DNA from: Saururus chinensis
Lineage: Eukaryota > Streptophyta > Magnoliopsida > Piperales > Saururaceae
Assembly (NCBI GenBank): GCA_035235625.1
Contig: CP141144.1
Coordinates: 37,818,014-37,882,013, forward strand
DNA: 64,000 nt
Direction of reading: 5' to 3'
This document shows, one piece after another, positions 1-64,000 of this stretch. Position 1 is the stretch's first letter. Each line of letters begins with the position of its first letter. The translations under genes and the position numbers were made by a program. The notes beneath the pieces are model-generated. The model made no database searches. It was not told the DNA's origin and was given only the letters and a program-made list of their open reading frames with translations.

Positions 1-360
1 AGCAAGGGGAGAGCGGGGGGTCCGGAGCAAGGGGGAGTAGGGGGCGAGCAAGGGGGAAGGGGGGAAGAGAGGGGGGAGCAAGGGGGTCCGGAGCGAGGGG
101 GAGGGGGAAGAGAGGGGGAGCAAGGGAGGTCCGGAGCAAGAGGGGAGGGGAAGAGAGAGGGGAGCAGGGGGTTCAGAGTAAGGGGGAGGGAAGAGAGGGG
201 GATCAGGTGATCCGGAGCAAGGGGAAGGGGGAGAAGAGAGGGGGAGCAGGGGGAGGGGGGGAAGAGAGGGGGAAGCAGGCGGGTCCGGAGCAAGGGGCAA
301 GGGAGGAAGAGAGGGGGGAGCAAGGGAGGTCTGGAGCAAGAGGGGAGCAGGGGGATTCAA
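1..360. repeat. G-rich minisatellite, unit about 40-70 bp
   Basis: Degenerate copies begin with TCCGGAGCAAGGGGG near 21, 87, 130, 211 and 284, with weaker copies near 171, 330 and 356. Each is followed by AGAGAGGGGGAGCA-type sequence. The strand is strongly purine-biased. Reading frames across it are low-complexity and are not taken as genes. Confidence 0.8.
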
Positions 361-866
361 AGTAGGGGGGGAAGGAACATGAGGACGACGGCAGCACTGC
401 TGTCCTCCGGCACCCCACCCCTTTCCCTGTCCCCCTCTCCCCAGCTCCACCCCCTCCTTTGCCCCCACACACCCCTCCCCTGAAAATTAGAGGAGGGGAG
501 GAATAGGAGGGGGGGTGGCAGAGCTAGGGGAGAGGGAGGATGGCGGCGGTGGCGTTGTCCTTTATTCCCCCACCCTCTCACGGTCCCCCCCTCTCCCCGG
601 TTCCGCCCCCTCCTCTGAAAAATAAGAGGGGGGCTGGAGCAGGTGGAGGGGGGAGGGGACGATGGCGGTGTCTATGGTGCCATCCTTTGGCCCTCCTCTC
701 CCCTACTCCGGCCCTCCTCTCTCTGGTGGAGCAGGGGGAGGGATCCGGAGCAAGGGGGGATGGATGAGGGGTGAGGAGGCACCGAAGGCGGCGCGGAGGC
801 TGCAGGTAGGTGTGTCGGCGAACGGGAACTAGGAGGTCGACTGGGAGGGCCGGGGGTTTTTATAAG
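361..866. other. GC-rich spacer inside the CACTA-like element
   Basis: C-rich and G-rich blocks contain repeated pieces such as CCCCCTCTCCCC and GAGGGGAGGA. Proline- and glycine-rich frames in several registers are composition artefacts. A similar GC-rich block follows the subterminal arrays of the second CACTA-like element at about 37970-38350, so it is probably an internal part of this family. Confidence 0.5.
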
Positions 867-1029
867 CGGGCAAAATTTTGCCCACGTAATATTTAAAAAA
901 TATATATATATAATTAGTGACGCTCTCATTGAGCTTCACTATTACGACATATATCCGCTATATATAATTTATAATGTCGCTAATAAAATGTAATATTAGC
1001 GACATATATGTGAATACGTTGCTAATATT

Positions 1030-3960
1030 CTTTTTTTTAAATAAATTTATTTCCCCCTCCCCTCTCCCTCTTCCCGGCCCTCACTCTCTCTCCTCCCTTT
1101 CCTCTCTCTCACTCTCTCTTCCCTCTCCTCTCTCCCTTCCCTCTCCTCTCTATCTCTCCTCCCTCTCTCTCCTCTCTCTCTTCCCTCTCCTCTCTCTCTT
1201 CCCTCCCCTATCTCTCCTCTCTCTCCTCCCCCCCCCCCCCCCTCCTCTCTCTCTCCTCTAATTTCAGTTTTTTTAATATTTTTTACACTTTAAAATAATT
1301 TTTAAAAAATAAAAAAAGAATTAGAAGAAATCGTAATAGCGACGTATACTAATAGCGACGTATATGAGCATACGTCGCTATTAGTATTTATTTTAAATTT
1401 ATTTATTTATTTTAAAAATATAAAAAATAAAATAAAATTATTCTCCCTCTCCTCTCTCTCCCACTCACTCCTCTCTCTATCTCTCTCCTCTTCCTCTCTC
1501 CTCTCTCCCTCTTATCCCTCTCCTCTCCTCCCCCTCTCCTCTCTCTCTCATCTCTCTCCTCTCTCTCTCAGTCTCCTCTCCTCTCTCTCCTCCCTCACCC
1601 TCTCCTCTCTCTCTCTCTTCTCTCTCCTCCCTCTCCTCTGTCTCCCACTCCTCTCTCCCCTCTCCTCTCTCTCTCTCCCTCTCCTCTGTCTCCCACTCCT
1701 CTCTCTCTCTCCTCTCTCTCTCCTCTAATTTCAATTTTTTAAGATTTTTTATTCTTTAAAATTAATTTTAAAAATAAAAGAAAAGAAAAGAAATCATATT
1801 AGCAATGCATATAATTATACGTCGCTAATATGTCACGTATTAGTGACGTATAATGTTATATGTCGCTAATAGTCATACTAATAACGACGTATATAAGTAT
1901 ACGTCGCTATTAGTATTTATTTCAAATTTATTTTTTTATTTTTAAAATACAAAAATTAATAAAATTATTTTTTAAAAATTAAAATAAAATTATTCTTCCT
2001 CTCCCTCTCCTCTCTCTCTCCCTCTCCTCTCTCTCCTCTCTTTCCCTCTCTCTCCTCTCTCCCTCTTATCCATCTCCTCTCTCTCCTCCCTCCTGCCTCC
2101 GTCCCTCTCTCTCCCCTCTTCCTCTCTCCTCTCTCCCTCTTATCCCTCAACTCCCTCTCCTCTCTCTCCCTCTCCTCTCTCCCTCTCCTCTCCCTCTCCC
2201 TCTCCCTCTCCTCTCCCTCTCCCTCTCTCTCCTCTCTCCTCTCCTCTCTCCTCTCCCTCTCCTCTCTCTCTTTCCTCTCTCTCTCCTCTCTCCATACACA
2301 CTATCTCTTCACTAATTTCAATTTTTTAAGATTTTTTATCCTTTAAAATTAATTTTTAAAAATAAAAAGGAATTAAAATAAATCATATAGCGATATATAA
2401 AATTATACGTCGAGAATATTATATGTATTAGCGATGTATAATTTTATACGTCACTAATTCATATACTAATAGCTACATATACGAATAAACATCATTGTTA
2501 GTATTTATTAAAAAAAATTTATTTTTAAAATAAAAAAATTAATAATTTTTTTAAAGAATTTTAAAATAAAATTACTCTCCCTCTCCTCTTTCTACTCCCT
2601 CTCCTCTGCCTCTCCTCTCTTTCCCTCTTTCCCTCTCGTCCTCTCACCCCTCTTTCTATCTCTCACCTCTTCCTCTCTCCTCTCTCCCTCTTATCCATCT
2701 CCTCTCTCTCCTCTCTTTCCCACTCCTCTCTCTCTCCTCTCTCTCCTCTCCCTTTCCTCTCTCTCTCTTCCCTCTCCAGTCCTCTCTCTCCTCTCTCCCT
2801 ACACACTATCTCTCCACTCGTTTCAATATTTTTAGATTTTTTATTCTTTAAAACTGTTTTTAAAAATTAAAAAAGAATTAAAAGAAATCATATTAGAGAC
2901 GTATATAATTTTACGTCACTAATATTACACGTAATAGCGATGTATAATTTTATACATCGTTAATACATATATTAATAGCGACGTATATGTCTAAACATCG
3001 CTATTAGTATTTATTTTTAAAATATAAAAATTTAAAACATAAATTTAAAGAAATTAAAATAAAATTACTCACCCTCTCCTCTCTCTTTTCCCTCTCCTCA
3101 CTCTCTCCCTCTCCTCTCTTTCCCTCTATCTCCTCTCTCCCCTATCTCTCTCTCACCTCTTCCTCTCTCCTCCTCCCTCTTATCCCTCTCTTCTCTCTCC
3201 TCTCCCTCTCCTCTCTCCCCTCTTCTCCTCTCTCTCCCTACACACTATCTCTCCTCTAATTTTAATTTTTTATGATTTTTTATTCTTTAAAATTAATTTT
3301 AAAAAATAAAAAAAGAATTAAAAAAAATCATATTAGTGACATATATAATTATACGCCGCTAATATGTCACTAATTTTATACATCGCTAATACATATACTA
3401 ATAGCAACATATATGTATATACGTTGCTATTAATATTTATTTTAATTTTAATTTTTATTTGAAATATAAAAATTAATAAATTTTTTCAAAAAAATTTAAA
3501 ATAAAATTACTCTCCCTCATCTCTCTCTCTCCCTCTCCTCTCTCTCCCTCATCTCTCTCTCTCCCTCCACTCTCTATACACATTATCTCTCCTCCAATTT
3601 TAATTTATTATTATTATTTATTTTTAAAAAATTAATAATTATTATTTTTAATAATATATAAAAAATTAAAAAATATTTAATCTCCCTCTCTAATCTCTCA
3701 TCTCTCTCTCCTTGCTCTCCTCTCTCTCTCCCTCTCCTCTCTCTCCCCTCTCTCTCTCCTCTCTCCTCTCTCCTCTCCCTCTCCTCTCTCTCCCTCCTCT
3801 CTTTCTCTCTCCCTCTCCTCTCTCTCCCTCTCCTCTCTTTCTCTCTCCCTCTCCTCTCTCTCTCTCCCTCGCACTCCTCTCTCTCTCCCTCTCCTCCCTC
3901 GCCTCTCTCTCTCCCACTCCTCTCTCACGTCTCTCTCGCCTCTCCTCTCTCTCTCCTCTA
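1030..3960. repeat. About seven tandem modules: CT tract, conserved AT-rich tail, TTAGCGACG palindrome
   Basis: Each module has a CTCTCTCC-type tract of 100-320 bp, then a conserved tail (CTCTAATTTCAATTTTT, GATTTTTTATTCTTTAAAA), then inverted pairs of ATTAGCGACGTATA and TATACGTCGCTAAT. The tails occur near 1257, 1725, 2310, 2817, 3257, 3592 and 3957, so the period varies from about 335 to 585 bp. Most of the variation comes from CT-tract length. The region from 4020 to 4450 keeps the palindromes but has no CT tract. Confidence 0.85.
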
Positions 3961-4472
3961 ATTTTAATTTTTTATAATTTTTTATTTTTAAAAATTAATT
4001 ATAAAAATAAAATGAAATAAAACCTATTAGCAGCATATAGAAATATACGTCGTTAATACCTATATTATTAGCGATGTATATTTCTATAAGTCGCTAAATG
4101 TTTTATTTTATTTTTTATTTTTATTATAATTAATATTTATTAGTGACGCTTATTTTTAAGCTTCACTAATAGTAGAGCTATTAGTAACGCTTAAGACAAG
4201 CGTCGCTAATAGTTATAATGTTTTTTATTTTTTATTTAAAATATATATCTTTTAGCAACATTTGTATAAAGCGTCGCAAATAGGTCAACTATTAGCGATG
4301 CTTATAATAAAGCGTCACTAATAGCTAACTATTAGTGACATATATATTTATGCGTCGCTAATAGTTAAATTTTATTGCGACACTTCTCTATGTGTCACAA
4401 ATAGTTATTTTTAGCGATGCTAGGTTTTGCGTCACTAATAATGCATCGCTAATACTACATTTTGTTGTAGTG

Positions 4473-6763
4473 ATTGTTTTGTTGTATGTGGAAGATGTAG
4501 GGCTATTACCAAAATATCCAATGACATGCATGTGTGTGAAGATTGAATATCGGAAAAGATGAGTAGACAATTCTTTTCTAAGGGACAAAGGGCAAATGAA
4601 ATTTTAAAGATAGTTCACTCAGAAATCTATGGTCCCCTAAATGTTTAGATCGAAAGACATATTACCTATTTCATTACTTTTATTGATGGCTATAAAAGAT
4701 ACAAGTGCTGATATCTTATAAGTAGAAAATCTGATGCCCTAGATAAATTCAAAGAATTTAAAATTGAGGTTGAGACCAAGGGATACATACAACATAGTCC
4801 AAGGGATATCTTATGTGCTATCGACGGATCGATGCCCAAGCTTGGGACATGTTAGAGTGTGGGGGATCATGTCACATGTGAAAATGTCTGATTAGCATAG
4901 GTCTAAGCTAGGTCCAAAGACATAATAAATAACTTTATTAGTTATTGTGATCACTCAAAGGCGTACAAATTTGTATTTCTGCACACAGATGGAGCAGTGG
5001 GGGTTATAGAGGCTAGAGATGCTTATTTCTTAGAAAAAGAATTAAATCCCAAAATACCTAATAAAAGAGTTAATTTATTTTAAATTTTTAAAGAGATTGG
5101 TCCTAATACTTCATCTGAAGAAGTAATTGGATCAAAGCAAAATGAAAGTGACCCTAAACCTAGGCTATTAAAGGAAAGAAGACCATTGACTCATTTGAGG
5201 AATTTCTATACAATGCTAGTAAAAACAATATTACATTAGCTAAACCCATTCTAATAACCCTTGTGCTCTTGACCAAGCTTTGAGTCTTCTAGATACTGAA
5301 GAATAGAATAATATTATTTAAGAGGAAATTAATTTAAAACTAAAGGACAAAGTTTAGAAGATTGTAGATCCACCTGAAGGGCGAAAGCCGATAGGGTGAA
5401 AATAGATCTTCAAAAGGAAGTTTAAGGTAGATGGGCTAATAGATAAATATAAAGTGAGATTAGTTGACAAAAGGTTTACCTACTTATATGGGATGGACTT
5501 CAAAGATACATATTCATCTGTGTCAAGATTTGACTCAATCAAATGTCTCTTAGCAATTGTTGTTTACTTTAATTTAGAGTTGCACCATATAGATATAAAG
5601 ACTGTCTTTATAAATGGAGATTTAGAGAAAGATATTTATATGGAACAACCTAAGGGCTTTATAGTTCCTAGAGAGGAACACAAGGTGCCCAAGCTAGTAA
5701 ACTCATTGTATGGTCTCAAACAATCTCCCAAGCAATGGTATTTCACTTTTTACAAGGTGATTAATGAATATCAGTTCATAATTAATAAGCATGATCATTG
5801 TGTATACACTTTCTGAGATAGAAAAGTTATATAATACTTTCACTTTATGTAGATGACATACTCTTGATGGAGAATGAATTAAATATGATTGTTATTTTAT
5901 AGGGATGACTCAATACCCATTTTGAGATGAAAAACATGGGTGAGGCTTCTTGCATTATTGGGATAAAAATTTATAGGGATAGAAAAGCTAGAAAGCTAAG
6001 TATATATTAGGAATCATATATAGAAAGTGTTGTTAAATGCTTCAATGTTATTAATTGGAAAACTATTGAATATCCTATTTACAAGGGTACAATATTGTCT
6101 AAGATTATGACTCCTCAGACTGAGGAAGATAGACTCCGAATGAAGAGTGTCATATGTACAAGCTATTGGCAACTTGATGTATATCATGAATTGTACAAGA
6201 CGTAATTTAAGTTTTTTGGTATGCTTTCTAAGCCACAACTAAACAGATACTGGAATTCAAACTGGTAGGCAGTAAAATGAGTATTCAGATATATGTTAAG
6301 GTCTAAGAAACATATTAGGCAAAAAGTCCATCATTTGCTGGTTATAGTGATTAGAACTATGTGGGGGATTGAGAAGATAAGAAATATGCTGCCACAAATA
6401 GAAGAGTGTGTCTAAGTGTATGATTGAAGCTATATTGTGGGTAAGCAAGAAACATAAGACTCTTTTTATATGTACGATAGAAGCTGAGTTTTATGTGTGC
6501 AGTATAGTAGCTTTAAAGGAACCTTGGAAATAGAAATTTCTAGTCAGGTTAGGACTCAAAACTGGACTTGCACTTATCCAATTTTTTTGCAATAATCTAG
6601 CTACAAAGTCAATACTAAAAAATAGGGAGACCAATGCTAAATGTAAGCACATTGGAGTACATAACTGTTATAAATTTAACATGCTACAAAGACAAAAAGT
6701 GATTGTGGGTCATATTCCTACTACTAAGTTGTTGGTGGAACCGTTCACTAAGGCCTTAGTGGT
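4473..6763 (+). mobile_element. Ty1/copia retrotransposon fossil (integrase, reverse transcriptase and RNase H region)
   Basis: Translated segments resemble copia integrase near 4560-4790 (a stretch like HSEIYGPLNV), reverse transcriptase near 5400-5870 (LVNSLYGLKQSPKQW) and the end of RNase H near 6740 (VEPFTKAL). The parts are in the normal copia order on the plus strand. The left side is cut by the CACTA-like terminus at 4472. The right side is interrupted at about 6764 by an LTR-like insertion. The copy is old and broken by many changes, and no function is expected. Confidence 0.8.
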
Positions 6764-8532
6764 TGCAACACCCCAAATTTTTTTAAGAATAAACCTTTGA
6801 ATCTAATTTTAGTTTTCGGACCAACAAGTTGTGCATGAAATTGGCATTGTTTTAGCCTCAATCTTCTTTTAAATGTTTCAGATCATTCAAAGGGCTCGGA
6901 GAGATAGTTGTAACAAGCCCAAGGACATGAATTTTTGATACTAGGATCATAGGCTACAACCTTGTTAAACGTGCCATGGGTGGGACCCATGTTGCTTTCA
7001 TGAGGAAACATATTGTTGTGTGGTCTTGTTTTGGAGGGCTCATCGATACTAGCCCATCAGCGCGAAGAACGAGCAAGTCCGATTAGAAGGTAGTGAGTTA
7101 TTGTGTTTAAAAAAATATTATTTTTTTTTACGTCAACACGCTCATGCCAACAGAGCTGGCATCAGCCAATGCTAACCCATTGGCTGACACATTGGCGTCA
7201 GACAGGGCTAACGCCAATGCATACCCCACGTGCCACATTGCAGCAGGTGACCTACCTAGGCTAGCCTACCAGAACTGCATGGGTAGCCTGTGGTTCAGGC
7301 TATAGGATTCTTACGCTCCTACAGCCATTGGATGCACGACATGTGTCGTGCTTCTAGCCAATCCTTGGGCCTATTTAAGGAGAGGGAGGGGGGTTCACCT
7401 CACCCCATCCCCTTTCTCCTCTCCTTTCCTCTGACTTGTGCCCATTTCTAAGTAGTAAATGCGCTTTTCTAAGCCATTTCTCGCCGTTGGAAAACCCATC
7501 TTAGCTAATTTGATGGTGCCCTACATCGTGAGGGAGTCCATCTTTTTGAGTTAGCCTCTCTAAAAAGGGGAAACAGCTTAGGGCTAGAGGAAACCCTGTC
7601 TGCCACCGTTGGGCTAGAAGCAAAGATCATCCCAGCACTAGGGGAGGTTCTCCCCGTCTCACTTGGGTCGGGCAAGGAGACTATCTCAGTGGAAGGGGAG
7701 GCCTGTTGCACTTACACCATTAACAAGTGAAGGCTTCACACTGTTGGTGGTTTTAAATCCTATTTTCATGTTAGGGCTAAGTTCTATTTTTTTTCTAAGT
7801 ACCTTCAAGTTGTACACTAAGGCTTACTTTTGATGGGTTTAAAATACCGTTAGGGTTCGGATGAATGTCCCCCCTTAATGAGATTTTTTAAAAGCACCAA
7901 TTATTTGAATATCATTTGATTATTCCATTCATTTTAAAAATTTAGAATTTGAAGGGTAGTTCTTTAGCACACAACACAAGATACTGCCTACTAAGGCTTT
8001 TAGCATGCTCAGGAGTTTGGGTATCATGGGAAACCCCCTCTTCTTCTGATCCAGTTGCCCCATGAGTGCACGTGTATGTTGTTTTAGTGTAAGCAACATT
8101 ATGTGAATGAAATTTATTTATATTAAGCTATGTAAATAGTTTTTAAAATTCTAAGTTATGAATTTGATATATGAATTATTTTGCCCCTACATGTTAGTAG
8201 AATTTAATGCTACCTACTAGGCATAAAACTTTATACTCACCCACCCTGAGATATTGCAGGCATAGATACTAGTTTGGGGATGTAGCAGATCCGTCTGTGG
8301 AAAAAGGGCCTGATACACCGAATTTAGTTTTAACTATATTTTTGTGTGTATTGTATATTTATGCTGGCATGATTTTATGGCGTATATAGCCCTAAATTTT
8401 GAAATTTTGTACTTATGTACTTGAATATTTTTAAAGGTTTCTTGTTTATATATGGTCGATTTGGGCCCTCTTCGCTTACAAATTTTACAAAATTTGCACT
8501 TTTCAGTAAATCTAAAAAGTTGGGATGTAACA
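6764..8532 (+). mobile_element. LTR-like insertion (TGCAACACCCC...TGTAACA), probable solo LTR
   Basis: This 1.77-kb block begins TGCAACACCCC and ends GGGATGTAACA, and it splits the 3' part of the copia fossil. It shares internal landmarks with the block at 52652-54613: TGATGGTGC followed by a TACRTCGTG motif, a late TTGCCCCAYGAG motif, and a TATA-like box (CTATTTAAGGAG near 7372) ahead of a pyrimidine-rich leader. That is the layout expected of a long LTR with its own promoter. No clear 5-bp target duplication is visible here, so the exact ends are uncertain. Confidence 0.5.
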
Positions 8533-9190
8533 ACGATAGATCTATTTATATGACATGCATATAGTATCAATATTTGATAAGACTATTGCAAGTAGTTGTT
8601 GGACCATATGAGCCCTTCACCTATAGTGGGGGACATTGGACCATGGTATGCGCTCGAGCCCAAATGGTCCTCTTTGTTTCCAATTCGGGTGATCAAGTAA
8701 GGGCGACGAAGTCAAAGGACAATGGGGCGGTTGTACCGACCCCACAACAACGTTCTTGAGACACATTCTTATGGGACACTCATCTGACATGCATGCCCAC
8801 TAGGAAGGTGACTAGGGTGTGCATATTCACCTTGAGGGGCCTAACCCTTTGATATGTGCTTTGGTAGGATCCATGGTTAGTGAGTAGCCAATCCTATTAC
8901 AAGCATAGTCAAGAGGCCTCCATGGCCTCGGAGAGTCTGATCCCACATCTATCATAAAAGACTCGTAAAGATAATCTATGTAGATAATTAGTAGAAAGCC
9001 CATAACTTAAGACCACTAAAAGAGAGAGTATATAAGACTTAACAAAGGGGGGAACAACTCAAATCTCTTCCCCCTCTCTCCCTCTCTCCCAACATGCCCC
9101 CATCTCTCTCCTCCCTCTTTGGCGTGGACCATCAAGGAAGAAGAAGAAAGGGTTGGTCACCCCTTTTCTTCACCTCCTCTTCGCCATCCA
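8533..9190 (+). mobile_element. Remaining 3' part of the copia fossil, probably including its LTR
   Basis: The sequence right of the LTR-like insertion holds a purine-rich tract (TAGTGGGGGA near 8621) of the kind that precedes a 3' LTR. A TATA-like stretch (AGTATATAAGAC near 9028) and a CT-rich leader follow. This fits a copia 3' LTR from about 8635 onward. The other LTR is not in the window, so the ends cannot be confirmed. Confidence 0.4.
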
Positions 9191-9194
9191 TCGT

Positions 9195-9460
9195 ATGGAG
9201 ACGGCAGAAGAAATGGTTAGATTTTTACTTAACTATGATGGACGCACAGAAGGATTATTAATTAAAAAACCGTCTACATATGATGAATTTGAGATGCAAG
9301 TAGCTAGCAAGACTGGGTGGGATCGAAGAAGATGAAAAATCACTATAAAATGTGTTATTCCAACATATGGATTGAATTTGAGACAAATATGTATAAATGA
9401 TGATGTATCAATGAGTTTTATGTTTGACCTCTCGTATCACATAATTTGTTATGACTTATT
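9195..9460 (+). pseudogene. MULE transposase N-terminal (PB1-like) fragment
   Basis: The translation reads like the N-terminus of plant MURA-type transposases. It has VRFLLNYDGR, then a KKPSTYDEFE stretch and ASKTGWDRR, then after one in-frame TGA (near 9333) KITIKCVIPTYG and ICINDDVSMSFM. In the family this region precedes the MuDR DNA-binding domain and the DDE core, neither of which is seen here. The piece is therefore an isolated fragment with no terminal repeats recognised. An adjoining 68-codon frame (9451-9657) resembles no family I know and may simply be chance. Confidence 0.45.
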
Positions 9461-9660
9461 TCTTGAAAAAGAGGCCAAAGTGCCTAGTGAAAGGTGAAGT
9501 AGTTCACATAGAAGCTCACATAGGAGCTGCAGAATATTGGGAAGCATTCGGCCAAGTTGATTCAAGATTGGAATCAAAAGAGGTCTTTTGGGGCTTTGCT
9601 ACAAGAGATCTACCATCATTTGCTAGGGGATTAAGAGAACTCTTTACATATGCATAAGTT

Positions 9661-10680
9661 AATTTCCTTTCTCCTCTTATTGAAATGTCATTTAATTGGA
9701 ATTGGGCATCGACGTGAATGTGATTGGCATCTGGGGGTAAACCAGCCCCAAAGGTTAGTATGTAGAACACCCTTTGATTCAATATCTATTATTTGATTGC
9801 TCTTTGAATGACTTTATTACTTATGATGGTGTGATTTTTTTTTTGCATGTGTTGAGAAATCAGAAAAAGATGGGTAATTCTTCTGCCATCCCTTGGGCTC
9901 GTGCCCTCCTACCTTTCTGCTCTGCCACCAGTCTGCATCTTACACTAATTGTCAAGTTCCTCTATGGCCATTAATATTTTGTGTTGGATGAAAAATGTAA
10001 AAATTCAGTGATCACAACAAACCAAAAAATAAACAATAAACAATAAAGAAAATATCCATTAAAGAAGAATTTTATGTAGTAAGACAAATTGTGTGCGACA
10101 TTCGAAAGAAAATTTCCTCCAGTTATTGTGTTACAAGGACTTGTCTAGCATGACTAGTTTTCATAACTATGGCAAGTGACTAACAATGGGAGGCTACCAC
10201 ATTACCCAAAAATAGTGAGAGAAAAACTTGAGAATGGATCCAACAACTCCTATGTTCCCTCCACCACATGACCACTAGTTATGCAATTCGGTCATGAAAA
10301 TTTGTGAGAAAATATTTGTTGTGTTACAAAACCTCTCTCCCTCTAAAAAAAACACATAAAATTCCTTTGTGAAAAGTTAGTTTTATTCACTCTCTAAGAA
10401 AGAAAAACACTAGTCAAGTTGTAGCCTTCTACAAGGCTCTCTCTGTAAGCGAGCCCAAAATCCCACATAGCTAGTAAGCGGCCCATAAGTTGCCCCAAAA
10501 CGATATCACAAGTCTAAGTTTCATTTTTGCTACGAAGAGTTAAAAACACTTACAATAAAGATGACTTCAATGCAGCGATACCCCTAAACACAAATACCAA
10601 AGACATTGAGTGCAAGAGGAAGATAATGGTTGAAAGGAGTTGTGTGCAAAAGATGTGTCCCGGAAGCTATTCACTGCCCA
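9661..10680. other. AT-rich stretch without a recognised gene
   Basis: Only short frames occur. No domain, tRNA or transposon end was recognised. Confidence 0.5.
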
Positions 10681-11535
10681 GCCGCATGGGAATTATTTAT
10701 ATTTCGTAGTGTAAATGATACTGACACTAACATATATTAACATATGTGTTGTCCATATGAAATATTAATGACTTTAAAGCTTATTCTGAGCGAGGAGCAT
10801 AAGACACTCTTTCTGTTCCAATGTGGCTCACACCTGACAATGACAAAAATAAGTCAATTATGTCCGCTGAGAATCTCTATTTTCTCTTTCACAGGTTCAA
10901 ATTGTATAGACGTGAAGTTTGCCAATTGAATTTCCCATTGAGGTGGCTTTGCCGCATGAGAATTATTTATATTTCATGTTAGTGTAAATAATACCGACAC
11001 CAACATATATTAAGGTATCCGCTGTCTATATGAAATATTAATGACTCTCATGTGTAACTTATGTGGGGCTTATTCTGAGTGGGGAGCATACAACACTCTT
11101 CCGTTCCCGCGTGGCTCACACTTGACAATGAGAAAAAAAAGTCAATTATGTCCGCTGAGAATCTCTATTTTCTCTTTCACTGGTTCAAATTGTATAGACG
11201 CGAAGTTTGCCAATTGAATTTCCTATTGAGATGGCTTTGCCGCATGAGAATTATTTATATATCATGTTAACATAAATAATACTGACACTAATATAGATTA
11301 ACATATATGCTGTCCATATAAAATATTAATGACTCTCGTGTCTAACTTATGCTAGGCTTATTCCAAGTGCTAAGCATAAAACACTCTTCCGTTCCGGTGT
11401 GGCTCATGTGGCTCACACCTGACAATGACAAAAACAAGTCAATTATGTACGCTGACATATTTTCTCTTTCACAGGTTCAAATTGTGTAGACGCGATGTTT
11501 GCCAATTGAATTTCCCATGGAAGCGGCTTTGCATC
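10681..11535. repeat. Three tandem copies of a 270-290 bp unit
   Basis: Units start with GCCGCATGRGAATTATTTAT at 10681, 10951 and 11239. The third ends near 11530, where GGCTTTGC recurs. Shared landmarks include GACACTAACATATATTAAC, a GAGCATA..ACACTCTTCCG stretch, ATTATGTCCGCTGAG and AGTTTGCCAATTGAATTTCC. The middle of each unit resembles the MITE family found at 50953, 56424 and 60522. Short frames here simply repeat the unit and are not genes. Confidence 0.85.
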
Positions 11536-14500
11536 GATTTTTAAGTCAGTGCCTATTTAGCTTCCGTGACTTGACTTGGTTATTTTATGTTTGGAAACCG
11601 GAATATGATACGCCAATTCATGCACATGAATTCTAATTGCCGATAGTTCATATCACGAGTTTTACAGTGTAAAGGTTAGCTCGCCAACAAAAGCGTTCCC
11701 AAGTACAAGGTCTATACAATCAAAAATTTTAGGAGGACATCAAATCAATTGAAATGAAAACACGAAAACAGAAGTACAAATCTCAGAAGTTACATCTAAA
11801 AAACAAATGCGATACAAGATCTAATCTCCAGAACACCATCTTGCGAATGCGAGCTGCAAATGCCTGTTGGGTAGATAATAATCAATTGAAGAGTTTTCTA
11901 TTTATCAACGGCCAATCTTTCAAAACAAAACAGATCGAATTACTAGGTTAATAAATAATGTGGGGTTTAATAACCGGGCAAGATTTCTATGTCCCGCCTC
12001 CCCTCTTTAATATTATCAGAACTCAATTCGATGTTGTACAATGTCTCTAAGCATATTAATTATTTCTTAATACATAAGCAAATATATGTTTATTTAAAAT
12101 CAATATTAAAAAAGCTAATTAATTTTTAAATTCGATTTGATACTAAATTACTCTCCTAGACTAATAACCACCCTATGAATAGGTCACATAAATCAGTACA
12201 CAAAATGTTTTGACTGACATGACCACACGTTTTTCTTGGCAATGCTTGAAAATGGTTTTTACCCATTAAGACTTTTGAAAAGGACAAACCGAAAGGGCCA
12301 TATGCATCTGCTTATATCATCAATCACCAATTAGGAACAAATGTGGATTGTCGAAGTGTTCGACAGTCTGTATATGGTGTGAAATAAAATTTGTAAGACA
12401 AATATAAAAACGCTAAACCTTTCTTCATTGAAGCACAAAATCTGAAGCTATCAATGATGATGAATGCCCACCAGCTCAATGCAAAAAAAACCAAAAACAT
12501 GGAGGAGCCGAAAACGAGAAGAAACATGCACACTCATTGACACAATGGATAAATATAAAAATCTACACTTGTGTAGAATGGTGATTTGAAAGCTGCAATG
12601 AAACTAAGGTGTCTCTGTGGCATTTAGTCAACCGAACGCAATGTTTTGACATGCCCGGAGGGCCCGGTTCTTAAGGGGGGCCCACTTGTCCTAATTTATT
12701 TATTTATTTTTAGTATTCTAATTTGTAAATTGGGATTTATGAGTGTAATAATAAATATGTCATTCATTAGGAGTTATCTCTTCTATTATGAGGAATGATC
12801 TTTTTGATCCCATGGTCAAATGCCGAATAATGTGTGTAATCGCGTGCATGTGTGTCTGGGAAGGGGAAACCTAAACTCTTTGCAAGGGTCACGGCCAAGA
12901 AGGGCCCAGCCAGTGGTCATCAGGAAAAAGTCCCGCCATGAGGAGCAAGAAACTGTCCCGCTCCTTGCAAATCTGGGTCAGGGATGCCAAAGCCATGTCA
13001 GAGACAGATCCAAAAGTAAAATAATATTTCCACAACAAAATCACATAAGAAAACTCCTACATAAGTTTTGATTGAAAGCTTTGTTAAAAAGCGATTACTT
13101 AGATAGTCAAGTTAGTGATATTTTGACAACAAAATACTCAAAAAAACTAATACAAAGAACTTTGATTGGACTTTACAAGTAGGCCCTACACAAAATTCAC
13201 ATTGACTCACTTATCTATACCAATCAAAACTCATGTATAAGTTTTTAATATATACTTTTTTATGTGAAAATATCTTTTTCCTTCAAGATAATTATCCCAA
13301 ATTGTCCCCCTTTATAACTATGAAAAAGGAGAATTATGAACCAACAACATCTGCAACTACTATAGACAGAATTGGATAATTTTATCCGCTGCTATGTTAC
13401 CTTTCCTACATACATGTCTTGAAATAACTATCATAACCCGAGATATTTAAATACCCTCTCAAAACATTGGAATGGCCACAGCGTGCTGAACATTTTCAAA
13501 TTTTTATGAAAGTATATCCTAAGTCATGATCAATGTTTTTCAACATACAATATGTCAAAACAACCATACTAATCAAAAGTACCATAAACAATTCGAAGGA
13601 TCCTCCAAGTGCAAGTCACTTGAGCCTATGGAGCCATTGAATATAGTACAAATAATTGGCATCGAATGTGCCTCAATGATTTCTCTAAAATAATATAAAT
13701 AAAAAATATATGATGTTGTGTCATTTTCACTTGTCACGGATCAAAAATTGTTATCAAACTGTTATTATCCTTCTATCAAGGAAACTTGCACTATTATGAT
13801 GCATGAGCATATCTACATATACCTAGTAGGATCAAAACCTATGAGTAAAGCATCGATTTCATTGAGCATGCTTTGGTTTTATCCTTATATTAGGTATTAT
13901 TTATCAGTTATTATTCATAGTTTTTGCACTTTATGAGGTGATTCCGTTGATTTTGGCTCCTTAAACCATTTCAAAAATTACAGATTTTATTATTTTTAAA
14001 CAACTACCTTTCATATCAATTTGAGCCTCGAAAATGAGCAATATAAGTGGAGCCTACTTTAAAAGTTTAAAATTATGTACCCTTGTGAGATCTTATTTTA
14101 TAAAGCTCGAATTTAGGAATGTAATAATACCAAGAATGTACATATCCGAGTTCTAGAGCGAGATTTATATTAATTTAAAATTTTAAAATTATATTTGACG
14201 CGATATTTGAATTTATACTAAAAGTTTTTATTACTAAACAAAATTTAAATTCGGTAGTAAATTTTTAAAATTAATTTTAAAAGATTTCACTTCCGTTTCA
14301 AAAGAATTCAACACCCAAACAATAGTTAAAAGTCTTTTTACTCGCTACCCACCCTCCCATTTACCCTGGGTAATGGTTAAGATGTATGGGTAAGAATTTG
14401 AAAAATTAGTAATAGATAGAATATGAATAAAAGCAATATTTTAAAATCCCGCAAGCTTGGCTCCACCCAGACCCAACCCATCTTTACCCCGAATCAACCC

Positions 14501-15669
14501 CACCAAATGGACCCATGACCTGGCTGGATCCTAATAACTGAGTCATGCTTAAAGGAAAAAAAATCATTAAGGATCAGGCTCGCACTAGTCTCTCAAGCTC
14601 TACACCTTGTCCCCCTACCCTACAGAATAATTCCCTATACTCCCTTTGGTCGACTTTGTATTGCTGAGTGTATATTTTTCGCTTCCCCAATTATTAATTA
14701 TGTTGTCGTCCAGGTTTTGTATTCCCTATGTCCTATATTAATAATTTTATTTTGTTATTTAAAATAAACTAATTTTAGTTAACTTTAAAAAATTAAAAGA
14801 AACTATTATTTGAGGAAGGAGGGAGAACTATCTAGTGTACCCATGCTTGAACGAAACCACTCCTACAAATGAGAAGTTTTTGCCTTCACATTTTAATGAT
14901 CTCGACTACCCGGAGTCAATCAACCAACTCATCTCCTTGTTTCGCCTCAAGTCATATTACCTTTCTTGCCTCCTGTTCCATTGGTCTCCACATGGTGAAG
15001 CCATAAGCAAAAAAATAGAACTCATCAATAAAGGTAATAAGATATATTTATCCTCCCCATGTGGATATTTGAAATTGAACACAAATATCACTAAATAATC
15101 CAAAACATGTATTGATAAACTTCTTCCTACTTGTAATCATCATTTCTTTTTTATAAAATCAGTACATGTACCAAAATTTTAAAGGCTTCAATGTGTCATA
15201 TGTCATCAATCTTTCAGTTCATTCTAAAAAAATATGACCTTATACCATAATGGGGAGGAGTCTACAGTCACATGATCACTCATCATTCCAGCATTGTCAT
15301 TGAGATATGGAGACAATGAGTTGGTTATATCATCATTCAAGCTTAACTTGTAAAAGCCATCATACAAAGAATTGTCCCACCACAATATAAAGTAAACCCT
15401 ACATTTGATGCAATTTATTGAGCAAGCGAGTACATCCAGTTTTGATACCTACAATAAACTTCGCCTTATATTAGGCACATAGACAGTACTGGGCAATTCT
15501 CAAACTTGCAAGATAATATTAGTTTGTAAATTCCGATGACCTTCACTTTTGAATTCATTCTAGGAGTAGTTAGGTTATTTTATGTCACAAATATAGTATT
15601 TTATGTATAAGTCTATTTGGGTCAATAGAAGAGTTGCACATAGTTATGTTAATACCTAAGAATTGGATG
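11536..15669. other. AT-rich intergenic sequence, no gene recognised
   Basis: Both strands show only short frames without family resemblance, for example 12820-13071, 13718-13936 and 14835-15098. Homopolymer-rich and diffuse AT-rich sequence dominates. No terminal repeats were seen. Confidence 0.5.
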
Positions 15670-16862
15670 CTTATATAGGGCTGCTTTGGAAACCCGGAAC
15701 TGACCCAACCCGGATGAAAACGAGCCGAAATTAACCCAGTTTGGGTCATCTCAGGTCCTTTTTTCGGTCGGGTCCTCTCCCTTCCCTTGGCCACCGCTTT
15801 TCTTCTTCATTAGGTATATTCATGGGCGTGTGACCCATTAGGACTAAGTTTGAAACTTAATTATCGTTAAGTCCCGACCATTACAATTTGACTAATAAGT
15901 AATTGAAGTCTATGTAACTTTTAAAAATCCTAAAATACCCTTCTCTTTCTTCACATTGAATTCCAAATTTAAGGCTTTAACCACCCAAATTTGGGACTAC
16001 GCGCTATTTTCTCCTGACCAAAACCAAAGCTCCAGTGATTTGAAGCTTCGTTCTGGCAATTTCATGTTCCTCTGATCCATTGCTTGTTGTCTTCCTCACT
16101 GATTATTGCTGCTCCTAGGACCCCCACCGAGCTTGTCGACGGTGTCCACCTTCTCTAACAATACCACGAGGATTCCTCCACCTCCTTGCCTTCGGCCTCC
16201 TTCCCTCCCCGACCCAGCAGAGAAACTCCAACTAAGACGCCACTTCCATTTTCCCCGGTACTTTACCTTCTGAAACCCCTTCTTGCCCATCTTTGACAAA
16301 ATTGATACGTTGTTTAAATTTCTAGCAAAGTGATTCGTTTCCTTAGTCGATTTGGGGTTATTCTTTCTTGTAGTTTGAATTTGTTGTAGTTTGATTCGTT
16401 TTCTTTCATGCAATTTAGGGTTCTCTTCCTTGCTTTTTGAATTTCCAATAATGCAGGATTCGAACATCAATCACCGTAAGGTGAGTTTTTTGTACCTATA
16501 CGAGGATGTTCGGTAAACGGTAATTAGACATAAGGTGGAGACGCTAAAATTGGATAGATTTGATTGAACTCCACATTAGAGGGAGGTGAAAAGGGAACTT
16601 CCTCATTTTCTCCATCTCACCCATCTGTTGGTTGATTGAAAAGACAAGTTACCCTCCCCCCCCCCCGAGTCATGCAATACAAACATTTGATTTCTTTATG
16701 AATGAGAAACTTAAGCAAATTTGATGTACCTATCCTTAGTCAGATTCTTTACAACAACAAAAAAATGACTCCACCGAATGACATGAAAACAAATGAAAAA
16801 AATGATGGTTTTTTCTATACATGAAATTAAATTATAATTTTTTTGTTCCATATATAAGGTCA

Positions 16863-17260
16863 AAGTATAAATTTATTGTTCCATGTATGTGTACAGAGTA
16901 TAAATTTATTATTCCATATATGTGTACAGAGAATAAATTTATTGTTCCATATATAAGTTAGAGTATAAATTTATTATTCTATATATGTGAATAGAGTATA
17001 AATTTATTTTTCTATATACGAAATTCAAGTATAATTTTGATGTTCCTTATATGTGAACAGAGTATATATTTGTTGTTCTCTTTTGTGGTTGATGTAAACA
17101 ACAGAGTATATATTTATTGTTCTTTTTTGTGGTGAATGTAAACAATAGAGTATATATTTACTTTTCTGTGAATGTAATTATAATATAAATTGATTGTCAT
17201 TTATATGTGATTTATGCCTTCAATGGAGTATGAATTGATTGTTCCTCCTTTGTTTAAGGA
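16863..17260. repeat. Minisatellite of about 33 bp, GTATAAATTTATTGTTCC type
   Basis: Copies of AGAGTATAAATTTATTGTTC start at 16864, 16897, about 16930 and about 16961, and continue with drift to about 17240. The array lies just before the mobile-domain-like gene and is closely matched by the array at 23560-23945 in the same orientation. Each unit is rich in TATAAA-like strings. Confidence 0.85.
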
Positions 17261-17303
17261 ATATTAATCTAAACACTTTTATATCTATTTTTTGTGATTT
17301 CAG

Positions 17304-18360
17304 ACATGGTTCAATATAGATCCAATCTTATTTCAATGTGGCGGTTGTTCAATAAGTATAAAGGTCTGTTTGGAGATGAGACTAGAGAGATTTTAAGAGA
17401 GACTCCTTTTTGGGGAATTTTTAGTGTATTTTTAAATAAAAATTTAAAATATAACGAGGTTACAAAGGTTGATGAACATATCTGGGATGTCTTGGGTATG
17501 TATGAAGTAGATAGGGGTAGATTTAGGCTAGGCACGAAGTTAGTACAATTAACTTCAAAAGACATTTCTCTTATTTTTGGTATACCAATGGGTGAGGTAA
17601 CTATTACTTTTAGTGAGAAGAGGAAAAGAAATACAGATTTTGTAAATAGGTGGCTTAGGGAAGTCAAGTCATTAGATAAACCATCTTTAGAAACAGTTTA
17701 AGAAATTATAAGAATAGATGGCCAAAATGAAACAGAGGCTTGGTGCGACTTTTATGCCTTTATGCATGTGTGACTTTGCTGTTCCCTACAAAGGGAACAT
17801 CTATTCCATGGGGGGTTCTCAAAATATGTTGAAAATATACAAGATATGCAGACATATGCATGGCCAAGGGCAATCAAAGTTAATCTCATGCATACAATTG
17901 ATTTACATGGAAAATCCGAGCATGTCACAAGGTGCACTATGACACTTTTGGTAAGAATAACATCTCTATCCTTCTCAATACACTTTTATGTTTTTAGTTG
18001 TTAACATATGGCTTGCTTTGTAGTATTGGATATGTGAACACTCCACTATTATTCAAAGGAAGGACCACAATGTGTCAGTCCCTAGATTGATAAAGTGGAG
18101 CATGACAAATCTCTCAAAATCATTTGGCCAATTGACTGCTTTGACAGATGAAATGGTAATGTTTGTTGATTGATAGTAAAAATTTGAATTATTGGTTTTT
18201 ACAAAATTAACAAAATATTGTAATCTTCAATACAGGTTAATGATGGTAAGTTGAAGATGACAAATGAAGAAAAATAATTTTTTGCATTTTATGGGAGAGA
18301 AGAAGAGACCGATGAGGAAGTGGAGGTTGAACCATTGATTCAACCTGGAGGGCAAGAGTA
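17304..18360 (+). pseudogene. Plant-mobile-domain-like accessory gene of the MULE, broken
   Basis: The main exon (ATG near 17306, reading to 17699) follows a good splice acceptor (TTTGTGATTTCAG). It contains FRLGTKLVQLTSKDISLIFGIP in two overlapping short runs, which resembles the opening of the plant mobile domain found in transposon-linked proteins of plants. Further similarity follows near 17830-17900 (YVENIQDMQTYAWPRAI) and 18030-18240 (WICEHST, VPRLIKW). An in-frame stop follows the codon for Val at 17699, and the later pieces lie in different frames or exons. In other plant MULEs such genes accompany the transposase, and their role is unclear. Assignment rests on remembered motif patterns. 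Confidence 0.5.
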
Positions 18361-18409
18361 AGCAGGGAATTTTGGTAATAGTATAAATTTACTATTTCAT
18401 TGTTGATAT

Positions 18410-18690
18410 AATTATAAACTAACATCTCAAGGTATAAGTGTATAATATTGTATATAATATCAGAGTATAAATTTATTGTTCTGTGTATGATATTATTATT
18501 GTTTGATAGCCTAAGCATTAAATTAGAGTATAAATTTACTATAGTACTATTTTTATTATCTTCATTTCCCAAACATATAAATTTGTTATTCTATTACTTA
18601 CACATATAAATAACATAGTATATCTTTACTATTCTGTAATTATAGTATAAATTAATTATGATTTATATATGATCTCTGCCTTCAATAGAG
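18410..18690. repeat. Second copy of the GTATAAATTTA minisatellite, short and diverged
   Basis: AGAGTATAAATTTATTGTTC and similar strings recur between 18468 and 18690. It follows the 3' end of the mobile-domain-like gene. Order is less regular than in the arrays at 16863 and 23560. Confidence 0.6.
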
Positions 18691-18783
18691 TATAAATTGA
18701 CTGTTATGATGATATATTTACCTTTTCTTTTGACTAAGCATAATATAAACTACGCATGTAAATATCTTGATAACAAAAATTTA

Positions 18784-18863
18784 GAGAAAATTCTCACCAG
18801 AACCCCAAAATACCTATGATTTCCCATTAGGTCCTCTTTGAAAATTAAATTCTTAATTTTAAA
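18784..18863. repeat. MULE terminal inverted repeat, internal extra copy
   Basis: About 80 bp starting GAGAAAATTCTCACC matches the reverse complement of 25416-25494 almost base for base. Shared landmarks are AGAACCCCAAAATACCTAT, TTTCCCATTAGGTCCT and TTTGAAAATTAAATTCTT. It is better preserved than the putative left terminus at 15823. It may mark a second MULE nested in or fused to the first, or it may be the true left end. The flanking 9 bases do not match well. Confidence 0.75.
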
Positions 18864-20214
18864 TTTCTGGTTTTTATTATATTGTGGTGAATGTCGAGGG
18901 TAGTTGTTCTTTTGTGTTCAGTACATAGGAAACAAGCCCTAACAATATTGTGGTTGCACTTGATTTTCTTAATCCCTGGACAGTTTTCAGCTTTTCAGAA
19001 CTACAAATTGATTAATCCTCACTTTCATCTTCTCAAATTTTACCTTTTTCTAATTTGCTAATACGCTAGTTTTCTTTGTTGTAAGAAGCTTATTCAATAA
19101 ATCCTTTAGTACCTACTGGCAGTAAATTGATCAGAGAATAAATTATTTGTCATTCTGGATAAGTTTAAACCTTTCTAGGCTTCCTGGAAGGAAGCAACAT
19201 ATGAGTCGGTATGTGGGATCAGATGCTTGTACATGGACAATGAAAATATGTTTGGATGGATGTCATTTATAGCAATGTGATGTTGATTATAGAATTAAAT
19301 CATTTTTCTTCCTTGAGATGACTGTCATGTCTTGTGCCTAAGTGTGACATTTGTATATGCAAGAGCAACTTAGATGACCGTCCAGAAGCCTCTTGTGGTG
19401 TATCACATAGGGGAATGATTCAAGTGTAGAAGCCAACCTGGTGTGAAAACTAATTTTGTGGTGTAAAATGTATTTTCTAGCAAATGACTTCAAGATGAAA
19501 TTGTTATAGCAACCATTTGCTAACACATATGGGGCTATCAGCCCATCAGGAACCATTTTATTCGAAAACCTATTCAAAGCATTATCGTTTCTTTAATTTA
19601 CATTTTTTTCTCTCAAAAAAGCATTATTTAGTCATATATCTAAATAAATGTTTTTGGAACATTATATGAAGATTGGTTGATGCAACATTGATACAAGTGA
19701 ATGAGTCCTTTTGAAAAAATAAAGAAAAGGTAAAGTGAAAAAGCATTTTCTTCCAAAAAATATGTGAATGAAATATTTGCCTCAAAAGTGTGACTGAAGT
19801 ACATGGTGTTGGGTAGCATTTCTTTTTCTTGAAGAGTTTCAAAGAGTCCAAGGAAGAGTAGGTTTGGACAGCCTAAAATATGTGGTGACTTTTAAATAAG
19901 GTTGGGTCTCTTATACTAGTAATTTGATTAAATGATTGACAAACTTTTAGCATTATGATATGTTAAGGCATGGAGGCAATTTTGCATGGCATGTCACGAC
20001 CAAAAGAATCATATCCTCATGTGCCTTTGTAGCATGTGTCTCCATATCAACAAAAAAAACCATATGCTATATATGTTAGGTTTACCATATCGGTTGTCAA
20101 AATAATCATGGCTGCTGGTTTTAGGGTATACCCATAAAAATAAAAATTGGCTAAGGGAGTACCACAAACTTGGCCTTTACATAATTTTTTTTAACACCTA
20201 ACTTCATGATGAAA

Positions 20215-20715
20215 TTATAATCGTGTGAATTATAGTACATTTATACTATGATTCTAACATAGTATAATTTTACTGTGGTATATGACTCTAAGGCATGACC
20301 TTTCAATATGAAATCAGAACAGAGTATAAATTTACTGTGGTACATGAATTTTCAATATAAAAAGAATTTACAGCAATATGAATTTACTGTACAGCATGAC
20401 CTTTCAATATGAAATCAAAACATATTATAAATTTACTGTGGTACGTGACTTTTCAATATAAAAAGAATTTACAACAGTATGAATTTACTATAAGGCATGA
20501 CCTTTTAATATGAAATCAGAAAAGAGTATAAATATACTGTGGTACATGACTTTTCAATATGAAGAGAATTTACAATAGTATAAATTTACTTAAGGCATGA
20601 CCTTTTAATATGAAATCAGAACAGAGTATAAATTTACTGTGGTACATGACTTTTCAATATGAAATCGTAAAGTGAATTAGAGTAGATTTATACTGTGATC
20701 CTGACAAAGTAAAAA
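20215..20715. repeat. Tandem repeat of about 100 bp inside the MULE
   Basis: CATGACCTTTYAATATGAAATC recurs near 20295, 20398, 20497 and 20597, interleaved with AGAGTATAAATTTACTGTGG and TACATGACTTTTCAATAT. It lies just past the 3' end of the transposase gene. The core TATAAATTTACTG ties it to the 33-bp arrays elsewhere in the element. Confidence 0.8.
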
Positions 20716-20879
20716 TTTACTGTAACACTAAATTAATGGTTTAGTATAGGAAGGGAAACTAAAATGCCAACTAAGCAATGCCTTTTGAATATTAAATTAT
20801 AATTTTCATATAAAAAATTAAAATTCTCTATTCCTAAAACAAAATAATAAAAAATATTTATATATGAGGGACTACAAAG

Positions 20880-23220
20880 CCTCTTTACATGATTTTTTGT
20901 TGTGGTGACTAAGTTTACCACATCAACCACATTTAATTTTTCTTTTTATTTTCTCACCAAAAGAAGGAATCCTCTTCTTCTTGGGCCTCCCAGGTTGCCT
21001 TCTTGTTAATGGTGGCAATACTAAATTTTCTTCATCTGACTTTTCAAAAGTAGGAATAGGATTGATCGGCTGAGAGTAAGAGTTTTCAAAAAACTCTTTT
21101 GTAAAGTACTCATCACAATAAGAATGAGGATCTTTTCCACTCTTCATCAACGCAGCAATTGCATGTGAGCATGGAAAACTATTTATTTGCCAATGAAAAA
21201 ATGAGCACTGATGAGTTTCAATATTCACATATGCAGATGGGGTTGACATAACTTCATACACATTTGGAGAAGAACCAACCACCACCCAAGTGATGCAAGT
21301 ATTGATATTATCAGACAATTTTTCTCCATTATTGGACAAAGAACACTTGTCCAATTGCTTGCCTGATTACTATGCTCCATCATCATATTCATAATTTTGA
21401 CCCTTATAGAATCAATCATCTTCATAATTGGTAAGTGTCTTTCATAATTGATCCATGAATTGAAGCTTTCTACAACATTTGAAGACAAATCACCATAACG
21501 CTTACCCTTGAAGTAAGCATTTGTCTAATTTTTATCAGGAATATTTTCAAAGAAACTAATAACTTGTTGACCACTCTCTATTTTTAGCTCCTCCAATTTC
21601 TTATGAAACAATGTTGGTGTTGTTACATTTTCACACTCTATTAGCATAAAATCCATTTTGTTACGAACATGGCTGGTCCTTTCTCTCAAACAATTCGTCA
21701 AATTTGTTCTCTGGTGATATAATCAATAGACATGTGGAAAATAAGGGAACACTTGTGTCATTCCTTCAACAAGTCCCTTGTTTCGATCTGAAACAATAGT
21801 TAGCTGACGAGAATGATACAATATTTTCTTCAATTCTTCAAGTAACCATCTCCAATTATTTAAATTCTCATAAACAGCAATATCATATGTCAGTGGGAAA
21901 ATGCCTAATTAAATAGACAAAAAAATATAACATCAAGAGCATGAAAAAATGATCTACTTTAGAAAAGAATAAAATTAGACTCTATAGCAAAAAAATAAAA
22001 AATAACAATTAAAGCAAAGTATATTGAGAAATATACTAATAACAAATAACATATAGAATGAAAAATATATAAACAAACTCTCTAGAATAAGAGAATTTTT
22101 TTTTACCTTGGTTACCATTTTTACCAGTAACAGCCAACAAATGTCCTTTATAATGACCATTCAAATGAGTACCACCCAAGAATCAAATTGGGTGACAATA
22201 CTCAAATCCAAAAATTTATGCAGAAAAGGACACAAATACCCTTCTAAAAAGTAAATTCAGATCATTAATATCCAATACTACATGACTACCAGTGTTAATA
22301 TTTAAAATAGTCCCGGCGTACTAATGAAGATCATTGTAAGATGTTGAATGATCACCATAGACCTGATTTTAATCCTTTTGTACACTCTTCCAAACAACTT
22401 TATACGAAATATCCACACCATAATTAGTGTTGAATTCAACCACCACATCAATTGGGCGAGTAAGGGGATTGTTCACAACCTGGCTCAACAACTCATTAGA
22501 AACAATCTTAGTGATCATCCTCAAGTTCTTCTTTGTTTGCACAGCAAAACCATATGTAAGAATAGTGTTTAGATTAAGAATATAGACAAAATTATTTCAA
22601 TTATCTTTCCTTCCATGAACTTGTCATTCACATCCAGTGGATTCCTTGAATTTACATTCTGCAATCACTTTATTTGAATCATTTTTTACATACTTAAACT
22701 GGAAGCCAACTTGAATAGCATAGTGACACAATTTATGCCTGAACTCTTGGACTTCTCTAACAAACTTTTGCCCAACATGACTTATTTCCTTAGACCAAGT
22801 TTTAGTCATAAGCGTTGAATCTTCATGTGAGGAGGAAGAAAGAGCAAAGTTAGTCACCTCATCAAACACACTGCCATCAATACTTTAAATATTACTACTT
22901 GACAAATGATTACTAAAACTGGGTTGGCAACCAATGGACACATCACTAGAAATTGAAATATCCGTAACGGAAACATCAATAGTCTTAACTCCAAGATTGG
23001 AAGCAAGTAAGAATAAATTTTCCACGTCAACATCATTGTGAATATTACAACATGTATGGCCTGATAAAGAGTAAGACAACCTCACATTCTCAGCATTCAA
23101 GTTGCTCCATCATTAACAAATCATAAAAATCAAGCCCTTGTTTATGTTCTTGATATCAACCCGAATAACAGTAGTATTTGTAATGTATTTGCACATTAAA
23201 AGAAGAAATGAATCCATTAA
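20880..23220 (-). pseudogene. MURA-type MULE transposase, broken
   Basis: In order on the minus strand: a PB1-like N-terminus (22885-23100, VRLSYSLSGH and HNDVDVENLF), a MuDR DNA-binding region (22624-22869, FRHKLCHYAIQVGFQFKYVKN in part), the DDE core (YKGHLLAVTGKNGNQ near 22120; SDRNKGLVEG near 21790), NVVESFNSWI near 21470, and a SWIM zinc finger (CSFFHW, FPCSHAIAALMKSG near 21200-21130). A 202-bp intron with GT-AG ends (21905-22106) splits the DDE core in phase. The end is RRQPGRPKKKR and the start of a zinc knuckle, where a TGA near 20921 replaces an expected Arg codon. At least one other stop (near 21707) and a frame change near 21350 show that it is inactive. It would have cut and moved MULE copies. 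Confidence 0.85.
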
Positions 23221-23559
23221 CCTACATATAATGAAACATTAATCATTATAATGAAAAAGAAATATTTATAATAATATGGAGAACAACTATACAATTTTGA
23301 TTCATAATAAATTACAAAAATTGATAACAAGGGAAAAAAATCAATTCAATGATAGGCAATAAATAATGATTCCAATTGATGAGTTTAGTAAAATTATACT
23401 ATGTAATAGACAAAGTATGAAACTTATGAATTCTACATCATAATCATAATTATAATAAAATAGTACATTTATTCCAACAATTTCAAGTATAATGTAAGTG
23501 TAGGATTTGCTAAACTTAGGAATATTAATCTAAACAATTTTATTAATAAAGTATAATTT

Positions 23560-23945
23560 TTTTGTTCCATATATGTGGTTAGAGTATAAATTTTTTATTT
23601 CATATATGAGTACAGAGTATAAATTTATTATTCTATATATGTTTATAAAGTATAAATTTATTGTCCATATATAAGGTCAAAGTATAAATTTATTATTCCA
23701 TATATGTGAACAGTGTATAAATTTATTTTTCTATATGTAAAATTAAAGTATAATTTTGTTGTTCCATATATGTGAACAGAGTATATATTTACTATTATGT
23801 TCAGTGGTGGATGGAAACAATAGAATATATATTTACTGTTGTGCGAATGTAATTATAGTAGAAATTGATTGTTATTTATATGTGATTTCTGCCTTCAATA
23901 GAAAATGAATTGATTGTTCTTCCTTTGTTTAAGGAATAGTAATCT
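23560..23945. repeat. Minisatellite upstream of the MULE transposase, duplicate of the 16863 array
   Basis: GTATAAATTTATTGTTCC-type units repeat at about 33-35 bp. The array ends in the same tail as at 17211-17270 (TTCAATRGARWATGAATTGA, then CTTTGTTTAAGGAATA). It lies upstream of the transposase gene, so the two genes of the element have near-identical arrays at their 5' sides. Confidence 0.8.
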
Positions 23946-26158
23946 ACCTTAATAAGCAATTCTCAAAGAAAAACATAGGGTGAACAACACAAATGGCCAA
24001 TGTCATTACAAAGGAATATAATGATTAATTACAAGAAAGTAATATATAAAAGAGAAGAAAACTCTATAATATTGGCTAGAAAACTCACAAAGTGGCCTGC
24101 TAAGGCCAATCCCTCAATTTTCAAATAACATTGGAAGATTCTTACTTAATTTTCCAACTAGCTCTAATATCGGAAGAATATTTTTAGTGTAGTTGTCCCA
24201 AGGAACCTACTAATTCTTCACATTCCCTCGTATGTACTCTGCACAATAAGATGTATCTTAGTGAGTCCTTGGAACATAGAAGTCTAGAACATATATAGAA
24301 ATATCAACAAAAAATTAATTTCAATAACCAACATCTAATTAATTCATGACACCCAACACCAAGCACAATTCTAGATCTAAACAAGGCTAGAAAACAAATG
24401 ACCTAACAAATATTGAGATTCAACAACTAGGATTGCTAGAAAACAAATGATCTTTCTTTTAAAAAAAATAAGTAAATAATCTTATTATTGAGCACATTCA
24501 AAAAGAAGGTCACTAGTTTAGTATAACCTTGAAGGAGTTACACATGAAATATCTATAACATGAATCTTAACACCTCGTGCTTTTGTGTAGCAAATAACTA
24601 ATATTTCTAGTCATGCTTCGTTATAGATTTGACCAGTTTTTCTTCTATAACCATCACCTTAAGAAAAAAAAATTTCTTTGTCATGGAGTGATGCCAGATT
24701 AGGCAATCAGCAAAAAATTTGTCAATTGATTGCACACAGAGAAAAAAGAATATGTATCGCTAATCAGAGAAAACAAATGGAAAACAGAATTCAAAGTCTT
24801 ATCCTTCGCTTCACGGCTTGTCCCTTGGTGTGGTCAATACTCCATGTTGTCGAGCAGCGAAGCTTACACTTGTTCACTTATTATGATGATTCACCAAGGC
24901 CTCTTTCCTCATCCCTTTTCTGTTCATGGGTTCGGACCAAATCAACGAGACAAAACAGCACAAATCTGAGAAAAATCGAACGTATAAATCAAACTCAAGG
25001 GACATGAGATGCTCACCAAAAAATTCATTGTACGAAGTGTCAAAAAGCATGTGATGTCTGACAGAGGGTTTTGGAGAGGGTTCTGGAGAGGTTTCAGTCT
25101 TGAGATTGGAAGAAAAAGACGGAGGCGGAAAATGTGTAGATGGGGGAACAAGCTCCAGCGAATGAAATCATTTACATAGTTGAGGAGAATGCAGGAGAAG
25201 AGGACAATGGAGGAGACGCCAGTGGAAGAGGTGCCCGTTAAAGAGAATGCAGGAGAAGAGAAGGAGGGAGGAGACACCGGTGGAAGAGGCGCCCGGTGGC
25301 GGGAGGAGCAGTTATAAAAGTGTGGGCATAAGGATGATAAGAAGAGGGGTATTTTAGGTATAATAAAACTAAATTAGTGGGATTAGGGCTTTTTAAGAAT
25401 AAGTAAAAACAAAATTTTAAATGAAGAATTTAATTTTCAAATAGGACCTAATGGGAAATAATAGGTATTTTGGGGTTCTGGTGAGAATTTTCCCTATATT
25501 TCATCTACATCCTGTGATCGGCTCCATCTCTCCTCATCCTTCAGCAGCACCAAAGACCAATTCCTCTCATCACCGGCATCACTGGCCAAGATCCTATCTT
25601 TTTGGTCAATAATTGCTACTGTGGTCCGGATATATTCTCCTCCATCAAACACTGCCAACCACTTCCTCCTTCACCTCACATCACCGTCGGCGACATTGTG
25701 CCATTTGCAGGTATGAGGTACCTATTGGTTTCTATTTTTGGGCCTCTTTGATTTTTGTATTTTTATTGTATGCCACTAGTCCAACCGTCCGAAGAATCTA
25801 AGTAAAGTTGGAGAATGGATTGTCCCTTTGACAAAAGGAAGCAGATTGTCCCTCCATTCTCTAACTTTACTGATATGAGAACTCTTTCTGTAATATTGTT
25901 CAATGTTCTTTGAACTTTGATGCATTATCTTTGCCGTAATTGTTGTCTTCCTATTGTATACACAATATTCATTTTGTTTTGCCTAGAAGGTTGTCTTTGG
26001 GTTGTCTATTTTTTTTGGATTTTACCATTATTTTATTTATTTTAGTTTACATGTTCATGGATCTGTTTATCCTAAAAAATTCGGGTATTTAACTTCTAAC
26101 CCATCTAGTTCCTTGCCCTTTCTTCTAATTTTTAGCATTCTCTATACTGGGTTATCAG

Positions 26159-26595
26159 TGACTGACCCAGTAACCTGTGTTTTGTCAGCTTGCTTCCCTT
26201 GGTTTGTCATGGATATGTGATCTTTATTGCTTGATAATGATTTGGAGAATATGTGAAATCGATTTAAGTAAATGACTGACTTGTGTTTTGTCTGCTTACT
26301 TCCCTTAGTTTGTCATGGATATGTGATCTTTGTTGTTTGATATTAATTTGGAGAATATGTGAATTAAATTTCAGTAAGTGACTGACTTGTGTTTTGTCTA
26401 CTTCACTTTGTTTATCATGGATATGTGATCTTTGTTGCTTGATATTAATTCTGAGAATATGTGAATTCAATTTAGTAAGTGGTTGACTTGTGTTTTGTGT
26501 GCTTGCTTCCCTTCGTTTATCATGTATATGTGATCTTTGTTACTTGATATTAAATTATTGATTTGGAGAATATGTGAATTCAATTTCAATAATCA
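26159..26595. repeat. Four tandem copies of a 100-115 bp unit in the hAT 5' region
   Basis: Units begin TGACTGAC at 26159, 26273 and 26379 and as TGGTTGAC at 26480. Shared strings are CTTGTGTTTTGTCTGCTT, TCATGGATATGTGATCTTTG and GGAGAATATGTGAAT. The array lies between the MULE insertion and the first transposase exon. Confidence 0.85.
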
Positions 26596-26780
26596 GCATG
26601 AGAGTTGACAAAAATCATTGAAATATGATGTTTTGGACTAATTAGTATGAGAGTTTAATTATTTTTTTAATGTTTTTTTGTGTCAGGTGCACAAGGATCC
26701 AAAGGCAGGGGAAATACTATACCTGATCTTCACTTGGTAGAATTCTGAATTGCTCCTTGTGAAGTAAAAATTTACTCAAA

Positions 26781-29700
26781 TGAATATGACTTCACAAGAT
26801 GGTGAATTCACTCAGGTACTTGTATGGCTAATTTTCTTATCAGATATTTAATCGTATTGTGATTTTTTTATTTCTTTTCATAGAAATGTTATTCATATGC
26901 AATTGATACTTCCATTGTAGGTAGTGGAGACTCATGCATTAGCTAACTATAAATTGGCCACAAGTGCGCCTCCTACAAGTGTGCCTACTACAAGTGTGCC
27001 TCCTACAAATGTGCCTACCACAAGTGCACCTGCTGGCAATGACAATACCTTAGCTCTAAGTTGTGATCCTCACCCAGCTAGTAAGAAAACTATGATGTTT
27101 GGGTGCATTTTACTAGGAGTGCAAATTCTTCTAGAAAAGTGGTTAGTGCTACATGCAAGTATTGTAAGAGTAATTTAAGTTGCCCATCAAATAATGGAGC
27201 TAGCTCACTAAAGAAGCATTTAGATAAATTTTGCATACCTCTTCATAGAAGGGACAAGAGACAGCAATTATTGACTCTAACTCTTGTGAAATGGGTGAAG
27301 ATGGAAAGTTAGGTGCAGGATTGATTCCTTAGAAGTTTGACCACAAACATGCAAGGAGAGAGTTATCAATTATGGTCGTTAGGCTAAAGCTTCCATTTAA
27401 GATAGTTGAGAAGCTTGGATTTAGACAATTTGTGTCCAACTTTCAGCCTAGATTTAAGCATGTGTCTCACAATGGGTCATGAAAGATGTGCTTGACATGT
27501 ACTTGGAAGAAAAACACATGATCGTTTATAATTAAAACCATTGCAAGTGTACAAGGTAATTGTACTAGGATAAGTATTTAAGGGTTGTCGAACCTCAGGG
27601 ACGGATGGATTATTACTAAATCTAAAGAGGAATTTGCTGATTACAAACTAAAAATAACTTAAACTTAAATTAAGCAAAAGAAAGTAATCAACTAGTTTAA
27701 AAATAAGAGATTAATTTGATGGAATTTACTTAGGAAATTGAATCCACTATAGAACCATAACCATTCTTTAACTTTTAATCTAAATCTAGTGTGAATATGA
27801 ACAAGTATTCTCAGCTACAAGCTAAAATTACTTCAAAAAGAATCATTAATTAACTTCCATGGCATGAACTATCTTCGACAATAGCACGAATCATCTACAC
27901 TAAACTAGCTATAGGCATGACCCGTCTAATCTTAGTATAGCTCATCCAAGTCATTAATTATCTGAACATTAAAACTATTGTACGAACATCTCATCTAAAT
28001 CACAGAAATTAGAATCGATGCAAATATCAAAACTACATCAATCTATCATCTACAAGACAATAAATCAACATAGACTTGAATAAACATTAAAAGCTCTTCC
28101 ATTAAAAAGGAAATCCATATCATACAATTGTCATCATTCACAACTGAGATCTAAATTAAAAATAAAAGAAACTGAAACTTATCTATAGCTTCATCAACTC
28201 CTAAGTAAAAGAAAAGTCTAGCCTTCCATGGTAGAAGAAAGCACTTGAATCTCCATTAAAAGCTTTGAGTTCTCTTCCATCTCCTTCTTCTTTTTTCTCT
28301 TCTTAAAATCTACTAGAATCCCCCAATTTTAAGCCAAATATGTCTTTTTATAGGCATAAGTTCCGTAGGAAGAAGTCCAATATGAAAAGGATTGGAATTT
28401 GGGTCAAACAAGGAAACTACACGTTATGCCGATCGATCGCCCTGCATGCCCGATCGATCGCTTGAACTGTATTTTTGTCTGAATTCACGTTATCCCGATC
28501 GATCGCCCTGCAGCCCTATCGGTCGGCTACAATGTTTCTGTTTTCCTGGACAATTCATATTCTGTTCATTAAGCTTTCCTTCGTGTCCATATTAATTTCT
28601 AACTTGTTTATAACTCTGAAAAGTTGTCCAAATCACTTTAAAGCATGTGAAGACTATTTTTAATCATTTCAAACATCGTCCAAGTACCTCAATAAGCGCA
28701 CTTTACCTACAAAATATAAAATACCATATTTTAGACATATAGAATATAATTAAAATTCTAACTTGATTTAAATACATGTCTAAACTACTAATAACTACAA
28801 AATTATTAATAATTAAACTAAAGTACTAATATCTATTTTAACCTAAATAAACCATAATTAACTCTAAATTAACCTAATATATACTAGCAAATAAGGTAAA
28901 AAGGCATATAAAATAGATATATATTTCATACTTATCAACACACACTAAGAACAATGATTGGATGTGCAAGTGAAAGAATTTGTTTGACTGCTGACATGTG
29001 GGCATTTTATTGACAAAGAGTGGAAGTTACATAAAAAAATATTGAATTTTTGTGTTATTCCTATTCCGTATAGTGGTGAAGTGATTATTAATGACGTTGA
29101 AATGTGTTTAATTGATTGGAAATTAGACAAATTATGCACCATTACATTGGATAATGCCTCAAACAATGACTGTGCTCTTGGAAATTTAATTGAATTATTT
29201 GGTCAAAAGGGTCTATTGCTAAGTGGTGATTCTCTTTTTCATGTAAGAGGTGAATGTCATATTTTGAATCTTATTGTGCATGATGGTTTAAAAGAAATTG
29301 GCAAATCAGTTGATGCAATTAGGGAACGTGTTATGTATGTGTGGGCATCACAATCTAGGAAACAAACATTTGAAGAATGTGTCTTATTCGATAGGATAGT
29401 GAAAAATAAAGGCATGTCTATAGATGTTTGCACAAGGTGGAATTGGACATATCTTATGTTAGACTCCTTATATTTTGAAAGTGCATTTTATCATCTTAAG
29501 GCTAGGGATCCAATTTATGCTATGATAGACCCATCATATAGTGATTGGAGACAAGCTGAGATGATGTGCAAATTCTTGAAAGTTTTTCATGATACCACAA
29601 ATACTTTGTCTGGGTCACTTTATCCAACATCTCACCTTCTCTTCCATGAAGATTTTGGCGTCCAAGTTCATTTAAAAGAAATGGCAAAAGATGAGGATGC

Positions 29701-30384
29701 ATCTATAGCTATAATAGCATTGAAAATGTAAGGTAAATTTGATAAGTATTGGAAAGAGTTGAATGTGGTATTTCAGATTTTTGTTATGTTAGATCCTAGA
29801 TATAAAATGGTTTTATCTACACTTCATGTATAATCATTTTTCTTTAGAAAAAGATGCTGAAGTGTATCTTAATTTCTCGTATTCATCAAGAGGTAATGGA
29901 GCTTTATGATGAGTACAACATTGGTAATAATGCAAAGAGGGTAAATGTAGAAGGGTCTTCAAGTGGTATGACAAATGAAGCTATTAATAGCTCTTCTAGC
30001 TCTATAAGCAAGCCATCTTATCTTCAAAAAGCTTTTTATAAGATGAGTGAGCAAAGAATGGTTGTGGATACTAAGTCAGAATTAGAGCAATATTTGGAAG
30101 AATCTCTTCACCTAATACAGATGAGTTTGATATTTTAAATTGGTAGGATCTAAATAGTGACAAGTATCATGTCTTAGCTTGTATGGCACGTGATTTGTTG
30201 GCTATCCCCATGTCAACTGTTGCCTCAGAATCAGCCTTTAGTTGTGGAAGAAGAATCTTTGATCAATATAAGAGTTATTTAAGTCCGGATGTGGTGCAAG
30301 CGTTGGTATGCTTGTATAATTGGATCCAACTAGCAAATGATGGGAAAGAGGAATTTGAAATCATATGCATGACAATAATATAAG
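26781..30384 (+). pseudogene. hAT (Ac-family) transposase gene, interrupted by a solo LTR and otherwise broken
   Basis: A short first exon (ATG at 26781, MNMTSQDGEFTQ) joins through a GT-AG intron to an exon at 26921. A BED zinc finger follows (CKYC near 27148, HLDKFC near 27213). After the solo LTR (27519-28937) comes the RNase-H-like catalytic region: RICLTADMW near 28975, ITLDNASNND near 29140, FHVRGECHILNLIVHDGL near 29240. The C-terminal dimerisation domain (ASESAFSCGRRIFDQYKSYL, then ALVCLYNWIQ) lies at 30180-30340. The BED region is out of frame with the residues before it, shifting near 27095, and stops occur near 27479, 29731 and 29833. The gene is dead. Its product would have moved this element and small relatives such as that at 61157. 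Confidence 0.88.
27519..28937 (-). mobile_element. Solo LTR of a Ty3/gypsy-like retrotransposon, in the hAT transposase gene
   Basis: Read on the minus strand it begins TGATAAGTATGAAATATA and ends ATTATAAACGATCA, with TG...CA ends. The 5-bp duplication ACACA lies on both sides (27514-27518 and 28938-28942). It is 1,419 bp and has no internal retroviral-type genes, so it fits a solo LTR left by recombination between two LTRs. It is related to the LTR at 38523-39680, which has the opposite orientation. The region near 28425-28530 carries several CGATCGATCG strings. Confidence 0.85.
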
Positions 30385-31269
30385 TAGAATTGAAGAAGGT
30401 AAAATAAACTTTTTACTTGTAATTTATAATATTTATATAGGAGGTGCAAAATTGATATATGTTATCTTATTTCTTATATGTAGGCGAGACAGGGACACAA
30501 GAGAACACTTACAGCATTCATCTTCTTCCATGAAAGGTTTAAGTCACTATAGTTAGTTTTTAAATTCTGAAATTTTAATATATTATTTTGATCAATCATT
30601 CTCAGTTGTGGTTGTAATAGGGGTAAATTAGTTGCTTCTCTGTTAATTGGTTATGTGAAAGCAGTTGGTTGGTTGGTTATCTAATAGTAGTTAGTTGGTT
30701 ATGCAACAATAGTTTATTAGGTGGTTTTGTAAGTAGTTGGTTCTCTAACAAAACCTCTATTAGTGGAAAAAAATTATGTTTCAAGAGATAGGTTCTGATT
30801 TTCTAACATAACTTATGTTAGAGGAGATGAGGTTCTAGAAATTGTAAGCTTGTGTTTTGTAAAAATATTAATTCAAACATCCTCTATTTAATTTATGGAC
30901 AAGTAGAATGTTATATTAAAAAGTGTGTATATGTGGTTAGTCTTAATTTATTAGCTTTCAGCCTTGCTCTTCAAGTGTTTTACATACCAATTAGAACTTT
31001 TGTGTTCACTAGCATGGAATCTTTCCAATTATTAAATAGTATTTCAGTTTAAGATTCTCTAGCAATGTCTCTTATTCTATTTATAATTTTATACTTAAAA
31101 TTGATGTGCTAATTCTAGTATTTTTAATTGGTAGGAAGTTTTTGGAGAACAAGAACTAAATTTGAGTACTTAAGTGTTGTAATCATAATTAGGGCTTGCT
31201 CTGGATTTTTTGATATCTAATTTTTGCATGTTTTTGGGTATATGAAATTTCAGGATTGGGCGTGATATA

Positions 31270-31600
31270 GATTTCGTAGGTAGGTTTTTGGATATACCAC
31301 ATTTTTGCATGGTTTATGTTGAAGTGGATGCCTTTATTCCTCTATTTTTAGGTTCTAATTAGGTTTTTGAGTATACCAAATATTGGCATGGTCTATGTGA
31401 AATGAATGTGGATGATGTAATTTAGTATGCGATTAGTTCCTCTTTCTTTTTAGGTTATAGTGAGGTTTTTGGGTATACTAAATATTCACATGGTTTATGT
31501 GAAGATGTAGACAATGTAATTTGGTACACCATTTGTTCCTCTTTGTTTAGGTTCTAATGAGGTTTTTGGGTATAATAATTAAAAGGATTAATGTATAAGC
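31270..31600. repeat. Tandem repeat of about 80-105 bp in the hAT 3' region
   Basis: AGGTTTTTGGGTATACYAAA and close variants recur near 31281, 31361, 31463 and 31559. Each is followed by CATGGTTTATGTGAA and a TTTGTTCCTCTTT stretch. No coding potential was seen. Confidence 0.8.
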
Positions 31601-32172
31601 TAAATGTGTTTATGTGAACTGGATGTGGACAATGTAATTTTGGTATAGTATTTGTTTATCTCTTTTCATGTTTTAATGAAATCACTTTGTAGAATGGAGA
31701 CCAAAATGTTTTTACGTTTGTTGATAAAATTTTATATAATTGATATATGAATCCAATTGTATCATACATGCAATGGAAGGGAGTTACAATTATCATTGGA
31801 ATCTTTTGTATTCAACTTAGGTTCATCAAAATGCTTCCATTTAAAGGGAGTTGGAATTATCATTAAAAATTTTTGTATTCAACTCAAGGTTCATCAAAAT
31901 GCTTTTGTTGTTTAAGGCAGTTGTATCATTGAATTTCTTTTTATTCATCTCAGGTACATCAAATTATACATCTAGTTTTTGGAACCAACCCGAAATAAGA
32001 TCTCTAGTCTTATCTCAGGTTCTTGTGCATCTCGGGTTTTACTAAGGGTTGGGTCGGATTTTAAGATCTCGGGTATAATCTCAAGTAGGGTTGGGTCTAT
32101 ATATCTCGGTTCTTATCTCAGGTAGGGTCAGGTCTTACAATACCCGACTTGAAATGCACCCCTACTTATATA

Positions 32173-32725
32173 TCAACACAACCATGACTCCCACTTTGCC
32201 TTGCTTTCAGTTCCAGCTGATTATACAATGTTTTCCAATCCATGATAAAAACTCGTGGCCAATCCACCTTCCTTCGGTGGATTAATTATCAGTCTTGACC
32301 ATTATGTAATAATCACCTACAATAAGATTTGAGAATATCTTGGTCATCCTAAAATATGGATCAATTTGATTTGGAGTCCCTATAGCTAATAATGGCATGG
32401 CATAGAGTTTAATAAACAGAGCTAAATGGGCAATGTGCTTAAATGGTGTTATACAGCTCCAACAAAGTCCGGATACAACACATTACTGCTGAAACACAAA
32501 ATAAAGATGCATCACGAAATTAGGCTCACATGTCTCGTTATATTTCCATGAGTCCACAGAAATATAGTACACAACACAAATTACTGCATGTCACATGGCA
32601 GTATGGCATGTTGAACGTGCAGCTGAACCCACCTAATAAATTATCAGTAAAAAGCATACAGTGATATTCCTATACCGTATAGGTGGGACTTATTTTCCTT
32701 ATCCAATTAAAAATATTATAAGGCC
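32173..32725. other. 3' flank of the HCT-like gene
   Basis: This unique-looking sequence lies between the right end of the hAT element and the stop codon of the minus-strand HCT-like gene. It should hold the 3' UTR and poly(A) site, but no clear AATAAA-type signal close to the stop could be singled out. Confidence 0.4.
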
Positions 32726-33628
32726 TTATAATCTAGAAGAATAAGGTATATGAAGATCATTTTCCTTTTTGAAGCTAGCCATGTGATTTGCCTGTAGTGT
32801 AACGGATAATACAAAACTTCCGTCTTTTTTGGGGCTAGGAAGCACATAAACCTGGCCCTCAGAAGGCACCGTGGCACGGCCCATGAAGAACGGCTGGCCC
32901 CACCCAAAATCGGTCTCATACACCGGCAACCCGATCCAGCTTGTCACCTTCAAGTTCGCACCCAGGTACAAGTGAGGTCCGCGCTTTAGCGCCTTCAAGT
33001 CCGGCTGCAATGCCAAGTAGTCCACTGCCGACTTCAAGTACTCATCATCCATTCGCGCAATTGCCGTATGTATCAGGCCAGCCGTGTACTCCAATGGGCG
33101 GCGGATCAAATCGCCGGCAGTCGCGGAAGGTAATGCCGTGAATTGTGGGCTCCCAAAGTAGCCGGGGGGAAGTGGTGGCTGGAAGCGTGCCCTGCTATCC
33201 ACCGTTATATGCACATTGGAGACTTGATTGTCCGGGATGCATCGAGCCTTGCAAGCGCACCGCCATGCATGGGCGGCAATCACCTCAAATGTTGTGTACC
33301 CGTGCGCACTGGCCTTGAGAAGGCTCAATTGTTCATGTGAGATGTCTAGGAACTCTGTTACCGGGGGGCTTGACTGAGATAGGTGTACTTGCTGCTTCCC
33401 ACCATCGATTGCAACTGGGGGTGGATGGAACTCAGTGTGGGGGAAGGATGGAGTTGGAGGGACCCTTGCACGGAGGGCGGTCCTGTTTATGTAGGGTTGG
33501 AGAGTGATGCCAATTCCTCGGGATAACTCTGCCCAGGAATTAATCATATGCATAACGCTGGGACCGTCGGCCAAGATATGGTGGAACGCAATGCCCATGC
33601 AGACCGCACCACATTTGAAATGGGTTAC
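32726..33628 (-). CDS. HCT: HCT-like hydroxycinnamoyltransferase, exon 2 (residues 140-439)
   Basis: Second exon of a BAHD acyltransferase. In HCT enzymes it moves a p-coumaroyl group from CoA to shikimate (or quinate) in the cytosol, feeding lignin and chlorogenate synthesis. The catalytic HxxxD motif is H156-I-L-A-D160, at the start of the exon after VTHFKCGAVCMG. The structural DFGWG motif is at 379-383. The Arg and Thr that grip shikimate in solved HCT structures appear conserved as R355 (KRGPH) and T368 (KVTSW). Usual SWxRLP reads SWIGLP here. The exon opens after a good acceptor (TTTTGCCAG) and stops at TAA. It is open throughout, giving 439 residues with exon 1, a normal length. Shikimate versus another acceptor cannot be decided from sequence alone. 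Confidence 0.9.
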   Translation of the reverse strand, partial: VTHFKCGAVCMGIAFHHILADGPSVMHMINSWAELSRGIGITLQPYINRTALRARVPPTPSFPHTEFHPPPVAIDGGKQQVHLSQSSPPVTEFLDISHEQLSLLKASAHGYTTFEVIAAHAWRCACKARCIPDNQVSNVHITVDSRARFQPPLPPGYFGSPQFTALPSATAGDLIRRPLEYTAGLIHTAIARMDDEYLKSAVDYLALQPDLKALKRGPHLYLGANLKVTSWIGLPVYETDFGWGQPFFMGRATVPSEGQVYVLPSPKKDGSFVLSVTLQANHMASFKKENDLHIPYSSRL

Positions 33629-34115
33629 CTGGCAAAAGTCCAATACTTGTTTCAATTACTCTAATATAAAGTGAGGACGCTAGTGTACCACTGCAACGCG
33701 CTTTCACCTATACTTAGATCTAAATTAGACACCTTTTGGCCTTTCATAACCATTGTACACAAAATATATTCATTTGATGAAAAACGTGCCTACAACATTT
33801 TTATTTGCAATATTATTCCTTATATTTATTCCACGCAAACATGCCCATGTTTCACTAACTTATATTTGCAATAATATTCTCATGTAGAGTAAACCAATAC
33901 TACCCCTCATTTCCTAATGAAAAGGTAGAATCCTAATAAAAGGGAAATGATTTCCTCAGGGAATAATAAATCCCCTATGAAAATATTTTAGCAACGTGAA
34001 AGTTTACACATGATAAATCAACTTCATTATCCAACTACCACTGATTAGTAGCGACTTTGTAAAAAGAATGCTGAGAGCCCTACTGTAAGATCTCTTACTC
34101 TAACCCAGTTTAATT

Positions 34116-37100
34116 TCTTACAATAAAATGCACTATTAGTAACACTCTTATTAGCGATATAATGAAAAGTGTTACTAAAAACTACTACTTACAACAATTA
34201 GAAAAGTGTCACAAAAAAAAATAATTATTAGTGACACTTTTTATTAAACATCGGTAATAGATATATCTAAAAAGTATAGTTAATATTACAACTATTAGTG
34301 ACGTTTTCTAATAAACGTCGCTAATAGTAGGTGCTTTTAGTGACACTCTATAAAAGCATCACAAAAAGTTATATTTTTTAAATAAAAAAGAAAAAAATTC
34401 TAACTATTAGCTACGATTCTTTTAAGTGTCGTTAATATTTTTAACAATAGCAATGTTTTTATAAAATTGTCACTATTAGCGATGCTTGACAAAATGCATC
34501 GCTAATAGTTATAATTTTTTTTATACTTTAAACATATAACTTTTAGTAACACTTTTATAAAGTGTTGCTAATAGTACAAATATTAGTGGCATTTATTATA
34601 AAGCCGGAAATAGTTATATTATTAGCACCGCTTTTAATAAAGTGTTGCAAATAAAATAAATTTATTTTAAAAAAATGTTAAGCTTACTAACAACACTTTG
34701 ATAAAAGTGTCGCTAATAATGCAACTATCAGCAACTCTTTCATTAGCTTCGTTAATAGCTATTAATTAATTTTATTTAATAAATAAATATTCTTTTTCTA
34801 TCTCTCACGTGCGGAAGTGTGCGAGAGATAGAAAGAGAGAGTGAGTAGAGGTAAATAAAGAGCTAGCGAGAGAAGAAAGAGGAAAGAGAGAGGAGAGAGG
34901 GAGGAAGAAATTAATTTATAGTTTTTTTGGGATTTTTTTTATACTATTATATTTTAAAAATAAAAAAAAAAAAAAAAAATTTTAGTGCTGGTGAAATTGA
35001 GTCATTAATATATTTTATTTAAATTTTATTATTAAATTTAAAATATAATTTATAATAAAAAAGAGAAAGTGAAGAGAGAGAAGAGAGAAGAAAGAGTCCA
35101 CAGAGAGAAGAGAGGAGAGGAGAGAGAGGAAGAGGGTAGAGAGAACATAGGACATAGAGGAGAGTGAGGAGAGAGAAGAGAGAGTGTAGAGAGAGAAGAG
35201 AGAGAGTGAGTGAGGAGAGAGGGGGAAGAGAGGGTTAGAGAAGAAAGAGGAGAGAGAGGGTAGAGAGAGAGAAGAATGGTAGAGAAGGAACAAAAAAATA
35301 TTTTAAAAAAATTCTGTTAGTGACGTTCAGTAGTGAGTGTTGCTAATATTATATCAAGTGGCAGTGCATATTCTTAGGCGTCGCCACTAATAATATTAGC
35401 ACTAAGAACTGAGCATCGCTAATAAAGATATTTTTTTTGAAAAAAATTGTGCTATTAGCGACGTTTTTATTTAAGCTTCGCTAATAGTTTTAAATTTGAT
35501 AAAAACATTAAAACGTTATAATTATTAGGGACGCTTAATTAAAAGTGTCCCTAAAAGTAAAACTATTAGGGACACTTAGTGTCCCTAATTGTTGAACTAT
35601 TAGCATCTCTACTAGTTTTAAATTTAAAAACAATTAAAAATTTATTACTATTAGGGACGCTTAAGTAAAAGCATCCCTAATAGTAACACTATTAGGGACA
35701 CTTATATCTAAGCATCCCTAATAGTTGAACCATTAGCAACATTTTTAAAATAGCGTTGCTAATAGTTTTAAAATTAATAAATAAATAATATTATATTTAT
35801 AAATAAAATATATAATATTTTATTTAACTATTTAGTATTTATACATAATAAATAAATAAAGAATATAAGAAAAAAAATTCCGACTTGTCATAGCTCAAGC
35901 TCACATTGATGCACGTAAGAGAGAGTGGTATAAAGAGAGAAAGAGGAGAGAGAGGTGAGAGATAGAGGAGAGAACGGTGAAGAAATTAATTTATATTTTT
36001 TTAAGATTTTTTATTATATTATTATATTTTAATAAAAAATTAAAATAAAATTTATTATTGCCACTTATCAAATTGCATCGCTAAGTCACTACTAGCTAGG
36101 GTACTAGTGATGCAATATCACAAGTGATGCTAATATCATTTATTTAACTTTTTTATTATTTTTAAAATATAATTTATAATAAAACAAAGATGGTAGATAG
36201 AAAATATAGATAGAGAGAGTGTCAAGAGAGAGAGTGTGGGTAGAAAGAGAAGAGATGAAGAGAGAGATTGCATAGAGAGAGAGGAGAGGATACAAAGAGA
36301 GAAAGAAGGGCAGAGAGAAGAGAGAATGCCAAGAGAGAGAAGATATGAAGAGAGTGCATAAAGAGAAGAGAGAATGAAGAGGAGAAATAGGAGAGAGAGA
36401 GAGAGGAGAGAGAGAAGAGAGAGGAGAGAGAGAAAATTTTAATTATATATTATTTTTTTAAATTTTAAAAAATATTTAAAATAGCGACGCATATCAATAT
36501 GCAACACATAAGTATATCCTCTTATATTATATTATAAGAGAGAGCGAGAGAGGGAGGTAGTAGCGACGCATATAATTGTGTGTCACTACTATTTTTTATT
36601 TTGAAAAAAGGAGATAGAGGAGGGGAGAGAGAAAGAGAAAGAAGGGGAGAGAGGGAAGAGAGAGAGAAAGGAGGGGGGAGAGGGAGATGGGAGATGGGAG
36701 AGAGAAGGAACAAGTGGGGGACCAGCCTCCCTCCCCCTCTCGTTCGTTCCTCTCCTCTCTCTACCCTCTCATCCTCAGAGCCGGGGCTCATGGTGACGCA
36801 TGTGGAAGAGAGATTAGAAAGAGTATATAGAGAATAGAGAGATGGAATAATTTAATTTAAATTTTAAGATTTTCTTATTATTATTACATTTTAAAAATAA
36901 ATAAAAAATTAAAAATGTATTAACGATGCATAAGCATTTGTGTCGCTAATGCCCAAAATATTAGCAACACATTTACTTATGTGATGCTAATACATAGGGT
37001 ATTAGTGATGATTTCTATTAAGCGCCGCTAATAGATTTATTTTATTTATATTTATTATTTTTTAAATATAATATATAATTAATTTTAAAATTTTAAAATT

Positions 37101-38360
37101 ACATTCTACTACTCTCTTCCTTCTCATCTTCAGAACTGGGGCTCACGGTGATACATGTGGAAGAGATAGAGCAATAGAGAGACCCAAAATAGGAGAGAGC
37201 TAGAAGAGAGAGAAGAGGAGGGTGGGAGAGAAAGGAGATAGATAAGAGTGAGAAGTGAGAGTAGAGAGAGTGAGAGAGGTGAGAGAGTAAAAAGAGAGGA
37301 GAAAGAGTAGAGAGGGAAAAGAGAGGGAGTGGAGATAGTAGAGAGAGGACAGAGAGGGAGTAAAGAGAGAGAGTAGAGAGAGAAGAGAGTAGAGAGAGTA
37401 GGGAGAGAAGAGAGAGAAGGAGGGGAGAGAGAGAGTGAAGAGAGAGAGAGAGGAGAAAGAGAGAGTTGAAATAGAGACAAAAGACGAGAGATGAGAGAGA
37501 AGAGAGAAGAGAGAGTAGAGAGTGAAGAGAGGGAGGGAGGGAGGGAGAGAGAGAGGGTAGCGATAGAGACGAGAGACGAGAGAAATGACAGAGGGTAGAG
37601 AGAGGAGGTGATTTCATTTATAAAAAATAGTATTGGCGACACTTATTAGTAAGTGCTGCAAATACAAGATTTATTTACGACGCTTATGGATAAGCGTCAC
37701 GTTGCAAATATTTGACTTATTTGCGATGCTTATGACTAAGTGTCACAAATGTTTGCCCATTTTTTACATTTACAAATAAATGTCACAAATGGGTGTGTTT
37801 TAGTGACTCTTATGTAGAAGTGTTGCAAATTATATCTATTTGTTGAAGCGTCGCAAAATATTTTGCTTGCACTTATTTTTGCGCATGTGGGATTATTTTA
37901 TTCGCCTGCGCGCACAAAATTTCTTCTGCGCAGGTGAAATAAAAATTATGAGGGTAAAATTTCACCCGCATGGGTTTTATTTCCTCCCCGCCATCCCTCC
38001 CTTCTCATCTAGATCACCCTACTATCGCCCCACCTGCCTCCAGCTCTACCTTTGTCGGCCCCCTGCCTTCCGTCCTCTGGATCCATCTTCACTAGCCTTC
38101 CTGTCGGCCCTCCCTTCTTTTCATAATCTCCCCTACCACTGCCTCACCAGCAGCCACCTCACTGCCGGCTTTGCCTCTGCAACCGTCCCATCACCTCCTC
38201 CCTCCCCCTCCTTGGTCCCCCCTCCCTTCTTCTCCGGATCCCCCTGCCACCACCCACAATTGCCCCACTTGCCGCGGCCTCTCCTCCTACTCTGCCTCCG
38301 CCAACCCCCACTCTACCTCAGCTCCGCCTTCCCCCTGCCCCCTCTTTGGCCCCCTTTAAG
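34116..38360 (+). mobile_element. Second CACTA-like element (terminal part) in the HCT intron
   Basis: The left terminus (TTACAATAAAATG at 34118-34130) is a diverged match to CACTACAACAAAATG. Inward come TTAGCGACGCTT / GCGTCGCTAATA palindromes alternating with GA tracts (about 34800, 35060-35290, 35920, 36190-36440, 36605-36710 and 37180-37610). A palindromic GC-rich transition follows near 37850-37970, and then a C-rich block (37970-38350). This is the order of the element at 1-4472 in reverse, with GA instead of CT on the plus strand, as expected for opposite orientation. A 45-bp piece with GGGGCTCA and GTGGAAGAGA repeats at 36770 and 37130. No transposase is visible and the right end is not recognised. 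Confidence 0.65.
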
Positions 38361-38522
38361 AGTAGATTATATGGAGTCAAATACTCATAGACCTCCCCTC
38401 TAAAGTTGATACTTTGAGAAGGAAACTAGATCTCCTTATGACTTCTACCCGTTAACCTACCCCCTTCACTTATGACGCATGTGTCATATATCTTAGTCCA
38501 GCCCATACTGTTATCAAGTGCC

Positions 38523-40750
38523 TGATAAGTATAATTTATATGTTATTTTACCCTTAATTATTTTATTGTCTAGTCTCATTTAAGAATTAATATAGTTTAA
38601 ATAATTAAAAATTTAATTTAATTAGGTTAGAAAAAGCTTGTATGATGCTTTGAAGTAAATGGGCTAAATTATATTATTTTTGTGAAGATTCTTCATTGGC
38701 GTTCGATCGGGGAGCAATGGCGTTCGATCGATGGAACATGAGTTTTAAGAAAAAGACAATATAGATGATTGATCAGGATAACGCGCAATTTCCTAGTTTA
38801 AGCCAATTTGAATACTTTTCATATTAGACTTCTTATTATGATTCTTATGCCTTTATAAAGACATTTGATTTGAAATTGAAGTTTTCCAGTAGATTTTCTG
38901 AAGAGAAAAAGGAAAAGAAGATGAAAGATTATTCAAAGCTTTCAATAGAAATTCAAAAGCTTTTTTCTACGATGCAAAGTTATATTTTTTTTTTACTTAG
39001 GAGTTGATGAAACTATAAAAAAGTTTCAGTTTCTTTTATTTTTAATTTAGATCTCAGTTGTGAATTATGATAATTGTATGATAAGTATTTCTTTTTTAAT
39101 GGAAGAGCTTTTCAAGGTTATTCAATTCTCTGTTGATTTATTGTCTTATAGATGATAGATTGATGTGGTTTTGATATTAACAGCGATTCTAATTTTTGTG
39201 ATTTAGATGAGATGGTCATGTAATAGTTTTAGTGTTTAGATAATTAATGAATTGAATGAGTTATATTAAGATGAGACGAGTCATGCTTATAGTTAGTTTA
39301 GTATAGATGATTTATGCTATTGTCGAAGATAGTTCATGTCATGGGTTTAATTGATGATTCTTTTTGAAGTAATTCTTATTTGTAGTTGAGAATACTTGTT
39401 CATATTCATACTATATTTTGTTTAAAGGTTAAGAAATTGTAATGGTTCTATAGTGGATTCAATTTCCTAAGTAATTTCTATTATATTGATCTCTTGCCTT
39501 TAAATTAATTGATTACTTTCCTTTGCTTGATTAAAGTTTAAGTTCTTTAATTTTTAATAAACAAATTTCTCTCTTAGATTTAATAATAATTCATCTGTCC
39601 CTGAGGTTCAACAACCCTTAAATTCTTATCCTAGTACAATTACCTTGTACACTTGCAAAAGGTTTAGTTATAAACGATCACTACCCCTCTGCCCCTCAAT
39701 TCCCTGAGCTTGTTCAAGACCATGTCAATGCCAACCGATCTTTCTTTAGGGAACAATCTATTTTTCAAACACATACAACCCTAAGTAGAAGAATTACCCT
39801 AGCTTTTCCTGGTAGGCACCACATTAAGGGGCTATAGGCAACCGACCACCTAGGAAACCATGTCAAGTTCTACCAATCCATTTTTATCAACCTCAAATGC
39901 AACCCCCCTATATCCAACCAAGTATGAGTCCAAATTTCGAAGACAATGTCTTAAGTGCTTTGCAAGGCTTTTAATCTCAATCCTAACTCCTACACTCGTA
40001 CACAATCCATCACAAAGCTAGAAGTAAGAATCGGACAACTAGCAAATGTTATCAATAAGGGGCAAACCCAAGTCAGCCCCTACAAAACCCTAAGCGTCAA
40101 TTTGGAGTAGAGGGAATCTCTTCCTCTAATAAACAAGTTCAGTCTATAACTACCCTTAGGAATGGATGACACATTGATAATTAGGTGGGGGGGATGATTC
40201 CTTACGTACCACAAATGAAGAATTAGAGCAACTTGCCCCTAATGAGCCTCACGAGTAAAAGAATGAGCCAAAAGTAAATGAATCCATATTTCCTTCTTCT
40301 TCCTTAAAGCCACAATCTAATACCACTTTTGAAAAATCTTATATTCCTAGGGTACATTTTCCCAAGTGTCTTAATTTTACCCTACCCTTTAGAAAAACCT
40401 CGGCTAAGAAAGATGAGATTGTTGAAACTTTTAAACAAGTCAAAATTAATTTCCTCCTCCTAGATTCCATTAATTTAGTCCCCGTTTACATTAAGTTTAT
40501 CAAAGACCTATGCACTTACAAACATAAATCAATGACTTATGTGTCAAAGAAGGTCTTCCTCACTGAGCAAATTAACTGTCTTTTAAAGTTTAACACCTCA
40601 CCTAAGTTTAAATACCCTGTATTTCCCACTATTTTTTGTTTTATAGGCAATCATTCCATTTGTAAAGCCCTCCTTGGCCTTGGTGTGAGCAATTTATTCT
40701 TTAATTCAGTGTATGAACAATTAGGTTTAGGATATTTGCAGCCCACCTAG
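38523..40750 (+). mobile_element. Ty3/gypsy fossil (Athila/Tat-like): LTR plus gag-protease remnant
   Basis: The LTR (38523-39680) starts TGATAAGTATAATTTATA, ends TTATAAACGATCA, and is related to the solo LTR at 27519-28937. Downstream, 39950-40750 resembles the C-terminal gag and retropepsin region of Athila/Tat-type elements (GQLA-like spacing near 40030, PVYIKFIKDL near 40490, then CFIGNHSICKALLGLGVSNL near 40640). No integrase or reverse transcriptase follows and no 3' LTR was found. The copy is truncated and broken by many changes. A standard primer-binding site was not recognised after the LTR. Confidence 0.7.
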
Positions 40751-42390
40751 GTTACTCATCAGTAGTGAGGTCAACACATCGGTATGATGTTGATGAGGTG
40801 GATTATTTTTAGTCAGCCCACTGTCGGTAAGAGTTTGACATAATGATAGGTTGCAAATGGGCATCGACAACTTAGTCGACTTATCGGTGAGTCTACCGAC
40901 AGTAAGTCAGTATTGAGTATTTACCAACATGAGTTAAGATATGATATATGTTATTATAAAGTATTATAACAACATAAAGTTCACTACATAAGAATGCAAT
41001 TATATGTAATGATAAGCTCAATGTTGTATGATATATATAGAGAGAGAGAGATATACGTTCTTTTGGCCTAGGAGTTATGTTTGAATGGACTAAGTACCAA
41101 AAAATGACTAGTCTTGTGCAGTACACTACATAAAGTTTTAATGATTATAGTAGTTGAGATTTGACTACTTGGTCTATGAGCCATTTTAGGATTTAGCGTC
41201 ATAACGTAGATGGGGTTGGCAGGCTTTAGAAGGATTGAGGTTAAATTTGTGAGTAGTTCATAATCTAGTGAGAGAGAATAACTCCTAGATGTAGCTAACA
41301 TGTCATAGAGAACCTTTACTAGAGGGAATTAACTCATTAATGTGGCCAAAGAAACAAAATGATTATATTTTCGTGCTTATGAGCAGATATCTATATTATT
41401 ATTTATTTTTATTCTTATGCCTCACTTAATGTGCTAGTGAAATGATAATAATGTACACTTAAGTATAGCACTTAATTTATAGATGTGTTTCCTTTATTTG
41501 GTACTTGTTTATCAATCCTACTTGGTATATTTTTATATTCAGCATCTTTATGATGTAGGTTTGCAGGACGAGTGACTACATTGGGACTTTAATGCTTGAA
41601 GATTATAATCATCTTTCTTTATAGTTTGATGTAGGATTCATGACTTAATTAGTTAACTATTCGCATGTGTGCATTTGAACTTAAGGATGTGTGCGCCAAT
41701 TACTTACGTTGTTATATATTATGGATCTGTGACATGTATTCGGGCTGAACCCTTTGTGTTTATAGTATAGTTTAACCTTATTTAGTATAATATTCTAATT
41801 CAAATATGGGTAAATTCAAAGACAAGTGGATCACACACGAGATACTTTTGAAGAATGTTCTGACAAAAACATTTTGAATTTTTTTCCCCACATATTGGAT
41901 TACAAAAATATGTTTTAAATCTTAGGGCAAGACATTGAGACTACTTGATGACATTTTGGGAAGGAACTTGCATGGATGGGTTCTATGTTAATTTGTTATA
42001 TCATGTGATTTAAGCAAGGTTAGTAAAAGAAAATTGGTAATTTGCATAATGTAATGATTTGTCATGTTTAAGCATATTCAATTAGGACACATGTTGTTTA
42101 CATGATGTTTGTTGATTGGTATAATATATGCCTAGGTTCGGGTACACGGTTACCATAAGGCATATGCAAGTTAACAAGTGATACTATAATGGGTAATAGC
42201 AAATACCTCGAATATAAAGAACATGTAGACATTTGATATAGAATGTTTTGTTGCTGATAATTGAATGAATTGTTTGCTAGTATTTTCCCAATGTTAATAC
42301 ACCATGCTATGAGAAAGAGATTACCTAGGTGGGGTAATAAGATAAGAAAATAAAATATTTTCAACTCAAAATTTACTGAAATAGTTCAAG
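40751..42390. other. Intron sequence without a recognised element
   Basis: AT-rich sequence with a short TATATATAGAGAGAGAGAG run near 41030. No domain, terminal repeat or tandem array was recognised. It may include decayed retrotransposon sequence. Confidence 0.4.
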
Positions 42391-45300
42391 TGCACTCCCG
42401 TGGACTATTTGGTGATGCAGGCAAATGCAATCAAGACTGGTGATGGTTGCAAATGGTCAGGCCCTTCAACCAAGGGTGTTGAGGAAAAGAGCTTTCAGTT
42501 GTGAGTTTTAAGAAGGGATGCTTATGTAAATCATGGCCCGCTTGGGAAATGTCCCAACATGTTCACACGTCTGCATTGGGACAGGTTTGTTGCTTAGCTA
42601 CACGTACTGGATGCTTAGTTGAATAACACAAGGCTATAACCTTGACAAAGAATGACTTACTCGCTTCGCTATTTGGCCTTGTGAGTGCCGCACGGTAGGC
42701 ATTCCTCGGGCGCCCCCTTAACAAGTGGCATCAAAGCCAAGGTTCCGTCTTGTTAGGCGACCAAGACGACCATTGGACGAGGAGATGGAAATGAGCGGAA
42801 TGCAAGGTTCTTCGACCTCGGCAATGCAGGGCGGATGGACTACCATGCAAAATGCAAGCAAATGAAAATATGGGCTGAAACGGGTGTATAGATGATGGCT
42901 GATCAGGTTCCTTCTTAGTTTGGGATGGTGCGAGCGGTACTTGGCATCTCGGGCACAATGTTTACTAGGATCTCATGGAGTAGTGTTCTTGTTCCCTGGT
43001 CGTTTGTGCGGCAATGTTACCAAAGCTATGTTGAGTTGTGTTGGGGACTCAAAAATGTTTTGAATGGCGGCAAGCTCTTGCTAACGGAGCGATATGAGAC
43101 ATATCAATGGAAGGAAGTCTTGTAAATCTTTGTACCCTCTCTACCCGACTGTGTTGCAAGTGGAAGAGCATATTGAACCAATTTGATGGGTATGCAGCTA
43201 GTTATCTATACCAATGTAATATGAGACTCCTTGAGGTGAGGCTGGGCTGGGAATGAGCCCCTTTTGGGGGCAGCCATGTTGTGAATCGGCACACACCTTG
43301 GGTTGTGGACAAAGAGTATCACCAAGGTTAGTCGGGCTCTTCTTGCTAACGAGGTATGAGACTCATTGGCAGACAGTTTTGGGCTAAACTTGGTGCAGTG
43401 CAAATTGGCAAATGGAAAGACATTGATCTTGGGAATGGTACTTCCTGGGCTGATAAGAAGTGAATCATGAGCTGTTCGGTATGCAAGTGTGCATCTGAAG
43501 ATTGGACAAACAAAAATAAAAAGAAAACAAGGAGAAAAGGAAAGTATGGCACATGAGGGTAGAAATTGTCGTGCCTTTGGTTGGGAGCTAATGCGACAAG
43601 AGGTGGCATAGTTCTTTGGGTGAATAGGAGGAAAACTCTCCCACCCATGATCGTTGGGTCAGCATGCAAGCGGTGCATCCAAAGCATGTTTGATCGGGGT
43701 GTTTGAACAGAATGTGTTCTCACCCCTGGGTTGCTGGTGGCCCGGAATGCCATTTGCTTGGTAGGGCAGCACCCATCTTGGATGGCTAGTTTTAGGCATC
43801 GGTCTAGCTAGTGAGGCGTAGTGGGCCTCATCAGCCGGTGGGCAACATACGCAAGCAGTTGCTGCGTCCTAAGCGGTGTAGGAGTTTGGTGACCAAGTTG
43901 GTTACGTGAAGCTTGAACCAAGTTGCTGCTCCTAGGCTAGGGTAGAGACCTCTAGAGGGGATCGCAAGAGGAAGCCTTAGGACTTCGCTACATCCTGAGC
44001 ACTGTAGGAGTTTGGTAACCAAGTTATTACGCGAAGCTTGAGCAACATCGCTACTCCTAGGGTAGAGTAGACCACTGGAGGGGATCACAAGCGGAAACTT
44101 GATGGTATGTTGCATTAAGCATGGTGTAGTAGCTTGGTGATCACACCGGCCACGCAAAGCTTGAGCAAAGCTACTGCTCCTAGGGTGGAGTAGGCCTTTG
44201 GAACATATCGCGAGGAAACTTGACTGAATTGTGTGGCTAGGAACTTTGAGTGGTGAAGACCCAGAAGTTACTGGACATGTCGAAGACATCACTGCATTGC
44301 TATAACGAGCTTTGTTATAAGTGGGGGAGGCGTTCAATTCTTGGGAGATGTCAAGGGGATAGACAAGAGTGTTGAGGCTCAACATCATGGTGTAAGCTTG
44401 TTGGTGGGAGCTACAAGGTGTGGCCGAAGTGTAGGCAACTTGCTGGTGTCTCGAGAGCAAGGCCAGCTTCAAGAGAGGGTGATGGGCATCATTTGGTGTA
44501 TCCTTTCCCGGTCGATATGCAACACCAACTCAAGTGGAGCAATTGGGCCCACCTTATCGAAGCAATCACAACCGCAAAGTACTTTGCCTGTGTCGATAGG
44601 TAAGGTGCATTGAGCAGAAACTTCGTCATGCAATGGTTTAACCGAGTCGAGGGCGTATGGGTGGAAGTTGGTTTTTTCAAAGCATGCAATTCATGGGAAG
44701 ATCCAAGCCGTGGTGTGAACAGATTTTAAGAGCCACAAGAAAAGAGGAACCCTTTGTCGTAATTTTGTGCCATGGTTGGAAACAAGAGGACCCCCTAAAG
44801 CTATACAGTTGGCGAGGGCGTCAACGAGTCAAGTGGGGGAGAGTGCACGGGGTAGGGAATCTGACTATCCGTGACATGTACTGGGGCACACACGCATGCG
44901 AAAGTGTTGTATACTAGGTGTGTATGCATTGTTGGAACTGCTTATAGTGTTGCATATCATATGTGTAGGCGTTGCAAGGAAGGCCTGCAACGTTGTGTAG
45001 AAAGCATGCAATGATGCGCACACATAGTTGGCTATGTTAAAACACATAGCCGACTAGCACATATTTAGATACTTAAGATGTCCCCTCCCCCCTATATAGT
45101 GTTGAAGTGTACTTGGGAGTGATCTCGGGCCATTTGGCAAACTTTGGATGAACCATGCCTATACAACCACTTTGGCTGTCACTTCAGCATTATGGGAAAA
45201 ATCTCTTATGCTATATAGGGGGGGTATGGTGAGCTGAAATAACAAAGCTATTGGTATAATGCCTAGCCTTGCAACCAACTGTCTCGGATGACAACGATGG

Positions 45301-45680
45301 CTTGTTAACTTGCTAGCTATCATGCTAGGAGCCTCGTCTGGTGGGGGATGGGGCCCTCCGACCTATCAAGCGGCCGTCCGGCCTTATGGCCGTGTTGGAT
45401 ACAAAGACCCATTGCATGCACTTGGCTGAGACAAAATGTTTGGATGTTCGAGTTGCCTAAGTTGGATCTATACATTGTAAGGAGGTGTCCCCTTCCGGCC
45501 AGCCCGCTTGAAAAATGTCCAGGGATGTTCGCACGTCTGCCTCGGGACGGGTTCGTTGCTTAGCTTTGTCGGCTGGACGCTTGGTCGAATGGCACAAGGC
45601 CATGACCTTGAAGAAGAATGACTTACTTGCTTGGCTATTTCACCTTGCGAGTGCCGAGACATTTCTCATGCGGTAAATGT
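42391..45680 (+). mobile_element. Noncoding LTR element (LARD/TRIM type) in the HCT intron
   Basis: Direct repeats of at least 150 bp lie at about 42535-42700 and 45500-45665. Both contain GCCCGCTTG, TTCRCACGTCTGC and AAGAATGACTTACT. The left repeat is followed by TGGCATCAAAGCCAAGGTT at 42726, close to the TGGTATCAGAGC primer-binding site (initiator Met tRNA) of plant LTR elements. A purine-rich tract (GGTGGGGGATGGGG near 45340) precedes the right repeat. The interior of about 2.6 kb has no recognisable gag or pol. Start and end are approximate. The LTR pair is clearly diverged, so the copy is old. Confidence 0.6.
43861..44225. repeat. Three tandem copies of a 120-127 bp unit in the LARD interior
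   Basis: Units start near 43861, 43988 and 44109. They share TGTAGGAGTTTGGTRACC, RCGMRAAGCTTGARC and CTACTCCTAGGGTRGAGTAG. They do not encode a recognisable protein. Confidence 0.8.
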
Positions 45681-46980
45681 CTTGCATTCATTTTGAGTGT
45701 TATTCTAAATATGACTTACAGGTAGTCTTGTTAAATTAAATGATAGTTATTCATGTTTTATCTCAAAGATAACTCAAGATAAATCAAGTGTTTCCTGGAT
45801 TAGTTACATTTGATATGTTATGCATATGTTTCATTTTGGTTGAATGGCATGTGTTGTAGATAGTTCATGACACTACATTTCATGGCATATTGTATGCTCA
45901 CATAATTTAAGAATATGAAACAAATTGCATACAAGATGATATGATGCATGTAATTGCATCAGCATGTTTAGGGTGCATATAGTCGTGTATTTATTATGAC
46001 CTAGAGTAATAATAGGCAAGCCTACCAAATTTTATCTAATATGTGGTTTGCCACTACATTTAATTTGTATACACAGGTAAACACAATGACGATAGAAGGT
46101 GGATGCAAAAGACTCCCGTTACTTAGTGATCCTGTGCTTCAAATTTACAAGCTTAGTTACTCAGAGGTAATTGTAAAATATGTATAATTTTGTTAAAAGT
46201 ATTATGATGTGATTTCTCAAAAACAACTGAGGAGCAGGGTCGTGGCATCTTCTCTAAAGCATTATAAACTATGACTTATGCAATACACCCCCAATCACAT
46301 AAACTGTCTTAGGCTTGACTTTTTCCCATGCCAAATATCATATAAATTCTTAGGAACAAATTTGATAGGTACATTTGTTGAGGATGTAAGCTATTGTTCT
46401 GAGTTCATCACCCATAAGCTATTTGATAAGGTAGTTTCTCTAGTATGCAAGTCTATTTTGTTCAGGGATCTCAAGCATAGTATATGGAGCAATGATTTCA
46501 CATTCCTCCAAATATCAAACAAAAGGCCTTATATATCTTTCATATTCATCATATCTACAATAGAAGTGTGATGCATGCCTAAATGTTAGGTTTAATTGAC
46601 AATTTATAATGATTTCTATACAGTTTTAAAGTGGGCATTGGCTACTGTGTGTGAACCAGCAAGGAGGATTGCGCTTTGGACCAAGACCCATTTGAATTGG
46701 GCCAAGCTAACTAGAGATTTGGAAACCAAGGCATGTGGACCTTGGTTCATGATTGGCTCCCTCCTTGGGAGGCATTCCAATTTGGAATTTTATTTAGGAT
46801 ATGTTTAGATTGGTGGAAAGTAGGGGGAAATGAAACAAATATTCTAAAAATCCTCTAGTTTTTAGTATCTTGTGGAATGATGAAAGAGAAACCAAAGTGG
46901 AAACCAACAAACGAGGGTAGAAAATTGGCCCCTAAATTTCTACCTAACTCATAGATTTTGGAAAAAAATCTCTATACCAG
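45681..46980. other. Intron sequence without a recognised element
   Basis: Only short frames without family resemblance. No terminal repeat or tandem array was seen. Confidence 0.4.
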
Positions 46981-46984
46981 TGAC

Positions 46985-47285
46985 TTATGGCTTCAATGTT
47001 TTTATTGTCGACCTTACCACCGTCACTGTCACCACTACTACCACTACCACTATTGCTGCCACCACTGCCACCGTTGTCACCTCATCGCTACCACTACCGC
47101 TACCAGTACTACAACTGCCACTACCACCATAACTATTACTACCATCATTGTCACCACCACCACTACTGTCACCCTTCCCAATATAGCCACATTGCCACCG
47201 TCACTATTGTCACTGCCACCACTATCAGTGTTAGCACTGCCGCTATTACCATCATCACCACCACCACTATCACCATTGCTCGATT
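46985..47285. repeat. Imperfect trinucleotide array, ACC/CAC-rich
   Basis: About 300 bp of CACCACTACCACC-type units interrupted by GTC, GCC and ATC triplets. The Thr/His/Ser-rich frames on both strands are a by-product and not genes. Confidence 0.9.
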
Positions 47286-48170
47286 CAAGTTTCAATTTTT
47301 TATAGCAACATTGGTACAACCAAACAATAACATTTTTTTAGGATTCTTCTTCTTCTTCTCAATACATAACCTAGTGTAGGTGTGGGCAAGCATATACATT
47401 AGTAGATGAGCTGTTGGAGCAAGTGGGTACTTGGAAAGAAGGAAAATAGCAAAAGAAACCAAGGTACTAGTTAATTCAAGATATTATGTAGGAATCAACT
47501 TGCCATGTGTAGAATGATGTATTCTAGGGTTTGGTTGCTGAAAATATGTTCGTTTTCTTGCTGAATGGATTCTATCTGCATGAAAAAGGTTGCTGATTGG
47601 CCATGCTTTGATGAGATAATCATAGATATTACTAGCATGCATACATAATGTGGTTTTTTATAGTTGATTCATCGACCCTTAGGAGAAAGACAAATTTACA
47701 ACTTGTATGGTGGATATAGTCTTGACATTTGGGTAGATTCTGATATGTAGTTTACATATAGATTTTCAAGTGGAAAATATCTGGCCGACTAATTCCTCAG
47801 TTTTGATTTTTGACAATTTTTGTAAGAAAAATCAATATAAAATTGACGGCTATTTATCGATTGGCATATTATATTTGTAGTTTATTCTGTAAAATAATGA
47901 ATTACCCTGTTGTCATATCGCTGCCTAGATAGTAGCATAAACCGTGCTTTGTTTTGTATTTTAAATCATCAAAAACTTTTATTCATATTTATTCACACCG
48001 ATGAATTTAAAAATAAAATTAAAAAATTTAAGCTATGAAGGACAATAGGGCGGGCTCAGCAATTCCCAATTCAAAACTTCACTGCTGCTTAACTAGGCAA
48101 CGAACCTAGTGTCAGGAATACGAAGAAAAGGGGTGGAAATCAATTAAATGAGAAGGTTGTGCAAAATTAC

Positions 48171-48587
48171 CTGTGCCAAAAATAGCGGGTAGAAAGAGAT
48201 GCCTTTAGTTAGATCGGCTTTTGGCACGAGCTGCATGAGCTTCTTGGATGGAGCAAAATCACCAAACTCATCAATGGTAACCTCGGCTTCAGCTACTAAT
48301 AGGAGTGCCCCTTCTCCATTGCAGTTAATCTCGAGTCGATCGTTCTTGTCTCTTGCAAACCTCCCAGCGGCAGGATAGAATGTAACTAAGGCCTTGCTCA
48401 GGGAGTCTCTAAGCCGATTGGTGTTGAAAAAATCGGACGGGATATCAACTGAACAGTGAAAGAAGTGCGTGGTGGGTGTATGAATTTCTGACATTAGAAG
48501 GTCTACGTCGGTGAGCCATAGCTTCTGTCGAGGTGTATCAGTTGCTGGTTGGACCATAAATGATTCTAACACGTTTATCTTGATCAT
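48171..48587 (-). CDS. HCT: HCT-like hydroxycinnamoyltransferase, exon 1 (residues 1-139)
   Basis: The first exon begins MIKINVLESFMVQPA, matching the M(I)KIxVxES(T)MVxPA start of HCT proteins. ATG at 48587 was therefore chosen over the in-frame ATG at 48677, which would add 30 atypical residues. Family landmarks follow: LWLTDVDLL, HTPTTHFF, ALVTFYPAAGR, LEINCNGEGALLLVAEAE, FGDFAPSK and SFYPLFLAQ, where the donor GTAATT follows. HCT enzymes usually have HTPSVYFY in the acceptor-pocket loop. Here it is HTPTTHFF, so the Ser and Tyr near shikimate in known structures are Thr and His. That suggests a diverged HCT-like paralogue. The exon is fully open. Confidence 0.9.
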
Positions 48588-49294
48588 ATTGATTTTGTCA
48601 AATCTGCGTTGAGATAGAAAACTGTGAATATTGTTTTTCTTTTGCCATAACTGGAAAGGTAAAATTAGATAATTCATACATGGGAATTAGGTTTCAGAAT
48701 AACAAAATTTGAACTAGGCTGTGAAAAGCCAAATACCTTTTCTTGAAATCTAAGCAAAAGTCAGGAATCCTAGTCGTCAAGCACAGAGTAAAAGCTTTGA
48801 TTTTGAAAGGAAAACCCTTTCTTGTTGATGTTTAGCTCCTACTTCCTAGCATGATCCTAGTTCCTACCTATAATAGCCCGATTTTTCCAAGGATTGTTTT
48901 CACAAATAAAATATCTTGCCATATTAAAATAGAATACAACTCGTACTAATATATTCTAAATAAATAAAGTTCCTCAAGAGAATCTTGCTATTTATTTCAA
49001 CACATTACTAAACACCTACATCTTATAAGAAAAGGCTAGCAACTAATGATTTCGATCAAATTAATGTCATTTGATATCAACTGCCAACATACCACTTCAA
49101 AGTAGAAGAAAACCAATTCCGCAACAAAATTTTGTATGCCCTAGAATGATACTATGTAAATACATCACTCAATATATTCCATTAGTCATGCAGACACTAC
49201 GCAAAAGCATGCAATAAATTTCCACCCATTGATATTCACATGTAACGTACTAAAATTCAATCAATAATTGTAGTCACATAAAATTATGCCCATA
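48588..49294 (-). other. Immediate upstream region of the HCT-like gene, with a possible 5' UTR splice acceptor
   Basis: On the minus strand a pyrimidine-rich stretch ends ATTTTACCTTTCCAG at 48651, which would be a good acceptor for an intron in the 5' UTR. A short upstream frame, ATG near 48648 ending in TGA about 50 bases on, would lie in that UTR. No convincing TATA box close to 48587 was seen, which fits a promoter farther upstream. This is inference only. Confidence 0.35.
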
Positions 49295-49760
49295 TGCTAC
49301 AACAAAAAAGACTATGGCGACGTTTTAGAGCTTCACCAATTAGTATTTATGACACTTTTAAAATATGGCCTTAAATGTTGCTAGTAACCCAGTCACAATT
49401 ACTAAATTAAGTAACAAAAAAGGACGCTAATAACACTTATTTGCTGGTCACAAATATTGATTTGCAACTTTTTATTCAATGTCGCAAATAGTATTAGTGA
49501 CCTCTAATTAGAGTCGCGAATAAGTTTTGAAGACATTTAATATTCCATTATTTATAATTGTAATTATTAATGACATTTAGGTAAATATCATTAAAATGAT
49601 ACTTTTTATAGAAGATGTCGCTAAAATAATTAGTATCAGCGACACTTCATACTACTTATGGATTTCGCTAACCTTTAATAAACGTCACTATAAAATGTAG
49701 TAACAATATTTGATATAAAACGTCACAAAACAAAATATGCATAACTAGTGCATTGTATAT
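49295..49760. mobile_element. Small non-autonomous CACTA-like element
   Basis: The left edge TGCTACAACAAAAAAG is close to CACTACAACAAAA, and GGCGACGTTTTAGAGC follows. The interior has ATTAGTGACAC, GTCGCTAAA and AACGTCACTA motifs like those of the two large CACTA-like elements. The right edge is not clean (ACAAAACAAAATATGC near 49725). At under 0.5 kb it is a MITE-sized relative. Confidence 0.55.
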
Positions 49761-50084
49761 CAAAACCAGCCAAGTGTCATCTAACCATGATGTCCCCATG
49801 ACGGTGGTGACAAGTGACGGTGATGGTGACCTAGTGGACTAGGTTTCTTTTATTTTAAAAATTAGATATAAATAGAAGTATAATTTTGCCCATATTCAAT
49901 TAATAGTCTTTAGTGAATAAATGAGTAATTATATGTAGCCATCCTTAATTAACTTGTTAATATTGTCGTTATTAGATATTATCCATAATAAATCTAGCTG
50001 AAAAGCTTATATTAAATGTTCACTCTTAATACCTTAATTTCACGAAATACAATCTTTTAGTAACTCATTTTCTACCCCAAACCA
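49761..50084. other. AT-rich sequence, nothing recognised
   Basis: No gene, repeat end or motif was recognised. Confidence 0.4.
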
Positions 50085-50952
50085 TGCTGATTAGACTTAG
50101 AACAAGTTAAACCAAAATATTGACCCACACTGGATCCAAAATGGGCTGGTTCAAAATATCATCTTCTTCCTCTTGTCTTCAATATTACTAGTCAGTAGAG
50201 AGTAGTATAGATTTTTGGGTTCTAACGTGTCACCGGCAGATTCATGGGAGACCATGGCCGGCCTCGAGCCACAATGCTGTCAATCTATAATGAGATCACG
50301 TTGGGTACCTTTCTTGCAAGATAATGGTCCCCATATCCATAAGACAAAGTACAGTAAAATGATGTTTTGTAACCCATTTTAAAAAAAGGAAAGCTTTTAT
50401 GCACTGAAAATCACTTTTGCCTGCTCACCGTGAGCAAAGAATAATTGAACCTTTAAAATGTCAATCTATAATGAGATGTCCATAGCAAAACTAGACCAAT
50501 CTCATGTGTCTTACAATATACTCTTTTTGTCTTATATTAATTATCTTATTCATAAAAAAAACACTCGACCCACATTAATTTTCCTATTCCGCATGCTCCT
50601 ACCAATTAGAAAGCCTCTACCATTAAACCAAAAAAAGCTATATACTCCATATGTCCCACATTAATCGCTCCATTTGATTTTCCAAAATGAATTAATTTGA
50701 AAACCAAATGGATCTATTAATGTGGGAGGTTGGGAGCACAAATTTAATCTTATTATGCCCTAAAAAGGTATTAAGTTAGTGAAAATTTTATTTTTCATGG
50801 TCTTAACTTGCTTCTCACATTTCGTAAAACTTACACTTTTTACAAATCGGATAGTTAAAATGATATGGAGTTCTAAGCGTGCTCGATGATATATGACATT
50901 GGAAATTTTCAATTAAAGTGTTCCATCTAAGAACTCATAGACATTTGAAATG

Positions 50953-51162
50953 GGAAGTGTTTTTTATGCCCTGCGCTGACAATGAGTTGAGCATAAAGAA
51001 CCCAATGAGGAATTCATTTCGAGATCAACGATACACACACTAGTGTACATTCGCATAAGTAATACTTACACCAACGTGTGTTACCATGTGCACCGTCGAT
51101 CTAAAAAATGAATGCCTCACGGGCAATCCTTACGACAAACAAGGAGCATGAATAATACTTCC
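50953..51162. mobile_element. MITE, 210 bp, GGAAGTGTT/AACACTTCC family
   Basis: Inverted ends GGAAGTGTTTTTTATGCC and GGAGCATGAATAATACTTCC enclose GAGATCAACGATACACAC and a CTAGTGTACATTCGCA stretch. Related copies lie at 56424 and 60522. The last four flanking bases on each side agree (AATG). The matching segment at about 62185 in the duplicated region lacks it. Confidence 0.65.
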
Positions 51163-51347
51163 CTGATAATGGTGCTTACCCTATCTTTAGGCACTGCTCT
51201 TTTCTTTCCTAGGCGCTTTTAACTTTCTCATTTCTCATTTCTCAAGGCATAACCAAAGCACAGGAACAAGGCAAAATGTACAAGTACTATTAGAAAAACA
51301 AACAAAAAAACTCAAGAGGGAAATCAAATGATCAAGTACGATCTTAC

Positions 51348-51480
51348 CTCCAAATGCCAAACCCTTATTTCACCGACAGACTACACTTCCCCTAGAAACC
51401 CCCACAGAGAAGTATCTACTACTGGCCACTCCCTTGTCTACTTCTTTTGCCCTTTAATTGGTAATTACTTAAAAAGACAA
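51348..51480 (-). other. Candidate noncoding first exon with a conserved splice donor
   Basis: On the minus strand the segment GGGTTTCTAGGGGAAGTG to GGCATTTGGAG ends in a strong donor, GAG|GTAAGATCG. The same donor and exon-like sequence occur in copy B at 63212. Together with the acceptor-like site at 48651 it could be the 5' UTR exon of the HCT-like gene. No transcript evidence is available, and it could belong to another lost gene. Confidence 0.3.
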
Positions 51481-51635
51481 ATTTAAAAAAAAAAGAAAAA
51501 ATAAAAATTCTTACAAAGGCTTCATGACAATGTTTGAAGTTTTCATTTCAAGCAGGTGTAGATATAGGTAGTTGTGAAAAGACATAAAAAGCCTAATATA
51601 GCCCCCTTTACTAATATGGGGAGGTATGATAAATA

Positions 51636-52492
51636 CTCCCTCCGTCGTAATTTAATAGCTCCAAAAGAAAAGAAATCGTGTTCTATTTTAATTGCTCCAT
51701 TTCTCTAATTTAGGCCGTTCGATGCAGTCTTGAAAGCTTCTCACGTAAATTCTTTTTTCTGCACTCAAGCTCCTCCCATTCCAGATTTATGCGTTATATT
51801 TCTGGTGTCAGTACTGGTAGCACTTTGATTGATGCAAGTGATGTCTTCGATGGAGCATCCAGTTGGATCGACGGATTGGTAGGATTACTTCCAAGCTGAC
51901 GTTGTAGCATTAAAACACACACACACATGCCGATAATATAGATTGACATTTCCCTGGGCAGAAATGCAATGTCCTAGAGTCAAACAACTCAAACCAAACA
52001 GCTAAAATTCTTTTAAAAATGCTTGAATGGAAGAAACCAAGCTGCAAATAGAGCGAACAGACAAGGAATCTCTTCCTAATCGCTACGAAAAACAGACGGA
52101 ACCCAAAATTTGGGGGGCGAAACCAGATCTGACAAGAAAGGAGTAGCGCCTCAGTCTCGAAATGTCAGCGAGGGAGATGAAGGACCAGTCCAACACCAGC
52201 GGAGGAGGGCCTTGCTCCAATATTAGCCAGCCAAAGTTGTGAAGGATCCGCCGCCGTTCTGGAGAGGCAAATGGGAGGTTGCAAGGGCTTGATGGAGGAA
52301 GCCTCTTACTGCATAGTATGCCTCTATCGACCATCACAGGGGACGCAGAAAAAAAAAAAAAAAAAAACTCAGAGTGTCTCATGAACATCTTACGATAGAG
52401 GGTTTTATTACATCAAATATGTACGTAGTACTCAGGTTATAATAAAAATAACAAAAAATAAAAATGGAGCTATTAAAATAGGACAGAGGGAG
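51636..52492. mobile_element. Stowaway-type (Tc1/mariner) element, 857 bp, with possible gene-derived cargo
   Basis: The ends are CTCCCTCCGTCGTAATTTAA on the left and the inverse of CTCCCTCTGTCCTATTTTAA on the right, both continuing into TAGCTCCA. TA flanks both sides (51634-51635 and 52493-52494). Most Stowaway MITEs are 100-350 bp, so this one is long. The interior at 51730-52380 has higher GC than its surroundings. On the minus strand it has a 101-codon frame (52388-52083) with internal ATG at 52334, followed by exon-like sequence, hinting at captured host sequence. An (AC)n run sits at 51916. No mariner transposase was recognised. Confidence 0.7.
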
Positions 52493-52554
52493 TAATAATT
52501 TACAAAAAATTGCTCTTCCACGGGCTGGCATAGACACCAAAACACATCGAAATG

Positions 52555-52651
52555 CATCGAAACACACCCTATTGTAAGTCAAAATGCATCTTGTTGTACA
52601 CTGAAATATATCCCATTATACAATGAAATATATCATGTTGTACACCGAAAC
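52555..52651. repeat. Short degenerate tandem repeat, about 30 bp
   Basis: RAAATGCATCTTGTTGTACAC, GAAATATATCCCATTATACA and GAAATATATCATGTTGTACA follow one another up to the start of the LTR at 52652. Confidence 0.6.
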
Positions 52652-54613
52652 TGTAACACCCCATTCTCCAATAAGGTTTTACATGAGGGACCAGGTATAA
52701 TATTAAAATTTTGGAGGAAAATTTATGGAAATAAAGTGGTGAAACTTCTTCGTATTGATTGGGCTCAACAAAACAAGCGTATAGAGCCCAAGAACACAAA
52801 AATTGGATTTTAGGATTGTAGGCTATGACCTCGAGAAACACTTCATATGGGTAAGTCCCACTTGATAAGTGCGAGATAACTACTAGTTAGGTCTTTGTTT
52901 TATTGTGTCATTGATGCACGTCCATTTGAACCAAAAACACACAAATCCGAGTTTGGGGAAGAAAGTTACTGCTATTTAAAATTTTGAGAATTGGATTTTA
53001 ATTAAAGAAATAAAAAATAAAAATATCATGTTAATGTCAGCTGACAACAAAGGCTGACGTAGTCAGCAGGGATGTGGATGCCAATGCCTGGGGTGTGTGG
53101 CACCTTAGCATGCATGATACATGGATGCATGAAATGATGTATGTAGAGAACTATGCATCGTGCAATGTGCGCCATGTATTGTGCTTCTTTCAATCATGCT
53201 CCCCTATAAAAGGGGGGCAGGATTCTCACTTTAGGACACACTCCTTTGTATCCTCTCACTCTATTACCCATCTTCAGACCTTATTTTCCTCATTCAAAAG
53301 TCATTTTAAACCTGTTTGAGCTCATTCAAAAAGTATCAATAGCTGAATTGATGGTGCTCTACGTCGTGGGAGAAGCAAATATATGAAATAACCATCCTAG
53401 AGGTGGAAAATTTGTAGTGAGAAGAGAGGCTACGTCTACCATCTTCAAACCCGGAAAGAGGTAAAGCCCAGTGGGGAGACTTCGTCTGCCACCTTCAAAC
53501 CATAAAAAAGATAAAGATGTAGTGAGAGGGGAGAATTTGTTCATCACCTTCAATCGCACAAAGGGATAAAGTCCTAGTAAGAGGAGAGACTTTGTCTGCC
53601 ACCTCCAAACCCTCAAGGGGATAAAGTCCTATAAAAAAGGGATACTCTATCAGCCTAAAAACCCTTAAAAGGATAAAGTCCTAGTGAAAGGGGATATTGT
53701 ATCCACCTCCTTCGAAAATCTCAAGAGATTAAGAGTGTTTAACTTTATGGCTTTGATGCACTCTTATTGACATGAGTGTGAGCTTACAATACCTATTTTC
53801 CTAAATCATAGTTGGCTTATTATGTATGAATATATATTATGCATATTTTAAATCAATTATGAATGAGTTGTGATGATTTGATGAGTTTTTCATTTGGGTC
53901 TTCATAATCTCTATATTCAGACTTTCAGATTTGTAGGGTAGTTCTTTGATAAGCCAACTAGGAACTACCAGAAATATGACTCTTAGATACTACCTAATGA
54001 GCCAAATAATACACTCAGGAATTGGGATATTGTGAAAGGATCTTATTCATTCTAATTCCATTGCCCCACGAGCACAATATATTGCTTTGGCTATGACTGT
54101 GTTTTGTGAATAATTTATAAGATTTTAATAATGAACAACTTATCCAATTTATCAGATTTGATGAATGAATGATTTATCGATTTATGTGAATGATTTATTT
54201 GATTCTTTGAATGAATGATTTGTCTGTTTTGTCGGTTTTTATTCTATATTGACTTTGACATATAAGTGCATATTTAGTTGAAAATACTTAAATATTGCAT
54301 GTATAATGTTTTGTTTTTAAAATGACCTTAGTTATTAGACAGAACTATGTAAGGATCGGATTTTATTGGAATAACATTAGTGATATTATCCAATGAGTAC
54401 ATAGGCAACCAACATCATAGCAATGTTGGCTCAACCCAAAGAAAAATAATAATTAATCTTTTTTTGTTTGGGAAATAGGTGTTGGAAGATTGTTATAGCT
54501 CTTATACACATATGAGGATCCTGGTGATCAAAAAGAATTTTATTATAGTATTTTTTACCCCTGAGTTAGATTTTGCCCTTGTGTTTCAGGTTCCTATGAA
54601 CCGAGGCATTACA
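52652..54613 (+). mobile_element. Probable solo LTR, TGTAACACCCC...ATTACA family
   Basis: 1,962 bp with TG...CA ends and a near-perfect 5-bp flank (GAAAC at 52647-52651, TAAAC at 54614-54618). A TATA-like box (CCTATAAAAGGGG near 53203) and a pyrimidine-rich leader lie inside, as in long plant LTRs. A degenerate repeat of about 65 bp (GGATAAAGTCCTAGTGAAAG type) spans 53450-53700. It belongs to the same family as 6764-8532. No internal genes follow. Confidence 0.6.
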
Positions 54614-55590
54614 TAAACACTTTCTTTATAAAAAACTACCCTTCCCCTCGTCACCTTTTTTATTAGAAAACCCATGAGCCTTTTTCAAATTATTGATATT
54701 CTTACTCCATTTTCTCTATATCAAAATCCTACTCTAACTTATGATTGGGTTAAAAAAAAGTAGGTCACACACAATAATAAAAATAGAAAAGAAATTCATT
54801 TTCCCTTCATCCCCTCCATAATATCCTCCATACTCTCATTTATTCAGCAAAACATACATACATTTTTCTCTTCTTTTGAAGCCACATTGTTATCATATTC
54901 CATGAGGAAAATAGTCAAAAGTTTGAGGAGAGCCAAGTTAGTGTTTTTAAACCCAGACTAGCTCAGCATGTTGGACTGGGTTCAACCAAACTCTATCTAT
55001 AAACAAGGCCAGTTTATCCTAGATATTGGGCCAAGTTGACCTGGCCGATTGAACCGCTGGCCCATTGGCCTAGTCCAATTTAATCCCCATCATCTCAAGA
55101 AGGGAAAATTTTAACCTCAATATGATTCAAACTCCAACCCATGCCTCAATATAAACACTTAACCACTAGTCTGAAAAGCCTTTTTTGTAAATATTATACC
55201 AAACTACGTACTTACCTTTGGACTCACTAATATCTAAAAAAAAGTTCTTTCAAAAGGTAGGACTCAAAACTCAATTTAGGAAGTTCTATATCTGAATACT
55301 TAACCCAATGGGCTATATTAATTTTGTGTGACATTTTTCACATACCTAATATTATACTGAATTCAGCTTGAATCAATCGGGGTTGACCTATGGTTGAACC
55401 CAAATTACCAGGCCTAGTGACAAATCCGAGTCAATAGCCGGGGCAGTTTTTAAAACATTGGGCCAAATAGGTCACCATTGTATTTTCCTAACTTTTTATC
55501 TAGAATCTAGATATATTCAATATTTTCTTCATTAATTGCACGTTGCTTTTGCTTGTAGTGAAATCTTGTCTTCTTTGTTGAGCTCACTAT
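54614..55590. other. Intergenic sequence without a recognised gene
   Basis: AT-rich. A stretch around 54980-55080 (GGCCAAGTTGACC, GAACCGCTGGCCCATTGG) resembles sequence often seen in plant repeats but could not be assigned. Confidence 0.4.
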
Positions 55591-56423
55591 CCATTTTGCC
55601 TGCAGTAAACACAGCCCACGTGATTCAAATGGAAGCTGGGCCTTGAGAAATAATTCTCAGCATCCAAACATAAAACTATAAACAATAATATACACCTAAT
55701 GAATTTAATTAAATTTTAGTTATCGCACATGTGGACCTCATTCAAACTTTACTTAGGCCTATTTGTTGTAAAGGAGAAGATCATGGCAAAGTTCGAAAGC
55801 AGCAGGATGGACTTTGGCAGCCACTTCTACTAGAGATGAACTTGTAGATTGAGAGTTTAGTAACATTGTGCTTGCAAGCCTTTAAGCTTTATAGTGCATT
55901 GGTTAATCAGCCAAAAGTTGGTGCATGGTTTTTCTTGGCTGGGTTGCCATATTAAAAATCTCTAGTGTAATTTTTGTTGGTGTGTTTGATTTAACTTTTC
56001 CTATAAGGAGCAATTTGTTTCTTGCATAATAAAGACCACATTTTATAGTTTTCTACGAATCATGTTTTGGACAAGAGGAACTATGGCTACCATCATAGAT
56101 TAAAAGGTATTAAACATTCCTAAGTGGTAGTTGAGGAGTGCTTTTATTGGTATCCCACCTGTATGCTTTCTTTTCTACCATTTGTTTCTCTTTCCAAAAT
56201 TAATTCTCTTTTGGTTGCTTGTATTTGTTGTATAGAAGCTGATATTCCTATTTCACTTTTTCTATACTATAAGCCTTAGACCACTTATAATTGGATAAAA
56301 AAAAGTGAATCTCATATTGTCAAGCAGGGCTTACATTCCCTAAACAATAAACAATGGTGTAAGGCCAATGTTGTAGAGAAAATAAAGTATAAATATCATT
56401 TTCATTATATCCTTGTTTCATAG

Positions 56424-56632
56424 GGAAGCCTTTTTCATACTCGTTGTTCATCATGAGTCAAGTGTAAGGAACGTGTGTGAAGTGTTCATTTTCGTGATCA
56501 ACAGTGCACATGCTAGCGCATGTTAGCGCAACTACTTCCACTAGCATGTACCCCATTGATCTCAAAAATAAATGCTTCACATGCCTTCCTTACACCTTCT
56601 CATTGTCAGAGCAAAGCATGAAAAACACTTCC
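56424..56632. mobile_element. MITE, about 209 bp, GGAAGTGTT/AACACTTCC family
   Basis: The left end GGGAAGCCTTTTTCATACTC and right end GAGCAAAGCATG, AAAAACACTTCC are imperfect inverted repeats. The interior (CACATGCTAGCGCATGTTAG, ACCCCATTGATCTC) matches the copies at 50953 and 60522. Confidence 0.6.
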
Positions 56633-59600
56633 ATATTCTTGTTGATACCTCCTTGATTTCTAACAAATTTATCAAGATTGCCTGATGCTTAATTGATTCA
56701 AGATGCTTATTACTTACTCTAGTGATATTGATGAAGGAGAACATGAAATACTCATTAGAAAAGCTATTGAATATGGGTAAAAAGATCAAGAAACTTAAGA
56801 AAATTGTCAACACGAACAATTGACTAAATTTCCAAGTCAAGATTTTAATTTGTTGAGAGTAATGAATCATTATTGAAAGAGGTTAACAATTGAAAGTTGA
56901 GCTACAAAAGGAAAAATATTGATCCCTAGAAAGCAAACTTAAGTCATCTAATGGGAAGGTTGATGCATTCAAATATAAAAAACTAATCTTGTAGATAAGA
57001 TAAGATTTTCAGATAATAAAGTCCATGAGAAGATAAAGACGAACAAGATTTTCCTTTAAATAATTGAAGAATTGGTGATGAATTAAAGCTTCTCAAGAAA
57101 AACAAAAATCCTTTACCATAGGGCAAGAAAAATTGGATAGTTTGTGAAGGTTAAAAAACTCATTCGCACTAAGAAATTTGTTCCACAAGTTGATAATTTT
57201 TTTGAAAAATAAATAAAAATATTAAAAGGTGATTCTTGTAACTAGAAATACACAAATTAGAAAGATGATTAATTGAGGAAAAGAAGCATAAAAAATTAGT
57301 CGATGGGAGTGTGAAGTTTGATTATAATATTGACAAGATTAAATTATAAGCTCAACATTGATTTTTTGCTTGATTGACCATTGTTTTGAAGTGATTGATG
57401 AGAATGAGGTGGTTTTGAATAGAAGTTGTTTTATTTTGAAATTGATATTTATTAAAATTTTAAAAAATAAAATAAAATTTTCTCAAAGATGAATAATTTG
57501 CATACGCACAACCCTCATTTTAAGCCCATTGGAGCCAAAATTCTCGCAAAAACACTTTTTTGATGAGGAGAGTTGATTTTGGTGCCAAACATGAGAGGAT
57601 TGATGTGATTTCAAGCCACTTTTGAGAAATTCCCAAATCTCCAAGTGCCTTAAACCCCCAATTTTTTATTTTATTGTTTTCCCATGGATTTTAACATGTT
57701 ATGAACTAACAGACTTGTTAATAAGCATTAAATTTACATTTCTTTAAACTTTCATGTGATTTTATTTGTTAAAAATTGAGTTTCCATAGTTTGAAGGTTT
57801 AAAGTCAAGAAAATTTGCCATTTTTGCTAAAAACGTAAATTTGAAGTAGTTCTAGGTGAAATTGCAAGTTATTGTAGTTGAATAACTTGTTTCAAATTGA
57901 TTTCTCTACAACATACCAAATTTTGAAATAAATTTGTGACAATTTTTTGCCATGAATATTTTTGAAATTTTAGAATTTTAGGGGATTTTTTAAAAATTTT
58001 GAAAAATTCTAGGATGCTCTATTGGTTTGTTCTACATACATAGCTACTGTGTTAGCTTAAAATTGTCTGTTGATTAAATTATAGATGGCTGGAGGACGAT
58101 CCAACACCTCGCATGTTATCCCACTTGAGTCTAATAGGGGGTTAGAGTCATTAGATTTGAGATTAGTGGTATATGAGTAAGTGGTTAGAGTGTAGGCTAG
58201 AGTAGACCCAATTCTTGACGTTCATTGCAAAGGTATCCCCACAAGTCCACCGTAAGCTTATGAGGCAATTCTATTCCTACATGGATATGCCTAATAACGA
58301 TAGGAACCTTAGGTTAACAAGACCACCATCACCTTTATAGTGGATGCCGTTACCAGATCATTGGGATGGAGAGGAGGCATGTCGCATATCCTCTATTTGA
58401 TGGATACGAGTTGCCAGAGGATAGTGAGATCATGGGATGACTCTATTGCATTGAGAGAGGTCAATAACTAGACACATAGATTCAAGTATGCACGATGACC
58501 ATTAGATCTTGAGTGCTCCATGTCATATGCTACTATGATAATTGGTCGGTGCGTAGGAACCATGTCCCAAAACCTATACATGATATATAACACCCCCTGC
58601 CAGCTTGATCTACCTTCCATCATTTTTTTAATGTCTTTGTACTTATGTACATGGACATGCTCAGGAGATGCTCACATAACCACATATTCTAGCAATGATC
58701 TTTGGCGCAAAGGTGGTTCGCATGCCAAGAGGAGAGTCCACAAACAGGTATAAGCGTTATAGATGAAAAAATTGAGGATGTACCACAAGAAGCATCATGG
58801 AAACATTTTTCAGGACTTTGATGCTCTTAGGAGTGAGGTTCATGAGCAATTTGAACATATGCATGATTTGCCGCATTCTTAGTTATGTTACTTCTGATAA
58901 TGAGGATTAAATTTTTTTAATGTATTTTGTCTATAACTTGTTTAGTTCAGGATGTGTACTTCTTATTTCTTTATCTTATGTATCTTGAAAATCATTATAT
59001 GGACATTTGACATGTGTATGTTATTGTGAACCATTTTATTGTCTATGAGATTATTTTACTTGATTTGATGAGGATTAATGTTGATTTTGATTCTTTTTTT
59101 TTACTTTTATACTATTTCTGAAAGAGGGAGATAGATTATGTAAAATCATTGGCGTGGCAGAAGAGTGATATGTAAATTTCTTTTGTTCGTGAATGTGAAT
59201 GTGAAAATTAATTACAGGTTAAAAGGCTTTTCAAAGTCAATTCAAAATAATCTTTTATGAGTTTTGGGAGAGTCAAGTTGAGTAATGATTTGTACACGTT
59301 GAAAATCAATGCAAATTAATGTTGAAAAAGTTGTAATTTTTTTAATTTTTATACTTTATTTTGTTAGGAAATAATAAAAGAGGAAGATAGTAAGAAACTA
59401 TATGTCATATATATAAGAGCTGATTATATTTCAATGAAGAAACTATTTCCATTCTAATTAGGTTCGGTTGAATTTGATGAGATTAGTGATGTATTGAATT
59501 AAATTTTTAATTGAAGGCCTTAAAAAGTTGGAGCAAACATACTTTGAAGATTAAACACAGAAGACATAGGAGTGAATGAGGTTTCATGAATAAAAGAGGT

Positions 59601-60521
59601 AAAGATTAACACACACTTTCACAAACACTTAGTTTTTTATATATTTCTATCGTATGTGAGTGTTAGAAACAAAATGAAAGAAAAGGGATAAAAAATCACA
59701 ATTTGTTTAAAAGCAATCCATCAATCTTGAACATGTAATTGATCGGTATTAAATAAAATTTGAGATTTTCTTGAGTGCCTTAAAACAATTGATTGTAACG
59801 TGGATCAATAGATCTTTAGGACTCTAGTAAGGTGAATAATTGATTGCAGCTTTGAATGGGCTAATCAGTTTAGGGTTTGAAATCAAACACTAAGGGGAAG
59901 GGGAATTATCGATCACACTATTCCATATTGACAAAAAATGGGTCATTTTGTAAGTAGTTTGTTTCGTAACAAAAGCAAAGACCCATACCGCTTAGTCTAT
60001 TATATAAGGAGTCTTAGGATATGAAATTAAAGAAAACGAAGATTTTTTTAGAGTAAAAAGTGAGAGGACTTGTACTAATTTCCTTTAAACACCTTTTAAG
60101 TAACTTTGAGATAATCAAATGGAGGATGATAGGGTTTGATTCAAAAATTCTTGAGTTGAGGTTTTGTTAAATACACAAACATATCATACTCACAAGTTGG
60201 AGGCTGAAGCAAATCAAGAAGAATGCTAATTAAAACTATAAAATAAGAAGAACAAGAGATTGTGCTAATGAAGAAGAAGATCAAGACAAAGCTTAAAAGC
60301 GCCAAGCTAGACTTTGGCGACAACAACTAGTGGAGATGACGGTTTGGTAAAATTATATCTTCTAAATCTTTAAACTTCACGGTGTATTGGTTAATAAGCC
60401 AAGGGTTAGTCCCAAAGTTTTTCCTTGTTTGGTTACCACATTAAAAATCTCCTATGTAATTTTTGTTAGTGTGTTTACTTTAAATTTTTGCACAAGTTGC
60501 AATTTATTCTATGTGTAGAAG

Positions 60522-60744
60522 GGAAGCGTTATTAATGCCCATCTATGACAGTGAACCCAGTGTAAGAAAACACATGGGAACCCTTCATTCATGAGATCGA
60601 TAGAACATACGCTAATACACATTAGCGATATAATACTAATGCTAATGTACACTACCTTGTGCTTCATCAACCTCAAATATCAAAGGGTCACATATATTCC
60701 TTGCGCTAGGTTCATTGTCAAAAAAGAGCAAAAAAAACTCTTCC
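60522..60744. mobile_element. MITE, about 223 bp, same family, with 9-bp target duplication
   Basis: GGAAGCGTTATTAATGCCC at the left and GAGCAAAAAAAACTCTTCC at the right are inverted. Flanks are GTGTAGAAG (60513-60521) and ATGTAGAAG (60745-60753), eight of nine identical. The related LTR segment at about 56020-56040 has no insertion at this point and serves as an empty site. A 9-bp duplication would suit a Mutator-type MITE. Confidence 0.7.
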
Positions 60745-61156
60745 ATGTAGAAGAGGCTACATTTTGTAGTTCTCTACACAGCATGTTTTAGACAATAAGT
60801 ATTGTGGTGCCCGCCATAGGTTGAAGGACATTAAACTTTTACACCATTGTCTAGAGCCATGCTGATTAGACTTTGAACAATTTAAACCGGAATATTGATC
60901 CAAACTGACCCAAAATGGGGAGATCATCTTCTTACTCCTCTTATCATCAATATTACTATAGTAAAGATTTTCTTCCTCTGGTTATCAAGATTACCATGGT
61001 AAAGATTTATGGGTTTTAATGCATCACCAGCAGATTCATGGGAGGCAATGTCCGGCCCCAAGCTTCACCACTCACGGAGATCACACTCTGGTTACCTTTC
61101 TTGCAAGATATGGTCACCATATCCATAAGATTTAAACAAAAAAGGCATGTATTTAT

Positions 61157-61712
61157 TAGGGCTGCACAAAAAACCCGGACCCGACCCGACTCAGGTGGAA
61201 CCGACCCAAAATTGACCGGGTTCGGGGCGGGTCGGGTACTATCTCGGGTCGGGTAGGGTTTGAAAAAAAAACCCGCATCCTTTTCGGGTCAAGTCGAGTT
61301 TAACAAAAAAAACCCGAGAACCCGACTCAACCCAACCCGACATTATACATCATTATATGAACCTTAATCTCATTACTCTAATTGCTTTGGATTGGGCATC
61401 ATAATGTGGTTAACTCAATATAAATTTCTAATATGCCTAATACAATAGTTATTAAGAAACAATAGTTTATTATAAGTAGCAATTCTTATTTTTTTATAAG
61501 CAAAAGGTTTAATAGTGTTATGTGATTGTAAATTTGTTATTTAAATTGTTAGGTTCAGTAGAAAATTAATTTGACCCGGGTTTTATTTCGGGTTCTCGGG
61601 TAGGGTCGGGTTTTTATCTCGGGTCGGGTCGGGTATAGGAATCTCGGGTTCTATCTCAGGTAAGGTCGGGTACTACATTACCCGATACTACCCTACCCGA
61701 GATGCAGCCCTA
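61157..61712. mobile_element. Non-autonomous hAT element, 556 bp, with GGGTCGGGT repeats
   Basis: Perfect 10-bp inverted ends TAGGGCTGCA and TGCAGCCCTA. The 8-bp flanks are GTATTTAT (61149-61156) and ATATTTAT (61713-61720), seven of eight identical. Both ends carry clustered ACCCGACCCG / CGGGTCGGGT motifs, and the middle is AT-rich. The ends match the large hAT element at 15676-32164, so it is probably a deletion derivative mobilised by that family. Confidence 0.85.
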
Positions 61713-62305
61713 ATATTTATACACCGAAAGACATTTTTGCTTTTTTTAAAATAAAACTTGAACCTTTGAAAAGTCAACGTCTAATAAGATGCCTTTTAGT
61801 AATCCAATTTAGGCAGTAGGGTAACATTGTAAAATTAGTCAAATGTCACAATTTTCTTACGAACAACTCCCACAGTCTCATACTAATTCTCTTATTTTAA
61901 AAAACACTTGTCCCATATTATCTGTCCTATTTCTTATTTTTCCTACCATAACGTGCTTATTCCCCTAGTAGGAGGAGCACGGATATTTAAGGCAAACAAG
62001 ACGCAGACAAATTTTATCTGTTATGTTGCCTAGAAAAGCTACATCTTTATGGTCTAAGTTACTTCTCATGTTCCATAAAATTTACACACTAAAGAGATAT
62101 GCATGCCCGATGAGATATGAAATTGGAGAATGTCAGTTAAAATGTTCCGTCTAAGAACTCAAAGACAATTGAACAGCAACTTACAATGGTAGTTCCACAT
62201 AATGAACTACATCTCTAGGGATGGGTATTTCACTCCCTAATTTTTCATCTATTGGCCCAATAATACAATGCTTTGGTATCGGAATAGGGTGGCCTTATAA
62301 TAAAG

Positions 62306-63037
62306 AGGACTTTAAAAATAGAGCGTGGCTATTTGAACCCTGTTTTTTTCCTATGTCCCCAAACAAAGGAAAAATTATATATTTTTTTACTTCTTTCCCC
62401 CTATCTCCCCCATTCCTTTTACCCATGCTCCCCCCAAAAATACTCCCCTCTATCTCCCCCATCTCTTCTCCTCCAGTGTCGGAGGCCGTCGGCACCAACT
62501 CGGGCAGCGGACGGCCAAATCCGGCCGTGACCAGCGCGCAGCCGCTAATCGTGGCCGGCTAGATCTGGCCGGCCGCAGCGGCCACAATCAGCATATGTCA
62601 CAGCCAGCCAGATTTGGCCGGCCACGGCCTGTGCGCAGTCACGGCCAGTGCGTGGCCACGGCCTGCACGCAGTCGCCGGCCGTAGTGGCTGTGACCAGCA
62701 CGCAGCTGCTGGTCGCGGCTAACTAGATATGGCCGGCCGCAGCCAGCATGCGTGGCTGCTGCCTATGAGCAGCCACGGCCAATATGCGAAGCCGCAGGAC
62801 GAGACCAGTGTCCCACAGCCGGCCACTATGCAGTAAGAAAACGATGCCCGCACCAAAGAAGAAGATATCGGCGCTAGAAAAGAAGAGGGAAGAGAAAGAA
62901 GAAAAATATGAAGAAAAAAATTAGATTAAAATAGGAGATGTAAGAGATTTTAATAAAAAAAATTAGGATAAATATCTAAAAAGAGATAGAGGGAAAAAAA
63001 CGGGGTTCAAATATCCACGTTCTTGAAAATACATCCT
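62306..63037. mobile_element. Foldback-type element of about 0.73 kb with GC-rich tandem core
   Basis: The left end (GTGGCTATTTGAACCCTG, then TTTTTTTCC) and the inverse of the right end (GTGGATATTTGAACCCCG, then TTTTTTTCC) form inverted repeats of about 45 bp. The core at 62480-62830 is very GC-rich and repeats GGCCGGCCGCAGC, CACGGCC and CAGTGCGTGG motifs in both orientations. No transposase was recognised. It could be a MULE-type MITE, but no clean target duplication was seen. Confidence 0.6.
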
Positions 63038-63211
63038 AATCTTTAAGCACTGTTTTCCTTTCCTGATACAACATCTTTAGGCTCTCATAACTTTCTCATT
63101 TCTCAAAACATACCAACTTACAGGAACAGCGGACAATTTAATAGACATGACTATTGACAAAAAATAAAAATAAAAATTCAAGCAGGGTAAATCAAATGAG
63201 TACGATCTTAC

Positions 63212-63334
63212 CTCCAAACACCAAACCCCAATCTCACCAGTAGACTGTAATTCCTCTAGAAACCCCCACCGAGAAGTTTTTCTATTTCTGTGAACTTCCA
63301 TGTATTCTTCTTTTGCCCTTCGTTCTCTCCCCAT
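63212..63334 (-). other. Candidate exon of copy B, ending in a conserved splice donor
   Basis: ATG at 63334 opens a 41-codon stretch (MGRERRAKEEYMEV...TGEIGVWCLE) up to GGAG|GTAAGATCG at 63212. The equivalent segment in copy A has the same donor but no comparable open frame, so coding here is doubtful. It may be a duplicated 5' UTR exon. Confidence 0.25.
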
Positions 63335-63340
63335 CCTCTC

Positions 63341-64000
63341 ATTTTATTTAAGAGGAGCTTCATAATCGTTTCTCCTCATTCAGAGTTTCCCCTCTCATTT
63401 ATCGAATCCCAGTAAGCATTATGCACCCAGAGGCACCCTCCATTTATTAAACAAAATGTGTTTCTCGTTAAGCATCAAAAAGGCTTTCAATCACCTTTCA
63501 ACTTTCACCGAACCTCCCTCTTACAAAACAAATGTCCTTTCGGCACGCAGAAAGCTTATCCTGACACAGACTGTTAGCGGGGGCCCTCGGGTTGGTGCGT
63601 GACGAACACAGCTCGTCCTTTCACTCTGTCAATCACACTTGCCCACCTTAACCTTTCAGCCTACCGATATCCAATGATGTGTGGCACACCTCCCTCCACG
63701 TTTCGGAATTGCCATCACACTACAACCGCATTATTATCGAGCAATCGTCTTCATGTCCTTTAGACCGCGTTAATAGTATGTTTAACCTATCCTCGGTGAT
63801 TAAACTCAACTTTGTCTTCATTGTCATTCTTGGTCTATATATTTATTATAATTAGGGTTAAAAATATAACTTATTTTATTATTATAATTATTTTTAAATA
63901 TTTATTTATAACCGTTTTATTAAGTAAATAATATAGGTATTTTTATAACTATTTTATCTAGCTACTAATAATCAGTTGATTAATGCGATTACTATTTTTT
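63341..64000. other. Right edge of the window, no gene recognised
   Basis: Contains a GC-richer patch at 63570-63720 (GTTAGCGGGGGCCCTCGG) and a very AT-rich end. Nothing was assigned. Confidence 0.4.

Follow-up and report, generated by a model that had tools for sequence, protein, structure and literature searches.

The element and its two genes

The window analysed here (a 64,000-nucleotide stretch of Saururus chinensis DNA) contains one Mutator-like element (MULE) in which both genes are broken: a transposase gene on the minus strand and a second gene on the plus strand, which converge between flanking target-site duplications (TSDs; Table 1). This layout is that proposed by an earlier, sequence-only reading, which had also placed the right end correctly but set the left end one base too far out, at 15823. 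The left end is common to 10 other copies and the right end to nine of those 10; full-length copies of the family are ~12.3 kb long. The TSDs of the window copy are near-identical (9 versus 10 bp) and differ by a single T insertion. Exact 9-bp duplications lie at the same two ends in seven of the 10 other copies, the exceptions being C10a (imprecise), C1b (none) and C10b (right end missing).

Table 1. Features of the element, with positions in the window.
Feature	Positions	Strand	Basis or remark
Entire MULE copy, broken and with an internal deletion	15824..25494	.	ends common to other copies; TSDs
Left TSD, TATATTCAT	15815..15823	.	read by eye
Right TSD, TATATTTCAT, one extra T	25495..25504	.	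read by eye
Left terminus, GGGCGYGTGACC...	15824..15960	+	137-bp query, family matches
Right terminus, inward reading GGGAAAATTCTCACC...	25360..25494	-	degenerate inverted partner of left end
Motif array 1, four AGTATAAATTTAYT	16864..17008	+	5' of plus gene
Plus-gene exon 1, broken	17306..17947	+	homology; PMD/DUF1985-like in other copies
Plus-gene exon 2	18024..18155	+	alignment to other copies
Plus-gene exon 3, one stop	18236..18358	+	alignment to other copies
Motif array 2, three copies	18380..18540	+	corresponds to intron after exon 3
Deletion junction	18604..18611	.	alignment to C3a, C10b, C2a
Extra internal copy of right-end TIR	18777..18866	+	left-end orientation
Motif array 3, three copies	20323..20638	+	transposase 3' side
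mudrA-type transposase pseudogene	20875..23217	-	blocks 23217-22375, 22362-22108, 21908-20875
Motif array 4, three copies	23616..23694	+	5' of transposase

The left-end query and a 135-bp right-end query each gave at least 40 matches, the window included (40/40 of the best 40 of 96 and of the best 40 of 79 candidates, respectively); among the right-end matches listed, at least two are internal TIR copies. The TIRs of the window element are degenerate, as expected of a VANDAL-type MULE, and alignment of its left and right ends gives a score of 51, compared with a maximum of 48 from 300 shuffles. The extra internal TIR is 93% complementary to 25412-25501 (alignment score 155). A separate nested MULE at 18784-25494 with a TSD of its own was considered and is not supported, since in the window the nine bases before the internal TIR mismatch the right-hand duplication.

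The window transposase matches DBD_Tnp_Mut (E = 2e-9) and SWIM (E = 1.3e-5) and carries 11 stops within its aligned blocks, the first two of which are one exon that was split in the analysis. The corresponding pieces of copy C4a match DBD_Tnp_Mut (3.6e-12), MULE (1.3e-11) and SWIM (1.7e-9). A mudrA-type transposase with these three domains, together with a TSD of ~9 bp, identifies the element as a MULE.

The plus gene consists of nine exon blocks, with borders read from sequence rather than from transcripts, in the ten longer copies examined. The window keeps blocks 1-3, which hold three stops in all; at least 3 kb carrying exons 4-9, present in other copies, is missing near 18608. The aligned plus-gene blocks contain at least one stop in 11 of 11 copies. 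C4a is the least damaged: its plus-gene blocks hold a single stop, and another stands in its transposase at the point where the first exon was split. The two genes had been described as led from opposite termini; the direction holds but the proximity does not, as 1.5 kb separates the plus-gene start codon from the left end and 2.3 kb the transposase start from the right end.

Both genes recur together elsewhere in the family, as the sequence-only reading required. Exon 7 lies downstream of exon 1 in 13 of 16 long family matches, and at 11 of these 13 loci a transposase match is present too (compared by hand with the best 20 of 362 transposase candidates). The ratio pN/pS is 0.47-0.68 for the plus gene and 0.57-0.59 for the transposase. 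The recurrence of exon 7 and of the transposase, together with pN/pS below 1 for both genes, indicates that the pairing is more than chance.

Domain content of the plus-strand product

In the longer copies, the plus-gene product opens with a borderline plant-mobile-domain (PMD)/DUF1985-like part, continues through a coiled-coil-like region and closes with a degenerate Ulp1-like segment; all of its domain matches fall under the Pfam cut-offs. When exons 1-3 were joined, PMD was matched by C4a (E = 1.8e-5) and C10b (E = 0.001) and by neither C1a nor C1c, and the best PMD (PF10536) score was 24.5 bits against a cut-off of 34.9. DUF1985 was matched at E of ~0.003, under its cut-off, by three of these four joined products and not by the window copy. 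The unrelated family Sec1 scores as well (0.0014-0.019 in all four exon 1-3 proteins). The stump in the window itself matches no Pfam family at E ≤ 1. The proposed mobile-domain likeness of the second gene is borderline, and the reading of the stump as a genuine PMD gene was rejected, given its lack of any Pfam match and the sub-threshold matches of other copies.

The C-terminal part is similarly marginal. Of the five sequences aligned over exons 7-9, two match Ulp1 (best E = 0.00054), with an hhalign probability of 1%, and four match the unrelated family VPg (best E = 0.0056); a classical C48 protein from the same genome matches Ulp1 at 4.5e-21. Taking the catalytic triad of Ulp1 C48 proteases to have its Cys in a D-C-G motif, we placed the expected site by eye, and in all 10 copies a Ser occupies it (D-D-S-G or D-D-S-D). 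Searches of the PDB with exons 5-9, the exon 7-9 profile and the exon 1-3 profile gave no match up to E = 10, and a search of NCBIfam with exon 1 gave none. Three possible captured fragments, one of which may derive from a transporter, gave no Pfam match up to E = 0.01.

Same-orientation motif arrays and a sister family

The motif AGTATAAATTTAYT occurs 13 times in the window element, always on the forward strand, and is absent on both strands from the remaining 54 kb. Its 12-base core was found 241 times forward and five times reverse in 11 copies, where tandem units of an array are not independent observations, and all 241 forward cores lie outside the aligned coding blocks, which make up 33% of the length. 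Five kinds of site show this near-exclusive use of one strand. The arrays in the window stand off from the termini of the element, by 1.0 kb on the left and 1.8 kb on the right; full-length copies also have them within introns and between the genes. Array size differs among copies; on the 5' side of the plus gene, for example, it ranges from 0 to 13 units. Genome-wide, the motif was found at 734 + 690 places (34 + 52 for a reversed control) and paired motifs at 152 + 140 (0 + 0 for the control). By hand count, 14 of the 18 array clusters listed on C1 and C2 lie within the family and four have no family match among those listed. The 5.8-kb copy L043, which yielded no plus-gene exon, keeps 17 forward motifs. 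These same-orientation, non-coding arrays concentrated in the family make AGTATAAATTTAYT a candidate target motif of the plus protein.

A sister family, with about 40-50% protein identity, carries the variant motif TGTATAAATTTACT. Of 45 sister exon-1 matches (at least 170 residues, 27-43% identity), 34 are followed at 1-9 kb by an exon-7 match on the same strand, and one has an exon-7 match in another arrangement. In the single sister locus read, L047, the intron contains TGTATAAATTTACT twice, on the strand of the gene. Paired TGTATAAATTTACT occurs at four places in the genome (none for the control), each of which precedes a sister exon 7 by ~0.5 kb. The sister family holds a diverged counterpart of both motif and gene, a pattern suggestive of co-divergence.

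Comparison with known elements and interpretation

MuDR of maize has two convergent genes and long, matched TIRs. The present family shares the two convergent genes and the mudrA-type transposase, whereas its TIRs are degenerate and its second gene is apparently not mudrB. It resembles the MULE-captured PMD-C of grasses and Amborella in its weak PMD similarity and MULE context; in the part of PMC5418596 that describes them, however, those domains are fused to the transposase, whereas the gene here is separate and has a Ulp1-like end.

The closest likeness in layout is to VANDAL21 and VANDAL6 of Arabidopsis, which combine a mudrA-type transposase with a separate, diverging gene, short motifs in same-orientation, size-variable non-coding arrays and degenerate TIRs (sections of PMC5735166 and PMC10398659), the last being a VANDAL trait (PMC10398659, in part). 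As these sections describe them, VANC proteins remove silencing and bind same-orientation motif arrays; VANC21 binds a short motif in high-density arrays in the introns and the intergenic and terminal non-coding DNA of VANDAL21, and DUF1985 is reported in VANC proteins in a figure legend (PMC5735166). Unlike these elements, the present one has the motif AGTATAAATTTAYT rather than YAGTATTAY, which is absent from the window element, or AGTTGTCC/AGTTGTAC; it has a Ulp1-like end, and no third gene was recognised, VANB being left out of the sequence comparison. The pairing of genes, which had been regarded as uncommon, has precedents in the relevant part of PMC2528002: Ulp1-type genes face mudrA in Arabidopsis KI-MULEs and occur in either orientation in MULEs of melon, rice and grapevine. 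The family is like KI-MULE/KIU and ULP-bearing MULEs in having a Ulp1-type gene beside mudrA, facing it as in KI-MULEs (parts of PMC2528002 and PMC13317346), and differs in the marginal Ulp1-like part and, if published KIU proteins keep the Cys, in the Ser at that expected position in all 10 copies. Overall, the family appears to match the published VANDAL/KIU type as a further member with a candidate target motif.

We therefore favour, with somewhat more confidence than doubt, the reading that the element in the window is a defunct VANDAL/KIU-like MULE with an internal deletion, the full copies of which would pair a mudrA-type transposase with a facing VANC/KIU-like anti-silencing gene; the VANC likeness is drawn from published descriptions rather than from comparison with VANC sequences. 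The transposase would recognise the two degenerate ends and move the element. The second protein would bind the one-way AGTATAAATTTAYT arrays 5' of both genes, in the plus-gene introns and on the intergenic side, and this binding would remove DNA methylation and allow both genes to be expressed. It could also act in trans on copies that lack the gene but keep arrays, and the window copy would be a passive target of such action. An anti-silencing partner, as first suggested, fits this reading, although the route would be that of VANC/KIU-type elements and not of MAIL-type mobile-domain proteins.

The plus gene could instead be a captured passenger without function in the element, and the arrays inert AT-rich minisatellites spread by slippage. 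Gene-fragment capture is frequent in MULEs (as described in parts of PMC2528002 and PMC13317346), the plus-gene blocks of every copy examined contain stops, and a long exon-1 match lies within 15 kb of only eight of 40 scored left ends (the best 40 of 96). We nevertheless regard this as unlikely given the pN/pS below 1, the gene architecture kept at 34 of 45 diverged loci, the persistence of the motif core in the sister intron at about 40-50% protein identity and the strand bias of the motif at five kinds of site. It is less likely still that the plus protein is a transposition helper with a mudrB-like role and the arrays sub-terminal binding sites for transposase or helper: two convergent genes are also a feature of MuDR, and L043 retains its large array on the left side, but the window arrays stand 1.0 and 1.8 kb from the ends and those of full-length copies are also intronic and intergenic. 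Moreover, the most similar published layouts act in anti-silencing in Arabidopsis (sections of PMC5735166 and PMC10398659). Least credible is the capture of a true MAIL-type plant mobile domain that disturbs the MAIL1/MAIN silencing pathway of the host. In its favour are the C4a match to PMD and the suggestion by Ikeda et al., offered as speculation, that PMD-C carried by MULEs may counteract silencing (PMC5418596, in part). Against it, the PMD match is below cut-off and is lacking in two of the four full copies searched, the PMDs that Ikeda et al. describe in MULEs are fused to the transposase and do not form a separate convergent gene, and the C-terminal part and the arrays are left unexplained.

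Within the VANDAL/KIU-like reading, a further and distinctly more tentative proposal is that the genome contains two or more related MULE families, of which each encodes a self-targeted protein against silencing and has its own version of one motif (AGTATAAATTTAYT and TGTATAAATTTACT). The Ulp1-like end would have turned non-catalytic, and anti-silencing would therefore operate through DNA binding rather than a protease; the small shift in motif would show protein and target in the course of diverging together.

How transposons counteract silencing in a sequence-specific way has been worked out with the VANDAL elements of Arabidopsis, and a candidate target motif, taken straight from the sequence, is now available from another genome. 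The sister family with its variant motif, together with gene-less copies that carry arrays, would allow tests in a second lineage of how an anti-silencing protein and its target evolve together. Labels such as 'mobile-domain' or 'captured protease' on genes of this kind in MULEs may mask anti-silencing factors.

Two convergent genes and the ends of the element

The element is a MULE in which a minus-strand mudrA-type transposase and a plus-strand facing gene converge, with target-site duplications and with ends common to other copies. This confirms the observation of the sequence-only reading, the interpretation of which is partly supported. In the 516-Mb genome (11 contigs), the left end is GGGYGYGTGACC in most copies and the right end closes GAGAATTTTC(C/T)C; together they form a degenerate inverted repeat (alignment score of 51 versus a maximum of 48 over 300 shuffles). 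Used as genome queries, the left 137 bp and right 135 bp gave 40 matches each from 40 scored (96 and 79 candidates, respectively), at least two of the right-end matches being internal TIR copies. Exact 9 bp duplications flank seven of ten other copies; that of copy C10a is imprecise, none was found at the ends of C1b, and C10b is without its right end.

Coordinates of the element and of associated features
Feature	Location	Strand	Remarks
MULE element	window 15824-25494		target-site duplications TATATTCAT and TATATTTCAT
Transposase blocks	within window 23217-20875	minus	encode mudrA-type protein
Deletion in facing gene	window 18604-18611		overlap of deletion edges; exons 4-9 missing
Third right-end TIR copy	window 18777-18866		between the two genes; orientation of left end
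Repeat family D4	window 26173-26486		106-bp unit, three tandem copies, immediately outside element
Copy C2a	C2:59367968-59386487		enlarged to 18.5 kb; inserts between genes
Copy C10b	C10:36848644-36864019		enlarged to 15.4 kb; single insert in intron before exon 7
Short element	C2:15739240-15741635		~2.4 kb; both termini and motif array; no exon match among those listed
Elements of the same end-to-end length	C10:32453809-32456206; C7:7579035-7581416		
Further size class	C11:3143663; C6:24477853; C1:57519955		~5.7 kb
Open stretch between genes, copy C1a	L023 6274-6576		same region in C4a
Sister exon-1 copies without stops	C7:25758784; C1:37496400; C11:1341447; C2:11607009; others		

The internal TIR copy, which may record an older, transposase-only element, is wholly or in its outer part missing from seven of the ten longer copies (five restart at 18837, C11a and C11b near 19355), and C3a has an inverted duplication at its place. 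The open stretch in C1a and C4a had no match in a Pfam search; it resembles a transporter gene fragment, possibly a host capture.

Retention, decay and affinities of the facing gene

The facing gene has nine aligned exon blocks, some of them damaged, in the ten longer copies, which were picked for a match in both element halves, so that their shared layout is partly a result of selection. A less selected count starts from the 16 long family exon-1 matches (at least 57% identity): exon 7 follows downstream on the same strand in 13, and 11 of these have a transposase match (hand comparison; 20 of 362 transposase candidates scored). Among 45 diverged exon-1 matches the same order holds in 34 and another arrangement in one. 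The gene is a member of a large family, and the stop-free sister exon-1 copies are younger, possibly active relatives. Loss of the facing gene is common, a long exon-1 match lying within 15 kb of eight of the 40 scored left ends. The window copy is one of the three (of 16) without exon 7, and its transposase has 11 stops in aligned blocks; it is a dead, deleted member of what is most likely a VANDAL/KIU-like family. The transposase of copy C4a has the DBD, MULE and SWIM domains.

Over every available copy pair, pN/pS for the facing gene is 0.47 (exons 1-3; 55 pairs), 0.60 (exons 4 and 6; 45) and 0.68 (exons 7-9; 45), and for the transposase 0.59 and 0.57 (55 each), with individual pairs reaching 2.06. 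Decay by deamination of methylated C can bias these ratios, and a pN > 0.25 filter meant for frame-broken pairs excluded none, so that frame-shifted stretches (for example exon 1 of C3a and C11b) remain and raise pN.

The proposed mobile-domain likeness of exons 1-3 is borderline, as is a likeness to DUF1985: PMD is matched with a best E of 1.8e-5 and DUF1985 with an E of about 0.003, both below the cut-offs and absent in some copies, and these proteins also match the unrelated Sec1 at 0.0014-0.019. PMD-type frames are very plentiful in the genome (2740 first-look candidates, 117 scored), many being uniform at 241 or about 480-530 residues, which carriage of PMD by a retrotransposon would account for. 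Block 4 appears coiled-coil-like by eye. The similarity of exons 7-9 to Peptidase_C48 is weak, with a match in two of five members (best E of 0.00054, versus 4.5e-21 for a classical C48 protein from this genome); VPg is matched in four of five (best E of 0.0056). The expected D-C-G site reads D-D-S-G in seven copies and D-D-S-D in three, and the sister exon 7 has YQW for YHW, losing the His before Trp; if this part has an Ulp1 fold, it is therefore probably not a protease.

Motif arrays and their sister variant

The element contains 13 copies of the motif AGTATAAATTTAYT, always forward; the remaining 54 kb of the window has none. Over 11 copies there are 241 forward 12-base cores versus five reverse. 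The aligned coding blocks, 33% of the length, are touched by none of the 241; the chance figure computed for this is too strong, since copies in tandem do not count as separate events. The sites are of five kinds, not all present in every copy: 5' of the facing gene, the intron after exon 3, the introns from exon 4 to exon 7, the inter-gene side and 5' of the transposase. Genome-wide, the motif has 1424 places versus 86 for the reversed pattern, and the paired motif 292 versus none for its control. Among the first-listed paired places, on C1 and part of C2, a hand count gives 18 clusters, 14 coinciding with family matches and four not. The motif is absent from L009-L012, L045 and L046, six PMD or C48 loci of a different type. 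Locus L043 has 17 forward motifs and no facing-gene exon was found there; L044 has nine, with exon 1 reduced to a 28-residue remnant.

A 1.5-kb piece of a sister family (L047; about 50% identity in exon 7 and 41% in exon 1) carries the variant TGTATAAATTTACT twice in an intron, on the gene's strand; two core copies there were reached in none of 2000 Markov shuffles. The paired variant has four genome places (control zero), each with a sister exon 7 about 0.5 kb downstream. In the intron the core is kept with its first base shifted, and over the same divergence roughly half the protein differs. Co-divergence of protein and target would leave such a trace, judged from four sister loci, one of them read and the other three placed.

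Probable relation to anti-silencing MULEs

VANC21 binds YAGTATTAY in arrays of one orientation, located in introns and in the intergenic and terminal non-coding DNA; the motifs of VANC6 are different, and VANC proteins are shown with DUF1985 (PMC5735166). The TIRs of VANDALs are degenerate, and VANC acts as a competitor of RdDM (PMC10398659). KIU-carrying Vandals combine an Ulp1 domain with their own motifs (PMC13317346, citing Sasaki 2022); in KI-MULEs the ULP domain is reverse-oriented relative to mudrA, and ULP-bearing MULEs are present in melon, rice and grapevine (PMC2528002). MULEs have also captured PMD-C as transposase fusions with a suggested anti-silencing role (PMC5418596), and PMC8756742 refers to a talk about a crystal structure of VANC21. 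The Saururus elements most likely form a MULE family of the VANDAL/KIU-like type that has a candidate anti-silencing target motif of its own.
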